This document shows, one piece after another, positions 1 to 64,000 of a DNA stretch of 64,000 nucleotides. Numbering within the stretch: position 1 is the stretch's first letter; each line of letters opens with the position of its first letter. Location: assembly GCF_024494725.1 (NCBI RefSeq), contig NZ_JANHDK010000002.1:124001-188000 (forward strand), given 5' to 3'. The position numbers and the translations under genes are program-made. Source of the DNA: Haloplanus ruber. GTDB taxonomy: Archaea > Halobacteriota > Halobacteria > Halobacteriales > Haloferacaceae. Under the pieces are notes generated by a model that worked only from the letters and a program-made list of their open reading frames with translations, searched no databases and had not been told where the DNA came from.

Positions 1-1
1 C

Positions 2-199
2 TTCGAGAGGTTCGTTGCGCTGATGACCGTCACGAACGACTCGACGGCCCGTCGAGGTATCAATACAGCACAGACGTCTCAGGCCCGGCAACACCGGCAC
101 CCGCAGACGGCCGAGCTTGCCGGGATTGCCGAACCAGAGACCGTGGACGACGTTTCATACGTCTCACTCTCGACGCGCCACGCATGGCCCTCCAGTTAG
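2..199 (+). CDS. Possible 3' end of an unidentified gene entering from the left edge
   Basis: An open frame runs from the window edge to a TAG at 197-199 and overlaps the start of the next gene by 16 nt. The readable tail is about 65 residues, hydrophilic, with several Thr, Asp and Glu, and matches no family I recognise. An in-frame ATG at 23 would give 58 residues. The other two frames here are closed or Arg-rich. Its real length and start lie outside the window, so it may equally be a chance open frame. Confidence 0.3.
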   Translation, partial: FERFVALMTVTNDSTARRGINTAQTSQARQHRHPQTAELAGIAEPETVDDVSYVSLSTRHAWPSS

Positions 200-921
200 G
201 CCGAGCGATCGGGCGTGGTGCCCGACGTTCGCTCTCGATCAGTGGCATCGTTGCACTCGTGTTGATGATCTGCTATCAGGTCCTGTTTCTCGGATCGTTC
301 AACGCCGTCATCGTAAATCGACTCCCGTCGGAAGTGCAAGCCAACGGCGCCGGAGTCGGCTTCGCACTCCCGCTATCGACCGAGGTTGCAGCCGCGGTGG
401 CCGTACTCGCGCTGTTGTTCGGCATCGGCATCTTTCTCGTGACCGCGCGTCTGTTGTCGCGTGACCTCTCCGCGCTCTCGTCGCTTCCCGGGAACCTGTT
501 TACCCGGCGTATCGGGCGTGCGTTTCTGTCCGCGACCGTTATCAGCGTCGTCCTTGGAGTGGTGATTCCGATTGGGTTCGCGTTTCTCCTCGTCCCCGGA
601 CTGTTTCTCGCCGTGAGCCTCCAGTTCGCACTATTTGCCGTCGCCGTCGAGGACACCGGGGTGGTCGAGGCGTTCCGTCGGAGCTGGGAGCTGGCGAGCG
701 GAAACCGCTGGCGACTGCTCGCACTCGTCGTGTTGTTCGGTGTCGTCGGCGCAATCGGTGGTGCAGTCGGCTCGCTGCTCGCCTTCGTCTCGCCGGCCGC
801 CGGTCAGCTGGCCTCGCTCGTCATCAACTCGACGGTTGTGATCCTCATGTACGGTATCATCGCCGATTCGTTCGTGCAACTGCGCGGCGGCTCAGCGTCC
901 CCGAACAGGTCTCTCGCCTGA
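184..921 (+). CDS. Haloarchaeal polytopic membrane protein (245 aa)
   Basis: The protein is mostly hydrophobic. Membrane segments are visible near residues 20-45, 62-85, 115-150, 175-205 and 208-228, separated by short basic loops. The middle carries a sequence like VEAFRRSWELASGNRWRLL, the amphipathic loop typical of the glycerophosphodiester-phosphodiesterase-like membrane domain proteins common in haloarchaea. No catalytic motif is visible, so no enzymatic function is claimed. A TATA-like GTTTCATA at about -30 fits a leaderless ATG. The downstream neighbour is a convergent histidine kinase, so the gene is probably monocistronic. Confidence 0.75.
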   Translation: MALQLGRAIGRGARRSLSISGIVALVLMICYQVLFLGSFNAVIVNRLPSEVQANGAGVGFALPLSTEVAAAVAVLALLFGIGIFLVTARLLSRDLSALSSLPGNLFTRRIGRAFLSATVISVVLGVVIPIGFAFLLVPGLFLAVSLQFALFAVAVEDTGVVEAFRRSWELASGNRWRLLALVVLFGVVGAIGGAVGSLLAFVSPAAGQLASLVINSTVVILMYGIIADSFVQLRGGSASPNRSLA

Positions 922-955
922 GTCCGTCGGGTGCGGACGGCATCCACCGCGGCCC

Positions 956-2617
956 CTAGCTTACCCGGTCGTAGAGGCGAACCGTGACGACGCTGCCTTG
1001 GGGGTCGTTTTCCCGAAACTGAAGGTCGCCTCCCAACTGGGTAACCGCCCAGTTGACGAACCAGAGTCCGATACCGTGGCCGTGTTCGAGTTGTGTTTCG
1101 GTCCCGGCGGCGAGGATATCCTGTTCTCGCTCGGGGAGTCCGGGGCCGTCGTCCGCGACGGAAAGTTCGACCGTCTCGTCCGACACCTCCCGGACGGTGA
1201 CTTCGACACGCGGCGAGTCCGTCGTGGTGTGTTCGAGTGAGTTTTCGACCAACTCGGAGAGCACCTGTCGCAGGACAGCGCGGTGAGAGGCGATCACCAC
1301 CTTGTCGGGGCAGACGAGCGAGATGGTGGCCGAATCGTCCTCGGATCGAACCCGGTCGACGACGGTGTTCGCGACGTCGGTCAGATCGACCGATTCCGGT
1401 GTGCCGGTGCGCTCGGTCATGACAGTCTCCGCCTCTCTGACCTTTTCGCTCAGTTCCAGAAGACTAGTGGTGCCCTCTCGAATGCCGGTCCGTACGTCGT
1501 CGTCGGCGACGTGGTCGGCGTACGCGAGCACGACATCGAGGTCGTTTCGCACGTTGTGTCGGAGGATGCGGTTGAGCACTGCGAGTCGCTGTTCTCTGGT
1601 CTCCCGGTCGGTGATGTCGCGGAAGAGCACGGTTCTGGCAACGGGGTTGTCCGCGTCATCGGGCGTGGCTGCGTCGACGGCGGAGACGCTGAACTGGAAC
1701 CGGCGGCGGCCCTTCGACGTCCGAAGCCCGACCGTTCCCGTCGCTCCCGTGGGGAATTCGGTTCCGTCGAGTCCGTCGATGACCGACCGGACTGGCTCGC
1801 CGATGATCCGCTCCGCGGAGCCGTCGAACAGTTCTGTCGCTGCCTCGTTGACGTCGAGGACGTGATCGTCCCAGTCGAGGACGACGAGCGCCTCCTGTAG
1901 GGTTTCGACCACGCGTGTCCGCGCGACGTAGTCGGCTTTCGGGAACCCGGTCATCACCGGATATCGTCGTATCGAAGCGGTCAGCAATACGCCCGACAGG
2001 AGTAGTCCGAACGTCGAGCCGTCGACCGGCTGGGTACTGTCCGCGACAAGCGTGAGGAGGGTCGGAGCCGCGACGCTGGACGCCAGCAGAACGATTTGTG
2101 TGCTCGAAACGCGCGGATGGCCCCAACTGAGGTCGATCAGGAGATACGTCGCATACAGGGAATACAGGAGCAGGGAGAGCCCGTACAGGATCGTCCACCC
2201 GAGCGCAAGCCCGATCACCGGCCCGACGACCGACTTGGAGGCATCACTAGTGAGGGTAATCCCGCCGATCACCAGCGGCAACACGATGCCTGACAGCAGG
2301 CCGATCCGTTTCCGTGTCGTCATCCGCCCGTGACCGGCATAGCTGAGTGCGTAGACGATCCAAGCGATGGGCAGAAACGAGAAGGTACCGAACCGCGCGA
2401 TATCGAAAAACGGTTCGAGGACTTTCACGCCCGTCGCGCCGATGATCGTGGCGCCAAGTGCAAAGACCGCCCAGAGGGTCAGCGTGGTTACGAGTAGTAG
2501 AAACGGGTCCGCGTTGGGTTGTTCTCTGGAGTCGTAGGCCCGCCACGTCGTCCACAGTAGAAGCGCCGATGCCAGCGCATCGAGCACCAACGTTGTGAGT
2601 GTCGTGGCGAGACTCAC
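956..2617 (-). CDS. Membrane histidine kinase: 7TM sensor, PAS, HisKA-like, HATPase (553 aa)
   Basis: This is a sensor kinase that should autophosphorylate on His354 and pass phosphate to a receiver protein. Residues 1-220 hold about seven membrane helices, as in the N-terminal 7TM sensor domain of archaeal kinases. A PAS domain follows (about 235-340). The phosphoacceptor helix has the haloarchaeal form ILRHNVRN instead of the bacterial SHELRTP. The ATPase domain shows the N box around Asn459 (ENSLEHT), G1 DDGPGLP (489-495) and G2 GHGIGLW. The start is GTG. No response regulator is adjacent; the nearest is at 6.2 kb. The signal sensed cannot be read from sequence. Its kinase core resembles that of the next kinase at 3.1-5.0 kb. 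Confidence 0.9.
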   Translation of the reverse strand: MSLATTLTTLVLDALASALLLWTTWRAYDSREQPNADPFLLLVTTLTLWAVFALGATIIGATGVKVLEPFFDIARFGTFSFLPIAWIVYALSYAGHGRMTTRKRIGLLSGIVLPLVIGGITLTSDASKSVVGPVIGLALGWTILYGLSLLLYSLYATYLLIDLSWGHPRVSSTQIVLLASSVAAPTLLTLVADSTQPVDGSTFGLLLSGVLLTASIRRYPVMTGFPKADYVARTRVVETLQEALVVLDWDDHVLDVNEAATELFDGSAERIIGEPVRSVIDGLDGTEFPTGATGTVGLRTSKGRRRFQFSVSAVDAATPDDADNPVARTVLFRDITDRETREQRLAVLNRILRHNVRNDLDVVLAYADHVADDDVRTGIREGTTSLLELSEKVREAETVMTERTGTPESVDLTDVANTVVDRVRSEDDSATISLVCPDKVVIASHRAVLRQVLSELVENSLEHTTTDSPRVEVTVREVSDETVELSVADDGPGLPEREQDILAAGTETQLEHGHGIGLWFVNWAVTQLGGDLQFRENDPQGSVVTVRLYDRVS

Positions 2618-3054
2618 CGTTCGATGCCTCGGACTACGGGCTGGCTGTCGTGCCGGTGAAGACGACAGTTGTTGTGTGGTTCACTTTCGGAACGTGGAGG
2701 GCCAACGTGCGAGGGAACGCACGATCAGCGATGACCGTCGGTCGGGGCTTGGGGATGTCGATCACCCGCGGAGAGATCGGGCATGCGAGTCGTGACACTT
2801 GACAGTAATAACTGGACGCCCACTGTCTCGCGCTCGGAAACTGATCGAAGTGGGACGTCCCACCGTGTGGTGTGTCGAACGGAGTGGCCGCCGGCACAGA
2901 ATGTGCTTCGACCGACGCGTAGATAGGCTGGGTTCGGTGCGCGTCCGACTGCTAGCCGAGGGGGCGACGGCTCACACGACGCCGCGAACGTGATCGGTCG
3001 GTGGGAACTGACAGGCGTGTTTCTTATTATCGTCCTCCGAAAACGTGGCCGTGA
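2618..3054. other. Intergenic region between two divergent histidine kinase genes
   Basis: The 437 nt separate two divergently transcribed kinase genes. A TATA-like TTCTTATTATCG lies about 27 nt before the ATG at 3055 and is the likely promoter of the rightward kinase. No clear TATA element is visible in the first 100 nt upstream of the leftward kinase. I see no tRNA, repeat or convincing ORF. Confidence 0.5.
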
Positions 3055-4971
3055 ATGGACAGTAAGGGCTTTCTGCCGGAAGTGATCCGCTCACGGTACG
3101 CGGTGAAGCTCTTTGCTGTCTCGTTGCTCATTACCGCCGTTATCGTCGCCGGCGGGACGGCGATTGCAAGTCAGGTCTCCGACCGAGTCACGGAAGAACA
3201 GTTAGACTCGGTCGAAGCCAACGCGGAACTCGAAGCAGAGAGTCTCGCTCGGTGGTTCGAGGGAGAACAGGAGTCGATTCGGCTGTTATCTTCACACCAA
3301 GGCATCGATCCGTCGAATCAGACGCGAACTGAAGCCACCCTTGCCAGAGAGCTGAATCGAACGTCGGACGAACTTGTCAGCCTGCACGTCGTCGAGCGGC
3401 CGACCGAGCAGCCATCGAACGGCACGACAGAACAGGTCGTCGCGAGCAGTGACGATGTGGCCGGCGAACCCCTGGCTGCGACCGCGATTGACTGGGGACA
3501 GACGGCGTCCAACGAGGAGGTGGTGTTCCGGTTTGGCGACACGGCGGATACCCTCATCTCGTGGGTCTATCTGGATGACGGCAACATGTCGGTCGCGATT
3601 GCCTCACCGACGCGCGATGGAGAGCACGTGTTGATCGGCGAGTACCACCCTAGCACGCGGGTCGCGGCGGCAGCCGACGCGGCCAACGGCACGAGCACCG
3701 TCGTTCTCGGCGGCGTGAGTGGGTACGTCATGTTCGAGAAGAACAGTCCAAACGAGTTTCGTCCGTACAAGGGCGAATCGACCGTTACCGAGGTCGAATC
3801 CCGAATCGAGGAGCGACCGACGCAGTTCACGCCGATCAGCGGTGCCGAACTGGATGAGACGGAGGTGAGAGGGTACCACAGCGTCCCGAGCGACGGAGTC
3901 AACTGGGTCGTCGTCAAGGAAGTTCCCAAGTCGACGGCGCTCGCGGTGACCAACCAGGTCCAGGCCGATCTGACTGGACTGATCGGACTCACCATCGGCG
4001 GCTTCGTACTGATCACCGCGATGATCCACTTCGGGCCGATCAGTTCGATCAGACGGCTGTCGCGTCAGGCGGAAGCGGTCGCCGAAGGGGATCTGACGGC
4101 CGAGATTCCGGATGGAAACCGGAGCGACGAGGTCGGACAGCTCAGCACCAGTCTTCACAGAACGAAGGCGTATATCGAGACGATCACCGCACAGGCCGAA
4201 AAGATCGCCCGTCGGGAGTTCGACGACACGGCAATCGGCGAGGAGATTCCGGGACCCGTCGGGGAGGCGATGGCCGATATGCGTGATGATCTCGAGCAGT
4301 TCGTCGAGGAACGCGAACAGCGCGAGCAGCGCCTCGAAGTGTTCAACCGACTGCTCAGACACAACCTCCGGAATCAACTCGACGTCATCAGAAGCCACAC
4401 AGAGCAGCTAGCCGACCGAACGGAGGGCGACGATGTCGAGGCCGTCTTGGCGGCAACGGACCAGTTGGCGTCGATTGGCACTCGTGCCCGACGGATCGAC
4501 CACCTGATGACCCGTGATCCCGACCCGGAGACGGTTGATCTCACGGTCGTAGTTCCCGATCTGCTCTCGCAGATCGAATCCGACGACAGTACCGTCGACA
4601 CGGAGTTCCCACCGACGGCGACACTCTGGACCGACGCCGAGATTCTACGAACGGCGCTGACTAGCCCGTTAGAAAACGCAGTGAGATACGCGGAGACCAG
4701 TGTCACTGTCTCGATACGGCCGATAGCCGACGGGTACAGTATCGCGATCAGCGACGACGGCGCCGGGATTCCAGCGGCCGAACTCGAATCGCTGGCGGCC
4801 GGAACGGAGAGCCCGCTCCAACACGGCCGGGGACTCGGGCTCTGGCAACTCAGATGGGGGGTCGACGCACTCGGTGGTGACCTCTCGTTCGAAACCGAGG
4901 ACGGCACGACAGTCACGATAACGCTCACCGATCTCACGGATCGAACCGAGAGTGGGAAACAGGTCGAATAG
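3055..4971 (+). CDS. Membrane histidine kinase with extracytoplasmic sensor and HAMP (638 aa)
   Basis: The order of parts is TM1 (about 17-38), a roughly 260-residue extracellular sensor region of Cache-like length, TM2 (about 305-325), a HAMP linker (about 325-380), a coiled segment (405-430) and the kinase core. The phosphoacceptor is His436 in LLRHNLRNQLDV. The ATPase domain has the N box at Asn541, G1 DDGAGIP and G2 GRGLGLW. The TM-sensor-TM-HAMP layout suggests that an extracellular ligand drives the kinase. No receiver gene is adjacent, so it is an orphan kinase here. The ATG is supported by a TATA-like element 27 nt upstream, giving a leaderless start. Confidence 0.92.
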   Translation: MDSKGFLPEVIRSRYAVKLFAVSLLITAVIVAGGTAIASQVSDRVTEEQLDSVEANAELEAESLARWFEGEQESIRLLSSHQGIDPSNQTRTEATLARELNRTSDELVSLHVVERPTEQPSNGTTEQVVASSDDVAGEPLAATAIDWGQTASNEEVVFRFGDTADTLISWVYLDDGNMSVAIASPTRDGEHVLIGEYHPSTRVAAAADAANGTSTVVLGGVSGYVMFEKNSPNEFRPYKGESTVTEVESRIEERPTQFTPISGAELDETEVRGYHSVPSDGVNWVVVKEVPKSTALAVTNQVQADLTGLIGLTIGGFVLITAMIHFGPISSIRRLSRQAEAVAEGDLTAEIPDGNRSDEVGQLSTSLHRTKAYIETITAQAEKIARREFDDTAIGEEIPGPVGEAMADMRDDLEQFVEEREQREQRLEVFNRLLRHNLRNQLDVIRSHTEQLADRTEGDDVEAVLAATDQLASIGTRARRIDHLMTRDPDPETVDLTVVVPDLLSQIESDDSTVDTEFPPTATLWTDAEILRTALTSPLENAVRYAETSVTVSIRPIADGYSIAISDDGAGIPAAELESLAAGTESPLQHGRGLGLWQLRWGVDALGGDLSFETEDGTTVTITLTDLTDRTESGKQVE

Positions 4972-5085
4972 CACCGCTCGCACGGCCCTGTTGCTGGCCC
5001 GTCCTCGCGAATCGGTCACTCGGTCGTCGGCGTCCGTCGCCGAAACGGGGCGGGCCGGGGAGTGTGGGCCGACCGCCGTTGTCCG

Positions 5086-5463
5086 TCACGGTGACTGCTC
5101 GGTGGTCCCGAACTGGACGACGAGTTTCTCGGCGGTGAGCGCGTAGACGGTCATCTCTCTGCCCTTGACGGAGTACCACGCGTCGACCGGTTTGACGAGG
5201 TCGTTTTCCTCGAGTCGCTGGAGGTGGTGGTGGACGTTCTGTATCGACGTATCGACGATGTCCGCAATCTCGGAGGTCGTCTTCGGGTCGCCGTCTAGCG
5301 CCCCTAGGATCGCCTGTGCCGTCCCCGACGACAGCGCTTGGAGGGCATCTTCCTGAGAGTCACTGGAGACGGTGAGGTTCGTTCGCTCGTGTGGGCTATA
5401 CTCGACGTGACTCTGGCGTGGAAAGGCACTCGTCATCGTCCGTACCAGTAGTGTCGCACCCAT
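5086..5463 (-). CDS. ArsR-like winged-helix transcriptional regulator (125 aa)
   Basis: This is a small DNA-binding protein. Residues 35-85 form a winged helix with a recognition helix around SIQNVHHHLQRLEENDLV, typical of haloarchaeal ArsR/HTH_20 regulators. The C-terminus continues as the wing (SVKGREMTVYAL) and ends shortly after, so there is no ligand-binding domain. The first ATG is at 5463; a second in-frame ATG at 5436 would shorten it by nine residues. A TATA-like TCTATACAA lies around 5519-5526, implying a short 5' leader. It sits between kinases and other regulators and may act as a local regulator, but targets are unknown. Confidence 0.82.
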   Translation of the reverse strand: MGATLLVRTMTSAFPRQSHVEYSPHERTNLTVSSDSQEDALQALSSGTAQAILGALDGDPKTTSEIADIVDTSIQNVHHHLQRLEENDLVKPVDAWYSVKGREMTVYALTAEKLVVQFGTTEQSP

Positions 5464-5702
5464 ACCCTCTGTAATCGGTGGCTACCAATGCAGACGCCCC
5501 GGGGAGCGGCGATCTAGTTGTATAGAGTGCGTCCTCGGCGACGGGCGGCGTGACATTCCGGCGGGACGTCTGTCCGAACGCTGTGGAGCCACGACCGAAC
5601 AGGTCTGGAAGGATCGACGCGGGGTCAACATCCGAGAGACTCGCCTGACTCGGCTATCGGGGGCCGGTCGTGGGATGGAGGCCCGATCCGTAAGCGGCAG
5701 AA

Positions 5703-6050
5703 TCAGTCCGCGGCGTCGACCGTGACCTCAATGCCATCGCCGAGGGAGATGGAGAGAGACGTAGCCACGGACTCGAACCGTTCCTTGTGATGTCCATCGT
5801 CGCAGAGCATCATCTCGGTGCGAACGAGGCCCGCCTCACGAAGGTCGTTGAGGCGGCGGTATGCCGTCGCGCGGGAGACGTTCGCTGCCTCGGCGACCCC
5901 ACGACCGCTTCGTGGCTGCTCCGTGATCGTACGGTACACGCGGCGAGTGTATTCGTCTCCGAAGAGTTCGAACAGTTCAGTCGCCGAGAGGTCGATATCC
6001 GCCGTCCACTCGGGTTGTTGCTTCGGCTTTTGGGTCGAGGTAACCGACAT
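5703..6050 (-). CDS. Winged-helix transcriptional regulator (115 aa)
   Basis: This small regulator is divergent from the response regulator at 6202. Residues 22-85 contain a winged helix: FELFGDEYTRRVYRTI, then a turn and recognition helix VSRATAYRRLNDLREAGLV. This is the HTH_20/ArsR type widespread in haloarchaea. The short C-terminal tail is an acidic beta-rich wing (SLGDGIEVTVDA). It is distinct from the regulator at 5.1-5.5 kb and shares only the fold. The 151-nt divergent gap to the response regulator makes co-regulation plausible, but no operator is obvious. Confidence 0.82.
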   Translation of the reverse strand: MSVTSTQKPKQQPEWTADIDLSATELFELFGDEYTRRVYRTITEQPRSGRGVAEAANVSRATAYRRLNDLREAGLVRTEMMLCDDGHHKERFESVATSLSISLGDGIEVTVDAAD

Positions 6051-6201
6051 ACGTCTACGAGAACGCCGTCCATACTGGATATCGGGGCTAAGTATGCAGA
6101 CCGCACAGCGATCGACACTCTAGGAGTGCAGATGCTCTGTCTCGAAGAAGCTCACCAGTTATGTAGCTCCGGACTCGACAACGTGTAACTACCCGAGACA
6201 G

Positions 6202-6777
6202 ATGTCCGGAAACGATAGTGCGGCGGTGCGGACGCTCGTCGTCGACGACGAACAGGAGGTGGCAGACGCGTATGCATTGCGACTGCGGGGCTACTGCGAC
6301 GTCGAGACGGCATACAGTGGCGAAACCGCGCTTTCCGCAGTCGCGGAGACGTCGGTGGATATCGTCCTGCTGGATCGCCATATGCCGGGGATGTCCGGCG
6401 ACGACGTGCTGTCGGAACTGGTCGAGCGTGGATACGACGGACGGGTTGTCATGGTGACCGCGGTCGATCCCGGGATCGAAGTACTCGATATGCCGTTCGA
6501 CGACTATCTCTGCAAGCCGGTCGACCGCGAGGATGTCCGTGCGGTTGTCGATCAACAGCGACGAATCCTCGCCTACGAAACGCTCGGGAAGTATTTCAGT
6601 GCCGAGGCCAAGCGAGCGGTGCTCGAAACCGAGCTAACTCCCAAGAAGCACCGCGAGCACGAACGATTTGTCGAGGTGACCGAGCGGGCGGAACGACTCG
6701 AAGCCAAGGCCAGACGCCTACTGGCGGACGAGGACATCTTCGCTCAGTTCGACGAGATCAACCGCGGGGAGATGTGA
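6202..6777 (+). CDS. HalX-type response regulator (191 aa)
   Basis: The N-terminal receiver domain (about 9-118) has the acidic pair Asp15/Asp16, the phosphoacceptor Asp58 in VLLDRHMPG, Thr86 and Lys105 (CKP). The C-terminal half (about 125-188) is a charged helical HalX domain, the output region found fused to receivers in haloarchaea; it has no classical DNA-binding motif. It is the only receiver protein in this island, so it is the natural but unproven partner for one or more of the three kinases nearby. It is divergent from the winged-helix gene at 5703-6050. Confidence 0.9.
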   Translation: MSGNDSAAVRTLVVDDEQEVADAYALRLRGYCDVETAYSGETALSAVAETSVDIVLLDRHMPGMSGDDVLSELVERGYDGRVVMVTAVDPGIEVLDMPFDDYLCKPVDREDVRAVVDQQRRILAYETLGKYFSAEAKRAVLETELTPKKHREHERFVEVTERAERLEAKARRLLADEDIFAQFDEINRGEM

Positions 6778-6860
6778 CGACCGGTCGCGCCACGACGAGC
6801 GGTCGATGAGGGAGCGAGGCCCTGCGTACAGTCGGAGGCACTGGGACCTGCGAGGGCACC

Positions 6861-8405
6861 TCACTCTCTCTCGGACGGCACACGCTCGTCGAGATAGGCG
6901 TCCAGAAGCTTCCGCTGGCCGGCACGCAGGTGATGGAGCAGCGTCGATCCCGTGATATCCAGTGACGCAGCGACTTCTTCGGCCGTGCTTCCCCGAGGCG
7001 ACTCGAAGTAGTCGGCGAAGTAGGCGGTTCGGAGGACGGTCCGCTGTCGCGGCGTCAGCCGTTCGTCCAGTTCGTCACGGAACTCACGAGCGGTCGTGAC
7101 AGACCGGTTCCGTTCCTCCTTGGCGACGAACTCGGCGTCGTACTCCCGGCCGACGGTCTCCACGATACGGCGGACGTCACCGTCCGGGGGCAGGTCCACG
7201 ACGAGACGCCCCGTCCCGTCGTCGAAGCTAGCACGCCGGACGGTGCCGCCGAGCGAGGAGATGGCGAGTAGCGGAGTCGACCCGCGGACGGTGAGTTCGA
7301 CGCGCCCACCGGACTCGGATTCGCGGATGACTCGCGTCCGCTCGATTGGTGTCACCCCCGCAGTCTCGTGATCGATGCGGTCGATGCCGTCGCCGTCGAT
7401 AGAGACGAAACATAACAGCGCGTCGTCGGCCTGTGGCACCAAGCCCTCCAGTGTCAACGCCGAATCGAGCGACTGACTCAGCCGCGCCAGCACCGACCCG
7501 TCGCCGAGTTCGAAGGTGATCTCTGCGACGCTATCCGAAAGCAGCAGGTTCCGATTTCGAACCGCGGTGACCGCGAACCCAGCGACCTCACCCAGCGTCT
7601 CGAAGCTTGCCCGCTCTCGTTCGGAGAACGCTTCGGTACCACTCGCATAGACGCCGACCACCCCGTGGACGTTCGGCCCGTAGACGACTGGAATGCTCAA
7701 GACGGACTGGACGCCGTCGGCAAAGCCAGCCGTCCGGACCGGATCGGGAACGGCGGAACTGTCGGTGAGTGGCTGGACAGCCTGGAGTCGGCCGTCGTCG
7801 ATTGCACGCTCCTCGGGCGTCGTCATCGTCTCGTCGGCGGCCGCGTCACGGACGGCTTCGAAGAGTTCGCCGGTCGCCCCCGCGACGGCCCGAACGACGA
7901 CATCGTCGGCTCCCACGTCGCGTTCGCCAACCCACGCGAACTCGTACAGATCGGTCTCACCGAGTCCCCGACAGATCGTTTCGGCGATTTCCTCACGCGA
8001 GGTGGCATCGACGAGTGCCGCGAGGATGTCCGAACGGACGTGGTCGATAAGCTCCGTTCGCTCGCGCTCTTGTCGGAGTTGTTCGAGAGACCGCTTCTCG
8101 CGGGTTCGCTCTGTCACGTCCCGGAGATAGACCGTTCCCCCCTCGTCTGGCGCGACGACCGAGACAGCAAGCCACCGATCCAAGTGGGGGTAATACTCCT
8201 CGAACTCCGTCTCGGTGACGGAGTCACCGCCGAATGCGGCCAAGAGGGTGTCGTCGACAGATCGCGGAAACACGTCCGCAAGCGCCTCTCCAGCCGGATC
8301 TGTGGCGTCGGTGAGCGTCTGAGCGACCTCGTTGCTGTCCAATACGACCCCCTCGGCAGAGACGGCGAGAACGCCAATCGGTGCCCGGTGGAGTCGCTCA
8401 TCCAT
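6861..8405 (-). CDS. Bat-type PAS/GAF/HTH transcriptional regulator (514 aa)
   Basis: The gene belongs to the bacterioopsin-activator-like family. A PAS domain occupies about residues 5-95, followed by a coiled linker (TRERTREKRSLEQLRQ-type), a GAF domain (about 130-290), a roughly 150-residue Bat-specific region and a C-terminal helix-turn-helix (LTPRQRTVLRTAYFADYFES, then EEVAASLDITGSTLLHHL). It should be a cytosolic transcription regulator responding to a small ligand or redox state through PAS/GAF. It follows the kinase at 8472-9593 in the same direction with a gap of about 66 nt, so the two may be cotranscribed. A GTG at 8432 would add nine residues; the ATG at 8405 fits the family better. 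Confidence 0.88.
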   Translation of the reverse strand: MDERLHRAPIGVLAVSAEGVVLDSNEVAQTLTDATDPAGEALADVFPRSVDDTLLAAFGGDSVTETEFEEYYPHLDRWLAVSVVAPDEGGTVYLRDVTERTREKRSLEQLRQERERTELIDHVRSDILAALVDATSREEIAETICRGLGETDLYEFAWVGERDVGADDVVVRAVAGATGELFEAVRDAAADETMTTPEERAIDDGRLQAVQPLTDSSAVPDPVRTAGFADGVQSVLSIPVVYGPNVHGVVGVYASGTEAFSERERASFETLGEVAGFAVTAVRNRNLLLSDSVAEITFELGDGSVLARLSQSLDSALTLEGLVPQADDALLCFVSIDGDGIDRIDHETAGVTPIERTRVIRESESGGRVELTVRGSTPLLAISSLGGTVRRASFDDGTGRLVVDLPPDGDVRRIVETVGREYDAEFVAKEERNRSVTTAREFRDELDERLTPRQRTVLRTAYFADYFESPRGSTAEEVAASLDITGSTLLHHLRAGQRKLLDAYLDERVPSERE

Positions 8406-8471
8406 GGGTGGAACCACCGCGTTGGGCCGCACGTTCGTTCTCGGTCATCGTCGTAGGGTCGACCATCGGCG

Positions 8472-9593
8472 CTAAAAGCGGACCTCGAACCGTGCCCCGC
8501 CACAGTCGGCTGTGGTGAGTGTGACGTTCCAGTCATGGGCAGCGATGATCTGTTCGACGATTGCGAGGCCGAGTCCGGTCCCGCCGTTCATGGTCGAGTG
8601 GCCCGGCCTGAAAACCGTCTCCCGCTCGTCCGCGGGGATGCCTGTGCCGTCGTCGGCGACGTAGAAGCCGTCCGCGAGCGCGCCGACAGTGATCGTCACG
8701 CTGTCTTCGGGGGCCTCCTCGTCGCTTCGGTCGGGCGACTGGTCACGGGACGCTGAATTCGGGTCTGCCTGTTCTCGGTCGGCGGTCGGGTCGTGAGCGT
8801 CCGCGGATCGACCCCGACTGTTCGTGGAGTCGCGCTCCACGCTGTCGCTGCGCTGTGTCCGGCTATCGGTGGCGTTGTGCTCCACACTGTTCCGGAACAG
8901 ATTCTCGAACAGTCGTCGAACCCGATCAGCGTCGGCGGTGACGGTCGGGAGTGATTCGGCGAGTTCGAGCGTTGCCCCGGTCGTGTCGACAGATTGCCAC
9001 GCGTCCGTCGCTGCGGCTTCGATAGCGACGTGCTCTGAGGGGTCTACGATGGCGTCGCCGCGCGTGAGGGTGAGAACGTCGCGAATGATCCGTTCCATCC
9101 GGTCGTGTGCGTCGGCGACCGAGTCGAAGTGGGCCGGGTCCCCCGTCTCCCGCGCTGCGGTGAGATGTGCCTTGGCGACATCGAGCGGATTACGAAGGTC
9201 GTGGCTGATCACACTACTGACCTGATCGACAGCGGGCATTTCCTCGATAGGGGGACACTGCTCTAAGTCCGAAAAGACGAGATATCCGGCGTCCCCGTCG
9301 GCGGGGATCACCCGCGCGAAAAACGGCCCCCGACTTCCGTCCCCGTCGAGATAGACTCCGACGGGATCACCCCGAACGAGGTGGGTCATCGGATCCTGCT
9401 CACCGGTCGTGGCACTGTGGCAAAATCGCTCGAATACCGTCGAGACGAGCGCGTCGGGTGACGTCGACTCGAACCGCCGCTCAAAGCTCTGATTCGTCGT
9501 CGTAATGCGGGCGTCACGGCCGTCTACGGTGTAAGCAAGAGCGGGATCCGGAAGCGCGCCCAACGGGATCGCTGCAGTACACTCGTCGGTCAT
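8472..9593 (-). CDS. Cytosolic PAS histidine kinase with disordered ATP-lid insertion (373 aa)
   Basis: There are no membrane segments. A PAS-like region (about 10-110) precedes a classical phosphoacceptor helix with His131 in SVISHDLRNPLDV. The ATPase domain has the N box at Asn235, G1 DDGTGIP (314-320) and G2 GGTGLGLAI. Between N box and G1 lies a roughly 55-residue low-complexity stretch (241-296) rich in Asp, Ser, Arg and Glu, absent from usual kinases. The ATG at 9593 starts directly at the PAS region; upstream in-frame sequence reads as non-protein-like. The start codon overlaps the stop of a 33-codon leader ORF as ATGA. The Bat-type regulator lies downstream. Confidence 0.87.
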   Translation of the reverse strand: MTDECTAAIPLGALPDPALAYTVDGRDARITTTNQSFERRFESTSPDALVSTVFERFCHSATTGEQDPMTHLVRGDPVGVYLDGDGSRGPFFARVIPADGDAGYLVFSDLEQCPPIEEMPAVDQVSSVISHDLRNPLDVAKAHLTAARETGDPAHFDSVADAHDRMERIIRDVLTLTRGDAIVDPSEHVAIEAAATDAWQSVDTTGATLELAESLPTVTADADRVRRLFENLFRNSVEHNATDSRTQRSDSVERDSTNSRGRSADAHDPTADREQADPNSASRDQSPDRSDEEAPEDSVTITVGALADGFYVADDGTGIPADERETVFRPGHSTMNGGTGLGLAIVEQIIAAHDWNVTLTTADCGGARFEVRF

Positions 9594-9691
9594 CGGTCTC
9601 GCGTAGTCCCCCCGTACGACCGTTGCAGGGCTACCAGCCCCGATAGCTGGTGAGGACACCTCCGCTGGGAGCGGAGTTGAACGTGCCTCAT
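9590..9691 (-). CDS. Putative 33-codon leader ORF coupled to the kinase gene
   Basis: A short ORF opens with ATG at 9691, about 30 nt downstream of the TATA element AATAATAAAC (9716-9725), the spacing expected for a leaderless transcript. It encodes 33 residues, very basic (MRHVQLRSQRR... ends TTRDR), and its TGA overlaps the kinase ATG as ATGA (9593-9590). The peptide is not haloarchaeal in composition, so the act of translating it may matter more than the product. Two inverted repeats lie inside it. It could supply translational coupling or attenuation; it could also be a chance frame in a 5' leader. Confidence 0.4.
   Translation of the reverse strand: MRHVQLRSQRRCPHQLSGLVALQRSYGGTTRDR
9633..9676 (-). 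promoter_or_regulatory. Two inverted repeats in the kinase 5' leader
   Basis: A perfect 7-bp inverted repeat with a 3-nt loop (CTCCGCT at 9660-9666, AGCGGAG at 9670-9676) is followed by a 6-bp repeat with a 7-nt loop (ACCAGC at 9633-9638, GCTGGT at 9646-9651). Both fall inside the leader ORF, between the promoter and the kinase start, so they would form hairpins in the mRNA. No T-tract follows, so they are not obvious terminators. Confidence 0.4.
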
Positions 9692-9715
9692 ATGTCCTCG
9701 TTAGGTCGGGCGCGT

Positions 9716-9725
9716 GTTTATTATT
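9716..9725 (-). promoter_or_regulatory. TATA element for the leader ORF/kinase transcript
   Basis: The minus strand reads AATAATAAAC here, the only strongly AT-rich stretch upstream of the kinase. It lies about 30 nt before the leader ATG at 9691 but more than 120 nt before the kinase ATG at 9593, which is why a leader is inferred. Confidence 0.5.
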
Positions 9726-9869
9726 CCCCCTCTGACTCTGACTCAGAAACAGCGCGTTCGAGCCTCGTGAGCGGTATTTCGATCCGTGGCCCGCTTGGAC
9801 GGGGACCCGCCGCCGCTGGGGAGATTCGTCCACGGTGAGACTTCAACCGCTGGTTAACTCAAAGGCAAT

Positions 9870-9876
9870 CATATAC
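9870..9876 (+). promoter_or_regulatory. TATA element for the membrane-protein gene at 9900
   Basis: The sequence CATATACAC is centred about 27 nt before the GTG at 9900, supporting that start as a leaderless transcript. A small palindrome AACC-GCT-GGTT (9845-9855) lies just upstream of the TATA and could be an operator. Confidence 0.45.
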
Positions 9877-9899
9877 ACGAGCCAACACATGCGAACGCT

Positions 9900-10382
9900 G
9901 TGATCCCGTATTCGATCATCGGAGACGTCGCGACGACGCTGTTGCAGCACCTAGCAGTAGTCGGTGTTGTCGCCCTCGGCTGTCTGCCATCGCTGATGAT
10001 CTCGGACGTTCGCACGCGACTCGGGAGGTGGCCAACCGACCGGCTTCCGGTCAATTATGCGTTGCTCGTTGGTGGTATCGCACTCGGTCAAATTGTCGTA
10101 CTCGTTGCTGGCTGGAAGCTACTTCATATCGGGTCGACGCCGCAAGACCCACGGTTTCGAGCGGGGCGGCTCGGTGCGGTGCTGGTAAGCTACCCGATAG
10201 CGGTGCTGGGACTCGGCACCCTGGGTGTCCGTCTGTACTGTTGGCGACAGGCGGCGGAGCAGTGGTTGACGCTCCGGACGGTCGCCGGTCTGGGAGTCGC
10301 CGCCGGGATGTATATCGTCACGCTCACCGGAGCGGTAATCGTCCTCTTTATCGCCGCACTGTTCGTCGCGTTGCCGACCTGA
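9900..10382 (+). CDS. Small polytopic membrane protein (160 aa)
   Basis: Four hydrophobic segments are visible (about residues 8-35, 52-70, 90-110 and 125-158) with short polar loops. No family signature is recognisable. The start is GTG, chosen because a TATA element sits 27 nt upstream; the ATG at 9889 runs into a stop after four codons. The gene stands alone between the divergent kinase leader and a convergent HTH gene. The function is unknown; the composition is typical of haloarchaeal integral membrane proteins of unknown role. Confidence 0.7.
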   Translation: MIPYSIIGDVATTLLQHLAVVGVVALGCLPSLMISDVRTRLGRWPTDRLPVNYALLVGGIALGQIVVLVAGWKLLHIGSTPQDPRFRAGRLGAVLVSYPIAVLGLGTLGVRLYCWRQAAEQWLTLRTVAGLGVAAGMYIVTLTGAVIVLFIAALFVALPT

Positions 10383-10551
10383 GATGCTCCGAGACGGCTT
10401 CGCCGGTGTGGAGGCGTTCGAACCACAGGACCGACCGGTCAGGCAATCTTCTAGGCGTTGCCGACGGCGCAACACACGTTGGGCGGTCGATACTTCGTGA
10501 GCCGTTCGAACACGTATGCACCCACGCCCCCTCGCCGTCACGGTCGTTTAG
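10383..10551. other. Short convergent intergenic gap
   Basis: 169 nt separate two convergent genes. I see no tRNA, no clear T-tract and no ORF worth reporting. Confidence 0.4.
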
Positions 10552-11394
10552 TCACGCCAGCAACTCCGCTAAGATCCGGAGTTCCTCGTCCTCTGAGACG
10601 GTGTCGGCGTTCAAACAGGCGTGAACGACCTTGTGGACGAGTTCGGGGTCGTCGAACGCGGACGCTCCGTCGTCCGGGTCGTCGGACGCTTCGAGGGCCG
10701 CGATGCGCTCTTCGAGACGGTCGAGTTTCGTTGTGACGGGCGTCGGGGCGTTCCCGTCGGCTGATGCCGGGGACTCGGTCGTGGGGCCGCCGTCGGTCGT
10801 CACGTCGGGCGACGGCGGGTCGTCGAAGACGGCGTCGACGAACGACTCGCGGTCCCGCCAGTCGAACCCCTCGATGCTGCTCATCCACCGGCTGACGGTC
10901 GCACGGGTCACCCCAAGTCGTTCCGCAATCTCCCGTTGCGTGGCCGTCGGCCGTGCCGCGACGGCCGCCAGCGCCTCGCGGTGTTTCTCGGGAAGGTCGG
11001 CTACCGAGGGATAGTCGTCGCTCACTTGGTCGGCGTCCGGTTCCGACTCCGACGACGAGGCTGGCTCTGACTTCGGCGTTCCCTGTCCGTCGGTCATCGC
11101 CGTGCCGGGGTCGGGTGCGCTGCCGTTGTCGTCCGCCGTCGGCGACTTCGCATCGCCTTCTCCACCTGCCGTGGCGTCCGCGTCCGGCGTGTCGCTCCCC
11201 GTTTCCGCCGGGTCGTCGTCGGCCGCGGGGTCCCCGTACTCGTCGAGGACCCGCTCGACCAAATCCGCCGTCCCGGTCGACAGCATCGATGCAAGTTCGT
11301 CCACCGACGCGCTCGGATGGTCCTCGGCAAGGTCGAGGATCCGTCGCTGTCGCACCGACGGTGGACGTGAGTCGCTCTCGCTGTGTCCCCCCAT
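10552..11394 (-). CDS. Helix-turn-helix protein with acidic disordered linker (280 aa)
   Basis: There are two DNA-binding-like segments. The N-terminal one (about 10-50) is RQRRILDLAEDHPSASVDEL, winged-helix-like. The central one is clear: LPEKHREALAAVAARPTATQ followed by EIAERLGVTRATVSRWMSSI (about 135-175). They are joined by a roughly 75-residue Asp/Glu/Ser/Pro-rich linker. After a second linker comes a short coiled coil (LDRLEERIAALEAS) and an acidic C-terminus. The layout suggests a dimeric DNA-binding regulator. The start at 11394 is favoured over the ATG eight codons upstream because a TATA element lies at -27. No partner or target is evident. Confidence 0.75.
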   Translation of the reverse strand: MGGHSESDSRPPSVRQRRILDLAEDHPSASVDELASMLSTGTADLVERVLDEYGDPAADDDPAETGSDTPDADATAGGEGDAKSPTADDNGSAPDPGTAMTDGQGTPKSEPASSSESEPDADQVSDDYPSVADLPEKHREALAAVAARPTATQREIAERLGVTRATVSRWMSSIEGFDWRDRESFVDAVFDDPPSPDVTTDGGPTTESPASADGNAPTPVTTKLDRLEERIAALEASDDPDDGASAFDDPELVHKVVHACLNADTVSEDEELRILAELLA

Positions 11395-11416
11395 ATCACG
11401 GCACAACGTATCTATC

Positions 11417-11426
11417 AATTAATAAA
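11417..11426 (-). promoter_or_regulatory. TATA element upstream of the HTH gene
   Basis: The minus strand reads TTTATTAATT, centred about 27 nt before the ATG at 11394. It lies in a roughly 60-bp strongly AT-rich stretch (about 11411-11471) that stands out from the surrounding GC-rich DNA. Confidence 0.55.
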
Positions 11427-11524
11427 CCTTTCCCAGTGATAACTTATATTATAATACCACATACTGAACAATAGCGACCACCAATCTCGCGCGGTGTCGG
11501 ACGGGATAGCGACGCGGGAGCCGA

Positions 11525-12034
11525 TCAGTACCGAGCGACGGCGTGGAGAATACCGGCGGTCTGCCCGAGACCGACCACCGCGATACCGGGGACCGCAGCG
11601 GATGGCACGGCCGCGTAGACGACGATACCGAGCGCCGCAACCGTCCCGCCGCCGAGATACGCGGGTGCCGGACCGTCGATGGCCCGGCCTGTATAGAGCA
11701 GTCCGAGCGCCGGAAGTCCCATCCAGGCGTACAACGAGACGGCGAGCAACGGATCAGGGCCGGCGACGAATCCGACGACACCGAGGACCGTCGCGGCAAA
11801 GCCGACGGCGATGATGGTCCGCCACGCCCGGAGGACACCGGCCGACATCTCCGCCCACCCGGTGACGGTGAACGTCGCCAGGAGGGCGGCCATCACCACG
11901 TGGGCGACGAACAGGGCGTGCGACGAGACGGCACCGACGTGGGCGGCGGCGACGACGGACCAGGCGAGGGGGACGAGCAGTCCCGGACCGGTCTCGCGGA
12001 GGCGACGAAACATAGCGGGGCGTGGGACCGGCAT
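11525..12034 (-). CDS. Five-helix membrane protein (169 aa)
   Basis: Hydrophobic segments appear around residues 18-40, 45-65, 72-95, 100-120 and 130-165, with short Gly/Pro-rich loops and one Arg-rich N-terminus (PRPAMFRRLRETG). No family is recognised. The ATG at 12034 is preferred because the shared TATA sits about 30 nt upstream; an in-frame ATG at 12013 would remove seven residues. It is divergent from the Cas4-like gene and appears to share its promoter with it, but a functional link is not implied by sequence alone. Confidence 0.72.
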   Translation of the reverse strand: MPVPRPAMFRRLRETGPGLLVPLAWSVVAAAHVGAVSSHALFVAHVVMAALLATFTVTGWAEMSAGVLRAWRTIIAVGFAATVLGVVGFVAGPDPLLAVSLYAWMGLPALGLLYTGRAIDGPAPAYLGGGTVAALGIVVYAAVPSAAVPGIAVVGLGQTAGILHAVARY

Positions 12035-12063
12035 CACAAAGAACGCTGTCGTCGCTACGCGGA

Positions 12064-12074
12064 GGTTAAAATAC
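12064..12074. promoter_or_regulatory. Shared bidirectional TATA between membrane protein and Cas4-like gene
   Basis: GGTTAAAATAC is centred about 27 nt before the GTG at 12096 on the plus strand and about 32 nt before the ATG at 12034 on the minus strand. No other AT-rich element exists in the 61-nt divergent gap, so a single element probably serves both genes. Confidence 0.45.
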
Positions 12075-12095
12075 GGTCAGGGGGCCAGGGGGGCT

Positions 12096-12764
12096 GTGAT
12101 CGCGTTCTCGGCGCTCGCCCGGGCGGCGTACTGTCCGCGTCAGCAGTACTACGCCGACCGCGACGGAGACGACGGTCAGCCACCGCCGACGGTCCGCAAG
12201 CGGCAGTCACTTGCCTTCCGGTATCCGGAACTCAGGGCAGCGGACGACGCGACGTTGGCCGCCGAACCCGTCGACCGCCCGCCTGCGGCGTACCGGGCGG
12301 CCCTGGATCGACTGGCGAGCCGCGAGGACTGGACGGAACTCGTCGATCCCGCGGCCCGCGAGGTTAGATTGACGGGACGGGAGTGCCGGGGGGTGGCTCA
12401 CAAGATTCTGCCGGGCAACGAGGGCGATCCGCCGACGCCGTCGTTCGTCTCGCCGGGACAGCCACCGGACCGAGGCGTGTGGCACCCCCAGCGGGTGCGC
12501 GCGGTGGCGATGGCGAAGGCGCTGGCTTGGGAGCGCGAACGCGCGGTGCCGTCGGCGCTGATCGAGTATCCCGCCCACGGCGTCGTCCGACGGGTCGACC
12601 TGACGACGCGGAACAAGGCGGCGTATCGGCGGACGATTCGGACGGTGCGGGGGATGGACGGCCCGCCGCCGCGGATCGACGACGACGCGAAGTGTGCGGC
12701 GTGTGACTACCGCGAGGCGTGTGGCGTCCGGTCGCGGTCGCTTCGGTCGTTGCTCGGCCTCTAG
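12096..12764 (+). CDS. Solo Cas4-like Fe-S protein with decayed nuclease core (222 aa)
   Basis: The protein has the Cas4/Dna2 cysteine arrangement: Cys13 in AYCPRQQYY near the N-terminus and Cys200, Cys203 and Cys209 in KCAACDYREACG near the C-terminus, a 4Fe-4S ligand set. The segment HPQRVRAVAMAKALAWERER before the C-terminal cluster also matches the family. The catalytic RecB-type motifs do not: where GxxD is expected there is CRGVAHKIL, and the following E-x-K strand reads TPSFVSPG. It is therefore probably not a nuclease, but may still bind DNA or Fe-S. The start is GTG, supported by a TATA at about -27. There is no cas1, cas2 or repeat array nearby. Confidence 0.7.
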   Translation: MIAFSALARAAYCPRQQYYADRDGDDGQPPPTVRKRQSLAFRYPELRAADDATLAAEPVDRPPAAYRAALDRLASREDWTELVDPAAREVRLTGRECRGVAHKILPGNEGDPPTPSFVSPGQPPDRGVWHPQRVRAVAMAKALAWERERAVPSALIEYPAHGVVRRVDLTTRNKAAYRRTIRTVRGMDGPPPRIDDDAKCAACDYREACGVRSRSLRSLLGL

Positions 12765-12774
12765 GCCTGTGAGC

Positions 12775-13347
12775 TTACGATAGCCACGTCTCAATCGCGT
12801 CGGCCATCGCGCCGCGGCGGTGGATCACACCCCGGGCAGGATCGACGACAGTGCTCTCGGTGCCGGGCGTCTCGCCGCCGTCGACGACGGCGGCCGCGCC
12901 GTCCCGGACCCGGGCGTCAAGGTCGGCGACCCGGGTGACGCTGGGCGCGCCGGAGCGGTTGGCACTGGTGGCGGTCAGAGGCGGCGTCCGGTCAAAGAGA
13001 GCGAGTGCCGTCTCGTGGTCGGGGACGCGCACGCCGACACGGTCGCGACCGGCGGTAAGCGCGTCGGGAAGCGTCGGCCGCCGCGGAACGACGACGGTGA
13101 CGGGGCCGGGGAGAAAGCGGCGCATGAACCGCTCGGCGCGGTCGGTCGGCCGGGTGTGTTCGAGCGCCGCGTCCACGTCGGGAACGCCGAGAGAGAGCGG
13201 CTTGTCCCGCGGCCGCTCTTTCAGGTCGAACACGCGTTCGACGGCGTCGGCGTCGGTGGCGTCGGCGCCGAGACCGTAGACCGTCTCGGTGGGGTAGACG
13301 ACGGCGCGGCCGTCGCGGGCCGCGGTGACAGCGTCGTCGAGGGCCAT
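12775..13347 (-). CDS. Sua5/YrdC-family threonylcarbamoyl-AMP synthase (190 aa)
   Basis: The family makes threonylcarbamoyl-AMP from Thr, bicarbonate and ATP for the t6A modification at position 37 of ANN-decoding tRNAs. Visible motifs are YPTETVYGLGADA near residue 18, KERPRDKPLSL (43-53), the RVGVRVPDH strand and TSANRSGAP. At 190 residues it is the YrdC domain alone, without a Sua5 C-terminal domain. The ATG at 13347 overlaps the stop of the upstream peroxiredoxin-like gene by one base (TGATG), so it is the last gene of a three-gene operon with translational coupling. Other YrdC-domain families such as YciO exist, so the exact role is inferred. Confidence 0.88.
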   Translation of the reverse strand: MALDDAVTAARDGRAVVYPTETVYGLGADATDADAVERVFDLKERPRDKPLSLGVPDVDAALEHTRPTDRAERFMRRFLPGPVTVVVPRRPTLPDALTAGRDRVGVRVPDHETALALFDRTPPLTATSANRSGAPSVTRVADLDARVRDGAAAVVDGGETPGTESTVVDPARGVIHRRGAMADAIETWLS

Positions 13348-13859
13348 CAGTCGGCGAGCGCGCGGATCTCTCGTTCGAGGTCGTCGTAGGGCGGGAAGTC
13401 CGGCCACTCCTCGGCGACCCACGCGTACTGCACGGTGCGATCCGCGTCGACCAGGAAGGTCGCGGGGCGGGCCTCGGAGACACCCGTCATGCCGTCGAGG
13501 TCGTGGGTGACACCGTAGGCCTCGGCGACGCCGTTCGCGGGGTCCGAAAAGAGGTCGAACTCCATGTCCCGTTCCTCGATGAGTCGCTTGTGGGCGTAGG
13601 GCGTCGAGATGGAGACGCCGACGACGGTGCAGTGCTCGTCGACGTTGCGGTCCCGGAGTTCGTTCCAGATGTACGTCGCGGGGAACGAGCCGTCCATCGA
13701 GTGGAAGACGAGACAGACGGGTCCCTCGGCCGTCAACTCGGAGAGACTGGCGTCCGCCCAGAACTCGTCGTTGACGAGCGGGCGGGTGAAGTCGGGTGCC
13801 TCGTCGCCCTCGGCAACGTGGTCGGTAGCGGGGAGGTCGACTACCTCGAAGTCGACCAT
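13347..13859 (-). CDS. Peroxiredoxin-like thioredoxin-fold protein lacking the peroxidatic cysteine (170 aa)
   Basis: The fold signature of AhpC/TSA proteins is visible: EGDEAPDFTRPLVN near the N-terminus, then PVCLVFHSMDGSFPA, VVGVSISTPYAHKRLIEE, FDLFSDPANGVAEAYGV and ARPATFLVDADRTVQYAW. The position of the peroxidatic Cys (FTxxC after the first strand) reads SFPATYIW, with no cysteine. The only cysteines are Cys49, inside the strand, and Cys77. It is therefore unlikely to be a normal peroxidase. It sits between a glutaredoxin and YrdC with one-base TGATG overlaps at both ends, so the three are translated together. Confidence 0.82.
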   Translation of the reverse strand: MVDFEVVDLPATDHVAEGDEAPDFTRPLVNDEFWADASLSELTAEGPVCLVFHSMDGSFPATYIWNELRDRNVDEHCTVVGVSISTPYAHKRLIEERDMEFDLFSDPANGVAEAYGVTHDLDGMTGVSEARPATFLVDADRTVQYAWVAEEWPDFPPYDDLEREIRALAD

Positions 13860-14146
13860 CAGTCGGCACCCCCCGTGGCGTCGACAAGGCCGTCGCCGTA
13901 CGTCGATTCGAGATAGTCGACGACGTTGGCGGATTCGGACATCGTCACGCCGGTTCGTTCGTCGACGATAGCGGGAACGGGACGCGACCCCGCGACCCGC
14001 TTGACGACGTCGCGTTCGGAGTGCATGGGTTCGACGAACCGCGACGTGTACTCGAGGTCGAGGTCCTGCAGCGTCCGGACGACACGCTCGCAGTACGGAC
14101 ACGCCTGCAGGCGATACAGGGTGATCGGAGGCTCCTCGTCGGGCAT
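13859..14146 (-). CDS. Glutaredoxin / GST N-terminal domain protein with CPYC (95 aa)
   Basis: This is a single thioredoxin-fold domain beginning ITLYRLQACPYCERVVRTL. The CPYC pair is the redox-active site of dithiol glutaredoxins. The cis-Pro segment SRPVPAIVDERTG and the motif SESANVVDYLE that binds the thiol cofactor follow, as in GST N-terminal domains. Haloarchaea use gamma-glutamylcysteine rather than glutathione, so that is the likely thiol partner (known of the group, inferred here). It is the first gene of the operon with the peroxiredoxin-like and YrdC genes. The ATG at 14146 starts the domain directly. Confidence 0.87.
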   Translation of the reverse strand: MPDEEPPITLYRLQACPYCERVVRTLQDLDLEYTSRFVEPMHSERDVVKRVAGSRPVPAIVDERTGVTMSESANVVDYLESTYGDGLVDATGGAD

Positions 14147-14248
14147 GCCGACGCGTAGGACTGGCGGCGGCCTAAGGCCTTCGTTCGGGGCGGAGAGAGG
14201 GCGTGAGGGCAACGCTTAATTCAGGGCCGTGAGTAGGGGAAACACTCC

Positions 14249-15628
14249 ATGGGTTTGTCGCCGACAGCGAGCGCCGCGGGAGTCGGATATCCGGCACAGA
14301 TTGCCGATATCGTGCCAGTGACCGATTCGACCGTCACCATCGCCGGGTCGATAGCGATTCTCGTGTTGATCGGCCTGTCGGCGTTTTTCTCCTCCTCGGA
14401 GATTGCGATGTTCTCGCTCGCCAAACACCGGGTCGAGGCACTCGTCGAGGACGGCGTCCCCGAGGCCGAGGCGGTTCGGGAGCTAAAATCCGACCCCCAC
14501 CGACTGCTCATCACGATTCTCGTCGGCAACAACATCGTCAACATCGCGATGTCCTCCATCGCGACCGGACTCTTTGCCATCTACATGTCACAGGGGCGGG
14601 CGGTGCTCGCCGCGACGTTCGGAATCACGACGCTCGTCCTCCTGTTCGGGGAGAGTGCGCCGAAATCCTACGCGGTCGAAAACACCGAATCGTGGGCGCT
14701 GCGGATCGCACGGCCGCTCAGGTACTCGGAACTCGTGCTCATGCCACTGGTCATCGTCTTCGATTACCTAACCCGGATCATCAACCGCGTGACTGGGGGG
14801 CGGTCGGCCATCGAGACGACCTACGTCACCCGCGACGAGATCCAGAATATGATCCAGACCGGGGAGCGCGAGGGCGTCATCGAGGAGGAAGAGCGCGAGA
14901 TGCTCCAGCGCATCTTCCGGTTCAACCGCACCATCGCCAAGGAGGTGATGACGCCACGCCTGGACATGACCGCGGTGCCGAAGGACGCCGACATCGACGA
15001 AGCCATCGAAACCTGCGTCCAGAGCGACCACGAGCGCATTCCCGTCTACGAGGGGAACCTCGACAACATCATCGGCGTCGTTACCCTGCGTGACCTCATC
15101 CGCGAGCAACATTACGGAGAGGGGGACGGTGACCTGACCGACGTGGTTCAGCCGACTCTCCACGTCCCCGAGTCGAAGAACGTGGACGAACTCCTCGAAG
15201 AGATCCAGGAAAACCGGATGCGGATGGTGATCGTCATCGACGAGTTCGGCACCACGGAGGGGTTGATCACGCTGGAGGACATGGTCGAGGAGATTGTCGG
15301 CGACATCCTCGAGGGCGACGAGGAGGAACCGTTCGAGTTCCTCGATGACGACGTGGTGATCGTCCGCGGCGAGGTCAACATCGACGAGGTGAACGAGGTG
15401 TTGGACCTCGATCTGCCGGAGGGCGAGGAGTTCGAGACGCTCGCGGGCTTTGTCTTCAACCGTGCCGGGCGCCTGGTCGAGGAGGGCGAGACCATCGACT
15501 ACGACGGGGTCACGATCCGGATCGAGCAGGTAGACAACACCCGGATCATGAGCGCCCGGATCACGATCCACGACGAGGAAGACGACGAAGCGACCCCCGA
15601 AGAGGCAGAGGCGGAGGCCGAGGGCTAA
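14249..15628 (+). CDS. CNNM/CorC-family ion transporter: DUF21, CBS pair, CorC_HlyC (459 aa)
   Basis: The domain order is an extracytoplasmic N-terminus, a DUF21 membrane domain (about 25-200, with SAFFSSSEIAMFSLAKHRV), a CBS pair (about 215-345, including PRLDMTAVPKDADIDEAIET and IPVYEGNLDNIIGVVTLRDL) and a C-terminal CorC_HlyC domain (about 365-445) followed by a very acidic tail. The family is associated with magnesium/cobalt efflux or resistance, with CBS domains sensing nucleotides. The length is normal. It converges with the phosphate transporter gene, with one base between stop codons. A TATA-like CGCTTAATT precedes the ATG by about 30 nt. Confidence 0.9.
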   Translation: MGLSPTASAAGVGYPAQIADIVPVTDSTVTIAGSIAILVLIGLSAFFSSSEIAMFSLAKHRVEALVEDGVPEAEAVRELKSDPHRLLITILVGNNIVNIAMSSIATGLFAIYMSQGRAVLAATFGITTLVLLFGESAPKSYAVENTESWALRIARPLRYSELVLMPLVIVFDYLTRIINRVTGGRSAIETTYVTRDEIQNMIQTGEREGVIEEEEREMLQRIFRFNRTIAKEVMTPRLDMTAVPKDADIDEAIETCVQSDHERIPVYEGNLDNIIGVVTLRDLIREQHYGEGDGDLTDVVQPTLHVPESKNVDELLEEIQENRMRMVIVIDEFGTTEGLITLEDMVEEIVGDILEGDEEEPFEFLDDDVVIVRGEVNIDEVNEVLDLDLPEGEEFETLAGFVFNRAGRLVEEGETIDYDGVTIRIEQVDNTRIMSARITIHDEEDDEATPEEAEAEAEG

Positions 15629-15629
15629 C

Positions 15630-16796
15630 TCAGAGCGCGTCGATGACGGAGAAGGCGGCGAAGGCAACCCCCAGCGCGAGGACGAGCGATCCGACCCACG
15701 CTAACACCGTATAGAGCATCTTTCGGCGGCTGACGCCGCTGCCGCCGGCGGCGTAGCCGGAGCCGATAATCGCCGAGACGACGATCTCGTTGAACGAGAC
15801 AGGGATACCGAAGGCGACGGCCGCCTGCGCGATAGCAAAGGAGGGGATGAGCGCCGCGATTGACCGCCGGGGGCCGAGCGAGGAGTAGTCCTGTGCGAGC
15901 GCCTTGATCATGCGCGGGGCGCCGGTCCAAGAGCCGAGCAGGAGGCCGAACCCGCCGCCCGCGAGCACCGCGGGCAGGGGAATCGCCAGGTCGTCGAGGA
16001 GGGGAACGAGAGGGCCGATAGCGAGGCCGACCTGGCTCCCGCCGGCCGAGAAGGCGACCAGTCCGCCGAGTGTGAGCAGGAACCGCCGCTGAGTCGTCTC
16101 GGGATCGGTGACGAGGCCGCGAAAGAGGACCGCAGTCACGAGGAGCGCACAGGCGAACGCGACGACGGGCGTGCCACCGGGGACGGCCGTCCCGAGGGTG
16201 CTCGCGATGGAGCCACCCTCGCCGGGTGGGCCGAGGAGCGCGAAGTCGATGGTGGCCACGAGGGCGCCGACGAGGCCGCCAAGCGGGGCGATGGCGTAAC
16301 GTTCGGGTATCGAAGGCGACCGAAGAAGCCGAGCGGTGCCGTAGGCGACGCCGCCGCCGACAAACGGGGTGAGCACCCACAACAGCCCGATCTGTCGATA
16401 CTTCGCCCACGCTGGGTCGCCGCCGAGGGCGAGGCCGACGCCGACGACGGCGCCGGTGACGGTGAAGGCGGTAGCGATGGGATAGCCGGTGAAGACCCCG
16501 ATAGCGACGAGGATGGCCGCGGTGAGCAGGCCGACGATGGCCGCGGTGGCGGTCAGCGAGACGCCACCAATCAACTCGGTGCCGACCGCCTCCGTGACGT
16601 TCGCCCCCTGGAGGACGGCGCCGGCGAAGCCAAGCAGGCCGACGACGAACCCGGCCCGCATCACCGAGATGGCGTTTGCCCCCACCGCGGCGGCGAACGG
16701 CGTCGACCCCGAGGAGCCGGCGCCGATGGCCCACGCCATAAACAGACTCGCTATCGCGGCGACCACGAACGTCAACAGCGTTCCGGTGGCGACCAT
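15630..16796 (-). CDS. PiT-family inorganic phosphate transporter (388 aa)
   Basis: About ten membrane segments span the protein. The two PiT repeats are visible as AWAIGAGSSGSTPFAAAVGA at the N-terminus and VAFSAGGSQVGLAIGPLVPL in the second half, in the haloarchaeal form in which the canonical GxNDxxN residues are replaced by Ser/Gly. SFNEIVVSAIIGSGYAAG (about 335-352) is typical of the C-terminal repeat. The expected role is phosphate uptake coupled to a cation. No PhoU-like gene precedes it in this window. It converges with the CorC-type gene. Confidence 0.87.
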   Translation of the reverse strand: MVATGTLLTFVVAAIASLFMAWAIGAGSSGSTPFAAAVGANAISVMRAGFVVGLLGFAGAVLQGANVTEAVGTELIGGVSLTATAAIVGLLTAAILVAIGVFTGYPIATAFTVTGAVVGVGLALGGDPAWAKYRQIGLLWVLTPFVGGGVAYGTARLLRSPSIPERYAIAPLGGLVGALVATIDFALLGPPGEGGSIASTLGTAVPGGTPVVAFACALLVTAVLFRGLVTDPETTQRRFLLTLGGLVAFSAGGSQVGLAIGPLVPLLDDLAIPLPAVLAGGGFGLLLGSWTGAPRMIKALAQDYSSLGPRRSIAALIPSFAIAQAAVAFGIPVSFNEIVVSAIIGSGYAAGGSGVSRRKMLYTVLAWVGSLVLALGVAFAAFSVIDAL

Positions 16797-16855
16797 CAGT
16801 TCGTGCCGTTCTGGGAGAGGGGGGTACTAATGGGTACCGGGCGCGACCCACGGCG

Positions 16856-17017
16856 CTACCGGTATCCCTCGTCGTATCCCTCACGGAGCGAGAGGAGCGT
16901 CCGGCGGACCAGCAGGTACCCGAAGAAGACGAGCAACAGCATCAGCCCCGCCAACGCGAGGAATACCGGGTCTTCGAGGAGTCCGGAGAGCTGGAGCGTG
17001 ACGGCGGAATTCGACAT
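16856..17017 (-). CDS. Small single-pass membrane protein (53 aa)
   Basis: The 53-residue protein has one membrane helix (about 18-38, LALAGLMLLLVFFGYLLV) followed by a positively charged, then Tyr/Glu-rich tail ending YDEGYR. The ATG at 17017 is chosen over an upstream one because it removes a non-membrane extension. It lies just upstream of the phosphate transporter gene in the same direction (gap 59 nt), so it may be cotranscribed with it. The function is unknown. Confidence 0.6.
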   Translation of the reverse strand: MSNSAVTLQLSGLLEDPVFLALAGLMLLLVFFGYLLVRRTLLSLREGYDEGYR

Positions 17018-17147
17018 GAAACGAGGGTCGACCGGATCGCACAAAGCCGTTTCGCCACGTCAGACAGAGTCAAATAGGCGTTTGAGCCTACGGTGTTTAT
17101 ATCATGTCGTCAATCGTATCGATAGTTGCGTGGTCTCCCCGACCTCG

Positions 17148-17182
17148 CTTCGGCCCTCCACGCGGACACTTCGGCCCTCCAC
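17148..17182. repeat. Two 14-nt direct repeats, 21 nt apart
   Basis: CTTCGGCCCTCCAC occurs at 17148-17161 and again at 17169-17182. It lies in the 192-nt gap between two leftward genes. A TATA-like GTTTATAT (about 17095-17102) points rightward just before it, but nothing recognisable follows. Confidence 0.5.
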
Positions 17183-17209
17183 TTCGCTTTCGTTTCGTGC
17201 CAGGACCAG

Positions 17210-17773
17210 TCAGTCCTGTAGCGGCACCCGAATCCGGTCGAATACGTCGCCGTCAGGCGTACGGAGGACGCCCACCAGCCCCGACGCCGGCCGGTCGGCG
17301 TCCCGTACGACCGGCGGGAGGTCGGCGTCGACCGACCAGAGTTCGGCGTGTCCGGGGCGATTTCCGCGCGGGTCGGCGTGACTCCCGGGGTTGAGCAGGG
17401 TCGGCCCGCCGTCGTCGCCGGCGACGGTCGTCGGTCGGTGGGTGTGTCCCGAGACGACGAGGGCAGCGCCGCGTTCCCGGCCGAACAGCGAGAGCCCGGT
17501 CGCACCGCCGCGTTCGGTGTGGGTGACCGCGACCGGGACGTCGGCGTAGGTCGTCGTGGCGGCTGGCGGCAGTCGCGCGCGGACGGCCTCGGTGTCGGCG
17601 TTGCCGTGGACGGCGACCAGTCGGTCGGCGAGCGAGCGGAAGGCATCGAGGACCGCCGGCGTCGTAAAGTCGCCGGCGTGGATCACGAGGTCGGCGGCGG
17701 CGACGGCCTCCCGCGTCCGGCCGAGCAGGTGGGAGTCGTCGGTGCCGTGGGTGTCCGAACAGACGACGAGCAT
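17210..17773 (-). CDS. YfcE/MJ0936-type metallophosphoesterase (187 aa)
   Basis: This is a calcineurin-like phosphoesterase with the metal-binding motifs in order: LVVCSDTHGTDD at the N-terminus, VIHAGDFT, VHGNADTE, VTHTER and VSGHTHRPT, then LLNPGSHADPRG. The length is standard for the small YfcE/MJ0936 type, which hydrolyses phosphodiesters in vitro; the physiological substrate is unknown. The ATG at 17773 puts the first metal motif at residue 5, as usual. It is divergent from the CDF transporter gene with a 76-nt gap. Confidence 0.87.
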   Translation of the reverse strand: MLVVCSDTHGTDDSHLLGRTREAVAAADLVIHAGDFTTPAVLDAFRSLADRLVAVHGNADTEAVRARLPPAATTTYADVPVAVTHTERGGATGLSLFGRERGAALVVSGHTHRPTTVAGDDGGPTLLNPGSHADPRGNRPGHAELWSVDADLPPVVRDADRPASGLVGVLRTPDGDVFDRIRVPLQD

Positions 17774-17849
17774 GGGTCGAGCGAGGAGTCGCGCCGACAA
17801 CACGGTTGCGGTCGGAAGGTTGAATCGGGGGCCGGCCGACGGGCGTCAC

Positions 17850-18791
17850 ATGGCTGGCAGCAAGTCCGTCGTTCTCGCCGCACTGGTCGCGAACGGTGCC
17901 ATCGCGGTGCTGAAGTTCGGCGCCTTCCTGCTCACCGGGAGTCCGTCGATGCTCTCGGAGACCTACCACTCCATCTCCGATACCGGGAATCAGGTGTTTC
18001 TCCTGATCGGCATCCGATACAGCGCCAAGGACCCGAGCCGCGGTCACCCCTTCGGCTACGGAAAGGCGCAGTTTTTCTATAGCTTCCTGGTGTCGGTCCT
18101 GCTGTTCGGCATCGCGGGGTGGGAGAGCCTGAAACACGGCTACGACGCCATCCGACACGGCCACCAGGTCGCGCCCGGAACGGTGACGGTGGCGAGTGTT
18201 ACCTTCGATACCGTCTACGTGAGCGTCGCCGTCCTCCTCGGTGCCATCGCCTTCGAATCATACGCGTTCATAAAGGCACACGCCGAACTCCGGAGCCAGA
18301 TGGCGGAGTACGGCTGGACGGGGATGGTTGAGGCGTTCCGGTCGACGAGCGACGTGACGACACTCACCGCCTTCACCGAGGACGCCATCGCCCTCGGGGG
18401 GGCTGTGCTGGCGCTCGCCGGCATCGTCCTCTCGCGGGTGACGGGCAACCACATCTACGACGCCGTCTCCGCGGCGCTCATCGGCCTCCTCCTGATGGGG
18501 TTCGCGCTCGCACTGGCGTGGGAGAACAAGCGCCTTCTCCTCGGCGAGAGCGTCCCCGCGAACTTGGATGAAGACCTCCAGTCGCTCATCCGCGACCATC
18601 CGGGCGTAACACACGTCGACCAGTTCCGGACGATGTTCGTCGGGCCGGACGACATCCTCGTCGCCGCCGACGTGAGCTTCGCTGACGACCTCGATACGGC
18701 GGCCCTCGATGAGGATATCGGCCTGATCGAGTCGAAGCTCCGAGAGCGCGACGAACGGGTGACGTTCGTCTACGTCGAGCCGGAACTGTAG
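17850..18791 (+). CDS. Cation diffusion facilitator transporter (313 aa)
   Basis: This is a CDF-family divalent metal/proton antiporter. Six membrane segments are visible; TM2 carries the metal-site motif HSISDTGNQ (His/Asp pattern) and TM5 carries FTEDAIALGG where HxxxD is found in classical CDFs, as in the SLC30A9-like branch. The cytoplasmic C-terminal domain (about 225-313) is present and ends at YVEPEL. Intracellular loops contain DPSRGHPFGYGKAQFFYS, a family signature. The start at 17850 is 28 nt after a weak TATA-like element. The metal cannot be told from sequence; zinc, manganese and iron are all possible in the family. Confidence 0.88.
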   Translation: MAGSKSVVLAALVANGAIAVLKFGAFLLTGSPSMLSETYHSISDTGNQVFLLIGIRYSAKDPSRGHPFGYGKAQFFYSFLVSVLLFGIAGWESLKHGYDAIRHGHQVAPGTVTVASVTFDTVYVSVAVLLGAIAFESYAFIKAHAELRSQMAEYGWTGMVEAFRSTSDVTTLTAFTEDAIALGGAVLALAGIVLSRVTGNHIYDAVSAALIGLLLMGFALALAWENKRLLLGESVPANLDEDLQSLIRDHPGVTHVDQFRTMFVGPDDILVAADVSFADDLDTAALDEDIGLIESKLRERDERVTFVYVEPEL

Positions 18792-18796
18792 CGGCG

Positions 18797-19825
18797 CTAG
18801 GCGGCCGACGCGACGGCGTCTTCGATCCGGTCGAGCGCCCGCGAAACGTCCGTCCGGTCGACGTCCAGATGCGTACAGAAGCGGACGGTCGTCCCGCCGA
18901 ACGGAACGGCACCCACGTCGTGGGCCGCACAGGCGTCGACGAACGCCGCGTCGTCGAGGCCGGTCCCCCCGACGTCGGCGACGACGATGTTGGTGTCGGG
19001 AGTCGGCGCCGACACACCGTCGAGAGCATCGAGACCGGCAGCGAGGCGCTCGGCGTTTGCGTGGTCGGTCGCGAGACGGTCGCGATTCGACAGCGCCTCC
19101 AAGCCGGGGGCGGCGACGATTCCCGCCTGTCGCATCCCGCCGCCGTGACGTTTCCGCTCTCGGCGTGCCGCCTCCACGAACGCCTCACTCCCGGCGAGCA
19201 TCGACCCGACCGGCGCGCCCAGCCCCTTCGAGAGACAGAAGAGCACGGAGTCGACGGGCGCGACCATCGCGGCCGGGTCGACATCGAGGGCGACGCAGGC
19301 GTTGAACAGGCGGGCGCCGTCGAGGTGGACCGGAACGCCGTTGTCGGCGGCGGCAGCGGCCGTCTCGCGGACGCGCTCGGCAGGGACGGCCACGCCACCG
19401 CGGGCGTTGTGCGTGTTCTCCAGCCAGCAGAGGGCGGTCCCCGGACGGTGGAGGTCACGGTCGTGGCAGCCGGCGTGTACCTGCCCCGGCGAGGGGACAG
19501 CCCGGTCGCCGGCGTCGACGGTCCGGGTCTGGAGTCCGGCGTTCGTCGCGAGACCACCGAGTTCCCAGCGGACGACGTGGGCCTCGCTGTCGACGAGGAC
19601 CTCGCCACCGGGGTCGGCGTGGACCGCGGCCGCGATCTGATTTCCCATCGTTCCCGTCGGGACGAACAGGGCGGCCTCACAGCCCACGAGGTCGGCCGCC
19701 CGCCGTTCAAGTTCGTTCACCGTCGGGTCGTCGCGATAGACGTCGTCCCCGACCGCGGCGTCGCGGGCCGCGTCGCGCATCGCGTCAGAAGGCGCCGTCA
19801 CCGTGTCTGAACGCAGGTCGATCAC
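18797..19825 (-). CDS. Low-specificity L-threonine aldolase / beta-eliminating lyase family (342 aa)
   Basis: This is a PLP-dependent fold-type I enzyme. The N-terminus VIDLRSDTVTAPSDAM and GDDVYRDDPTVNELE are typical of threonine aldolases, which split threonine to glycine and acetaldehyde. The PLP lysine is in FCLSKGLGAPVGSML; the cofactor Asp is in VHLDGARLFNA. A GTG at 19825 is the start, since the conserved IDLRSDT begins immediately and the upstream in-frame sequence is Arg-rich and not family-like. It converges with the CDF gene, leaving 5 nt. Related aromatic lyases share the fold, so the substrate is inferred. Confidence 0.88.
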   Translation of the reverse strand: MIDLRSDTVTAPSDAMRDAARDAAVGDDVYRDDPTVNELERRAADLVGCEAALFVPTGTMGNQIAAAVHADPGGEVLVDSEAHVVRWELGGLATNAGLQTRTVDAGDRAVPSPGQVHAGCHDRDLHRPGTALCWLENTHNARGGVAVPAERVRETAAAAADNGVPVHLDGARLFNACVALDVDPAAMVAPVDSVLFCLSKGLGAPVGSMLAGSEAFVEAARRERKRHGGGMRQAGIVAAPGLEALSNRDRLATDHANAERLAAGLDALDGVSAPTPDTNIVVADVGGTGLDDAAFVDACAAHDVGAVPFGGTTVRFCTHLDVDRTDVSRALDRIEDAVASAA

Positions 19826-19887
19826 GGATCGACTCCGTGGCCCGCGGTAAAAAGCGTAGGGTCGGCGGCCCCGAAGTCGTACGGGGG

Positions 19888-20193
19888 CTACGCGTCCGCC
19901 CGGGGCGATAGGACGATCAGCGCGACGCTCGGCTCGACGGCCCGGGGTTCGATGTCCCGTTCGCCCTCGAAGCGGGCGACCTCGCCCGCCGTCATCTCGT
20001 GGCTCTGGTCGTCGAGGCACAACTCGATCCGTCCCTCGACCAGATAGAGGACGATGTCGCGCCCGGGATGAGAGTGGGCCGGGACCGATTCGTCCGCATC
20101 GAGTGAGAGTCTGACCGTCTTCGGCTCGCGGTCGGGAAACACGTTCGCGTGGGGCTGTCCGTCCAGTTCTTGGAGGTCGTGGATCGTGGTCAT
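19888..20193 (-). CDS. Small cupin-domain protein (101 aa)
   Basis: This is a single beta-barrel domain. Metal-type cupin motif 1 is partly visible as VPAHSHPGRDIVLYLVEGRI; motif 2 is less conserved (EMTAGEVARFEGER). The two His residues in HSHP could bind a metal. Small cupins are often sensors or isomerases, and nothing here points to one reaction. The ATG at 20193 gives MTTIHDLQEL and fits the usual length. The neighbours are the threonine aldolase downstream and a divergent DUF2249 gene. Confidence 0.78.
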   Translation of the reverse strand: MTTIHDLQELDGQPHANVFPDREPKTVRLSLDADESVPAHSHPGRDIVLYLVEGRIELCLDDQSHEMTAGEVARFEGERDIEPRAVEPSVALIVLSPRADA

Positions 20194-20491
20194 GAGGTGT
20201 GGGTGACAGATCGTCGGTGTCCGTCGACTTGCGGGTCGTGCGTGCCGCCGGTCGGAGAGACGTGAGCCGGGGTCCGGAGTGGGCCGGTCGCCGGCGCGAC
20301 GCTGACAGGTGGGCGTGCGGTCGGCCGCCCGGCGGTCGGCGGTGATCCGTGCTCTGACTCGGAGGCCATACCCTACCGTTGGTCGCGCCAGTGGGAAAGT
20401 CCCCTGCCGAACCGGTTCGTGGCGGGTGAAGAATGGACGGTCGAACGTCATCGGGAGAACGTATAGTCCGGGCCGTCCCCTACGGGGCGGC

Positions 20492-20728
20492 ATGAGTTCG
20501 AACCGGGCGGACAGGGGCAGCGAGCGACTGGACGCCCGCGAAATCGAGGGAAACCCCTTCGACGACATCACGGCCGCCTTGGTGGAACTAGCCGAGGGCG
20601 AATCGCTCCTGCTGGTGAGCGGGTTCGAGCCGACACCGCTGTACGACGTGTTGGAACGGCGGGGCTTCGGGTACGAGACGACGCGTCGGTCCCCGACGGA
20701 GTGGCACGTCAAGATCACACGCGCCTGA
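20492..20728 (+). CDS. DUF2249-domain protein (78 aa)
   Basis: The core LDAREIEGNPFDDITAALVE, followed by ESLLLVSGFEPTPLYDVLERRGF and a final YETTRRSPTEWHVKITR, matches the DUF2249 (SirA/TusA-like fold) pattern of a two-layer alpha/beta protein. Haloarchaea often carry several of these, in some cases next to denitrification genes; no such genes are here. The start is supported by a TATA-like CGTATAGT about 30 nt upstream. The biochemical role is unknown. Confidence 0.75.
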   Translation: MSSNRADRGSERLDAREIEGNPFDDITAALVELAEGESLLLVSGFEPTPLYDVLERRGFGYETTRRSPTEWHVKITRA

Positions 20729-20832
20729 CGTGGCGGTACCCGGGGAAGACAGCCCTCGCGGTCGCTTGCCCGGCGGTCGCCGCCTTCAGGGTGCGCCGGT
20801 CGATCCTCCCGCCGGCCGCTGAATCAAGGCAG

Positions 20833-20967
20833 TCACACGACGGTAAAGAGCAGGAAGGGAAGAACGAAAAGGAGGACGAACAGGGCAAACAGCCCGAGAC
20901 CGTAACTGGCGGCCGTGGCGACGCCCGCGATCCAAGCGGGGTGGTCGAACCCATCGAGTGCAGCCAT
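20833..20967 (-). CDS. Very small membrane protein divergent from the Fe-S oxidoreductase (44 aa)
   Basis: An ATG at 20967 opens a 44-codon frame: an N-terminal MAALDGFDHPAWIAGVATAA, then one long hydrophobic helix (GLGLFALFVLLFVLPFLLF) ending TVV. A TATA-like CTACTATGTC lies about 28 nt upstream (20991-21000), the correct distance for a leaderless start. It faces the Fe-S oxidoreductase gene across an 88-nt gap. Composition, single start and promoter placement argue that it is real; a role as a subunit or assembly partner of the membrane oxidoreductase is only a guess. Confidence 0.6.
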   Translation of the reverse strand: MAALDGFDHPAWIAGVATAASYGLGLFALFVLLFVLPFLLFTVV

Positions 20968-21055
20968 CGTGGAGCGGTACGGCTACCGGAGACATAGTAG
21001 TGGCGTCGGCCACGGCCGTGCCAACCTTTATCCCGGGATTCGAGAACGTCACTAC

Positions 21056-23197
21056 ATGGCCGTCCAAGGGACCGTGACCAGACCGACGTTCTGGGGCATC
21101 GGGCATGTCGGGGAGATCGCCTTCTATCTGCTCTCGGCCGTCGCCATTTTGACGTTCGCGTACGGCGTCTACCGGCGAGTCGAGCGCTACACCACCGGAC
21201 AAGAGGAACGGATCGACCGCCTCGACGACCTGCCAAACCGCGTCGTCGACGCGACGCGGACCGTCCTCTCGAACCGGACGCTCCTCGACCGCGACGTCGT
21301 CGGCGGGGTCATGCACGCGTTCATCATGTGGGGATTTCTCACACTCTTGATCGGGACGACGATCCTGGCCATCGACATCGACGTCTACCGACCCATTACC
21401 GGCGCCCTCGGGGCGGAGTCGTCCTTCTTCGTCGGCGACTTCTACCTGTCGTACTCGCTGGTGATGGACGCGATGGGACTCCTGTTCGTCGTCGGCCTCG
21501 GAATCGCGCTCTACCGACGGTACGCCGCCCGGAAGTGGCGGCTCCAAGGGAAACACACGGGACTGGAGGACGACCTCTTCGTCTGGGCGCTCTTTCTGCT
21601 CGGTGTCGGCGGCTACCTCACCGAGGGGGTTCGCATCCTCGGCACCGGGTTTCCCTCGTTCGAGACGGTGAGCTTCGTCGGCTGGTTCGTCGCGGACGTA
21701 CTGGCGGTGGCAGGGCTGAGTGCGGCGACGGCGGAGGCAATCTACCCCGTGGTCTGGTGGGCCCACTCGCTGCTTGCGCTGGCGTTCGTCGCCGCCATCC
21801 CGTACGGCAAGCCGTTCCACATGCTCTCGTCGTACGCCAACGTCGTGACCCGTGACGAGGACGCGGGCGCCCGCCTCCCCGGGATTCCGGCCGACCTCGA
21901 CGCCGACACCGGCGCCGAAGCCGTCGAGGACTTCACCTGGAAGGAGTTGCTCGATCAGGACGCCTGCACCAACTGTGGCCGATGTTCGGAGGCCTGTCCG
22001 GCCGAATCCGTGGGCCGGCCGCTCGATCCGCGGGACGTGATCCTCGATCTGAAGACGTACCGCGAGCGACTGGACGCGGGCGAGACCGAAGCGGTCGACA
22101 TCGTCGCCGACGGTGGGACGAGCGTCATCGACGCCGGGACGATGGAGTCCTGTATGGCGTGTATGGCCTGCATGGACGCCTGCCCGGTCGAGATCGAACA
22201 CCTGAGTTCGTTCACGCGTATGAACCGACAGCTCACCGATCAGGGTGACGTCGGTTCGAACGTGCAAGACGTGTTCGACAACGTCATGCGGAAGGGCAAC
22301 ACCTTCGGGGAGCGCCCCGAGGCACGCGGTGACTGGACCGACGACCTCGAGTTCGAGGTTGCGGACGCCCGCGAGACCGACGTGGAGTATCTCTGGTACG
22401 TGGGCGACTACCCGAGCTACGACGAGCGAAACAAGCGGGTGGCCCGGTCGCTGGCACGACTCCTCGAACGCGCCGACGTCGAGTACGGCATCCTCTTCGA
22501 GGACGAGAAATACGACGGCAACGACGTCCGCCGACTGGGCGAGGAGTTCCTCTACGTCGACCTCGCCGGTCACCACGTCGAGCAGTTCGAGGCGGTCGAC
22601 CCCGAGGCCATCGTCTGTACCGACCCCCACTCGTACAACACCTTCGTGAACGAATATCCCGAAATCGAGTACGCCGAGTTCGCGGACGATCCGCTGATGG
22701 GGTTCGACTACGACGGCGAGTGGAACGCGGACGGGGCGGTGGAGGTGCTCCACTGGACGCAGGCGGTCGAGGAGTTGGTCGCCGACGGTGCGCTCGACCT
22801 CTCGGGGGACGAACTCGACTACACCGTCACGTACCACGATCCGTGTCACCTCGGCCGGTACAACGACGAGTACGAGGCGCCGCGCGAACTCATCCGGGCG
22901 ACGGGAGCGACCCTCGCGGAGATGCCCCGGAACCGCGCGGACGCCTTCTGCTGTGGGGGTGGTGGCGGCGGCCTCTGGATGGATCACGACGAGGAGACCA
23001 AGCCGAGCGAGGAGCGGATGCGCGAGGCACTGGAGGACACGGACGGCGACGTCGAGAAGTTCGTCGTCGCCTGTCCGATGTGCATGACGATGTACGAGGA
23101 CGGCCGCAAGACCGGGGGCTACGAGGACGACATCGAAATCGTCGACGTCGCGGAACTGCTCGTCGAAGCCGTCGAGGGCGGAAACGCTTCCAGTTAG
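21056..23197 (+). CDS. HdrD/GlpC-like membrane Fe-S oxidoreductase with cytochrome-b-like N-terminus (713 aa)
   Basis: The N-terminal 260 residues contain five to six membrane helices with His residues (VMHAFIMWGF, WWAHSLLALAF, KPFHML), like the haem-b subunit of nitrate reductase/HdrE. Two 4Fe-4S motifs follow: CTNCGRCSEACP (about 303) and CMACMACMDACP (about 365). The C-terminal part has CCG-type cysteine domains: VCTDPHSYNTF, YHDPCHLGRY and FCCGGGGGG, then VACPMCMTMY. The layout is a fused HdrE-HdrD, expected to carry electrons between a quinone and a dithiol or flavoprotein; the partner is unknown. The ATG at 21056 follows a TATA (CCTTTATCC) at about -30. Confidence 0.88.
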   Translation: MAVQGTVTRPTFWGIGHVGEIAFYLLSAVAILTFAYGVYRRVERYTTGQEERIDRLDDLPNRVVDATRTVLSNRTLLDRDVVGGVMHAFIMWGFLTLLIGTTILAIDIDVYRPITGALGAESSFFVGDFYLSYSLVMDAMGLLFVVGLGIALYRRYAARKWRLQGKHTGLEDDLFVWALFLLGVGGYLTEGVRILGTGFPSFETVSFVGWFVADVLAVAGLSAATAEAIYPVVWWAHSLLALAFVAAIPYGKPFHMLSSYANVVTRDEDAGARLPGIPADLDADTGAEAVEDFTWKELLDQDACTNCGRCSEACPAESVGRPLDPRDVILDLKTYRERLDAGETEAVDIVADGGTSVIDAGTMESCMACMACMDACPVEIEHLSSFTRMNRQLTDQGDVGSNVQDVFDNVMRKGNTFGERPEARGDWTDDLEFEVADARETDVEYLWYVGDYPSYDERNKRVARSLARLLERADVEYGILFEDEKYDGNDVRRLGEEFLYVDLAGHHVEQFEAVDPEAIVCTDPHSYNTFVNEYPEIEYAEFADDPLMGFDYDGEWNADGAVEVLHWTQAVEELVADGALDLSGDELDYTVTYHDPCHLGRYNDEYEAPRELIRATGATLAEMPRNRADAFCCGGGGGGLWMDHDEETKPSEERMREALEDTDGDVEKFVVACPMCMTMYEDGRKTGGYEDDIEIVDVAELLVEAVEGGNASS

Positions 23198-23760
23198 CGG
23201 TCCGCGTGTTCCAGTGCCCGGTGGCGCGCGTCGTCGGCCTGGGCGTCGATTCTCGCAGCCCGTTCCTCGATTCCCGCGACGAACACGGGGTCCGCGACCC
23301 ACGACAGGTTGTGCCGGGCGGTGCGAAGCGACGCCCGGAGCGCCGCGTCGATCAACAAGACGCCGGTTGCGGCGTCGGCAACGGTGGGAGGGGTTCCTCG
23401 CTCCGTGGCCTCGACGACCAGTTCGAGGGCGGTCAGACACGCCGCGGCCGTCGTGAGCGGGACGCCGACAGCCCGCTTGCGGCCCGCCTCGCTTGGGTTG
23501 CCGTCCGACGCGAACAGGTCGTCGACGACGGACGCGTCCGCCGCGGCGAGATCGGTGAGGTGATCGCGCGTGATGCGAAGGTCGGCGCGCACGTCGGCCA
23601 GTGTGCCCGCCTCGTTCCCGTCGGTGTGGAGGCAGACCATCTCACACAACGCGGTCCCGAGGGCGCCGGTGACGGCGGCGGCGGTGCCGCCAGCGGGGGC
23701 GGCGCTCGCGGACGCGACGTCGTCGAGCAGGCGGCCGAGCGCTCGCGTGTCGTCGGTCAC
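23194..23760 (-). CDS. Cyclodeaminase/cyclohydrolase-family protein (FTCD C-terminal fold, 188 aa)
   Basis: This is an all-helical protein of the formiminotransferase-cyclodeaminase / methenyl-THF cyclohydrolase (FchA) family. The signature SAAPAGGTAAAVTGALGTAL (about 19-38) lines the folate-binding cleft, and the central VGVPLTTAAACLTALELV and ASLRTARHNLSWVADP segments also match. The expected role is one-carbon folate metabolism, but the substrate is inferred. The GTG at 23760 gives the usual N-terminus VTDDTRALGRLLDDV. Its TAA overlaps the convergent oxidoreductase stop by 4 nt. Confidence 0.83.
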   Translation of the reverse strand: MTDDTRALGRLLDDVASASAAPAGGTAAAVTGALGTALCEMVCLHTDGNEAGTLADVRADLRITRDHLTDLAAADASVVDDLFASDGNPSEAGRKRAVGVPLTTAAACLTALELVVEATERGTPPTVADAATGVLLIDAALRASLRTARHNLSWVADPVFVAGIEERAARIDAQADDARHRALEHADR

Positions 23761-23869
23761 TGTCGCTCGGTTCGCGCCTCGGGAGCAAAGGGATTCGCGT
23801 GGGCGGACGTGACGCGGCGGCGCGGGCAGACTCCGAAAGGCTTTGCCGCCCGCGACGGAACGGCCGTGC

Positions 23870-24958
23870 ATGGACCCGCGCATTCGCACGCACGCAGAGA
23901 TCATCGTCGATCACTCGACGCGAATCGAGGCCGGCGACGACGTGGTCGTCAGCATGCCAGCGGTCGCCGAGGATCTGGCGGTCGCGCTCCACGAGGTGCT
24001 CGGCGACCGGGGGGCGAACCCGGTGTACCTGAACAACTCCGAGCGAGCGAACCGGGCGTACCTTCGCGCGAGCGACGACGAGGGCTTCGAGACGCCGGCC
24101 CACCAACTCGCACTCTACGAGGAGACGGACGCGGCCATCATCGCCCGCGGTGGGCCGAACGTCTCCGAACAGGGTGACGTGACCCCCGAGACCAACGCCG
24201 CCTACCGCCGGGCGATGCGGCCCGTCCTCGACGAACGACTGGGGACGCGCTGGTGTCTCACGCAGTACCCCTCCTCCGGCCACGCCCAACTCGCGGGGAT
24301 GAGCACCGAGGGCTACGAGAACTTCGTCTGGGACGCCGTCACGCTGGACTGGGACGAACAGCGCGAGCACCAGTCGCAGATGGTCGAGATCCTCGACGGC
24401 GCCGAGGAGGTGCGGATCCGGAGCGGCGAAGGGACGGACGTGACCATGTCCGTCGCGGGCAACCCCACGATCAACGACTACGGCGAGCACAACTTACCGG
24501 GCGGCGAGGTGTTCACCGCGCCGGTCAAGGAGTCCGTCGAGGGCGAGGTTCACTTCGATATGCCCCTCTACCGGAAAGGAAAGGAGATCGAGGGCGCACG
24601 ACTCCGCTTCGAGGACGGGAAGGTCGTGAACCACAGCGCCGAGCGCAACGAGGAGGTGCTGACGGGGATTCTGAACACCGACGCGGGGGCGCGGTATCTC
24701 GGCGAACTCGGAATCGGGATGAACCGCTCTATCGACCAGTTCACGTACAATATGCTGTTCGACGAGAAGATGGGAGATACCGTCCACATGGCGGTGGGCA
24801 ACGCCTACGCCGACACGGTCGGCGAGGAAAACGAGCGCAACGAGAGCGCCGAACACGTCGACATGATCGTCGATATGTCCGAGGACTCCACCATCGAAGT
24901 CGACGGAGAAGTCGTCCAGCGGGACGGGACCTTCGTCTTCGAGGACGGCTTCGAGTAG
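23870..24958 (+). CDS. M29-family aminopeptidase (362 aa)
   Basis: This is a dimetal exopeptidase of the AmpS/AmpT (M29) family, which removes N-terminal residues from peptides in the cytosol. Conserved regions visible are TRIEAGDDVVVSMP (N-terminal domain), DWDEQREHQSQMVEILDGAE, LPGGEVFTAPVKESVEGEV (with the metal-binding Glu), NLGELGIGMNR-like LGELGIGMNRSI, HMAVGNAYADT and the final HVDMIVDM. The length is standard. The ATG at 23870 starts MDPRIRTHAEIIVDHS, typical of the family. It stands between the cyclodeaminase gene (divergent) and lrp (convergent). Confidence 0.9.
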   Translation: MDPRIRTHAEIIVDHSTRIEAGDDVVVSMPAVAEDLAVALHEVLGDRGANPVYLNNSERANRAYLRASDDEGFETPAHQLALYEETDAAIIARGGPNVSEQGDVTPETNAAYRRAMRPVLDERLGTRWCLTQYPSSGHAQLAGMSTEGYENFVWDAVTLDWDEQREHQSQMVEILDGAEEVRIRSGEGTDVTMSVAGNPTINDYGEHNLPGGEVFTAPVKESVEGEVHFDMPLYRKGKEIEGARLRFEDGKVVNHSAERNEEVLTGILNTDAGARYLGELGIGMNRSIDQFTYNMLFDEKMGDTVHMAVGNAYADTVGEENERNESAEHVDMIVDMSEDSTIEVDGEVVQRDGTFVFEDGFE

Positions 24959-25000
24959 CGCGTAGGTCGGAGGACTCCGGGTTGGCGGGCCGTTGCGACC

Positions 25001-25465
25001 TTACTCGTCCGGGTCGATGTCGAGTTCGAACTGCTTGTTCTCGACGGCGGCGTTGAGGACGACGCTGGTGTTTGACTCTCGGATGTGCTCGTCGGTCAGC
25101 AGCGTCTTGATCTGCTCGTTCATCCCGTCGGTGTCGGGGAACTTGCCGATGGCGATGACGTCGTAGTCGCCGGTGACCTCGTAGACGCTGATCATCTGCT
25201 TTTGCTCGCGCAGAATCTCGGTGACGTCGGGGAGCGCGCTCCCTTCGACTTTCAACTGGAGGATTGCCGTCACGTCGTAGCCGATGGCGTCGTAGTTCAC
25301 GCGCGGGGTGTATCCCTCGATGACGCCATCGTCCTCTAGATCGCGGAGGTGGTTGGAGACAGTCGTCACGGAGACGTCGAGTTCCTCGGCGAGGCTTCGC
25401 AGGCTAGCGCGGCCGTCGCCCAGAAGCGCATTGATGAGCTTGGCGTCGAGATTTTCGTACGTCAT
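25001..25465 (-). CDS. lrp: Lrp/AsnC-family transcriptional regulator (154 aa)
   Basis: The N-terminal winged helix (about 5-55, [20 protein letters not shown] then [17 protein letters not shown]) is followed by the RAM effector domain (about 65-145). It is divergent from glnA, and in haloarchaea an Lrp gene in this position is known to control glutamine synthetase; that it does so here is inferred from the arrangement. A TATA-like CTTCTATACC is centred about 27 nt upstream of the ATG, supporting a leaderless start. The gene converges with the M29 aminopeptidase. Confidence 0.93.
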
Positions 25466-25591
25466 GGCAGTTACGAACGACCCCGGGGGTATAGAAGTTT
25501 ACGAATATCCAATTCCGTTCGAGACCGAGGGGAAATTGCAGACAACAAAAAGGGCTTAATACTGGGAGTATAGATTATGCCTGTCCAGAAC
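25466..25591. promoter_or_regulatory. lrp-glnA divergent promoter region
   Basis: The lrp TATA (CTTCTATACC, 25489-25498, minus strand) and a glnA TATA-like CTTAATAC (about 25555-25562, plus strand) lie in this 126-nt gap. AT-rich sequence between them (about 25498-25515) is a plausible site for Lrp autoregulation and glnA control, though no exact palindrome is clear. Confidence 0.45.
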
Positions 25592-26965
25592 ATGACGGAC
25601 GAAACTGCGGCGACTGACGGCGGTCTGACGGCGGAAGAACAGGACGTCATCGACGAGATTGACGAGGAGAACGTCGACTTCCTCCGGCTCCAGTTTACCG
25701 ACATTCTCGGAACGGTCAAAAACGTCTCGGTACCGGCGAGCCAGGCGGAGAAGGCGTTTACGGAGGGCATCTACTTCGACGGCTCCTCAATCGACGGCTT
25801 CGTCCGCATCCAAGAGTCCGACATGCGGCTCGACCCCGATCCGTCGACGTTCGCCGTGCTCCCGTGGCGCGACGACGAGGAGGGCGCGACAGCCCGCCTC
25901 ATCTGTGACGTGATCGACACGTCGACCGGCGAGCCGTTCTCGGGTGACCCACGTGGCGTCCTCAAAAGCGCCATCGAGCGCGCGAACGACATGGGCTACA
26001 GCGTGAACATGGCCCCCGAGCCCGAATTCTTCCTGTTCGAGGAGGACGAAGACGGGCGCGCGACGACGGTCACCAACGACGCGGGTGGCTACTTCGACCT
26101 TGCGCCGAAGGACCTCGCAGGCGACGTGCGCCGCGACATCATCTACGGCCTGGAAAGCATGGGCTTCGACATCGAAGCCTCGCACCACGAGGTGGCCCAG
26201 GGCCAACACGAGATCAACTTCACGTACGACGACGCCCTGTCGACGGCCGACAACGTCGCCACCTTCCGGGCGGTCGTCCGCGCCATCGCGGCCGAACACG
26301 ACCTGCACGCGACGTTCATGCCCAAGCCCATCGCGCGGATCAACGGGTCGGGCATGCACACGCACATGTCGCTGTTCACCGAGGACGGCGAGAATGCCTT
26401 CCACGACAGCGACGACGAGTTCAACCTGAGCGACACGGCCAAAAGCTACCTCGCGGGCATCCTCGAACACGCGCCCGCCATCACGGCCGTCGCCGACCCG
26501 ACGGTGAACTCCTACAAGCGCCTGGTGCCGGGCTACGAGGCGCCCGTCTACGTCGCCTGGTCGGACCGCAACCGCTCGGCGCTCATCCGCAAGCCCGCGG
26601 CACGCGTGCCCGCCGCCTCGCGGATCGAACTCCGCTCGCCGGACCCGTCGTGTAACCCCTACCTCGCCTTCGCGGCCATGATCCACGCCGGTCTCGACGG
26701 GATCGAACGCGACCTCGACTGCCCCGATCCGGTTCGGGAGAACATCTACGAGTTCGACGAGGCCAAACGCGAGGACTACGGAATCACGACCCTGCCCTCG
26801 AACCTCGGCGAGGCCGTCGAGGCCCTCGAAGCGGACGAAGTCATCCAGGATGCTCTCGGTGACCACGTCGCCGAGAAGTTCGTCGAGGCCAAGTCCCAGG
26901 AGTTCGGCGAGTACATCGTCGAAGTCTCCGACTGGGAGATCGACCGCTACCTCGAGAAGTTCTAA
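25592..26965 (+). CDS. glnA: Type I glutamine synthetase (457 aa)
   Basis: The enzyme makes glutamine from glutamate, ammonia and ATP. Motifs visible are [17 protein letters not shown] (beta-grasp/active-site latch), [11 protein letters not shown] (metal-binding Glu), [23 protein letters not shown] (ammonia/glutamate site), the [17 protein letters not shown] loop and [11 protein letters not shown]. The length fits archaeal GSI. Two in-frame ATGs exist (25577 and 25592); the second is preferred because the TATA-like element is about 34 nt upstream of it but only about 19 nt from the first. The adenylylation-type Tyr motif is not evident. It is divergent from lrp and followed by a T-tract terminator. 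Confidence 0.96.
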
Positions 26966-26982
26966 CGGCACTCGTCTGCGGA

Positions 26983-26988
26983 TTTTTT
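26983..26988 (+). terminator. T-tract terminator after glnA
   Basis: Six consecutive T residues lie 17 nt after the glnA stop, within GCGGATTTTTTCGG. Archaeal RNA polymerase terminates at such U-runs without needing a hairpin. Confidence 0.5.
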
Positions 26989-27018
26989 CGGCGCGCGACG
27001 AACGTCAGCGACGCGTCG

Positions 27019-29013
27019 TCATCGAGCGTCGAGTTGTGCCTGCCTGTCGATGGCCGCCAAGACCGGGTAGTCGGCGGGGTTGGTCGCCGTCTCCCACCGG
27101 CCGCCGAACGAGAACGCGCCCATGTTGGCCGGGGCGTTGCTTCCCTGCATCTGGGCGGTGGTGAGCCCCGTCGCGCCGTCCTCTGAGGCGGTCTGTCCAG
27201 TCGCTCTCCTGTCCCAGTACGACCCGCTCACGTTCGCCCCGTCCGCGAGACCGTGTGTGTCGCTGGAGGTGGTGGGAGTCACGGTTCCAGCGGCGTACGA
27301 GTTGACCACCTCGCCGTCGGCGAGGCCGACCAGTCCACCGATCTGATCCGGCGGGTCCTGAGCCGCGTTCGACTCGCCGGTTACGTCACCCGTCGCGTAG
27401 CAGTACTCGACGCGCGATGGTTCGTCGACGGCTCGATCCAACTCGTTGTATCCGACGAGGCCGCCGATGTTCTTATTCCCGAACACCGCGCCCGCCGCGG
27501 CGGATTTCGAAACGGTACCGGAGACGTTCACGCCGACGAGGCCGCCGATGTTCCGTTTGTCGTCGCCGGAGGTGTCGGGGTTCGTCTCGCCCCGAACCTC
27601 GCCGGTAGCCAGACAGCCACGTATCTCGCCGACCGAGTACGCCGAGGATTCGTTCGCGCCGACGGCGCCGCCGACTTCGTTCACCCCAGTCACGTCGCCG
27701 GTTGCCGTCGATCCGCCAACTTCACCGGCCGAGTTGGTACCGACGAGACCACCGACTGGCCGGAAGCCCTCGACCGTCACGTCGGCGTCACAGCCGCTGA
27801 CGACGCCGTCGTTCTCGCCGACGATACCACCGGCGACGCCGCGTTCCGCGAGGTTGCCGTTCCCACTCTCGGACGCCACGGCGGTCACCGATCCACTCAC
27901 CGAGACGTTCCTCACGTCCCCACCGTTCTCGCCGACCACCGCACCGACCTTATCTTTCCCCGTCACCTCCGCGTTCGAGAGCGTGAAGTTCCGGATCTCG
28001 CCGTCGGAGTATCCGAAGAGGCCGACACCCTCCGTCTCCGACCGCCCGACGAACAGACCGTCGATGGTCTTGCCGTTGCCGTAGAACTCGCCGTCGAAGG
28101 GTTCTGCGTCCGTCCCGATCGGAGTGAGGCCGCCAGTGGTGGTACCCCCGCTCCCGCCCCCCCTCGGAGGCCCACCGATCGAGCTCGCGTCGAGGTCCTC
28201 GAGGAGGACGTACGTCCCGTCGAGCGGGTAAGTCGAGTTCGTCGGGTTACTGATGCTCCCCAGTTCTCCCGCAGTGTCGATAGCGGTTGCACCCGCGACC
28301 TGCGTCTCGAGTTCGACCGGACCTCCGTCCGCGTCGGTTGCCTCCACTGTGGCGACGTACGGTTCGTCGGGCACGTCGAAGTCACCGTCCTCGTCCACCG
28401 TCGCCGCCTCAACGGTCGCCTGACCGCCGGACATCTCCGTCGTCCCCGAGAACGTCGCGCTCGAGTCCAGTTCCCTCGCTGTGACGGTCACTTTCGTGAT
28501 GTCGTCGTCGCCGTCGGCGTCGCTGATCACGGCAACGAGCGCGTCCTCGAAACTGTTCGCCCCCTGCGGTGTTCCGACGTCGAACGTGTCGACGCTGAAG
28601 CGATCCGCGGGATCGGTCGCTGGTGCCGAGACGGATACCGTCACCGTCGCGGTGGCGGTGGCGCCCGCTCCATCGGTCGCCGTCACCGTCACCGTGTGGT
28701 CGCCGCTCGACGAGAACGTCGTCTCGAGACTCGGCCCGCTCCCGGCCGCGGTGCCGTCGACCTGCCAGTCGTACGTCACGGAGCCGTCCGGATTCGACGC
28801 GCTCGCCGTGAACGTCACCGTCTCCCCGGTCGCCGGCGACGACGGCGCGCCGATGCTCACCGACAGCGAGGCGTCCCCGCCGCCGCCACCGCCGTACAAG
28901 TCTTGGTTGAGGTCGGCGAGCGTCGTGTTGATCTCTTCGCGCAGGTCCGCCGGTGGCTCGAGGTCGAGTTCGCTCGCGTCGATGAAATCCTGTAACGAAA
29001 TTCCCCCGCTCAT
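27019..29013 (-). CDS. PKD-domain plus GLUG-repeat protein without signal peptide (664 aa)
   Basis: After an acidic N-terminus (1-40) and a six-Gly hinge comes a PKD-like beta domain (47-130, ending HTVTVTATDGAGATATATVT), a second beta domain (about 138-245) and a long repeat region (about 300-600). That region carries seven GLUG motifs (VGAVVGENGG, GGIVGENDG, GGLVGTNSAG, GGAVGANES, GGLVGVNVSG, GGLVGYNE, GGLVGLADG) and the family terminus SYWDRRATGQTASEDG...LTTAQMQG. Such proteins are normally exported adhesins or surface proteins. Here no signal peptide, Tat motif or C-terminal anchor is visible, and an in-frame stop three codons upstream fixes the start. Its ATG overlaps the stop of a 36-codon ORF. 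Confidence 0.85.
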   Translation of the reverse strand: MSGGISLQDFIDASELDLEPPADLREEINTTLADLNQDLYGGGGGGDASLSVSIGAPSSPATGETVTFTASASNPDGSVTYDWQVDGTAAGSGPSLETTFSSSGDHTVTVTATDGAGATATATVTVSVSAPATDPADRFSVDTFDVGTPQGANSFEDALVAVISDADGDDDITKVTVTARELDSSATFSGTTEMSGGQATVEAATVDEDGDFDVPDEPYVATVEATDADGGPVELETQVAGATAIDTAGELGSISNPTNSTYPLDGTYVLLEDLDASSIGGPPRGGGSGGTTTGGLTPIGTDAEPFDGEFYGNGKTIDGLFVGRSETEGVGLFGYSDGEIRNFTLSNAEVTGKDKVGAVVGENGGDVRNVSVSGSVTAVASESGNGNLAERGVAGGIVGENDGVVSGCDADVTVEGFRPVGGLVGTNSAGEVGGSTATGDVTGVNEVGGAVGANESSAYSVGEIRGCLATGEVRGETNPDTSGDDKRNIGGLVGVNVSGTVSKSAAAGAVFGNKNIGGLVGYNELDRAVDEPSRVEYCYATGDVTGESNAAQDPPDQIGGLVGLADGEVVNSYAAGTVTPTTSSDTHGLADGANVSGSYWDRRATGQTASEDGATGLTTAQMQGSNAPANMGAFSFGGRWETATNPADYPVLAAIDRQAQLDAR

Positions 29014-29120
29014 CGTCGCTCACCGGCCTTGGCCTTCGCGCCGCGGGTGACAACGGATACGGTGGCTGGTGTGTCGTCGGGTGTATCACTCGGGACGGCC
29101 CCGGGAGACGCTCGGAGCAT
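29010..29120 (-). CDS. Small 36-codon ORF coupled to the PKD/GLUG gene
   Basis: An ATG at 29120 lies about 31 nt downstream of the only TATA-like element (29147-29156), as for a leaderless mRNA. It encodes 36 residues, Pro/Asp/Thr-rich, beginning MLRASPGAVPSDTPDDTPA and ending KAKAGERR, with no hydrophobic segment. Its TGA overlaps the ATG of the large gene as ATGA (29013-29010). This architecture would let ribosomes reach the second gene by coupling. The product has no recognisable family, so it may be a small protein or simply a translated leader. Confidence 0.5.
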   Translation of the reverse strand: MLRASPGAVPSDTPDDTPATVSVVTRGAKAKAGERR

Positions 29121-29146
29121 ATCAGACGGACACGCGACCGGGAAGT

Positions 29147-29156
29147 GAATAGTATT
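29147..29156 (-). promoter_or_regulatory. TATA element for the 36-codon ORF and PKD/GLUG gene
   Basis: The minus strand reads AAATACTATT. It is about 31 nt before the ATG at 29120 and about 135 nt before the large gene's ATG, and no closer TATA exists. Confidence 0.5.
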
Positions 29157-29238
29157 TGACGCGTTGAAGCCCCGTTAATGGGTGCTTTCGCGGCTGTGCG
29201 ATCATCTCGCCGTCCGTCGACTCGGGGGGCGAGCGGCG

Positions 29239-30093
29239 TCAGCCCGCCGCCAATCCCGGAAGCGCGACCAGGAGTGCCACGACGCCGCCTGCGAGGCCGG
29301 CGGTGACCGGGAGCGAGACGCCCCCATCGAGAACGGCGGGGACGAGGAGCGCGACGGCAGGCAGGACGGCCAAGGCGGCGACGAGTCGGCGCGTCGTGTC
29401 GGGGGTGGCAACGACCCGGTCGGCGGCGAGATGCCAGCCGGCCAGGCCACCTCCGGCGGCCGCGACGGCGACCACGGTATCCCTGACGACGGCCACGGTA
29501 ATGCCGGCGAGACCGACGACGAGGGCGACGACGAAAACCCGGCGGGCGTCGGCGACTGTCACACGCTCGGGGGCGACGCCGGGGCCGAGACGGAGCGTCG
29601 CGGCGAGAAAGGCGAGGCCGACGGCGACGCCGACGACGACGTCGACGAGGTAGTGAACCCCGATGACGACCCGCGAGAGGGCAATCAGGGCAACCAGCGT
29701 CCCGACGGCTGCAACGAGGGGTGCCGAGCGCTTTCGATCCGGGAGCAGCGCCACCAGGGCGCCATAGACGACGGTCGAGCCGATTGCGTGGCCGCTAGGG
29801 AACCCGTAGCCGTCGGCGCCCGCACCGGGCGGACGGGGGAGGGCGAAGGCGTGTTTGAGCGCGAGCGTCAGGGTGAACGCGCCGAGCGCGAGCGCGAGCG
29901 CGGCGGCCATCCGAGGGGCGGCCACGTCGAATCGGGTCGCCAGCAGGTAGGCCGCGACGACGAGGACAAACAGGATCAGCGGGTCGCCGAGGCGGGTCAC
30001 GAGTTCCGCAATCGTGACGACGGCGTCGGGCAGCGTTCCGACGACCCCCGCCTCGCCGACGCCCCGGCTGGCGACACCGGCGACGAGTGACAT
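29239..30093 (-). CDS. PAP2-superfamily membrane phosphatase (284 aa)
   Basis: The three PAP2 catalytic motifs are complete: KHAFALPRP (K-x6-RP), GFPSGHAIGST (PSGH) and ALSRVVIGVHYLVDVVVG (SR-x5-H-x3-D). The N-terminal half has four to five membrane helices and a further set follows, so it extends beyond the minimal domain. The expected role is removal of phosphate from a lipid or polyprenyl phosphate at the outer face of the membrane; the substrate is unknown. The ATG at 30093 gives MSLVAGVASRG. It runs in the same direction as the YihY gene upstream with a 42-nt gap. Confidence 0.9.
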   Translation of the reverse strand: MSLVAGVASRGVGEAGVVGTLPDAVVTIAELVTRLGDPLILFVLVVAAYLLATRFDVAAPRMAAALALALGAFTLTLALKHAFALPRPPGAGADGYGFPSGHAIGSTVVYGALVALLPDRKRSAPLVAAVGTLVALIALSRVVIGVHYLVDVVVGVAVGLAFLAATLRLGPGVAPERVTVADARRVFVVALVVGLAGITVAVVRDTVVAVAAAGGGLAGWHLAADRVVATPDTTRRLVAALAVLPAVALLVPAVLDGGVSLPVTAGLAGGVVALLVALPGLAAG

Positions 30094-30135
30094 ATCTTGG
30101 GACTGTTGGGGAGGAATATATATCTCTCGGCACCG

Positions 30136-31395
30136 TCAGCGCCGGAACCGGCGCACGGCGTCGAGCGCCTGTGCGGGTTTCTCCAACAGGGAAAGCCCCG
30201 CACCCACGAGAACGAACAGCGCGTAGAGTCCGAGCGTCGAGAGGAAGATGACGATCATCGCGACGATGGCGAGCAGGTCGCTGCTGAAGAAATAGAAGGC
30301 GCCGAGGGTCATGGCCGTGCCGTAGAGGAGAACGAGGTAGGGGCCCCAGCCACGGGCGTGGCCGCGGCGCATCCGGCGGCGGACGTACGCCTTCAGGTCT
30401 TCCTCTAGGGCCGGTTTGTCGACCGTCCGGTCTTCGACGTCGGCCTCGAAGTCGTCTAGGTCGGCACGGAGCGCCTCGACCCGCTCGTTGAGGTCCTCGA
30501 TATCCGGTGCCGGGGAGGGCTCCGCGTCGCGTCGCGTGTCGTCTCCGGTCATGGCCGTCGTCAAGTCGTCTCGGTCCCGCGGATGTTGTACCTGCCGGTT
30601 CGGGGCGGTCGCGCGGCCGCCGAGGACGGCGTTGAGCGTCGCGCCGACGAGCAAGACCAGTCCCGCGAGGTAGAACCACGTCACGAGGAGGAGGACGGCA
30701 CCGAGGACGCCGTAGAGTGCGAACCGCCCGTTCGTCGTCGCGACGGCGGCATAGAGGGCGAAGGCGGTCCCGAGAAGCGTCCAGCCGAGCGCGCCGAGAA
30801 GGGCACCGGGAAGCGCCTCGCGGGGCGAGAGGTCGACCGCGGGCGTCACGTAGTACACCGGAAAGAGGGCGGCGAAGAGCGCCGAAAAGAAAAGCAACGG
30901 CGCGACGATGGACGCGGCGGGCAGGCGGAGGACGGCGACGGCACCGACGAGGGCGACGCCGCCAAAGGCGCCGACGCCGGCGGCGAGGAGAATTGTCACG
31001 CCCGCGCGAACGCTCCCGAGGAAGCGACGCGGGGTGGTGCCGTAGATCCGGGCGAAGGCGGTATCGACGCCACGAAACAGCTTGAGCGCACTCCAGAGTA
31101 GGAGTCCGAGTCCGACGAGGGTGATCCCGCCCTGGCCGGTCGTGTTCGTCAGCGCATCGTCGACGACCCCCCGGCCGACGGGAAGGAGATACCGGCCGGC
31201 GAGGTCGACGACGGTCGTCCGAAGCGACGGACCGCCGACGGTCGTCGCGACGACCGTCGCGAGGACGAGCAAGGGGAGCACGGAGATGAAGGCGTAGTAG
31301 GCGATACTGGCGGCCAACGTGGAGACATCGCGGTCGCGAACGTCGTCGGCGACGGCGCGCACGACGGTGAGCGGCCGGGCGAGTCGAACGGACAC
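30136..31395 (-). CDS. YihY/BrkB-family inner membrane protein (419 aa)
   Basis: The YihY core (about 1-275) has six membrane helices and the family segments TLAASIAYYAFISVLPLLV and LYGVLGAVLLLVTWFYLAGL. It is extended by a roughly 90-residue charged coiled segment (about 285-355) and two further membrane helices (about 360-410), an arrangement seen in haloarchaeal members. The function of YihY proteins is not established; no nuclease motif is present. The GTG at 31395 is the best start, since the domain begins right after it and upstream in-frame sequence is Pro/Arg-rich. Confidence 0.85.
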   Translation of the reverse strand: MSVRLARPLTVVRAVADDVRDRDVSTLAASIAYYAFISVLPLLVLATVVATTVGGPSLRTTVVDLAGRYLLPVGRGVVDDALTNTTGQGGITLVGLGLLLWSALKLFRGVDTAFARIYGTTPRRFLGSVRAGVTILLAAGVGAFGGVALVGAVAVLRLPAASIVAPLLFFSALFAALFPVYYVTPAVDLSPREALPGALLGALGWTLLGTAFALYAAVATTNGRFALYGVLGAVLLLVTWFYLAGLVLLVGATLNAVLGGRATAPNRQVQHPRDRDDLTTAMTGDDTRRDAEPSPAPDIEDLNERVEALRADLDDFEADVEDRTVDKPALEEDLKAYVRRRMRRGHARGWGPYLVLLYGTAMTLGAFYFFSSDLLAIVAMIVIFLSTLGLYALFVLVGAGLSLLEKPAQALDAVRRFRR

Positions 31396-31448
31396 GGCGA
31401 GCGATTCGGCCGGCGACGGCAAAAGACCGTGGGCGCCGCCGGACGCCG

Positions 31449-31877
31449 TCAGCGCTCGCTCACCCACGTCGCGGCGAGCAAGACCGTGACTAGGGTGAAC
31501 GCGACCAGCGAGAGGTTCGGGATGGAGAGACCGAAGACCGGCGCCCGCCACTGGACGGCCGCACACGGGCCGCCGAGGGTACACTGTGTCGTCGTCGCCT
31601 GGAGGACGGAGTGATACGCCGCGATGCCGAGGCCGGGAAGCGCAAGCGGCAGGGCGGTCCGATAGACGTCCGGTCGCCGGTCGAGGGCCGCGACTCCGAG
31701 GACGACCACGAGCGGGTACATGAGGATGCGCTGGTACCAGCACAGCGTGCAGGGCGTCAGCCCGAGACCGAGACTGAACCAGAGGCTGCCGGTCGTCGCA
31801 ACTGCCGCGACGGCCGTCCCCAGAGCCAGACGGCGCCGTGTAGCGCCGAGGCGGTCGAACGCGTCGCCGGAGGGCAT
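31449..31877 (-). CDS. DsbB-family disulfide bond formation protein (142 aa)
   Basis: This is a four-helix membrane protein that reoxidises a periplasmic-side thiol oxidase using quinone. The first cysteine pair is CTLC in LTPCTLCWYQRILMYPL and the second is QCTLGGPC, the two catalytic pairs of DsbB. The fourth helix is at the C-terminus (LVAFTLVTVLLAATW). The ATG at 31877 is used because only 2 nt separate it from the stop of the methyltransferase gene upstream, indicating one operon. No DsbA-like partner is in the window. Confidence 0.9.
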   Translation of the reverse strand: MPSGDAFDRLGATRRRLALGTAVAAVATTGSLWFSLGLGLTPCTLCWYQRILMYPLVVVLGVAALDRRPDVYRTALPLALPGLGIAAYHSVLQATTTQCTLGGPCAAVQWRAPVFGLSIPNLSLVAFTLVTVLLAATWVSER

Positions 31878-31879
31878 GG

Positions 31880-32560
31880 TCAGGGCGCCACGCCGACCGT
31901 CAAGAGCGTCCCCCACTCCCGGTAGCGGTCGACCATGTCCTCGCGCCGGTCCCAGTCCTCGGTCGGGAACGCCTCCGCCGGCGGGATCTCGATCTCACGG
32001 TCCGGGATGGTGTTCTGTTCGGCCACGTGGAGGCCGGCCGCGCGGAACGCCTCGCGGTACCGCTCACGGTCCCAGAGTTGCATCTCGACGTCGACCTGCT
32101 CTTGCCACTGGTGGGTGTGTTCGCTCTCCGCGAAGAAGTTCACGGCACAGAAGAAGGTGCCGCCGGGGCGAAGGACCCGCCGGATCTCCTCAAGTACCGT
32201 TGCCGGATCGGTGGCGTAGTAGAACGCCTCCATGGACCAGATATGGTCGATGGCGTCGTCCTGAAAAGGGAGGTGCTGGAAGTCGCCGGCGAGATACTCA
32301 AGCAGCGCCTCGTCGGTGTACGAGCGAGCGTTCGAGACCATCGCCGTCGAGGCATCGAGACCGACGCTCGCGCCGATATCGCGCGTCTCGCGGAGCGCTC
32401 GGAGGGCGTAGCCGGAGCCGGTGCCGAGGTCGAGGACCGTCTCGCCGGCCTCAACGGGCATCCGGGCGAGCGCCTCCTTTGCCGTGTGCCAGTGGCGCTC
32501 CTCCATCCCTCTGTCCTTGCCTGCCGCCGCCCACGCGTCGAACTCGGCCTGTACGCTCAT
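31880..32560 (-). CDS. SAM-dependent methyltransferase, UbiE/class I (226 aa)
   Basis: The Rossmann-type SAM site is clear: TVLDLGTGSGYALRAL (motif I), VGLDASTAMVSNARS (motif II) and LEYLAGDFQHLPFQDDAIDH (motif III region), then EEIRRVLRPGGTFFCAVNF. This is the class I small-molecule methyltransferase pattern, similar to UbiE/Methyltransf_11. The substrate is not evident. The ATG at 32560 gives MSVQAEFDAWAAAGKD. It is immediately upstream of the DsbB gene (2-nt gap), so the two are probably cotranscribed, although a functional link is not obvious. Confidence 0.87.
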   Translation of the reverse strand: MSVQAEFDAWAAAGKDRGMEERHWHTAKEALARMPVEAGETVLDLGTGSGYALRALRETRDIGASVGLDASTAMVSNARSYTDEALLEYLAGDFQHLPFQDDAIDHIWSMEAFYYATDPATVLEEIRRVLRPGGTFFCAVNFFAESEHTHQWQEQVDVEMQLWDRERYREAFRAAGLHVAEQNTIPDREIEIPPAEAFPTEDWDRREDMVDRYREWGTLLTVGVAP

Positions 32561-32620
32561 TACCGGGTCACGAGGAGAGCGAGCCACAAACCTCTGCTGG
32601 AACGCCGTCGTTTCGGGCGG

Positions 32621-33151
32621 TCACAGCAGCCCTTTCACCGTGTTGATGATCGTCCACGTCACCTGTTTCACGGGTTTGCCGTCCGCACCGTTGATCACGA
32701 CGCCGCGAACGGTCTGTTCGCCGTCCCGTTGGACGGTTCGGCCGTTCCGAACGGCGTCGACGAACGGCGGGACCGGGTTCTGTCGGGCGACCAGATCCTC
32801 GGCCGTCCCACGGGTCATCGACATCCGCAGGTCGGCGCCGTCGCGTGCCGACTGTCGGAGGTCGGTGATCCGACCATTGGGGCGCATCCGGAACGAGAAG
32901 ACCACGTCCGTCCCGACGAAGTGGACGTTGACGACGTTGCCGGCGAGTTGGTTGAACACCTGGCGCTCGGCAAAGTTCATGTCGGCCTCCGTGACGTTCG
33001 CGTTGAACCGCGGCTGCATCTCCTCGAGGTCGGTAAAGAGGTCGTCCGCCCACGTCGGCTGATCGCTCGACTGGGCGGCGACGGGCGCCGGGGCGGCGAC
33101 CAGCGCAAGGGTCACGAGGAGTGCGGCGACGATGCGTGTGACGGTGTGCAT
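32621..33151 (-). CDS. Secreted protein of unknown function with Sec signal (176 aa)
   Basis: The N-terminus MHTVTRIVAALLVTLALVAA followed by PVAAQSSDQP is a Sec signal peptide with a likely cleavage after AAQ or nearby; there is no lipobox Cys. The mature part (about 150 residues) is an alpha/beta protein with TEADMNFAERQVFNQLAGNV and TVQRDGEQTVRGVVINGAD, of no family I can name. A TATA-like CATATACGCC lies about 27 nt before the ATG, supporting that start. The neighbour upstream is Trm1. Confidence 0.72.
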   Translation of the reverse strand: MHTVTRIVAALLVTLALVAAPAPVAAQSSDQPTWADDLFTDLEEMQPRFNANVTEADMNFAERQVFNQLAGNVVNVHFVGTDVVFSFRMRPNGRITDLRQSARDGADLRMSMTRGTAEDLVARQNPVPPFVDAVRNGRTVQRDGEQTVRGVVINGADGKPVKQVTWTIINTVKGLL

Positions 33152-33389
33152 ACGTATCACATGGAGTCCGGCGTATATGGAGATTTGGGCGGGTAGCGAG
33201 GAAATCACGCCGCTCCGTGGGTCGGGCGAGACGCCACCGTGCCGAGGAACCGGGAACCGGGAACCGGTCGGCACCGCCACCGACCGGCACCTGACGGGCC
33301 GGAGACTCACGGAGAGACAACCCGGCCGGCGAGACGGAAGAGTCACGGGAGTAGCCGGACGCGGCGGCCGCCGTATCGGGGCGGGGCCG

Positions 33390-34511
33390 TCAGTCGGCGG
33401 TTGCGACCCGAATCGCCTCGACGTCGGCGTCGGTCTTGAACGTCGTCCCGCCGTAGTGGGCGCGGGAGGCGTCGTGACCGGCCGCCCGGAGGTCGCCCAG
33501 GAACTCGTCCATCGCGTTCGCCGAGCGGCCCCACTGCTTGCAGAGGCGGTGTTGATCGTAGTGGGTCGGTTCGTCGAGTTCGGTCTCGACCGTCTCCAGC
33601 AGTCGGCGGGCGCGGTCGGCCTCGCCCATGTCGTCGTCGACGGCGTCGCGGACGGCAGCGACGAACTCGCGGTCGCGGATCGCCCCGAGCCACAGGGGAC
33701 CGGCGGTGACGACGCGATTGCTCCCACAGGCCGGGCACTCCGCTGGCGGGTGGGTGATCAACCCCCACTCGGCGTCGCGGGCGAGGCAGTCCTCGCAGTG
33801 GTGGACGTAGCCGAGTTCGTCGATACACTCGTCGGCGCGGGTCGCCCGCCCGTCGAGTTCGAGGTAGGTGCGGGCGTAATGCCGGGAGACGTGCGAGCAG
33901 ACCGGGCGGGCGGCGATGTCGTAGCGAGCGGCCGTCCGCACCATCGCCGAGAGCAGGACACGAAGCCCCATCTCGGGGTGATACTCGGTGTTGCGGGGGA
34001 TCGCGCCGTACGAGCGGACGCCGCTCTCGAAGTGGGCGCCACAGAGGGGTGCGGTGTCGGTGGCGGTGACACAGACGAGATCACGGGCGCCGACGAACGC
34101 GGCGTCGGCAAAGGGAATCGGCGTGCCGAAGGGGTCGAGGTCGACCACGTCGAATACCGACTCGTGCATGAGGGCGTTGGCGTTCCGTTCGGTCACCGTT
34201 ACGTCGGCCGCAAGGCCGGCGGCGGCGGCGTTCTCGCGGGCGAGGGCGACAGCGTCGGGATCGGTGTCGGCGGCGGTCACGTCCCACCCCTCGTTGGCGG
34301 CCCGGAGCGCCCGGACGCCGCTCGCAGTCGTGGCGTCGAGATACGAGTCGGCTCGAGGCTCGCGGTCCCGGTAGGCCCGGAGGACAGCCACGGTCACGTC
34401 GCGGTTCAGTTCCTGTGTGGGGTTGTAGAAGACGCCGTCGCCGCGGCCCTCGCTCGCGCCGTCGCGGGCGTCGGGCACCTGAAACTCGACTCCACCCTCG
34501 GTGACGCGCAT
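33390..34511 (-). CDS. trm1: tRNA (guanine26-N2)-dimethyltransferase Trm1 (373 aa)
   Basis: The enzyme methylates G26 of tRNAs using SAM. The SAM-binding domain (about 50-200) has [16 protein letters not shown] and [17 protein letters not shown], the Trm1 signature with the catalytic DPFG. The C-terminal part holds a zinc site ([12 protein letters not shown], then CPACGSNRV) and the substrate-binding domain with [20 protein letters not shown]. The N-terminus [14 protein letters not shown] is typical. The length is normal for archaea. A CGCTTTTCGCC TATA-like element is about 27 nt upstream. Confidence 0.95.
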
Positions 34512-34635
34512 AGCTGGACTGGGCAGGCCCGTGGCGAAAAGCGCCGCGGTTCGGTGGGCGGAGCGTCTGCCGTCCGTCCGCCGTGTGTCGGATCGACCGA
34601 ACCCCTTTAGACGCCGAGGCCCGAGGTTTCGGGCC

Positions 34636-34983
34636 GTGAGCGAGGAGACGGACTGGCGTGCGGCGCTCTCGGCGGCCGGAGAGCTATCCGGGCCGATTGT
34701 CGACGCCATCCTCTCGGCCCACGGTGACCGGGGACAGCGGGCCATCGAAGCCGTCTCCGAGGAACGAGTCAAGCAGTACCGCGACTTTACCGTCGTCGTC
34801 GGTCACGACGACGAGTACGTCGTCGAGGACGGCGGCTGTACCTGCAAGGACGCGGAGTACAACCTCGATACCGCGGATCCGAGTCAGCGGTGTTGGCACG
34901 CGCTGGCCGTCGAGGTGGCCAGGCGAGTCGACGCCGTCGACCACCACGACATGTGGTACTCCGAGGTGCGGGAGTTCATCTGA
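34636..34983 (+). CDS. SWIM zinc-finger protein (115 aa)
   Basis: The central segment contains Cys68-x-Cys70 ([10 protein letters not shown]), then Cys86-x-His88 (RCWHALAVE), i.e. the CxCx(n)CxH SWIM pattern, which binds zinc and mediates DNA or protein contacts. The N-terminal 45 residues are helical. The start is GTG at 34636, as the frame upstream reads through Trm1 promoter DNA. It is divergent from Trm1 and followed by acyl-CoA dehydrogenase. Haloarchaeal SWIM proteins are often associated with transposases or helicases; here the protein stands alone and its role is unknown. Confidence 0.75.
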
Positions 34984-35010
34984 TCGGCGGGCGGCAGGCC
35001 GTGAGAAGCG

Positions 35011-35016
35011 TTTTTT
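35011..35016 (+). promoter_or_regulatory. T-tract that may be terminator and TATA at once
   Basis: Six T residues lie 28 nt after the SWIM gene stop and are centred about 27 nt before the ATG at 35040. The tract could end the upstream transcript and act as the promoter element for the next gene. Confidence 0.4.
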
Positions 35017-35039
35017 ACCCGACGGTACCGACACCTTCC

Positions 35040-36200
35040 ATGCTCGATTACGTCGCCCTAGAGGCCGACCTGGATCAGGAAGAACGGCTGATCCGGGACA
35101 CCGCCCGTGAGTTCGTCGACGAGGAGGTTCGCCCCGACATCGGCGAACACTTCCTCGACGGGACGTTTCCGAGAGAACTCGTGACCGAGATGGGCGAGTT
35201 GGGCTTTTACGCGCCGAACCTCGACGGCTACGGCCTGCCGAACGTGAGCGAGCGAGCCTACGGACTCCTGATGCAGGAACTCGAAGCCGGGGACTCCGGC
35301 GTCCGGTCGATGGCGAGCGTCCAGGGTGCGCTGGTGATGTACCCTATCCACGCCTTCGGGACACCCGACCAGAAAGAGCGGTGGCTGCCTGCCCTCGGAC
35401 GGGGCGAGGCGGTCGGCTGTTTCGGGCTGACCGAACCCGAACACGGCTCGAACCCGTCGTCGATGGCGACGACCGCCGAACGCGACGGCGACGGCTACCG
35501 GCTCTCGGGGTCGAAGACGTGGATCACGAACGCGCCCATCGCCGACGTGGCGGTGGTCTGGGCGCGGGACCGCTCCGCCGAGGGCAGCCCGGTTCGAGGC
35601 TTTCTCGTCGAGACGGACCGCGATGGTGTGACTACGCAGGCGATCCACGAGAAGCTCTCCTTACGGGCGTCGATCACCGGGGAGATCGGGCTCTCGAACG
35701 CGTGGGTACCCGAGGAGGACGTCCTCGACGTCGAGGGGATGAAGGGGCCGCTCTCCTGTCTCACGCAGGCCCGCTACGGTATCGCGTGGGGCGCCGTCGG
35801 CGCCGCGCGAAACTGCTTCGAGACGGCCCGAGAGTACGCCACCGAGCGCGAGCAGTTCGGTCGCCCGATCGGCTCGTTCCAGCTTCAACAGGAGAAACTC
35901 GCGGAGATGGCGACCCGGATCACGACCGCACAGCTACTGGCCCACCGCCTCGCGGACCTGAAAGCGCGGGGTGACCTCCGGCCCCAGCAGGTGTCGATGG
36001 CCAAGCGAAACAACGTTCGGATGGCTCGCGAGGAGTCCCGACGCGCCCGCGAGATGCTCGGCGGCAACGGCATCACCGCCGACTATCCGCCGATGCGCCA
36101 CCTGGCGAACATGGAGACGGTGTACACCTACGAGGGCACCCACGACATCCACTCGCTGATTCTCGGCGAGGATCTGACGGGGCTGTCGGCGTTCGAGTGA
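35040..36200 (+). CDS. Acyl-CoA dehydrogenase, glutaryl-CoA-dehydrogenase-like (386 aa)
   Basis: This is an FAD enzyme of the acyl-CoA dehydrogenase superfamily. Conserved stretches are CFGLTEPEHGSNPSSM (FAD/substrate loop), KTWITNAPIADVAVVWAR, KLSLRASITGEIGLSNAWVP, REQFGRPIGSFQLQQEKLAEM-type helices, EMLGGNGITADYPPMRHLAN and YTYEGTHDIHSLILG. SLRASITGEI and the Glu of YEGTHDIH (catalytic base) resemble glutaryl-CoA dehydrogenase more than short-chain enzymes. The exact substrate is inferred. A T-run 27 nt upstream of the ATG supports the start. Confidence 0.88.
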   Translation: MLDYVALEADLDQEERLIRDTAREFVDEEVRPDIGEHFLDGTFPRELVTEMGELGFYAPNLDGYGLPNVSERAYGLLMQELEAGDSGVRSMASVQGALVMYPIHAFGTPDQKERWLPALGRGEAVGCFGLTEPEHGSNPSSMATTAERDGDGYRLSGSKTWITNAPIADVAVVWARDRSAEGSPVRGFLVETDRDGVTTQAIHEKLSLRASITGEIGLSNAWVPEEDVLDVEGMKGPLSCLTQARYGIAWGAVGAARNCFETAREYATEREQFGRPIGSFQLQQEKLAEMATRITTAQLLAHRLADLKARGDLRPQQVSMAKRNNVRMAREESRRAREMLGGNGITADYPPMRHLANMETVYTYEGTHDIHSLILGEDLTGLSAFE

Positions 36201-36227
36201 CGGGAGGGAGCGGCCGTGCCGCGACGG

Positions 36228-36707
36228 TCAGCCCTCGTCGAGCCAATAGTCCACGTCGTCGTCGCGGCGGTAGTAGCCCGCGACCGTCCGCGAGTCGTCG
36301 CTGCCGGGCGGCGACCCCGCGTAGACGCCGATCTTTCCCGAGTCGGGGTAGACCGTCACGTCCGGATCGTCCATCGTCGAGACGGCGAGATACCGTAGCG
36401 GGCCGTCGCCGTCGTTGACGACGCGGTGGCCGCCGTCGGGGCCAGTCGGGAAGGCGACGTAGTCGCCAGCACACAGCGGTTCGACCCCGTCGGCGGTTCG
36501 GAGTTGTCCCGTCCCCGCGAGGACGTACACGGCCTCCTCGTTGCCGGTATGAAAGTGGAAGGGCCACGATTTCTCGCCTGGCGGGAGTTCGTAGAGCGAA
36601 CAGCCGAGGCGGTCACCGTCGGCAGCGGCGGCGAGTCGCTTCCGCCGGAACCCCGTCTCGCCGTGGTCGACCGTCTCCCAGTCGAGGTCGGCCTCGTTGA
36701 CGCGCAT
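36228..36707 (-). CDS. Cupin-domain protein (159 aa)
   Basis: This is a single cupin barrel. Motif 1 is FHFHTGNEEAVYVLAGTGQL with His-x-His and Glu as metal ligands; motif 2 is GDYVAFPTGPDGGHRVVND with a His. This resembles XRE-less, stand-alone cupins that act as metal-dependent enzymes or sensors of sugars. The C-terminus adds about 35 residues (YPDSGKIGVYAGSPPGS...). The ATG is preceded by a weak TATA-like element at -27. It converges with the acyl-CoA dehydrogenase gene. The substrate is unknown. Confidence 0.8.
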   Translation of the reverse strand: MRVNEADLDWETVDHGETGFRRKRLAAAADGDRLGCSLYELPPGEKSWPFHFHTGNEEAVYVLAGTGQLRTADGVEPLCAGDYVAFPTGPDGGHRVVNDGDGPLRYLAVSTMDDPDVTVYPDSGKIGVYAGSPPGSDDSRTVAGYYRRDDDVDYWLDEG

Positions 36708-36758
36708 ATGGGCGATTCGGGCGCCGAAGGCAAATGTCGGGGGGTAACCGGTCGTCGG

Positions 36759-37466
36759 TCACACGGCGGCCCACGCCAGTAACGCCACGGCCACCAGCAG
36801 GGCGGGACCGTCCCGCCACGTCGGCGAGAGTACGGGGAGCGTGGGATTCCACGCGAAACAGCGGGCCTGCAGGGCAAGCGCGAACCGGTCGGCGCGGCGA
36901 AACACCCGCCGGAGACCGGTGACGCCGATCAGCCTGATCCGCTCGCGGAGGGTGCGTTCGGCGCCGAGGCGGGCGTGCATCGCCGCCCGGACGGTCGCGA
37001 GATCATCGCGAAGGACGGGAAGAAAGCGGAGCACGAACCCGACGCCCGCACCGAGGACGACCCCGATCCGCCCGGGCAACAGCCACTGGATGGCGACCCG
37101 CGACTCGCGAACGCGGGTGGTGCGGATGTAGGCCGTCGAGACGAGAAGGAGGAGGAGAACCCGATAGCTCGCCAGTGCGGGGGTGACGGCGTCGGCGACG
37201 ACGAACCACGGGGCGCCGACGGTCGCTCCCTCGACCAGTGGGCCGGCGACGAGAAAGGGCAGGAACGCACGGTAAGAGCGGAGGCTGGCGGTGACCGGCG
37301 TCGCGGCCAGTCGGCAGACGCCGCCGACGAACGCCGTGAGCGCGGCCAGTCCCGCGGGCGTCGTGTGGGCGAACGCCGCGACGGCGACGGCCGCCTGGAC
37401 GAACAGTTTGCTCCGCGGGTCCAGGCGGTGGACGTAGGTGTCGCCCGCGACGTACCGGAGGTTCAT
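36759..37466 (-). CDS. bioN: ECF transporter T component, biotin type (235 aa)
   Basis: This is the integral membrane T (EcfT/BioN/CbiQ) subunit that couples the ATPase to the substrate-binding S component. The N-terminus MNLRYVAGDTYVHRLDPRSK is the EcfT signature. Helices follow, and the two short cytoplasmic coupling motifs with the Ala-Arg signature appear as MHARLG and LQARCF. The start ATG overlaps the stop of the ATPase gene as ATGA, so the operon order is bioY, ATPase, T component. Pairing with BioY argues for biotin uptake. Confidence 0.88.
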   Translation of the reverse strand: MNLRYVAGDTYVHRLDPRSKLFVQAAVAVAAFAHTTPAGLAALTAFVGGVCRLAATPVTASLRSYRAFLPFLVAGPLVEGATVGAPWFVVADAVTPALASYRVLLLLLVSTAYIRTTRVRESRVAIQWLLPGRIGVVLGAGVGFVLRFLPVLRDDLATVRAAMHARLGAERTLRERIRLIGVTGLRRVFRRADRFALALQARCFAWNPTLPVLSPTWRDGPALLVAVALLAWAAV

Positions 37467-38161
37467 GGAGGCCGGACACCGCGTTCGGCGAGCGCCGCGG
37501 GGTCGGGGTCGGGGTCGTCGACGGCGACCACCCCGTCCGCGAGGACGACGATTCGGTCGGCAAGCGCCGCCACGTCCCGCAGGTCGTGGGTGACGACGAC
37601 GACGCCGACCCCCTCTTCGCGGAGTCCCCGCAGGCGCGCCAGAACGGATCGTCGGGCAGCCCAGTCGAGACCGGTGAACGGTTCGTCGAGGACGAGGTGG
37701 TCGGGGTCCATCGCCAGCGCGCCGGCGATGGCGACACGCTCCCGTTCGCCGCCGGAGAGTTCGTCGATGCGCTCCTCACCGCGGCCGGCCATGCGGACGG
37801 CGTCGAGAGCGTCGGCCACGCGGCGGTCGATCGCTGCACGCGAGAGGCCCAGATTCTCGGGGCCGAAGGCCACGTCGGCGCCGACGGTGGCGGCGACGAA
37901 GCCGTCGCGGGGGTCCTGGAACACCATGCCGACGCTGGACCGGGCGGCGACGGGGTCGTCCTCGACGGGACGGCCGTTGACCGAGACGGTCCCACGGTCG
38001 GGGGTGAGCAGGCCGTTGAACCCGCGGACGAGGGTGGTCTTGCCGGAGCCGTTGGCCCCCGCGAGGACGAGAAACTCGCCGTCCTCGACGGTCACGGAGA
38101 CATCGTCGACGGCGAGGGTCTCGCCGTAGCGGTAGGTGTACCCCTCGACCGTGATCGTCAT
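37463..38161 (-). CDS. bioM: ECF transporter ATPase, biotin type (232 aa)
   Basis: This is an ABC ATPase with Walker A GANGSGKTTLVRG (about 35), Q-loop FQDPRDGF, ABC signature DELSGGERERVAIAGALA, Walker B DHLVLDEPFTGLD and the switch His in VVVVTHDLRDVA. FQDPRDGFVAATVGADVAFG is characteristic of EcfA-type ATPases rather than general importers. It overlaps bioY upstream (4-nt ATGA) and bioN downstream, giving a tightly coupled three-gene operon. Only one ATPase is present, so it should act as a homodimer. Confidence 0.9.
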   Translation of the reverse strand: MTITVEGYTYRYGETLAVDDVSVTVEDGEFLVLAGANGSGKTTLVRGFNGLLTPDRGTVSVNGRPVEDDPVAARSSVGMVFQDPRDGFVAATVGADVAFGPENLGLSRAAIDRRVADALDAVRMAGRGEERIDELSGGERERVAIAGALAMDPDHLVLDEPFTGLDWAARRSVLARLRGLREEGVGVVVVTHDLRDVAALADRIVVLADGVVAVDDPDPDPAALAERGVRPP

Positions 38162-38742
38162 CGGGCGACGATAGCATCGCTGCGGGCGATGGCAACCGTC
38201 GCGGCGATCTTCAGTCCGGCCACGGGAAGGAAGGGGACGACGACGGCCGACACGGCGGCGACGAGACCGATAGCCTGCACCAAGGCGTAGCCGACGGCGC
38301 CGGCGGCGTAGACGACAGCGGTCCCCGCGACCAGCGCGAGGACGAGTCGGGGCACGGGGATGGCATCGGGCGCGGTGAGGCCGTCGAGACCGTGGGCGAC
38401 GGCCCCGACTGTCATCGCCGCGAGCGGAAAGCCGATCAGGAAGCCGCCGGTCGGGCCGAGGACGACCCCGAGACCGGCGTTGCCGCCGGCGAAGACGGGC
38501 AGTCCAACGAGTCCGGCGAGCAAGTAGAGGGTGAACGCCACCCCCGCCCACAGGGGGCCGAGGACGACGCCCGCGAGATACACCCACAGCGTCTGGAGCG
38601 TGATGGGGACGTTCGGGGCGAGCGGGTGGACCATGTCGACCGGGGCTGTCGCGCTCGTCGCGGCCGCGAACAACACGGCACGAGCCACGTTGCCGGTGGC
38701 CTCCTCGCCGACCAATTCGACTGAGTCCGTTGCGGTCGTCAT
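38158..38742 (-). CDS. bioY: Biotin ECF transporter substrate-binding component BioY (194 aa)
   Basis: BioY is the membrane S component that captures biotin. Six hydrophobic helices are visible, with the family motifs VPITLQTLWVYLAGVVLGP, GLPVFAGGNAGLGVVLGPTG and GFLIGFPLAA. The length is standard. The ATG at 38742 is used since it gives MTTATDSVEL and the operator and promoter lie just upstream. It is the first gene of the bioY-bioM-bioN operon, with ATGA overlaps throughout. Confidence 0.93.
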   Translation of the reverse strand: MTTATDSVELVGEEATGNVARAVLFAAATSATAPVDMVHPLAPNVPITLQTLWVYLAGVVLGPLWAGVAFTLYLLAGLVGLPVFAGGNAGLGVVLGPTGGFLIGFPLAAMTVGAVAHGLDGLTAPDAIPVPRLVLALVAGTAVVYAAGAVGYALVQAIGLVAAVSAVVVPFLPVAGLKIAATVAIARSDAIVAR

Positions 38743-38755
38743 ACCGGCCCGACGC

Positions 38756-38787
38756 TCGTAAACCACTTAGTACGTAGTGGTTGACGC
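38756..38787 (-). promoter_or_regulatory. BirA-type biotin operator over the bioY promoter
   Basis: TCGTAAACC (38756-38764) and GGTTGACGC (38779-38787) flank a 14-nt spacer, matching the arrangement known for bacterial and archaeal BirA sites (TTGTAAACC, spacer 14-16, GGTTTACAA). The core AACCACT...AGTGGTT (38761-38782) is palindromic at 9 of 11 pairs. It covers the region where the TATA of a leaderless bioY transcript should be (about 27 nt before 38742), so binding would block initiation when biotin is plentiful. The birA gene is not in the window. Confidence 0.6.
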
Positions 38788-38842
38788 GGTGTCGGGACGG
38801 CTCGGAACGCCGGGAACCGACGCCACCGAACCGGGACGCGGG

Positions 38843-40264
38843 TCAGACGATGGGTTCGGAGAGTGTGAGGCGGGCAATCTGTGTTTCGGCACCGGAGTAG
38901 CCGAAGTCGTTGTCGTTGATCAGGATCAGCGTCTCCGGGTTGGGCATCGCGACCCCCTCCAGTTTCGAGGCGAACCCGTCGTGATCGTCGGTCGAGAAGA
39001 CGAGCGTCTTCTCGAAGTGGTCGACGGACAACTCGTCGCCGGACTGACTCGCCAGCGTGGGTTCACGGTCCAAGGCGTCGTACTCCGCCGGAATCGGGTC
39101 GGTCTCGTCCATCGAGACGACGTAGAGTTTCGTCGTCCGACTGACCCGTTCGAGCACGAGGAGGTGGCTTTCGTCGAGGACGCGGAGTTCGCTGATCTTG
39201 ACGTCGCTCTGTGTCGGGTCACCGTTTCGGCTGTCGCGGGCGAAGGTTTGCGGTCGGTCGAGTCGGTAGAGGTACTGGTCGGTGACCGCGTTCTGGTCGA
39301 CGTCGAACTGAGCGATCCGGATGTTCCGCGAAGCCTCGGAGGTGGCGACGTCGGGGTTCGCGAGCGGTGACTGGATGGCGAACACGAGTGATCCCTCGTC
39401 GGGAAGCACGCCGAGCGACTCGATCCCGCGGTTCAGCTTGCGCCGCCGCCAGACGGCCGGCAGACTGGGGGTGACGGGATAGGTCGCCGCCGAGAGGTCC
39501 TCGTCGACGCCCTCGGGGACGTGTCGGTCGAGGACACGCCCATCCGACGCGACGTGGGCGATGCTCGGGGCGTACTCCTCGGCGATCCAGAAGCTTCCGT
39601 CCTGCAGGCGGACGATAGCCTCGATGTCCATGCCGTTGGGGTCGTACGGGATCCGGTTGCCGTTGATCGAGTGTGCCCCCTCGGTGTTGGTCGACTCCAG
39701 CGGGTTGCTGATCGCGGTGATATCGTGTCCGTCACTGTCCTTGAGCGGGATGGTCTCGGTGACGGCTGCCGTCTGGGAGGGGGCCATGCTGTCGAGGCGA
39801 ACGGTGTAGATCGACGGCGTGTAGCCCGGATTGGTGAATATCTTGCCACCCGTGTCGTCGCCACAGATCGACTCGACGCTTCGGTCGGCGACGGCCGGGG
39901 CGTCGCTACAGTTGATATTCGGGCCGCGGTCGGCAATCGTATAGAAGCGGTCGTCCGGTTCGTCGTCGCGGGCGTACGCCCCGCTCCCGAGGCCGACGAC
40001 GAGGTCAAGTGTATTGCCGCCGCGGAACGTGACATCCCCGAGCGAGAGGTACGACTCGTCGACGTCGAAAAACTCGATCTGTGGGTCGCTGATCCGCGAC
40101 GGATCGTGCGCGGCAGTCGAGTCGTCCCCGCCGAGAAGCCCACGCACGACGGACGAACCGACCGTCCCGAGTCCGAGTACCGCCCCGCCACCGAGTAGCA
40201 CGGAGCGACGGTTGGTCGAATGGCTCCCGCGAGTCGCGTCGTCGCGTCGGGTATCGTCTGACAT
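38843..40264 (-). CDS. Tat-exported esterase-like (phytase-type) beta-propeller protein (473 aa)
   Basis: The N-terminus holds a twin-arginine signal: NRRSVLLGGGAVLGLGTVGS (about residues 18-37), expected to export the folded protein. The rest is the esterase-like domain found next to phytases (PF13449 type): RFYTIADRGPNIN, GMDIEAIVRLQDGSFWIAEE, RNRGIESLG-like LNRGIESLGVLPDEG and the final KLEGVAMPNPETLILINDND. Such proteins are beta-propellers with calcium-type acidic clusters. The substrate is unknown. The start at 40264 is supported by a TATA (TATTATAAAGG) about 38 nt upstream. Confidence 0.85.
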   Translation of the reverse strand: MSDDTRRDDATRGSHSTNRRSVLLGGGAVLGLGTVGSSVVRGLLGGDDSTAAHDPSRISDPQIEFFDVDESYLSLGDVTFRGGNTLDLVVGLGSGAYARDDEPDDRFYTIADRGPNINCSDAPAVADRSVESICGDDTGGKIFTNPGYTPSIYTVRLDSMAPSQTAAVTETIPLKDSDGHDITAISNPLESTNTEGAHSINGNRIPYDPNGMDIEAIVRLQDGSFWIAEEYAPSIAHVASDGRVLDRHVPEGVDEDLSAATYPVTPSLPAVWRRRKLNRGIESLGVLPDEGSLVFAIQSPLANPDVATSEASRNIRIAQFDVDQNAVTDQYLYRLDRPQTFARDSRNGDPTQSDVKISELRVLDESHLLVLERVSRTTKLYVVSMDETDPIPAEYDALDREPTLASQSGDELSVDHFEKTLVFSTDDHDGFASKLEGVAMPNPETLILINDNDFGYSGAETQIARLTLSEPIV

Positions 40265-40390
40265 CGACGGATCGTCGCGCCGGGGATCGCAACTACCTTT
40301 ATAATAGGAGTACCACTCATAGCCGAGACAACTGTTCACATACATAACACGCGCCGTGCGTTTTTTGCCCACGAGGAACGGTCATTTCGT

Positions 40391-40993
40391 ATGGACGACA
40401 AAACCGCGGAGCTACGGGACGTCTTCCTCGACGCGACGGGGACGGAGACGGTCACGGAGCGCCAGTCGGAAGCCCGCGGTTCGCTCGTCGACGCGGTCGA
40501 CCCCGAACGGGTAACCGCGCGCCTAGAGGAACTACTCGAAACGATGCGCGAACGGGAGGAGTTCGAGACTGACCTCGGGACCGCGGCGTACCTCCGACTG
40601 ATCGACGGCTTCCACGACGGGGCGACCGACGCGACCCTCGCGGATCGGCTGGGGATCGACGCCGAGACAGTCGTTCGAGCGCGACTCGACTGTCACCTCG
40701 TCCGGGCGGACGACCGGGACCACCCCGACTTCGCGGCGATCCGCGAACGGATCGTCGACGGAGCAGACGACGAGGCGGTCGCCGCGGCTCTCGACTGTGA
40801 CCTCGCGGCGGTCACGCGCGTCCGGCGGGTCGTGGCGGCGGATCGCGCCGCAACCCACGCGAACGAGCGATTCCGGGACGCCTTCGCGGACCTCCTGACG
40901 GACGCGGACCTCTCGGGGCGTCTGGCGAGTGACTCCCGGGAGGACGGCCTGCGCGAGGCGACCGAGGACATCGAGACGGACGTGTCGCTCTGA
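40391..40993 (+). CDS. cmi4: Conditioned-medium-induced protein 4 family (200 aa)
   Basis: This is a soluble, acidic, helical protein with MDDKTAELRDVFLDATGTET at the N-terminus and a middle that looks helix-turn-helix-like (DATLADRLGIDAETVVRARLD, then DDEAVAAALDCDLAAVTRVR, two tandem copies). The name comes from the haloarchaeal family; the molecular role is not established. The two HTH-like segments suggest DNA binding (inference). It lies directly before mcm in the same direction, with a 47-nt gap. A T-rich TATA (about 40360-40366) sits about 27 nt before the ATG. Confidence 0.75.
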   Translation: MDDKTAELRDVFLDATGTETVTERQSEARGSLVDAVDPERVTARLEELLETMREREEFETDLGTAAYLRLIDGFHDGATDATLADRLGIDAETVVRARLDCHLVRADDRDHPDFAAIRERIVDGADDEAVAAALDCDLAAVTRVRRVVAADRAATHANERFRDAFADLLTDADLSGRLASDSREDGLREATEDIETDVSL

Positions 40994-41040
40994 GCCATCG
41001 GTGCGAAGACTCTTAGGCGATCCGGGACCAGGGAGTGGCA

Positions 41041-44000
41041 ATGGCGCAGTCGTCGCAAAACCAGGAGCTAATCGACCGGTTCGTCCGGTTCTACCGGAAC
41101 TACTACAGCGACGAAATCAGCCGCCTCGCACAGCGGTACCCCAACGAACAGCGATCCCTCCACCTCGACTACGACGACCTCTACACCTTCGATCAGGACC
41201 TCGCGGACGACTTCCTCTCTCAGCCGGAACAGATCGGCGAGTTCGCGGAGGAGGCCCTTCGAGTGTACGACCTGCCCGCGGACGTCTCGCTCGGGCAAGC
41301 CCACGTCCGCCTGCGGAACCACCCCGAGACGGTCGACATCCGCTCGATCCGCGTCCACGACAACCACGTCGGCCGGATGATCGCCGTCTCGGGCATCATC
41401 CGCAAGGCGACGGACGTCCGCCCGAAGATCACCGAAGCCGCCTTCGAGTGCCAGCGCTGTGGCACGATGACCTACATCCCCCAGTCCGACGGCGGGTTTC
41501 AGGAACCCCACGAGTGTCAGGGCTGTGAACGACAGGGTCCCTTCCGTGTCAACTACGACCAGTCTGAGTTTGTCGACTCCCAGAAGCTCCGGGTGCAGGA
41601 GTCACCCGAGGGCCTGCGCGGCGGAGAGACACCCCAGAGCATCGACATCGACATCGAGGACGACATCACCGGAAAGGTGACCGCAGGGGATCACGTCACC
41701 GTCACCGGCGTCCTCCACATCGACCAGGTGACGGAGGGCAACGAGAAGTCCCAACTGTTCGACCTCTATATGGACGGGGTCAGCGTCGAAATCGAGGACG
41801 AACAGTTCGAGGACATGGAGATCAGCGAGCAAGACAAACGCGACATCGTCGAACTGTCCAACCACCCGGACATCTACGAGGAGATGATCGCCTCTGTCGC
41901 GCCCTCCATCTACGGCTACGACGAGGAGAAACTCGCGATGATCCTCCAGTTGTTCTCGGGCGTAACGAAGGACCTCCCCGACGGGTCGCGGATCCGGGGC
42001 GACCTGCATATGCTGTTGATCGGTGATCCGGGGACGGGGAAGTGTCAGAAATATAACACCAAAATCGTACTCGGCGATGGAACGGAGCGAATGCTCGGAG
42101 AACTCGTCGAATCGCGGCTGGAAGATCCCGTGTCGGTCGACGACGGAGTGTATCAGTCGGTCGACTTCTCCGTCCAGACAGTGACGGCCAGCGGGACGGT
42201 TTCCCGCGGACGGGCGACGAAAGTTTGGAAGCGAGAAGCACCCGATCGGATGTACCGCATTCGCACCAAATCCGGCCGTGAGGTGGAAGTTACGCCGTCA
42301 CACCCGCTGTTCGTTCAGAGTAATCTCGGAATGGAGACCCGGAAGGCCGAAGAACTGACCGAAGGAACACACATTGCACTTCCGAGGCGTCTCGATGGCG
42401 AGTGGGACGACTCTCTCGATATCGATCATTACCGCGTCGACAGCGGGCCGGCAAACCGAATCGACACCCCGAAAAAATTGACCCCGGAACTGGCCCGCCT
42501 ACTCGGATATCAGATTGGGGAAGGACACATAAATGGACCCGAATCGAGCGCGACGGCAACAGTTACGAACGCCGACGAAGCTGTCCTCGACGACGTCGCC
42601 GATTGTCTCGATTCACTCGGCCTGCACTGGTGGCGCAAACCACACCACGACCGTGACGGCGTCGAGATCATCGGCTGTTCCTCGGTCGAATTTGTCGATT
42701 TTCTCAGAGAGATCGAACCAGCAATTCTGGAACAATCGGCCGATCAACGCGTTCCGGACTGTCTGTTCCGCGCCAGCCCCTCGATCAAACGGGAGTTCCT
42801 GAAGGCATACGTCGAGGGGGAGGGACACGTCTCACGAACGGAACGCGAGATCACCGTCGCGTCGATGAGCCAGGAGTTGCTCGAAGGTGTCCGCAGTCTG
42901 CTCGTCAGTCTTGGAATCGAGACGTCGCTCGGAAGCCGTCAAAACGGGAGTTACCGGCTCCGGATCAGCGGAACCGACTTCGTCAGCTACGTCGAAGAAG
43001 TCGGATTCGTCACCGAACGAAAGACGGCTGCGTCGACTGCGTTCACGGATATTTCCGAGAATACGAATACCGACATCGTTCCGGATGTGTCCGAGGCCCT
43101 CCAACGCGTTCGCGAGGCACTCGCACTATCACAGTTCGACTGTGGCATCCCACGAACGACGTACCAGCACTACGAACGCGGCGACCGAAATCCGAGTCGA
43201 GAGAGCCTTCGGACGGTCCTCGATCAGTTCGAAGCGCGACTCGAATGGCTCGGTGAGGTTCGAGAACAGTTGGAAAGTGGGGACTGGAGTGAAATTGAGC
43301 GTCTTCGTCGAGAGCTGAACCTCTCTCAGGACGAACTCGCAGACGCGGCGGGCGTTTCACAGAAGTCGATCAGCAACTACGAGCGGAGTGTCGTGACCCC
43401 CGATGGCGGGGTTACCCGAGACGTCCAAGACGCGGTCCGAGGTCGGATCGACGAAGCGATGGCAGTCGCCGACGACCTCCGGGCACTCCGACGGCTCGTC
43501 GAGAACGATATTTCGTGGGACTGCATCGAGACAATCGAAACGGTCGACCCGGACTACAGTTGGGTATACGACCTCGAAGTCGCCGGGACGCACACGTACC
43601 TCGGCAACGGTATCGTCTCGCACAACTCACAGCTCCTCTCCTACATCCGGAATATCGCCCCGCGTTCGGTCTACACCTCGGGGAAAGGGTCCAGTTCGGC
43701 CGGGCTGACCGCCGCGGCCGTCCGCGACGACTTCGGCGAGGGACAACAGTGGAGCCTCGAAGCGGGCGCCCTGGTGTTGGCCGACCAAGGGATCGCCGCC
43801 GTCGACGAACTCGACAAGATGCGCCCGGAGGACAGGTCCGCGATGCACCAAGCCCTCGAACAACAGGAGATCAGCATCTCGAAGGCTGGCATCAACGCCA
43901 CCCTCAAGTCCCGGTGTTCGCTTCTCGGCGCCGCGAACCCCAAGTACGGCCGGTTCGACCAGTACGAACCCATCGGCGAACAGATCGACCTCGAACCGGC

Positions 44001-44736
44001 CCTGATCTCACGGTTCGACCTGATCTTCACCGTGACGGACCAGCCCGACCCCGAGGAGGACGCCGCGCTGGCCGAACACATCCTGCGGACGAACTACGCG
44101 GGGGAGTTGAACACCCAGCGGACGGAGGTGGCAAACGCCAACCACAGCCAGGCAGAGGTGGAGTCGGTCACGGACACGGTCGATCCGGCCATCGATCCCG
44201 AACTGCTCCGGAAGTACATCGCGTACGCCAAACGCACCTGCTATCCGACGATGGCCGACGACGCGAAGGCGGCCATCCGCGACTTCTACGTCGACCTCCG
44301 TGCGAAGGGCGCAGACGAGGACGCCCCGGTTCCGGTCACCGCCCGCAAGCTGGAGGCACTGGTCCGACTGGCCGAGGCGAGCGCGCGGGTCCGACTCTCC
44401 GATACGGTCGAACGCGAGGACGCCGAGCGTGTGATCGACATCGTCCGCTCCTGTCTGCAGGATATCGGCGTCGACCCCGAGACGGGGGAGTTCGACGCCG
44501 ACGTCATCGAGACGGGAACCTCGAAGAGCCAGCGCGACCGCATCAAGAGCATCAAGGACGTCATCGAGACGGTCGACGCCGAGTACGAGGGCGAGGCGGG
44601 GGCACCGCTCGACGCCATCGTCGAGCGCGCACAGACCGAGGGCATCGAGGAGGAGAAGGTAATGGATCAGATCGAGCAGTTGCGCCGGAAAGGCGACGTG
44701 TACAGCCCGATGACGGACCAGTACAAGGTAGTCTGA
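41041..44736 (+). CDS. mcm: Replicative MCM helicase precursor containing an intein (1231 aa; 703 aa mature)
   Basis: This is the 3'-5' hexameric DNA helicase. N-terminal domain 1-290 has a zinc site (Cys137, Cys140, Cys159, Cys162). The AAA+ core shows Walker A GDPGTGK at 328-334, interrupted immediately before Ser of GKS by the intein; after splicing SQLLSYIRN continues. Walker B is AAVDELDKM, the arginine finger LISRFDLIF, and the C-terminal winged helix ends at TDQYKVV. The exteins total about 703 residues, normal for archaea. An ATG at 41041 starts the protein (MAQSSQNQEL); a GTG six bases upstream is less likely. The gene overlaps the next one by one base. Confidence 0.96.
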   Translation: MAQSSQNQELIDRFVRFYRNYYSDEISRLAQRYPNEQRSLHLDYDDLYTFDQDLADDFLSQPEQIGEFAEEALRVYDLPADVSLGQAHVRLRNHPETVDIRSIRVHDNHVGRMIAVSGIIRKATDVRPKITEAAFECQRCGTMTYIPQSDGGFQEPHECQGCERQGPFRVNYDQSEFVDSQKLRVQESPEGLRGGETPQSIDIDIEDDITGKVTAGDHVTVTGVLHIDQVTEGNEKSQLFDLYMDGVSVEIEDEQFEDMEISEQDKRDIVELSNHPDIYEEMIASVAPSIYGYDEEKLAMILQLFSGVTKDLPDGSRIRGDLHMLLIGDPGTGKCQKYNTKIVLGDGTERMLGELVESRLEDPVSVDDGVYQSVDFSVQTVTASGTVSRGRATKVWKREAPDRMYRIRTKSGREVEVTPSHPLFVQSNLGMETRKAEELTEGTHIALPRRLDGEWDDSLDIDHYRVDSGPANRIDTPKKLTPELARLLGYQIGEGHINGPESSATATVTNADEAVLDDVADCLDSLGLHWWRKPHHDRDGVEIIGCSSVEFVDFLREIEPAILEQSADQRVPDCLFRASPSIKREFLKAYVEGEGHVSRTEREITVASMSQELLEGVRSLLVSLGIETSLGSRQNGSYRLRISGTDFVSYVEEVGFVTERKTAASTAFTDISENTNTDIVPDVSEALQRVREALALSQFDCGIPRTTYQHYERGDRNPSRESLRTVLDQFEARLEWLGEVREQLESGDWSEIERLRRELNLSQDELADAAGVSQKSISNYERSVVTPDGGVTRDVQDAVRGRIDEAMAVADDLRALRRLVENDISWDCIETIETVDPDYSWVYDLEVAGTHTYLGNGIVSHNSQLLSYIRNIAPRSVYTSGKGSSSAGLTAAAVRDDFGEGQQWSLEAGALVLADQGIAAVDELDKMRPEDRSAMHQALEQQEISISKAGINATLKSRCSLLGAANPKYGRFDQYEPIGEQIDLEPALISRFDLIFTVTDQPDPEEDAALAEHILRTNYAGELNTQRTEVANANHSQAEVESVTDTVDPAIDPELLRKYIAYAKRTCYPTMADDAKAAIRDFYVDLRAKGADEDAPVPVTARKLEALVRLAEASARVRLSDTVEREDAERVIDIVRSCLQDIGVDPETGEFDADVIETGTSKSQRDRIKSIKDVIETVDAEYEGEAGAPLDAIVERAQTEGIEEEKVMDQIEQLRRKGDVYSPMTDQYKVV
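42043..43626 (+). mobile_element. Intein in the MCM P-loop, with LAGLIDADG endonuclease and HTH segments
   Basis: The 528-residue insert begins at Cys (CQKYNTKIVLGDG) and ends VAGTHTYLGNGIVSHN followed by Ser+1. Splicing residues are intact: Cys1, the block-B TxxH (TPSHPLF), the penultimate His and terminal Asn. The endonuclease motifs are LLGYQIGEG (about 153-161) and FLKAYVEGEG (about 252-261). Past these lie two helix-turn-helix-like segments, one near 353-395 and a clear XRE-type one (LRRELNLSQDELADAAGVSQ, 421-440). The DNA looks less GC-rich than the exteins. Insertion between Lys and Ser of GKS is a known hot spot for inteins. Confidence 0.95.
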
Positions 44737-45014
44737 TGGACCGCATCTCCGCGATCAGGAACGTCGAGGAGGCACTCAGGGCGTTCGAGGCGGGCGAGGC
44801 AGACCTCGCGGCGACCGAGGAGCGGGTGCTCGCGGCGCTTCGGACGTACGCGACGGAGTTCGAGGGGAGCGGTCTCGGGGCGTACGCGGGTCACGGTGCG
44901 GAGGCCGTCGAGGACGTGGTGGTGATCGCGTCCTCGCGGGCCGAGGCGCGAGATCGGATCGCCGAACACGCCCCGGCGACGCCGGCGTCGTTCGACGTCG
45001 AGCGACTGGACTGA
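44736..45014 (+). CDS. Uncharacterised mcm-linked protein 1 (92 aa)
   Basis: This is a small acidic helical protein, MDRISAIRNVEEALRAFEAG at the N-terminus, with helical stretches throughout and a C-terminal ASSRAEARDRIAEHAPATPA. No family function is known to me. Its ATG overlaps the mcm stop by one base (TGATG), so it is translated from the same mRNA. The tight coupling suggests a role near replication, but there is no motif to test this by eye. Confidence 0.72.
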   Translation: MDRISAIRNVEEALRAFEAGEADLAATEERVLAALRTYATEFEGSGLGAYAGHGAEAVEDVVVIASSRAEARDRIAEHAPATPASFDVERLD

Positions 45015-45065
45015 CTGCCGGTACCGACAGGGTTAGGTACTCCGTCACGACAGGGGAGGGCAACG

Positions 45066-45404
45066 GTGCTACTCGTCGTCACGTACTCGCGGGACGCCCG
45101 CACCACGCTCCGGAACGTCTGTCGGAGCCACGAGGGGACGGTCGTCCGACGGTTCGGTCGCGCGACGCTGCTGGAGGAGACGGAGTTGGGAGCGTTTCTC
45201 GCCCTGCGGCTCCGGGCAAAACACGGCGACGACGTCCAGATCGAACGGACGCGTCCGTTCAACGAGTTCGAGACCGTGCCCGAAGCGGTGCGGGCGGCCG
45301 CCACGGCCTACGAGGCCCGCGAGACACCGAGCACGCCCTACGACAAGTTCGCGGCGGGGACCGACCATCCCGATTCGGAGGCCATGCGCGATGCCGACCT
45401 GTGA
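45066..45404 (+). CDS. Uncharacterised mcm-linked protein 2 (112 aa)
   Basis: The small alpha/beta protein starts with a beta strand (LLVVTYSRDARTTLRNVC) and contains VVRRFGRATLLEETELGAFL and a charged helical C-terminal half (PEAVRAAATAYEARET). It begins with GTG at 45066; a TATA-like GGTTAGGTAC lies about 30 nt upstream, so it may also have its own transcript. It is encoded 51 nt after protein 1. No known domain is visible. Confidence 0.68.
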   Translation: MLLVVTYSRDARTTLRNVCRSHEGTVVRRFGRATLLEETELGAFLALRLRAKHGDDVQIERTRPFNEFETVPEAVRAAATAYEARETPSTPYDKFAAGTDHPDSEAMRDADL

Positions 45405-45431
45405 CCGGCGAGCCAATCGGCGACGACACAC

Positions 45432-46256
45432 ATGCGGGTGAGGATCGACGGGACCGTCCGGGAGGGATGGGCAGTCGAGGTCACGGGCGTCGAGGCGACG
45501 GCGCTCCGTCGGGCGATTCGTGGCGAGGCGTCGCCGGTCCACGTCGAGTGCCCCGAACCGGGAAGCGTCCACGACCACGTCGCCTGCCTGCCGCCGTCAG
45601 GGTTCGACCGGCGGGCGGCGCTCGCCGCCGTGGCGCGGGCACGGGGCCACGAGGCAGAACAGGCCGGGGAACTCGTGGCGGCACGGGACGAACTGGCCGC
45701 GGCGTCGCCGCCGGCGGTCGACGTCAGGGAGGCACGCCGGCGGGTCGCGGCGGCGGGCGCCGAGGAGGAGCGCCTCCGGGAGCGGGTCGCCGAACTCCGG
45801 GGGCGGATACAGGCACGGCACGAGACGGGTGCCGACACCACGGCTGTCGAGGCGCAGTTGGACGCCGCGACCAGTGACCTCGCGGAGGCCGAAACCGAGC
45901 GGATTGCGGCCGAACAGGCGCTCGACCGTGCGGAGCGAGCGGCACGGAAGGCCCGCGACAGACGGGAGGAGCGCCTCGAACTGGAAGACCGGGTGGCGAA
46001 CCTCGAACGGCGGGTTCGCGAGGAGTTGGCGGCGAGGGTGTGGGAGACGTTTCGGACGGCCGTCGAGGCGGTCCCGGGGAGTGCGACGGTGGGCGAGTCA
46101 CCGGGAGCCTACGAGGGCGACGCGACGACGGCAGCCCTCGGCGTCGCGCGTCTCGCACCCCTCGACGCGCCGGTCGTCGTCGACGGTCTCGACCGCTTCT
46201 CTGGGGCCGACGCAGCAGCGGCGACCCTCGACGCGCCGGTGATTTATGTCCGGTAA
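45432..46256 (+). CDS. Uncharacterised mcm-linked coiled-coil protein (274 aa)
   Basis: An N-terminal alpha/beta region (1-60) is followed by a long Ala/Glu/Arg-rich coiled coil (about 75-205, e.g. VREARRRVAAAGAEEERLRE and AEAETERIAAEQALDRAERA), then a roughly 65-residue C-terminal domain (LAPLDAPVVVDGLDRFSGAD). The coiled coil could make a dimer or bridge, like the arms of SMC/Rad50, but no ATPase motif is present in this protein. Its neighbours are proteins of unknown function and MinD, all in the same direction with short gaps. Confidence 0.7.
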   Translation: MRVRIDGTVREGWAVEVTGVEATALRRAIRGEASPVHVECPEPGSVHDHVACLPPSGFDRRAALAAVARARGHEAEQAGELVAARDELAAASPPAVDVREARRRVAAAGAEEERLRERVAELRGRIQARHETGADTTAVEAQLDAATSDLAEAETERIAAEQALDRAERAARKARDRREERLELEDRVANLERRVREELAARVWETFRTAVEAVPGSATVGESPGAYEGDATTAALGVARLAPLDAPVVVDGLDRFSGADAAAATLDAPVIYVR

Positions 46257-46273
46257 CGCGGCCAGTCGGGGCC

Positions 46274-47056
46274 ATGGAGTCCGACTGGACGCTCACGCGA
46301 CTCGACGGCCGCGACGACGTCGCCCTCGTGACGGTCGAACTGCACAATCCGTCGCCGGTCGACCGCCGGGTTAGGGTGACAAACTGCCTGTCCGGCCCAG
46401 TCCTTCCTCCGCGACGCGCCGGCGTTCCCGAACGAGGGTGGGACCCCGACGGGTTCGCGGGCGTCGTTCCCGCTGGCGACCGCCGAACGCTCGGATACGC
46501 CTGTCCGGCACCCGACGAACGGCCGCCCGTCGAGGTCCGGGACGAAGGACGCGCGAGAGCGGAGGCGTCAGCGTCGACGGCCGCGGCGGCGATCCGAGGA
46601 CTGGACGCGGCGCGCCCGCCGGCCGACGCACTGCCCGACGCGTCGGCGGCGCGCGGAGCGGGGGCGGCGGGCGCGGCGATGGAGACGGGCACGGGGGAAC
46701 GCCCGGACGACGAGGCGGTGTCGCAGAATGGCGATGCGTCGGCATCGGACGGAATTCCGTCCGCGACCGGGACCGATCCGGCGGCGTCGAGCGACGACCC
46801 GACGACGGTCCCGCCGGCGGTCACGGCGTGGCTGGCGGCGGCCGAACGGCGGATCGAACGGGGCGAGCAACTGACGGACGCCTCGGCCGAGACGGTGGCG
46901 GCCGCTATCGACGGCACGGATGATCTCGCCACCCTCGACGAAGCGGTCGCGGCCGACGCCGAGCGACTCCGGGCCGTCTCGGCGCGAGCGGCGAGGCTCG
47001 CGGAGCGAGCGGCGGCGGTCGACGTGCCCTACGCCGCCCTCCGGAGGCTGGCGTGA
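46274..47056 (+). CDS. Uncharacterised mcm-linked protein with disordered middle (260 aa)
   Basis: The N-terminal 80 residues look like a beta-sandwich (SDWTLTRLDGRDDVALVTVE, then RRVRVTNCLSGP). A roughly 100-residue low-complexity middle is rich in Ala, Asp, Ser, Gly and Thr. The last 80 residues are helical (VTAWLAAAERRIERGEQLTD). No catalytic motif is seen. It overlaps the next gene (MinD) by 4 nt, so the two are translationally coupled, hinting at a functional link to the ATPase. Confidence 0.7.
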   Translation: MESDWTLTRLDGRDDVALVTVELHNPSPVDRRVRVTNCLSGPVLPPRRAGVPERGWDPDGFAGVVPAGDRRTLGYACPAPDERPPVEVRDEGRARAEASASTAAAAIRGLDAARPPADALPDASAARGAGAAGAAMETGTGERPDDEAVSQNGDASASDGIPSATGTDPAASSDDPTTVPPAVTAWLAAAERRIERGEQLTDASAETVAAAIDGTDDLATLDEAVAADAERLRAVSARAARLAERAAAVDVPYAALRRLA

Positions 47057-47757
47057 TCGTCGCCGTCGCCGGCGGGAAAGGCGGCGTGGGAAAGACGACC
47101 GTCGCGTACAACCTGGGGGCGGTGCTCGATGCGGTGGTCGTCGACGCCGACCTGGGAATGGCCGACCTGCCTCACAGCCAGGGACCGGACCTCCACGACG
47201 TGCTCGCGGGGCGGGCAGATCCGATGGAGGCCGTCCGTCACGGACGGGTGTCGCTACTGCCCTGTGGTCGGTCGCTGGCCGGCGCCCGGGCGGCGGACGT
47301 CAGCCGTCTCGCGGAGGCGCTCCGGACGGTGGCGGCCCGTGTCGGCGACGTAGTGGTCGACTGCCCGGCCGGTCTCCGTGCCGACGTCGGGGTGCCGCTG
47401 GCCGTCGCCGACGCCTGCGTCCTCGTGGCGTCGCCGCGTCGGTTCGCACTGGCCGATGTGGTCCGGACGCGAGAGTTGGCGCGGGAACTCGACGCGGGGC
47501 TGATCGGTGTTGTGCTCAACCGGACGGCTGCCGACGACGACGTGCCGGCCGACGCACTCCGGCGGACGCTCGGTGCCCCCGTCTCGGCGGTGCCGGCCGA
47601 TCCGCGCGTCGGTCGGTCCGTCGACGACGAGCGACCGGTCGCGTCGGCGGCGCCGGATTCGGCCGCCGCCGAGGTCTTTCGCTCGCTCGGCGGTAGGGTT
47701 CGGACCTGCAAGCGGGAACGCCGCGGCCGCGACGGTCACTCGGTCAACAGCGTGTAG
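47053..47757 (+). CDS. MinD/ParA-family P-loop ATPase (234 aa)
   Basis: The deviant Walker A KGGVGKTTVAYNLG (about 9-22) has both signature lysines. A' is VVVDADLGMADL and Walker B DVVVDCPAG. The protein has the usual MinD fold but no C-terminal amphipathic membrane helix is apparent; it ends with a basic, polar tail (KRERRGRDGHSVNSV). It could position a protein complex or DNA. The start is GTG, overlapping the previous gene as GTGA, and the gene converges with tfb, overlapping its end by 22 nt. Confidence 0.86.
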   Translation: MIVAVAGGKGGVGKTTVAYNLGAVLDAVVVDADLGMADLPHSQGPDLHDVLAGRADPMEAVRHGRVSLLPCGRSLAGARAADVSRLAEALRTVAARVGDVVVDCPAGLRADVGVPLAVADACVLVASPRRFALADVVRTRELARELDAGLIGVVLNRTAADDDVPADALRRTLGAPVSAVPADPRVGRSVDDERPVASAAPDSAAAEVFRSLGGRVRTCKRERRGRDGHSVNSV

Positions 47758-48602
47758 GTGTTGCGGACGGTGACCGGCGTGACGCCGGCCACGTCGGCGG
47801 CGTCCTGCTGGGTGAGCGACGCGCCGTTCTCGCGGGCGGCCGTGTAGAGACAGGCCGCGGCGACGCCGCTGGGGTTGCGACCCGCGGTATCGCCCGACTC
47901 GCGGAGGCGCCGTGCGTGGGCCTCCGCGTTCCGGCGGACGGCCTCGCTCACGTCGAGTTCGCTGGCGTACCGGGGAATGTACTCCACGGGGTGGATCGGT
48001 CCGGTTGCGATATCGAGATCGCGGTTCAGCGCGCGGTAGGCCGCGCGGTGTTCTGCCTCGCTGGCCTTTGCGGCGTCGACCACCTCGTCGACGGTGCGGG
48101 ACACGGAACACACCCGGCAGGTGGCGTAGACCGTCGCGGAGGCAAATCCTTCCAGTGACCGCCCGCGGAGCAGGTCCGCCTCCTGTGCCGACCGGAACAG
48201 CGAACACGCCGACTCGCGGACGTGCCGGGGGAGCGACAGCGCCCCGACCAATCGCCTGATCTCCGTGAACGCGTACACCTGGTTGCGCTCGCGTTTCGTC
48301 GATATCTGGGCGCGGTTGTGCTGGGTCCGCATCCGCGACAACCGACGCCGCTTCCGTCCCTTGATGCGGGTCGACCGGCCGATGTCGGTCGAGAGCCCGC
48401 GGTCGTGACGCGACTGAGTGAGCGGCGCGCCCGTCCGCTCGGGCGACGTATCGTCGTCGGCGAACGAGCGCCACTCCGGCCCGTGGTCAATCCGGTACTC
48501 GTCGACGACGAGTCCACACTGTCCGCAGACCGTCTCGGTCCCCTGGGTGTTCAGTCGACCACTGCACTCCGGACACTCCGCCTCGCGTGCCTGACTCATC
48601 AC
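47736..48602 (-). CDS. tfb: Transcription initiation factor TFB, short form (288 aa)
   Basis: The N-terminal zinc ribbon has CPECSGRLNTQGTETVCGQC. A linker with EWRSFADDDTSPERTGAPLT leads to two cyclin-like repeats (about 110-195 and 205-285) with YAFTEIRRLVGALSLP and GRNPSGVAAACLYTAARENG, then VTPVTVRNTYTLLTE. This is the TFB/TFIIB fold that recruits RNA polymerase. It is about 30-40 residues shorter than many haloarchaeal TFBs. Haloarchaea have several TFBs that direct different gene sets; which this one is cannot be read. A second Met follows the first and either may be used. Confidence 0.93.
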   Translation of the reverse strand: MMSQAREAECPECSGRLNTQGTETVCGQCGLVVDEYRIDHGPEWRSFADDDTSPERTGAPLTQSRHDRGLSTDIGRSTRIKGRKRRRLSRMRTQHNRAQISTKRERNQVYAFTEIRRLVGALSLPRHVRESACSLFRSAQEADLLRGRSLEGFASATVYATCRVCSVSRTVDEVVDAAKASEAEHRAAYRALNRDLDIATGPIHPVEYIPRYASELDVSEAVRRNAEAHARRLRESGDTAGRNPSGVAAACLYTAARENGASLTQQDAADVAGVTPVTVRNTYTLLTE

Positions 48603-48729
48603 AGTCGAAAGTTGGTCCCGATGGAGTATTTAAACAGGGGCGCGAACCCGTGGATTCGCGGTATTCGCCGAGCAGAAGCCTATCGGTCACCGGTACGTTC
48701 TGTCGTCGATCCCGCGGATCGGCGGTAGG

Positions 48730-48736
48730 TTTTACA
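48730..48736 (+). promoter_or_regulatory. TATA element for the gene at 48762
   Basis: GTTTTACAA is about 27-32 nt before the ATG at 48762 and favours it over the GTG at 48741 seven codons upstream. Confidence 0.45.
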
Positions 48737-48761
48737 ACCGGTGCGGCGCCAGTACACGGTG

Positions 48762-49277
48762 ATGGGGCTGTCCGACATCGCCGCGGGAATCGAAGTACAC
48801 GAACGACAGCGCGAGCGCGGGGTGCCGACGGTGGACGCGACGGGCGACGACTTGGTCGCCCGCTTGGACGACCACACGGAGGCGTTGCCGTGTACGCCCG
48901 AGGCGGCGGCGACGGTGGTCGAGACGTACGCGGCGGGGACGAGCGTCGGCGACTGTGCCCGCGAAGCGGGAATCGCGCCGATGACGGCGGCCAAACTGCT
49001 CCACTGCTGTGGCGTCACGGGGCTGTCGCCGCTCGGCCCGACGGGGCGTCGGATCGTCCGGGACTGGTTGGCCGGTGACCTCGCCAGAACCGAAGCGACC
49101 GAACTCGCGGGCGCCGACGAGGCGGACTTCGCGCTGGCGACGTACATCGAGACGCACGACCCCGTTCCGGACCTGGCCGACGCCGTCGAGGGTGTGCTCG
49201 AACCCGACGGGACGGCGACGGTCGACAAGCGCGACGCGCTAGCTGAGACGATGAGTTCCGTCGGCGACCTGCGGTAG
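48762..49277 (+). CDS. HTH-like haloarchaeal protein of unknown function (171 aa)
   Basis: The protein has a charged N-terminus (MGLSDIAAGIEVHERQRERG) and a middle that looks like helix-turn-helix (TSVGDCAREAGIAPMTAAKL, about 70-90), then LSPLGPTGRRIVRDWLAGDL and an acidic helical C-terminus. Three cysteines are scattered in the middle. It could be a small DNA-binding protein. It is divergent from tfb with a 159-nt gap and meets the MinD-like gene tail to tail with no spacing. The start is supported by a TATA at about -30. Confidence 0.65.
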   Translation: MGLSDIAAGIEVHERQRERGVPTVDATGDDLVARLDDHTEALPCTPEAAATVVETYAAGTSVGDCAREAGIAPMTAAKLLHCCGVTGLSPLGPTGRRIVRDWLAGDLARTEATELAGADEADFALATYIETHDPVPDLADAVEGVLEPDGTATVDKRDALAETMSSVGDLR

Positions 49278-50024
49278 CTACCGCGAGACGAACCCGCCGA
49301 CCGAGTCGAACAGTCCGGCTCCCTCCTCGACCGACAGGTCGGCGTCGAAGACGACGGCGGCGACGTCGGCAACGGCCGTTGCGACCGAACTCTCCTCCAG
49401 ACAGGTTGGAGCGGCTGTCACCGCCGCCGCCGTTTCGGACACGGTAGCGTCCGCAACCTCCAGATCACCGCGAGTCGCGACGACAGCGTCGGCGGCCGAT
49501 CCGACGTCGTCGAGGCGGCCACGGATTCGCTGGACGGCGTCGCGTCCACGGGTCGTGGCCGGGGTGACGACGGCGACCCGGTCGGCGGCGTTCACCGCGG
49601 CAACCGACTGATTCGACGCCACCGGCGGCGTGTCGACGACGACGTGGTCGAAGCCGTCGGCCGCGGCGGCGACCCGGGACTCGAACCGCTGGGCCGCGGC
49701 GGCGGATTTCGCGCGGGCGAGGCGTTTGAACGGTGCCGCGGCGGGACAGCAGGCCACTCGTCCGTCGACGTCGAGCGGCAGGTCGACCAGCCCGTCTTCG
49801 AGCGCCGCCTCCCGTCGGTCGGTGAGCAGCGCCGTCAGGTCCGGGTCGAGTCGACCGGAGAGGTAGTCGGACAGGCCTTGCGTGGCGAAGGCGGCGTCGA
49901 GGACGGCGACCGACCGCCCGTCGGCCGCGAGAAGCGCCCCGAGTTCGACCGACAGTCGCGTGGTCCCTGCCCCACCGGTCGCGCCGACCAGTGCCGCCAC
50001 CGTTCCGGCGTCACCGTCGCTCAT
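49278..50024 (-). CDS. MinD/ParA-like protein with degenerate P-loop (248 aa)
   Basis: The fold is clear: VAALVGATGGAGTTRLSVEL at the Walker A position, SVAVLDAAFATQGLSDYLS at A', HVVVDTPPVASNQS at Walker B and RVAVVTPATTRGRD further on. In the P-loop, KGGxGKTT reads TGGAGTTR, so both lysines needed for ATP binding and hydrolysis are absent. The segment PLDVDGRVACCPAAAPFKRL is typical of MinD-like proteins. It is probably a non-hydrolysing relative, possibly a partner of the intact MinD at 47.1 kb. It ends in a short acidic tail with GGFVSR. Confidence 0.78.
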   Translation of the reverse strand: MSDGDAGTVAALVGATGGAGTTRLSVELGALLAADGRSVAVLDAAFATQGLSDYLSGRLDPDLTALLTDRREAALEDGLVDLPLDVDGRVACCPAAAPFKRLARAKSAAAAQRFESRVAAAADGFDHVVVDTPPVASNQSVAAVNAADRVAVVTPATTRGRDAVQRIRGRLDDVGSAADAVVATRGDLEVADATVSETAAAVTAAPTCLEESSVATAVADVAAVVFDADLSVEEGAGLFDSVGGFVSR

Positions 50025-50146
50025 ACCAGGGTGTGCGGCGCCCTCCGATTAAAAACTCGGGGCGAGAGCTTCGGGTGCCGTGAGAGGTGGTGCGGTCGGG
50101 CGACGAACGGGACAAGAGCCTTGTCGACGTCGGCCCCAGAGTGGGT

Positions 50147-51067
50147 ATGGTCGCCGCCACCGACGACTCGGCGGTCACGTGGGCGGCGCTTCCCGACCGC
50201 GAATCCGACCGACTCAGACTGCTCGTCTTTCACCTCGGGGCCGGCGTCGTCGGCGTCGTCGGCCTCTTAGTCGTGGCGGCCCTCGTCGCACTGGCCGTTG
50301 GGGGGCGCATCGGCGGCGACACCGGGGCGCTCCTCCTCGTCGGCGTCCTCCTGTTCGTCGGCGGGCCGATGTCGCTGTGGTACCTCCGACTCGCGTCGAC
50401 ACACGGGACGGAGCGGGAACTCGGCACGGTCCTGCCGAGCGCCGGGTGGGTTCGCCGTCGCTACCTGCCGGTAGCCGTCGTCGGCGGCCCTCTCCTCCTC
50501 CTGCCGCTGGCGCTCCAGCCGGGACTTTTGCTCGCCTACCCGCTGGCGTTCGTCGCCGCTAGGTGGGCGGTCGACCTTCGGTACACGGTCGGCCGACTCG
50601 ATCCGGCGACGGGACGGCTCCGGTGGGCGGTGGGCGCGGCCGCCGTGGAATACGGTCGAAGCGGAAGGCTCGATCCGAACGAGCGACCCGTCCGGACCTG
50701 CGATCTGACGCCACTCCGCCGCGTCCACCGCCGGCAGGTGGGCGACTACACCCTGTTTTTCCTCCGGTATCGGCGCCGCGGCTGGTGGGGGCGACCGCTC
50801 CTCCTCGTCGTGCCGAGCGGGGCGACCGAGCGGGTCGGGGCCGCCCTGAAGGCGGTCGCCGAGGCGGAAACGGAGGCGGACGAGGAGTCGACGGACGGCC
50901 TCGACCGGTCGGTCCGCGTTGCGCTCGGCGCCCTCGGGACGGTCTTCCTGTGTGCGACCGGGGTCTTCGTCGTCTTCGCCGTCGAGCGGTTGGCCGTCGT
51001 CGCGTACGCGGTGGCGACCCTGGGGCTGTTCGGGGCGGGAATGCTGGTCGCGGCACTCCGGGGGTAA
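50147..51067 (+). CDS. Haloarchaeal membrane protein (306 aa)
   Basis: The N-terminal half holds four membrane helices in two pairs (about 25-50, 58-78, 102-125 and 125-145) and the last 55 residues two more (VALGALGTVFLCATGVFVVF, then YAVATLGLFGAGMLVA). Between them is a cytoplasmic region (about 150-240) with basic patches (RRVHRRQVGDYTLFFLRYRR). No family is recognised. The ATG at 50147 begins MVAATDDSAVTWAALPD. The function is unknown. It is divergent from the degenerate MinD-like gene. Confidence 0.75.
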   Translation: MVAATDDSAVTWAALPDRESDRLRLLVFHLGAGVVGVVGLLVVAALVALAVGGRIGGDTGALLLVGVLLFVGGPMSLWYLRLASTHGTERELGTVLPSAGWVRRRYLPVAVVGGPLLLLPLALQPGLLLAYPLAFVAARWAVDLRYTVGRLDPATGRLRWAVGAAAVEYGRSGRLDPNERPVRTCDLTPLRRVHRRQVGDYTLFFLRYRRRGWWGRPLLLVVPSGATERVGAALKAVAEAETEADEESTDGLDRSVRVALGALGTVFLCATGVFVVFAVERLAVVAYAVATLGLFGAGMLVAALRG

Positions 51068-51114
51068 CCGCCGGTGTCGAACCCGTTATGCCGGTCGCGG
51101 CCGAAACGAGGCCG

Positions 51115-51558
51115 ATGCTCGAACCCGGCGATCCGGCGCCAGCGGTCTCGGCGCGCAACCAACACGGCGAATCGGTGACGCCCGACTTCACGGAACCGAC
51201 GGTCGTCTTCTTCTACCCCGAGGACTTCACCAAGGGCTGTACGGTCGAGGCCTCGGAGTTCCAGGCGGCGCTCCCGGAGTTCCGTGAACTCGGCGTCGCC
51301 GTCTACGGTGTCTCGATGGACGACGCCGAGCGCCACGCGGAGTTCGCGGAGGCGGAGGGACTCATCTTTGACCTGCTCGCGGACCCGGAGGGAACGGTCG
51401 CCGAGGCGTTCGGCGTCTCGACGGATCACGGCTACGCCGACCGCCGCACCGTGTTGCTCGCCGACGACGAGGTGCTCGCGACGTACGCCCCCAACCCGGG
51501 CGATCACGCGCGTGAAGTCCTCGACGATGCCCGCGAGACGTTCGTCGTCGGCGGGTAG
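51115..51558 (+). CDS. bcp: Peroxiredoxin, Bcp/PrxQ type (147 aa)
   Basis: This is a thiol peroxidase. The active-site segment FYPEDFTKGCTVEASEF carries the peroxidatic Cys and the conserved Thr; this is the only cysteine, so there is no C-x4-C resolving partner, and an external thiol should regenerate it. The rest (VYGVSMDDAERHAEFAE, FDLLADPEGTVAEAFGV, RRTVLLADDEVLATYAP) is typical. The ATG at 51115 is chosen because the domain starts there and an AT-rich CGTTATGCC is about 27 nt upstream. It converges with the Fe-ADH gene, the stop codons touching. Confidence 0.92.
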   Translation: MLEPGDPAPAVSARNQHGESVTPDFTEPTVVFFYPEDFTKGCTVEASEFQAALPEFRELGVAVYGVSMDDAERHAEFAEAEGLIFDLLADPEGTVAEAFGVSTDHGYADRRTVLLADDEVLATYAPNPGDHAREVLDDARETFVVGG

Positions 51559-52773
51559 TCACCACGCCGCGTCGAGGACCGACCTGATCTCGGTGGGCGT
51601 CGGATCGACACCGGCCGGCGCGGCGTCCATCAGCCCGTCGCCGTGGATTTCGGCCGCGATCCCGGACAGATCGTCGCGGGCAAGACCGTCGAGCGCGCGA
51701 AGTTTGGCTGGGAGTCCGAGGTCGGCGGCGACGCCCGCGACAGCGGTGGCGACCGCGTCGGCGGGATCGGTCCCGTCGTCGACGCCGAGTGCCTTGGCCA
51801 GCAAGTCGCGGCGGGCGTGGACCTGATCGAAGACGTAGCGCAGGACGTGCGGCGCGAGGATGCCGTGGACGACACCTTGGTGGGCGTCGTAATCGTGGGA
51901 GAAGCCGTGGCCGAAGGCGTGGATAATCGACGCCCGGTAGGTGCCGGGCGTGGAGATGCCGTACTGGGCGAGGACGACCCCACAGACCGCGTCGTAGAGG
52001 CGGTCCGCGTCCATCGACTCGGCGGGGAGGGTCGGGAATCCCGCGGACATGAGCGACAGCGCACGGGTCGCGGTGGCGTCGGTAACCGGCGTCGCGTACG
52101 GCGAGTAGAGACACTCGACGGCCTTATCGAACCCGTTCATCGCGGAGGCGGTGAGCACGGACGTTGGCGTCGTCTCGAACAGCACAGGATCGTAGCACAG
52201 CGCGGTCGGCATGAGTCGCGCGTCGCTGAGCGAGCCGTTGGGAATCTCGTGGGCGGGCGTCTCCGCGGGGTCGAGCGAAAGCCCGACGCCGGCGATGACC
52301 GAGAGGTCGGCGCCCGCGAGCGTCGTCGGCACCGCGACGATGGGCAGGGGGTCGGCGCCGACGGGAACGGTCCCCGTCTCGACGGCCTGTTCGGCGGCGG
52401 CCGCGGGGTCCTCGTGGCTCGCCAGCGCGACGATTACCTTCGCCACGTCGAGACTGCTCCCGCTCCCGACGGCGACGAGGGCGTCGATCCCCTCACGACG
52501 GGCGCGGCGGGCACCCGCCAACCCCGTCCGCAGGTGTTTCTCCGGAGTCGTCTCGTCGAAGACACCGGCGAGGCGGTCACCGAGACCAGCCGTGACCGGG
52601 TCCATTACGGCAGGGGTCGCGCCGACGTTCGATCCCGTGACGACGAGCGCGGTATCGAGGCCGCGAGCGGCCAGGATGTCGCCGAGACCGGCGACACAGC
52701 CGCGGCCACAGCGGAGTTCGCCGGGGTCGTAGTCGAAGGTAAACTGCCGGTCGGACGGAGCGTCGGTGGGCAT
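51559..52773 (-). CDS. Iron-containing alcohol dehydrogenase (404 aa)
   Basis: This is a group III NAD(P)-dependent dehydrogenase. The nucleotide loop is VGSGSSLDVAKVIV, the substrate loop PIVAVPTTLAGADLSV, and metal ligands are in NGFDKAVECLYSPYA (Asp/Glu region) and IIHAFGHGFSHDYDAHQG (His ligands). The length is normal. The substrate could be a short alcohol, glycerol-like or aldehyde; the sequence does not decide. A TATA-like CACTTAACACC lies about 27 nt before the ATG. It converges with the bcp gene. Confidence 0.92.
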   Translation of the reverse strand: MPTDAPSDRQFTFDYDPGELRCGRGCVAGLGDILAARGLDTALVVTGSNVGATPAVMDPVTAGLGDRLAGVFDETTPEKHLRTGLAGARRARREGIDALVAVGSGSSLDVAKVIVALASHEDPAAAAEQAVETGTVPVGADPLPIVAVPTTLAGADLSVIAGVGLSLDPAETPAHEIPNGSLSDARLMPTALCYDPVLFETTPTSVLTASAMNGFDKAVECLYSPYATPVTDATATRALSLMSAGFPTLPAESMDADRLYDAVCGVVLAQYGISTPGTYRASIIHAFGHGFSHDYDAHQGVVHGILAPHVLRYVFDQVHARRDLLAKALGVDDGTDPADAVATAVAGVAADLGLPAKLRALDGLARDDLSGIAAEIHGDGLMDAAPAGVDPTPTEIRSVLDAAW

Positions 52774-52824
52774 ACGTCCCGTACGGTGGGGTCGGTGTTA
52801 AGTGCGGGCCGGGCGACGGCCACC

Positions 52825-53337
52825 TCACTCGTGTTCGGAGCGCAACCGCTCGACGATGGCATCGGTGCGGTCCCGGTCCCCGAGGTCGGTCACGCCGTCG
52901 CCGACGGCGACGGCCCCGCCCTCGATCACGTCGGCACAGATTCCACCGCGGCCGTCGCCGAGGGCGCTGGCGACGCCCGCCTGCGCGGCGAGTTCCTCGA
53001 GGTGGGCACAGGGCGGACGGGGGCGGGTGCCGACGAGTGTCGCTTCACCGAGTCGGAACCGATGATCGAGGAGGTCGTGAACGTCGACGCCCGCGACGAC
53101 GACGTTGCGCCGGTGTTGGCCGTCGGTGAGGTCGATACCCGTCTCGCGCTCGATTGTCGCGAGCGCCTCGCTGGCCACGAGCGTCACCTGACAGGTGTCG
53201 TACGGGGAGTAATACCCCTCGCCGGTGCAGTAGCGGTCGCCGCGCAGGCCGGCGTCCGCGACGGCCTCGACGCGGTCGACCGATTCCATCGGCTCGGAGC
53301 CTGCAGGCGCGACGAAGAGATCGGTGACGCGAGCCAT
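52825..53337 (-). CDS. MOSC-domain protein (170 aa)
   Basis: The protein is a stand-alone MOSC domain (the C-terminal domain of molybdenum cofactor sulfurases). It has the motif GLRGDRYCTGEGYYSPYDTC near the N-terminus, the GQHRRNVVVAGVDVHDLLDH centre and the conserved Cys in RPRPPCAHLEEL, which in sulfurases carries the transferred sulfur. The expected role is sulfur transfer for Mo-dependent enzymes or detoxification. The start is supported by an AT-rich element about 27 nt upstream. It lies beside Fe-ADH and a membrane protein. Confidence 0.9.
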   Translation of the reverse strand: MARVTDLFVAPAGSEPMESVDRVEAVADAGLRGDRYCTGEGYYSPYDTCQVTLVASEALATIERETGIDLTDGQHRRNVVVAGVDVHDLLDHRFRLGEATLVGTRPRPPCAHLEELAAQAGVASALGDGRGGICADVIEGGAVAVGDGVTDLGDRDRTDAIVERLRSEHE

Positions 53338-53374
53338 ACTGTCTCTCGGCGGCCGCGACGCATAATCGATGGGG

Positions 53375-53851
53375 TCAGAGCGTCCGGCCGACGAGGGTAA
53401 CGAGCGGAACGAGGACGACCAGGTACGCGGCCGCCGACACCGCCCAGTCCCGGCGGACGGCGGGAACCCGACCGTCGGCGATCCGCGACCGGGGCAACAC
53501 GACGACGGCGAAAAAGCCGACCATCAGAGCGTAGAGCAGGCCGGTCGTGGCGGCGGTCGTGACGAGCGACGGGCCGAGCAGGGCCGTCGCCGTCAGCGAG
53601 AGCCAGACGAAAAGTGGGCCGGTTAGAACCCCGGCGAGGTAGTGGACGACGACGGCGAGGCGACCGGGGGCGTCGTCGGGGGGACGCCCGGTCAGAACCC
53701 CGGCCGCGACGAACGGCGGCGTCTCGCCCTCGGGAAGCCGGGCCATCACTACGTCCATCACGAGCGTCGCGATTACGGCGGCGGCGACGCCAACCGGAAA
53801 CAGGAGCGACACGGCGAGCGAAGCCGCAGGTGCCGTCGGCATGCGAGCCAT
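53375..53851 (-). CDS. Membrane protein, four to five helices (158 aa)
   Basis: Helices appear near residues 8-35, 65-95, 98-120 and 135-155, with DVVMARLPEGETPPFVAAGV in the first loop. It has the look of a small haloarchaeal membrane protein of unknown function. In-frame ATGs at 53851 and 53842 are the candidate starts; a TATA (minus strand AAATAATATC, about 53912-53922) lies about 65 nt upstream, so there may be a short 5' leader. It runs in the same direction as the MOSC gene, 37 nt away, and may be cotranscribed. Confidence 0.68.
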   Translation of the reverse strand: MARMPTAPAASLAVSLLFPVGVAAAVIATLVMDVVMARLPEGETPPFVAAGVLTGRPPDDAPGRLAVVVHYLAGVLTGPLFVWLSLTATALLGPSLVTTAATTGLLYALMVGFFAVVVLPRSRIADGRVPAVRRDWAVSAAAYLVVLVPLVTLVGRTL

Positions 53852-54130
53852 ACGTGCGCCCACGACTTCGGCCTGACGGTGGATCGAAGGCTGGAATCCA
53901 CCCTGAAGAAACGATATTATTTCTGGTAGGTTTGGCCAAAGCACAAGGATCGGACCGTTCCAACGGTGATCAGATCGAACGTCGAAGTGTGCCGTAACGA
54001 GCTATACAGAGCCTATATATCAGAATATACCGGATCATTGTACACGGTTGTTGACAGACCATCCGGGTCGATCACGACATATCATATCACGGGAAGGTTT
54101 ATAGAAGTGTAGCCAGATCAACTAATCGAG
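53852..54130. promoter_or_regulatory. AT-rich divergent promoter region
   Basis: This 279-nt gap is much richer in AT than its surroundings, especially 53990-54110, and includes CCTATATATCAGAATATACC, with a TATAT-ATATA inverted repeat, and CATATCATATCAC. A TATA (GTTTATAG, about 54098-54105) lies about 30 nt before the ATG at 54131, and another (minus strand, about 53912-53922) serves the leftward gene. The repeats may be operators for the HTH protein at 54131. Confidence 0.45.
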
Positions 54131-54382
54131 ATGACAGCCACTACCCTCGACCCCGACACGACCGGGCGTGACCAATCGAACATCGACGTTCCCGAGACGC
54201 TCCAGTCCGCGGAGTCGAAACTCGTCTACGTGTTTCTCGCCGCCAGCGACGGGGCGACAGTCGAGGAACTGCACGAGGCTCTACACCTCCGAAAGATAAC
54301 CCTCTTTCCCGTGTTGAGCACGCTAACAGAGCGCGACGTGGTCGGCCGTGAGGGCGCACAGTACGTCCCCTCGGCGTCGTAG
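54131..54382 (+). CDS. Small winged-helix regulator (83 aa)
   Basis: After a 20-residue disordered Thr/Asp-rich N-terminus comes a single winged helix: LQSAESKLVYVFLAASDGAT, then VEELHEALHLRKITLFPVLS and TLTERDVVGREGAQYV. This is the small MarR/TrmB-like form common in haloarchaea, without a ligand domain. Leaderless translation from 54131 is supported by a TATA at about -30. The AT-rich repeats upstream suggest autoregulation (inference). Its genomic neighbours do not reveal a target. Confidence 0.75.
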   Translation: MTATTLDPDTTGRDQSNIDVPETLQSAESKLVYVFLAASDGATVEELHEALHLRKITLFPVLSTLTERDVVGREGAQYVPSAS

Positions 54383-54817
54383 CGAGGGACAGTCGGAGTC
54401 GGCGCTACGGAGCGAAGCGGATCGGTGCATGCGACGCTGACGACGGGTCGATTGCGGCGACAGGAGTAGGCTATCGTGGATCGATGCCCGTGGCCAGCGG
54501 GCGGGTGATGTGGCATGTCGCGAAAACAGGGTGGACGCACCACCGGGAGCGAGTGGGTGCGTCGGCCATGGACGAACTATGGGTAGCATTCCCAGTCGGC
54601 TCACCCTGGAGACTGACCGTCTCATGTGGCGTTGACGATGCGGTGGACCGAATCGGCGAATCGGTCACGGTGCGATCCTATTCGTTCGTATCTTCGATCA
54701 CCTCTCGCACAAGAGTGGACGAATCCACAGTATAAATGCGTTTGCTTGCATGACCTTTGAATCATTTACCTATATAATGAATCGTGTGTGACGAGTTTCG
54801 GCGTCGGGCGTCGCCGT
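54383..54817. other. 435-nt region without a convincing gene
   Basis: The left part is GC-rich and the right part (about 54720-54785) AT-rich with TATA-like elements on both strands (CAGTATAAATGCG and ACCTATATAATG). Short frames exist on both strands (54484-54735 plus; a GTG-started one at 54668 minus) but none is protein-like. It could hold a small RNA, or the remnant of a lost gene. I see no tRNA or repeat. Confidence 0.4.
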
Positions 54818-55237
54818 TCAGGCGGATTCGATGGCGGCGGCCACCTCGGCGCGTTCGTCGTCGTCCACGTCCGGGCGCTCGTCGATCAGAGCGTGGATCG
54901 GGCGGCCGCCGTCGTCAGCAAACCGTGGAACGATGTGGACGTGAACGTGTGGCACCTCCTGGCCGGCCAGTTCGCCGTTGTTGACGGCGACAGTCGTCGC
55001 CTCGGCGTCGACCGCCCGCTCTACGCGGTCGGTCAGATCGTGGGCCGCGGCGAAGACGTCGGCCGCGAGGTCCGCGGGGAGGTCGTCGAGACGTTCGTGG
55101 TGGGCCTTGGGGATGACGAGCGTGTGGCCGCGGGCCAGCGGGTTGGCGTCGAGGAAGGCCACGACGGTGTCGTCTTCGTATACGGTGTCACTCGGGATGT
55201 CGCCGTCGACGATGGCACAGAAGATGCAGTCGGTCAT
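54818..55237 (-). CDS. HIT-family nucleotide hydrolase (139 aa)
   Basis: This is a histidine-triad protein of the Hint/Fhit superfamily. The triad is HVHVHIVPR (His-x-His-x-His). The N-terminal CIFCAIVDGDIPSD, with two Cys spaced for zinc, and the central GHTLVIPKAHHERLDDLPAD are typical of Hint-type proteins, which hydrolyse nucleoside phosphoramidates. The C-terminus is Asp-rich. The ATG at 55237 gives MTDCIFC; an upstream start is not needed. It shares direction with the UDG-prs pair upstream but is 76 nt away. Confidence 0.92.
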   Translation of the reverse strand: MTDCIFCAIVDGDIPSDTVYEDDTVVAFLDANPLARGHTLVIPKAHHERLDDLPADLAADVFAAAHDLTDRVERAVDAEATTVAVNNGELAGQEVPHVHVHIVPRFADDGGRPIHALIDERPDVDDDERAEVAAAIESA

Positions 55238-55313
55238 GGCTGTGGATACTGCGTCCATCATAAAGAAACTACACGGCGGGGCTTACCGGGACCCGTGTCT
55301 CACGGGAAAGCAC

Positions 55314-55961
55314 CTATGTCGTCGCGTCGACGCCGCAGTCCCGGAGGACCGCGGCGAGCGCCACCCGATAACCCTCGCGGTCGTAGCCGAGCCGCGACCG
55401 CCACACGTCGGCGTAGGAGGGATGCAGGAGGGGGACGACCGTCGTCCCGAGGACGTCGACCGGGTCGAGAACCAAATCGAGAAAGCCGTCGAGCTCGCGG
55501 CCCGCAGCGGCGAAAAGCGTCACCGTCGCGTGTTTGCCGGTCGCGAGGACGACCGACGGGTCGACACGGTCGAGTTCCGTCTGGAGGTGGGCCCGACAGT
55601 TCGACCGCTCGGCGTCCGTGGGTTCGCGGTTCGACCCGTCGCCGTCGGCGGGAAAGCACTTCACGGCGTTCGTATAGAAGGCGTCGTCGACGCCGACACT
55701 CGCGAGCAGCGAGCGGACCCGCCGGCCGGAGTGTCGCGAGGTGTAGGCGAGGCCGGTTCGGTTACCCCCCGCCCACGCCTCGGCATCGGGGTCGCCCGCG
55801 GCGGGTGCCTCGCCCACGACGACCACGGCGGCGTCCGTCGGGCCGTTGCCCCACGCGATCCGGTCGCGGGCGTCGACGAGGGCGGGACACCGGCGACAGT
55901 CCGGATCGAGGACGAGGGCGTCGTCCAGGGATGGGGCCTCGGGGGTGGGGTCGTCCGTCAC
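55314..55961 (-). CDS. Uracil-DNA glycosylase family protein (215 aa)
   Basis: A member of the UDG superfamily near types 4/5. Cys22 and Cys25 (CRRCP), Cys102 (VKCFPADG) and a fourth Cys in SNCRAHLQTE are spaced for a 4Fe-4S cluster. Motif A reads VVVGEAPAAGDPDAEAW and the catalytic-loop motif B LLHPSYADVWR (HPS). The expected role is excision of uracil or deaminated bases, a major lesion at high temperature and salt. It starts with GTG, overlapping the end of prs as GTGA, so the two genes are coupled. Confidence 0.87.
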   Translation of the reverse strand: MTDDPTPEAPSLDDALVLDPDCRRCPALVDARDRIAWGNGPTDAAVVVVGEAPAAGDPDAEAWAGGNRTGLAYTSRHSGRRVRSLLASVGVDDAFYTNAVKCFPADGDGSNREPTDAERSNCRAHLQTELDRVDPSVVLATGKHATVTLFAAAGRELDGFLDLVLDPVDVLGTTVVPLLHPSYADVWRSRLGYDREGYRVALAAVLRDCGVDATT

Positions 55962-56809
55962 AGGACGTCCGCGACGGTCGGCGCGACGGAGACGGCGGTC
56001 ACGTCGCGTTCGATGGTGTCGGTGGCGTAGATGGCCTCGACGCCGGCGCGTTCGAGTTTCGTCCGCGCCGCCCGCGCGAGCAGGGGGTGGACACAGGCGA
56101 CGTACACCGCGGCGGCCGCCCGGTCGTCGAGGACGGCGATAGACTCGCTCATGGTCGTCCCCGTGGCGACGATATCGTCGACGACGACCACGTCCCGGCC
56201 CGCGACGGCGGCGTCGCTCGGCGTGATTTCGACCTCGGTGCCCGAGTGGCGCACCTTCTCGAAGTAGTCGACGGCACCGCGGCCGTAGGCGTCGCGCACC
56301 GACTCGGCGAGAGAGAGAGCGCCCGTGTCGGGCGAGAGAAAGAGCGGATCGGTCAGGTCCGCGGGCAGCGGGGTCGCCAGACGCGACGCCGCCCGCACGA
56401 TGTCACAGGGGACGTCGAAGAAGTCCGCTACCGACGCCTCGTGGGGATTAACGAGGACAACCCGGTCGGTCCCGGTCGATATCGCGCGGGCGACGGCCCG
56501 GGCCGACACCGGCTGTCCGGGTTCGAACGCGCGTTCCTGTCGGCCATAGCCCATGTAGGGGAGGACCGTCACCACCTCGTCGACGCCCGCCTCGCGGACG
56601 GCATCCTGTAACTGCAGGAGTTCGACGTGGGCTGCGTCGGAGGTGGTCGCCGCGACGACCACCGCCCGGTCGGCGTCGTCGGGACCCGCGACCGACGCCA
56701 TTCGTTCGCCGTCGGGGAACCGCTCGTAGCCGACCGCCGCGAGCGAGTGCCCCGTCTCGGCGGCCAGCGCCGCACCCAGCGCCTGTGACTCCGAACCCGG
56801 AACGATCAT
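55958..56809 (-). CDS. prs: Ribose-phosphate pyrophosphokinase (283 aa)
   Basis: The enzyme makes PRPP from ribose-5-phosphate and ATP for nucleotide and histidine synthesis. The N-terminus has ERFPDGERMASVAGPD; the PRPP-binding loop is VVVVDDIVATGTTMSES; the flexible-loop region includes GYGRQERAFEPGQPVSA. The length is at the short end, as for archaeal class enzymes. The ATG at 56809 gives MIVPGSESQALGAAL. The downstream UDG gene overlaps by 4 nt, and the beta-propeller gene lies 37 nt upstream. Confidence 0.94.
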   Translation of the reverse strand: MIVPGSESQALGAALAAETGHSLAAVGYERFPDGERMASVAGPDDADRAVVVAATTSDAAHVELLQLQDAVREAGVDEVVTVLPYMGYGRQERAFEPGQPVSARAVARAISTGTDRVVLVNPHEASVADFFDVPCDIVRAASRLATPLPADLTDPLFLSPDTGALSLAESVRDAYGRGAVDYFEKVRHSGTEVEITPSDAAVAGRDVVVVDDIVATGTTMSESIAVLDDRAAAAVYVACVHPLLARAARTKLERAGVEAIYATDTIERDVTAVSVAPTVADVL

Positions 56810-56846
56810 ACCGGGCGGTCGACGGCCGGGCCGAAAACCGTTTCCG

Positions 56847-57635
56847 TTAGGCCTGGACCGCCAGTCGCGAGACGCCGGTGACACCCAGTGCCCGCGTCCG
56901 CCAACCGTCGCCCGCGTCCGTAAGCAGCGTCCCCGCGGCCGTCACCGCCACCGTCGCCGCCTCGGTGAACCCCACGTCGACGACCCGCTCGGTCGCGGGC
57001 GTCTCGACGCCCGTCCAGGACGCGACCCCTTCACGAACGAGGAGGCCGTCGTCGTCGACGGCGACGGCACGGTCGCCGTCGGCACTCACCGCGGTGGCTG
57101 CGCCGTCGCGTTCCGCCATCCAGCCGTTACCCAGTCGGTAGAGGCCAGCAGCGGTCGCCGCGAAGGGCATCCCCCGGCCGTGAACGTCGCGAGCGTCCGC
57201 GAGGCCGACCGACCGCAGGCCGTCGTCGACGACCTGGTGGACACCGTCGGCCGCCGCGATCATCCCCGCGTCGACCGCGCGCGGGTCGTCGACGGCGCCC
57301 AGTCGCGTCCAGTCGCCGTCGAGGCGGGCGACCCGGCCGTCGGGAGCGGCCGCCACCGGCGCCCCCTCGCCGTCGAAGCCGACGGCGACGGCCGGGCCGA
57401 AGTCGGTCGGGTCGTAACTCCCCACGAGGACGTCCTCGTCGGTGGCGACGACGCGGCGGTCGCCGGTCGCGGCCACGTCCCGGACGGTCGCCCGGTGGTC
57501 GAGGCCGAACTCGCCGACGAGATCGGCCGAGAGCGACGCGACGACCAGTCCCTGTTCGGCGGCGACGAGTACCTCGGTGGCGCCCGTCCGGTCGGCGTAG
57601 ACGCGCTTCTCGTCGATGGTCAGATCGTGGCTCAT
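56847..57635 (-). CDS. Haloarchaeal beta-propeller protein, HVO_0234-type (262 aa)
   Basis: The sequence is built of repeated short beta strands with recurrent acidic loops such as DEDVLVGSYDPTDFGPAVAV, ADGVHQVVDDGLRSVGLAD and ADGDRAVAVDDDGLLVREGV, consistent with a beta-propeller. I recall it as the family named after HVO_0234 of Haloferax volcanii. No catalytic residue is apparent; it may be a scaffold or ligand binder. It lies just before prs in the same direction. Confidence 0.75.
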   Translation of the reverse strand: MSHDLTIDEKRVYADRTGATEVLVAAEQGLVVASLSADLVGEFGLDHRATVRDVAATGDRRVVATDEDVLVGSYDPTDFGPAVAVGFDGEGAPVAAAPDGRVARLDGDWTRLGAVDDPRAVDAGMIAAADGVHQVVDDGLRSVGLADARDVHGRGMPFAATAAGLYRLGNGWMAERDGAATAVSADGDRAVAVDDDGLLVREGVASWTGVETPATERVVDVGFTEAATVAVTAAGTLLTDAGDGWRTRALGVTGVSRLAVQA

Positions 57636-57674
57636 ACGCCACCTCCGTGGCCGGCGTTGAAAAACGTGTGAGAA

Positions 57675-58370
57675 CTACCCGTCCGTCGCTGCGGCGGTTC
57701 GTGACCGCACCTGTGCCGTGAAGTTGTCGAACAGGCGTTTGGTCCGGCAGGCCGCGGCGTAGGCGTCGGCGTCGATCCCCTCCATCACGGCGTCGATCCG
57801 GGCGGCGGGGAGGTCCTTCTCGCGGGTGACCGTCTCGGCGCTCCCCCGGTCGTACTCGGGGTGGAACTGCACGCCCCAGCAGTCGCCGTGCCGGAACGCC
57901 TGAACACCCCGCTCGCTCTCCGCGAGGACGGTCCCGCCGGGCGGGAGGTCGACCACGCAATCGGAGTGAGTCTCGAAGGCGACGAAGGGGGAGTCGATCC
58001 CCGTGAACAGCGGGTCGGGCGCCACGGCGCGTATCTCCCGGTATCCGATCTCGATGTCGTCCATCGCTGCGACGCGACCGCCGAGGGCCGCCGCAAGCGC
58101 CTGGTGGCCGTAGCAGACCCCGAGGATCGGCAGGTCGCGGTCGGCCGCCCGCTCGATCCAGGTGAGCAGGTCGTCGATCCAGGGGTCGTCCCAGTAGACG
58201 GAGGCCCGCGACCCGGTGACGACGGCGCCGTCGTAGTCGAATCCCGGTGGCAGGTCGCCGGCAGTCACGTCGAACTCGACGAGGTCGGCATCCAGTTCTC
58301 GGCGGAAGTTACGGCGGGTGTGGTCGGCGCCGTGAGAGGCATCGAGGAGGACGAGACGGGGGCGAGACAT
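57675..58370 (-). CDS. Class I glutamine amidotransferase-like protein (231 aa)
   Basis: The triad of type 1 amidotransferases is present: nucleophile Cys in LGVCYGHQALAAALGG, and His/Glu in GVQFHPEYDRGSAE. The oxyanion strand PGFDYDGAVVTGSRASVYWD is in place. It resembles the GMP-synthase-amidotransferase-like domain that stands alone in archaea, with no synthase partner here. The substrate is not evident. Length and start (MSRPRLVLLDASHGADH) are normal. Confidence 0.88.
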   Translation of the reverse strand: MSRPRLVLLDASHGADHTRRNFRRELDADLVEFDVTAGDLPPGFDYDGAVVTGSRASVYWDDPWIDDLLTWIERAADRDLPILGVCYGHQALAAALGGRVAAMDDIEIGYREIRAVAPDPLFTGIDSPFVAFETHSDCVVDLPPGGTVLAESERGVQAFRHGDCWGVQFHPEYDRGSAETVTREKDLPAARIDAVMEGIDADAYAAACRTKRLFDNFTAQVRSRTAAATDG

Positions 58371-58401
58371 AGAGACGGAAGGCCGTCGTGACGGTTGGGT
58401 C

Positions 58402-59172
58402 TTACGCCCCGAGGAAGCCGAACAGTCGGTCGTTGACCCCGCGAGAGCGCTCGATCCCGATCAGGTGGCCGCCGTCGAGGCCGACGAACTCCCCGCGGGG
58501 CAACTCGTCGGCGAGCCGACGGCCGTACGCGACCGGCCAGACGGCGTCGTCTCGGCCGTGAACCACCAGCGCCGGCACGTCGACCTCGTAGAATCGATCC
58601 GAGACGTCGAACGCCTCGACGGCGGCCGCCTGTGCCGCCCACGCCTCGGGGGTGGCGTCCTCGGCGGCGCGCCAGTCGACGACCTGTTCGACGACATCGG
58701 GATGCGCGTCGAGGAAGTCCCGCGAGAAGGCGGCGCCGAGCGACGTCTCCAAGGCGTCGGGATCGGACGGATCACCGAACAGCGGATCGAGGGTCAGGTC
58801 GGACCCGACCGGGGCGGTCCCGAGGAGAGCGAGCGACCGCGGGCGCGAGGAGACCCGCGCGAGTTCGAGCGCGACCATCCCCCCGAGACCGGCGCCGACG
58901 ACGTGGACCCGCCGGCGACCGTGCGCTTCGAGGACGGCCTGGACGTCGGCAACCAAGTCGTCGACGGCGTAAGGCCCGGCCGGGGCATCGGAGCGACCGG
59001 CACCGCGGAGGTCCGTCACCAGCGTCTCGAATGGTCCCGTCAGCCCGGCGTGTTGCCAGCCCCACTGCCAGGCACCGTACCCCGCTTCGCCGAGGAGGAC
59101 GACCGTTTCGCGGTCCGGATCGCCGTCAGCCTCGTAGTACAGCGACACGGACCCGTTGGACGCGGTAGGCAT
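58402..59172 (-). CDS. Alpha/beta hydrolase-fold protein lacking the nucleophile serine (256 aa)
   Basis: The fold is clear: YYEADGDPDRETVVLLGEAG, TLVTDLRGAGRSDAPAGPYA, then RRVHVVGAGLGGMVALELAR at the nucleophile elbow, PALVVHGRDDAVWPVAYGR (acid) and VGLDGGHLIGIERS (His). The elbow should read GxSxG with Ser at residue 95, but the codon is GGT (Gly), so the catalytic serine is missing. The Asp and His remain. It is either non-catalytic, or its nucleophile has changed. It runs in the same direction as the amidotransferase gene. Confidence 0.85.
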   Translation of the reverse strand: MPTASNGSVSLYYEADGDPDRETVVLLGEAGYGAWQWGWQHAGLTGPFETLVTDLRGAGRSDAPAGPYAVDDLVADVQAVLEAHGRRRVHVVGAGLGGMVALELARVSSRPRSLALLGTAPVGSDLTLDPLFGDPSDPDALETSLGAAFSRDFLDAHPDVVEQVVDWRAAEDATPEAWAAQAAAVEAFDVSDRFYEVDVPALVVHGRDDAVWPVAYGRRLADELPRGEFVGLDGGHLIGIERSRGVNDRLFGFLGA

Positions 59173-59234
59173 GATCGACGGTAGACGGGGGAACTACTTT
59201 AGCCGTTCTCGTCCCGGGCCGTGTAGCGCCGAGA

Positions 59235-59513
59235 CTACCGAGACGCGCGGGCGAAAAGCAAGGAGAGACCGAGAGCGATGGCCGCGAGACCGACGGCGAG
59301 CAAGCCGCCGCCGATGGCCAGCGACGGTGCGTCGACGGGAACCGTGCCGGTCGCGAGTGCGAGCGGCGATACCCGCTTTAGCGCCGACCCACCAGGTACC
59401 CAGACGCTCGCAAGCGCCACCAAGCCGGCGGCGAGCAGTCCGTAACCTGACAACGCGGCGGGAGACGGTGGCCGAAACGACGTCACGTGTGCGATGATCC
59501 CGGCATCACACAT
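59235..59513 (-). CDS. Small membrane protein, two helices (92 aa)
   Basis: After a short polar N-terminus (MCDAGIIAHVTSFRPPSPA) there are two hydrophobic helices (about 25-45, SGYGLLAAGLVALASVWVPG, and about 62-88, LAIGGGLLAVGLAAIALGLS). No family is recognised. An ATG at 59513 or a GTG nine codons further in (59486) could be the start. It follows alaS in the same direction, 43 nt away, and could be cotranscribed with it. Confidence 0.6.
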   Translation of the reverse strand: MCDAGIIAHVTSFRPPSPAALSGYGLLAAGLVALASVWVPGGSALKRVSPLALATGTVPVDAPSLAIGGGLLAVGLAAIALGLSLLFARASR

Positions 59514-59556
59514 CAACGCTCGGCCGTGAGCATCACGCGTGATACTCGCGCGCCGG

Positions 59557-62334
59557 TCAGGTGTTCCGGATCGTCCGGAGGACGTCGGGGGCGTCGTCGA
59601 GGGCGTCGTCGAGGGCGTCGACGTCGGGGCCGCCACCCTGTGCGAAGTCGGGCGGGCCGCCGCCGCCGCCACCGACGCGCCCCGCCAACTGACCCACGAC
59701 CTCGCCGGCGTTGAGGTCGACGTCATCGGGCACGCCGACGACGAACTGAGCGCTGCCGCCCGCGGCGCTCCCGAGGACCGCCACCGCGCCCTCGTCGACG
59801 ATGGCGTTCGCAGTCGCGCGCAATTCGTCGGCGTCGGCGTCCATCCGCCGGATTACGGCCGCAACGTCGCCGACGTCGACGGCGTCGGCGTCGGTCGCCG
59901 CCGCGCGCACCTCCGCGAGTTCCTCTTTCAGGCGGTCGATCTGCTTGCCCCGTTCTTTCCACTCCTGGAAGAAGCGCTCGGCCGTCTCGGGGACGTCTTC
60001 GGGGTCCACGTCGAGGGTGTCGGCGGCGGCGTAGAGGGCATCCTCGGTGTCCTGGGTCGCCTCGATGGCGGCCTCGCCGGCCGCGAAGACGAGTCGTTCG
60101 ACCCCGTCCTGAATCGGCTCCGTGCCGAGGATCTTGATCGCGCCGATATCGCCCGTTCGGGAGACGTGCGTCCCCGCGCACGCCTGCACGTCGTCGTCGA
60201 CGTGGATCAGGCGGATCTGTTGGCCCGGAGGAACGCCCCCTTGGTACAGGTCGAAGCCGTGTTCGGCCTCCGCCTCGTGTCTGTCGGGCCACTCCTGGGT
60301 GACCGGGACGTTGTCCCGGACGAGTTCGTTGGCGACGCGTTCGATCTCTTTGACCTCCTCGCGGGAGACTCGCCGGAAGTGGCGGATGTCGAGTCGGGCG
60401 CGGTCGGTGTCCTTCTGGGCACCGGCCTGTCGGACGTGGTCGCCGAGCACCTGCCTGGCGGCGTGGCCGACGATGTGAGTCGCGGTGTGGTGTCGCATCA
60501 GACTGAACCGGCGGTCGGCGTCGATCCGGCCGCGGACGAACTCCCCCTTGCCGGGGTCGTCGGCCGTCCGGTGGAGGACGACGCCGTCGCGACGCGTGAC
60601 GTCCGTCACCTCGACGGTCGTCTCGTCGGTGGAGAGCGTGCCGGTGTCGGCTGGCTGACCCCCGCCCGCCGGGTAGAACATCGTCTGGTCGAGGACGACG
60701 TCGTAGCCGTCCTCGCGCTCGAACACGTCGAGGACGACCGCCTCGAACTCGATCCGCTCCTGGTCGTCGTAGAAGAGCCGTTCCGTCTCCGGGAGGTCGG
60801 CCAGTCGGGTGTCACGCTCGTCCGCCGACTCGGTGTCTCCGCCTTCCCCGTGACGGGCGGCGACCAGCCCGTAGAAGTCGTCGGGCACGTCGACCGCGGC
60901 GCCGTGATCGCGGGCGATGTCGGCGACCATGTCGGGCTGGATGCCGTGGGAGTCGTAGAGTTCGATCAGGGTCTGCCGGGGAATCGGCTCGGCGCGCTCG
61001 GCGTACTCCTCGGCGATGCTCTCGACCTTGCGCCGGCCGCGTTCGAGCGTCTCGCGGTACTTCCGCTCCTCGGTGCGGACCATGTCGCGGATGGTGTCGC
61101 GGTTGGTGTAGCCCAAGCGGTCGGCCTGCATGTCCACGAGTTCGTCCAGTGGCGCGTCGATATCGAGGCCGTCGACCAGGCGTTTGGTCCGCCGGAGCAC
61201 CATTCGAGCGAGATATCCCGTGCCAACGTTCGAAGGGACGATACCGTCGCCGAGCATGTAGGCGAGCGTCCGGCAGTGGTCGGCGATGGCGTAGACGTCC
61301 TCCAGCGGTTCGAGGAGGGCGGTCAACTCGGCGGCGTCGACGTCGAGTTCGTCCGCCACCGCCGCCCGGGCGCTCGCCAGGTCGTCGATTTCGTCGACGT
61401 CGAGATAGCCGGAGAGGCGGGCGGCCTCCTGGATCAGGTCTCGCTCCGCCGCGGAGTGGTCGATCCCTGCGTTGTCGGTCAGGAAGTCGATCATGTCGGG
61501 GTAGACGGCCTCGTAGACCGTCGGCGTCCCCTGACTCATCCAGGTCCACCGCTCGAGCCCGTAGCCCGTGTCGACGATGTAGGTGTCCATCGGGCTGTAG
61601 CGGTTGCCGTCTTTCATCTCGTACTCGCCGTCGGGGTCCTGCTCCATCGACATGAAGACGAGCGTGGCGAGTTCGAGGCCGCGGTAGATCACCTCGAAGG
61701 CGGGGCCGGCGTTGCCGCCGCCGACCCAGGGGTCCTCGATGTAGACGATCTCCGTGGGGTCGACGCCCATGGACTCGAAAAACCGGTCGCAGTACTCGAC
61801 GGTCTCGTCTTTCCAGTACACCTCGCCCTCGTAGGCGTACTCGCCGTCGGCGTCGTCGCGGGCGTTGAACGCGTGGTGGGCCATCATCTCGAAGGCCATC
61901 GTGTGTCGCCCCGTCTTGCCCACGTTGTCGATGTCCTGCATCCGGATACAGGGCTGGGAGATGGTGAGGGGGTTGGCGGGCGGCGGCGTCTCACCGGAGG
62001 TCACCAGCGGCTGGAAGTCGTAGATGGAAGCCTGAGTCAGGAGGACGTCGTCACGCCAGCGGTTCGCCGCGACGGGGTAGGGCTCGATGCGCTCGTGGCC
62101 CTGATCCTCGAAAAAGGAGAGGAAGGTCTCGCGCATCTCCTCCAGCGTGTACGTCTCGTCGAAGCCGGGGGTGCCGATGAAGGCGTAGTCGTCGCAGGGG
62201 GGCTCGCCACAGGTCTCACGGTCAACCCGCGCCCAGAAGTGTACGCCACACGAGGCACACTCCTGTCGTGTGAACCCCTCCTCCTCGAAGTACTCGAGGC
62301 GGTAGGCGTCTTCGAGTTCGCTCATTACCACCAC
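59557..62334 (-). CDS. alaS: Alanyl-tRNA synthetase, archaeal type (925 aa)
   Basis: Class II aminoacyl-tRNA synthetase charging tRNA-Ala. The N-terminus [20 protein letters not shown]-like region starts with a small zinc-type segment [20 protein letters not shown], typical of archaea. The catalytic core spans about 50-430 (TYDLQP-like [40 protein letters not shown]). The editing domain has the [17 protein letters not shown] and [10 protein letters not shown] metal motifs (about 620-720). The C-terminal C-Ala domain (about 830-925) ends with [14 protein letters not shown]. The length is normal. Confidence 0.97.
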
Positions 62335-62453
62335 GTTGGCCCGTCTCCGCCTAAAACAGTTCCGGGAAGGCGTCTCGCGGCGGTCGGCGTCCGGTGACCG
62401 GCGGTCCCCGCCCGACTCGACGGCTTATGTCGACCGGGACCCAACCGCGGCAC

Positions 62454-63161
62454 ATGAGCACGGCTCTGGGTGTCGACTGGGCGAGTGGCTGCTGGGTGGT
62501 CGTCGCCGTCGACGACGACGGGACGACGATCACGACCGAACCGGCGATGCTCAACGTACTGTACGAGTACGATGACGCGGAGCCGATTCTCGTCGACATT
62601 CCCATTGGGTTGCCCGAGACGCCGGGGCGGGCATGCGACGAGGCGGCTGCCGCCCGCCTCGGCGAGCGTCACGGCTCCGTCTTCGCCGTCCCCTGCCGTG
62701 CGGCCGTCGACGCCGACGACTACGAGGCGGCCCGCGAGGCCAACGGCGGGAGCCTCGGCAGTCAGAGCTGGGGGCTCGTTCCACGAATTCGCGAGGTTGA
62801 CCGCGTTCTCGACGCCTGCGACGCCGCGGCCCGCGTCTACGAGAGCCACCCAGAGGTGTGTTACGCCACCTTCGCGGAGCGTATCGGCCACGGCCCGCTG
62901 GGCTCGAAACGCGACGACGACGGCCTCGACGCCCGGCTGTCGGTCCTCGAAGCGGTCGATCCGTCGGTCGGCGCGGCGGTGCGCTCGTTCGTCGACGACC
63001 GCCGCGACGGCGCCGCGTGGCACCGCCGGATTCGGGCCGGTCGGCTCGACGACGTCCTCGACGCCGCCGTTCTCGCGGTCACGGCGCGTCGCGGGTCGTT
63101 CGGCGTCCTGCCCGAGGGGCGGGAGTCGAGCGACGACCAGGTGATCGTCTATCCCGGGTGA
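62454..63161 (+). CDS. DUF429-family protein (235 aa)
   Basis: DUF429 proteins have an RNase-H-like fold predicted to be nucleases or ATP-binding proteins; function is not established. Motifs seen are GVDWASGCWVVVAVDDDG, ILVDIPIGLPETPGRACDEA, SVFAVPCRAAVDADDYEAAR, SQSWGLVPRIREVDRVLDAC, YESHPEVCYATF and SKRDDDGLDARLSVLE, with conserved Asp residues as in RNase H. The ATG at 62454 is favoured by a TATA-like CGGCTTATG about 30 nt upstream. It is divergent from alaS. Confidence 0.87.
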   Translation: MSTALGVDWASGCWVVVAVDDDGTTITTEPAMLNVLYEYDDAEPILVDIPIGLPETPGRACDEAAAARLGERHGSVFAVPCRAAVDADDYEAAREANGGSLGSQSWGLVPRIREVDRVLDACDAAARVYESHPEVCYATFAERIGHGPLGSKRDDDGLDARLSVLEAVDPSVGAAVRSFVDDRRDGAAWHRRIRAGRLDDVLDAAVLAVTARRGSFGVLPEGRESSDDQVIVYPG

Positions 63162-63188
63162 GACGGGTGACGTGCGCCACCGGGTGGC

Positions 63189-64000
63189 TCACTCTTCGAG
63201 TGCCAGCGCCGCCAGCATCGCCTCTAACTGCACCCGCTCGTTGGCGCCTTCGGTGATGCGGTAGTCGGCCTCGCCGAGGCGTTCCATCAACTGGACGGTC
63301 CGGCGGTCGTCGAGGTCGAAGTCCCACGCCGAGCGGTGGAGTTGGTCGATCACGTCGCCACCGGCCATGCCGGAGTCGACGAGAAGCGTCTCCAGCGTCG
63401 AGCGAGCACGGGGGAAGTTGCCCTCGATAGCGGCCTCGACCATCGACTCGATCTCCTCGGGGCGGGCGGTGCCGGTGACGGTGTAGACGGCCTCCTCGTC
63501 GACGACGTCGCCGGTCGTCGCCGCCGCCTGGAGCGTGTTGATCGCCCGCCGCATATCGCCCCCAGCGGCGTAGACGATGGCGTCGAGACCGTCCTCGGTC
63601 GTGTCGATGTCCTCCGCATCGGCGATCTGTCGGACCTGTGCGCCGATGGCGTCGTCGGACAGCGGCGAGAACCGGAAGACCGCACACCGCGACTGGATCG
63701 GGTCGATGATCCGACTGGAGTAGTTACACGAGAGAATGAAGCGGGTGTTGTCCGCGAACTGTTCCATCGTCCGGCGGAGCGCTGACTGGGCGTCGGAGGT
63801 GAGCGAGTCCGCCTCGTCGAGGAAGATGATCCGGTAGTCGAAGCCGCCGAACGAGGACCGCGCGAAGTTCTTGATCCGGTCGCGCACCACGTCGATGCCG
63901 CGCTGGTCGGAGGCGTTGAGTTCGAGGAAGTTGCCCCGCCAGTCGTCGGCGTACACCTCGCGGGCGATGGCCGTGGCGCAGGTGGTCTTGCCCACGCCGG
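63189..64000 (-). CDS. rfcS: Replication factor C small subunit, 3' part (at least 270 aa)
   Basis: The AAA+ clamp loader opens and loads PCNA at primer ends. The window contains residues from Walker A ([16 protein letters not shown]) onward: [20 protein letters not shown], Walker [20 protein letters not shown], sensor 1 [19 protein letters not shown] (with the SRC Arg finger), then [20 protein letters not shown] and the C-terminal collar domain ending LAALALEE. The roughly 55 N-terminal residues lie past the right edge, so the gene is cut by the window end, not broken. The gene converges with the DUF429 gene. Confidence 0.95.

Follow-up and report, generated by a model that had tools for sequence, protein, structure and literature searches.

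The window, that is, the whole 64,000-nt stretch of Haloplanus ruber DNA analysed here, contains three consecutive biotin uptake genes, bioY, bioM, and bioN, with neighbours overlapping by a few bases (Table 1). Upstream of bioY, a phytase-like gene in the same orientation has its end at 38843, leaving a 100-bp gap 5′ of bioY that holds the palindrome described below and should contain the bioY promoter. Among named relatives, the nearest one found was a Haloplanus MAG (BioY identity: 87%). Haloarchaeal BioYMN is known from a biotin auxotroph, in a paper whose excerpted passages are silent on its control (PMC3403918). Elsewhere in the window, a 1233-aa open reading frame (41035–44736, plus strand) resembles, by eye, an MCM helicase with an intein-like interruption after GDPGTGK.

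Table 1 Features of the bioY-bioM-bioN region (window coordinates).
Feature	Coordinates	Strand	Basis and remarks
bioY, biotin-binding S component	38158..38742	-	Pfam BioY 2.1e-34; ATG 14 nt past the operator
bioM, ECF-type ATPase	37463..38161	-	ABC_tran 3.5e-29; top NCBIfam match is an ECF ATPase, below cut-off
bioN, ECF transmembrane (T) component, CbiQ family	36759..37466	-	CbiQ 2e-12; NCBIfam ECF_T_CbiQ below cut-off
BirA-type operator (predicted)	38757..38786	-	bioY strand: CGTCAACC-N14-GGTTTACG; 0 mismatches to CGTMAACC-N14-GGTTKACG
Presumed TATA element TACTAA	38767..38772	-	-30 to -25 from the bioY ATG, in the operator spacer; weak match; position inferred from the AT peak

The palindrome in this gap reads CGTAAACC-N14-GGTTGACG (38757–38786). 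Its half-sites, read directly, are TCGTAAACC (38756–38764) and GGTTGACGC (38779–38787) around a 14-nt spacer (38765–38778), exactly where an earlier note on this DNA had placed them. On the bioY strand the full reading is CGTCAACC-ACTACGTACTAAGT-GGTTTACG, with the bioY ATG (38742) 14 nt further on. The BirA-type palindrome at bioY is real and is confirmed here. The window contains a single match to GTAAACC-N10..20-GGTTGAC, and 100 dinucleotide shuffles contain none. When the whole genome was scanned for CGTMAACC-N14-GGTTKACG with at most one mismatch, one place was found, versus none for the reversed control pattern; simple arithmetic with even bases gives about 0.003 expected perfect matches in 3.28 Mb. 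The looser pattern GTMAACC-N14-GGTTKAC with up to three mismatches returned 239 matches in this genome (control: 129), with no second genomic place at zero or one mismatch and, among the matches listed, no site seen directly 5′ of birA.

The arms of the palindrome extend inward to AACCACT-N8-AGTGGTT, the sole perfect copy in the genome. Among the first 112 bioY upstreams listed (of 132), the window alone shows inner symmetry at 14 of 14 positions, and the nearest relative found (L013) reaches 11. This inner symmetry looks peculiar to the present genome, and it is the outer half-sites that are conserved. As a motif of its own, AACCACT-N8-AGTGGTT was rejected as a chance extension (51 matches with up to three mismatches versus 105 for the reversed control).

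The biotin ligase

One biotin ligase was found in the genome, a protein of 311 aa in which an N-terminal HTH_11 domain (residues 8–59, E = 1.6e-12) is followed by BPL_LplA_LipB and BPL_C domains, all above Pfam cut-offs. The helix-turn-helix that the earlier note had named as a check on its BirA reading is hence present, and the fusion of an N-terminal HTH to a biotin ligase is that of a group II BirA. The NCBIfam bifunctional BirA equivalogs also match the protein, but below their cut-offs. From residue 21–22 onward, it aligns across both the HTH and ligase parts with solved BirA proteins, including 1bia and 3v7c, which we take to be E. coli and S. aureus BirA. A second ligase-like gene (L002) was rejected as BirA: it matches lipoate ligase models and has no HTH.

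A BirA match was found in 135 of the 146 Halobacteriales genomes, and the HTH is missing in three of these (G002, G016, and G019), as judged by the reach of the BirA alignment rather than by Pfam domains in each relative. The gene overlapping the birA start (L001:2124-2654, minus strand) ends, by eye, in a biotin-carrier-like part with an EAMKM motif, presumably the biotin-carrier motif. The ligase and its substrate may share an operon at birA.

Conservation of the site before bioY

The bioY gene is present in 131 of the 146 Halobacteriales genomes, and its upstream region was read in 130 of them (131 loci). With up to two mismatches, CGTMAACC-N13..15-GGTTKACG was found 5′ of bioY in 118 of the 130, this genome included, leaving 12 without it; the genomes are related and these counts are not independent. 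The genome left out of the count (G091) has a one-mismatch site (L220), which lies 144 nt before its bioY match. In a scan of 132 bioY upstreams (window and L013 included; spacers of 11–18 nt), 105 had a site with at most one mismatch, compared to none of 660 first-order Markov copies. The first in-frame ATG or GTG follows 13–14 nt past the site in 81 of the 119 site-bearing bioY loci, and the spacer is 13 nt long in six bioY loci read from genus g22 (family f14). Across 113 sites, the half-site positions hardly vary and the spacer does so everywhere save for a T..A core, although these sites were chosen for having at most two mismatches, a choice that favours the half-sites. When matches at any place were counted (at most one mismatch), 116 of the 146 genomes had one or two each, whereas the control pattern matched one place each in eight genomes. 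A match was present in 46 of 57 genera.

Ten of the 128 bioY genomes with an HTH-bearing BirA have no bioY site at two mismatches or fewer. Five of the 12 site-less genomes (loci L026, L032, L036, L079, and L087) belong to genus g14 of family f6. By eye, the bioY operator of this genus is rearranged: roughly 22 nt farther upstream there is an additional left half-site, and the right half-site has been lost or is degenerate. Three of the five g14 genomes have bioB, and in all three the bioB site is normal (one mismatch or fewer), so it seems that the operator, rather than BirA specificity, has changed in g14. The bioY sites of G008 and G010 are decayed (by eye); G026, G038, and G127 lack a bioY site, yet each has one at bioB. 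No site was found at bioY in G019, whose BirA is without an HTH, or in G015, whose BirA has a divergent N-terminus. These two incomplete genomes (63% and 76%) make up the HTH-less comparison and, few as they are, agree with a rule by which operator and HTH occur together. In G016, which has an HTH-less BirA and yielded no bioY, there is a single one-mismatch place (L246) with a GC-rich spacer and, by eye, non-biotin neighbours; it is probably due to chance.

Sites at bioB and other places

A total of 40 loci were examined, one of which (L220) is the G091 bioY site. Among the 39 places outside bioY, 32 are located where a bioB-like gene starts and one lies before a bioU-like gene, whereas for six (L165, L210, L218, L219, L225, and L246) no tie to a biotin gene could be made out by eye, L165 being inside a long reading frame. 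Against the BioB model, whose cut-off is 225 bits, a tested bioB-like member reached 340.8 bits; a tested BioU-like member reached 240.5 bits against the BioU model, short of the cut-off at 600. Based on lists compared by hand, 50 genomes have bioB above the family cut-off, with a site at its start in 40 (at most one mismatch) or 47 (at most two mismatches) of them and no site at two mismatches or fewer in the bioB start of G025, G037, and G057. Together with the counts at bioY, this decides in favour of the BirA reading a further check named in the earlier note, whether the palindrome is found before bio genes of relatives.

In 24 of the 32 loci (e.g., L222), bioB is followed on the same strand by a gene whose start motif is BioU-like, some loci being cut short. 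In G010, a site (L247) precedes a lone bioU-like gene, distant from the bioB of that genome. The right half-site GGTTTACGA at bioB also serves as BioB codons 2–4 (V-Y-E) in 28 loci (L223, L207, L174, and others); because of this double use, the operator and the bioB coding sequence share bases.

No bioB was found above the cut-off in the present genome (best match: 25 bits versus 225), which suggests that it probably relies on biotin uptake. The apparent BirA regulon here is the uptake operon alone, bioB being the biotin-synthesis gene that was searched for.

Promoter geometry and the proposed role of the operator

In archaea, the region about -30 to -25 from the start codon is the place of the TATA element for leaderless transcripts. 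Two sets of promoters were aligned on the start codon: 96 from bioY, selected for having a site no more than 18 nt before the start, and 28 from bioB, selected for having a half-site that extends into the start codon. Both sets showed an AT-rich peak around -30 to -25. At bioY, this peak coincides with the middle of the operator, consistent with the earlier proposal that the palindromic core covers the bioY TATA. At bioB, the operator spans -20 to +9, directly after the TATA element and over the start codon.

A BirA operator and regulon common to bacteria and archaea were reportedly described by Rodionov et al. in 2002. The features found here are like those of that regulon: paired half-sites with a 14-nt spacer, an HTH-bearing ligase, and a location before biotin uptake or synthesis genes, here 14 nt before the ATG of the Pfam-assigned bioY-bioM-bioN. 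As given in excerpts of PMC545781, the BirA consensus is TTGTAAACC-[N14/15]-GGTTTACAA, with listed sites that include TTGTcAACC-[N14]-GGTTgACgA, and GCGTCAACC-N14-GGTTTACGA agrees with this consensus at 14 of 18 positions. Based on these features, the palindrome is very probably the operator of the bifunctional ligase/repressor BirA, and the reading put forward in the earlier note gains support from the HTH-bearing BirA and from the conservation of the site; binding and repression would follow from it.

Two other explanations need to be weighed against this one. A different biotin-responsive regulator might happen to use a BirA-like operator sequence. BioR and BioQ, the biotin-gene repressors of some bacteria, control biotin genes like BirA but belong to other protein families and have other operator sequences. 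The link between BirA and the site is drawn from sequence, ten of the 128 genomes with an HTH-bearing BirA lack a bioY site, and six of the 39 places outside bioY have no tie to a biotin gene, all of which would leave room for such a regulator. The motif nevertheless fits the published bacterial BirA consensus, the BirA of this genome has an HTH, and the great part of the places outside bioY (32 of 39 at bioB, plus the one before a bioU-like gene) concern biotin genes. The 11 genomes without a BirA match also have no site, a weak argument, as they are without bioY too. Taken together, we consider a different regulator improbable.

An inverted repeat in a leader could also act at the RNA level, as an attenuator or terminator hairpin in the bioY leader. 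The arms do pair, and the region folds with a z-score of -2.53 relative to 200 shuffles, four of which fold as well. However, the conserved AT peak puts the TATA element inside the repeat, so that most of the repeat would precede the transcript start, and relatives keep the outer half-sites but not the inner symmetry. A hairpin therefore appears even less probable than a different regulator.

The ligase/repressor cycle of BirA is established for bacteria. If the palindrome is a BirA operator, plentiful biotin would mean that unbiotinylated carboxylase no longer consumes BirA-biotinyl-AMP, which then dimerises, and the two winged HTH domains of the dimer would bind CGTCAACC and GGTTTACG across their 14-nt spacer. 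With the presumed TATA element located in this spacer, a dimer at bioY would exclude TBP/TFB and turn bioY-bioM-bioN off, whereas under scarce biotin BirA would be occupied as a ligase, leaving the operator free and the uptake system to be made. The position of the operator, at the AT peak in bioY and after the TATA element in bioB, suggests that BirA would block TBP at the former and polymerase at the latter. For the bioY site, we infer ligand dependence, binding, TBP exclusion, and repression in this scheme. We regard it as rather likely that one operator is used in two positions, over the bioY TATA element and, at bioB, past the TATA element and over the presumed transcript start and the start codon (with GGTTTACGA encoding V-Y-E), and that the regulon has shrunk to uptake where bioB is absent, as here.

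Earlier publications already cover the consensus, the fact that bacteria and archaea share it, and bioY-type targets, and the window site is a further example of them. Among the listed titles and abstracts of the open-licence literature, none concerned haloarchaeal BirA operators or bioY control, and the two-position operator and the uptake-only regulon of this genome are possibly unreported. The find as a whole extends a bacterial repressor-operator pair, almost unchanged in sequence, to the TATA promoters of archaea throughout much of an order, offers an easily testable case of one vitamin sensor working with two different transcription machineries, and helps to predict which haloarchaea only scavenge biotin.

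According to excerpts of PMC4016012, B. subtilis BirA has the operators bioO, yuiG, and yhfU, with bioY-type targets, and its binding needs biotin and ATP. The H. ruber protein is likewise a group II ligase with a bioY-type transporter gene as target, but the B. subtilis system, as excerpted, has three operators at bacterial promoters and this genome has one. Unlike published BirA operators, the site in H. ruber holds a presumed archaeal TATA element in its spacer and is single in its genome. It also differs from the published consensus in its outermost C/G in place of T/A (CGT..ACG for TGT..ACA), as do most sites in the Halobacteriales that were read. As a pattern match with no mismatch, the TGT..ACA version was found in 11 genomes, all outside Halobacteriales; at one mismatch or fewer, it was present in 31 of the 196 genomes of the phylum, compared to 6 of 196 for the control.
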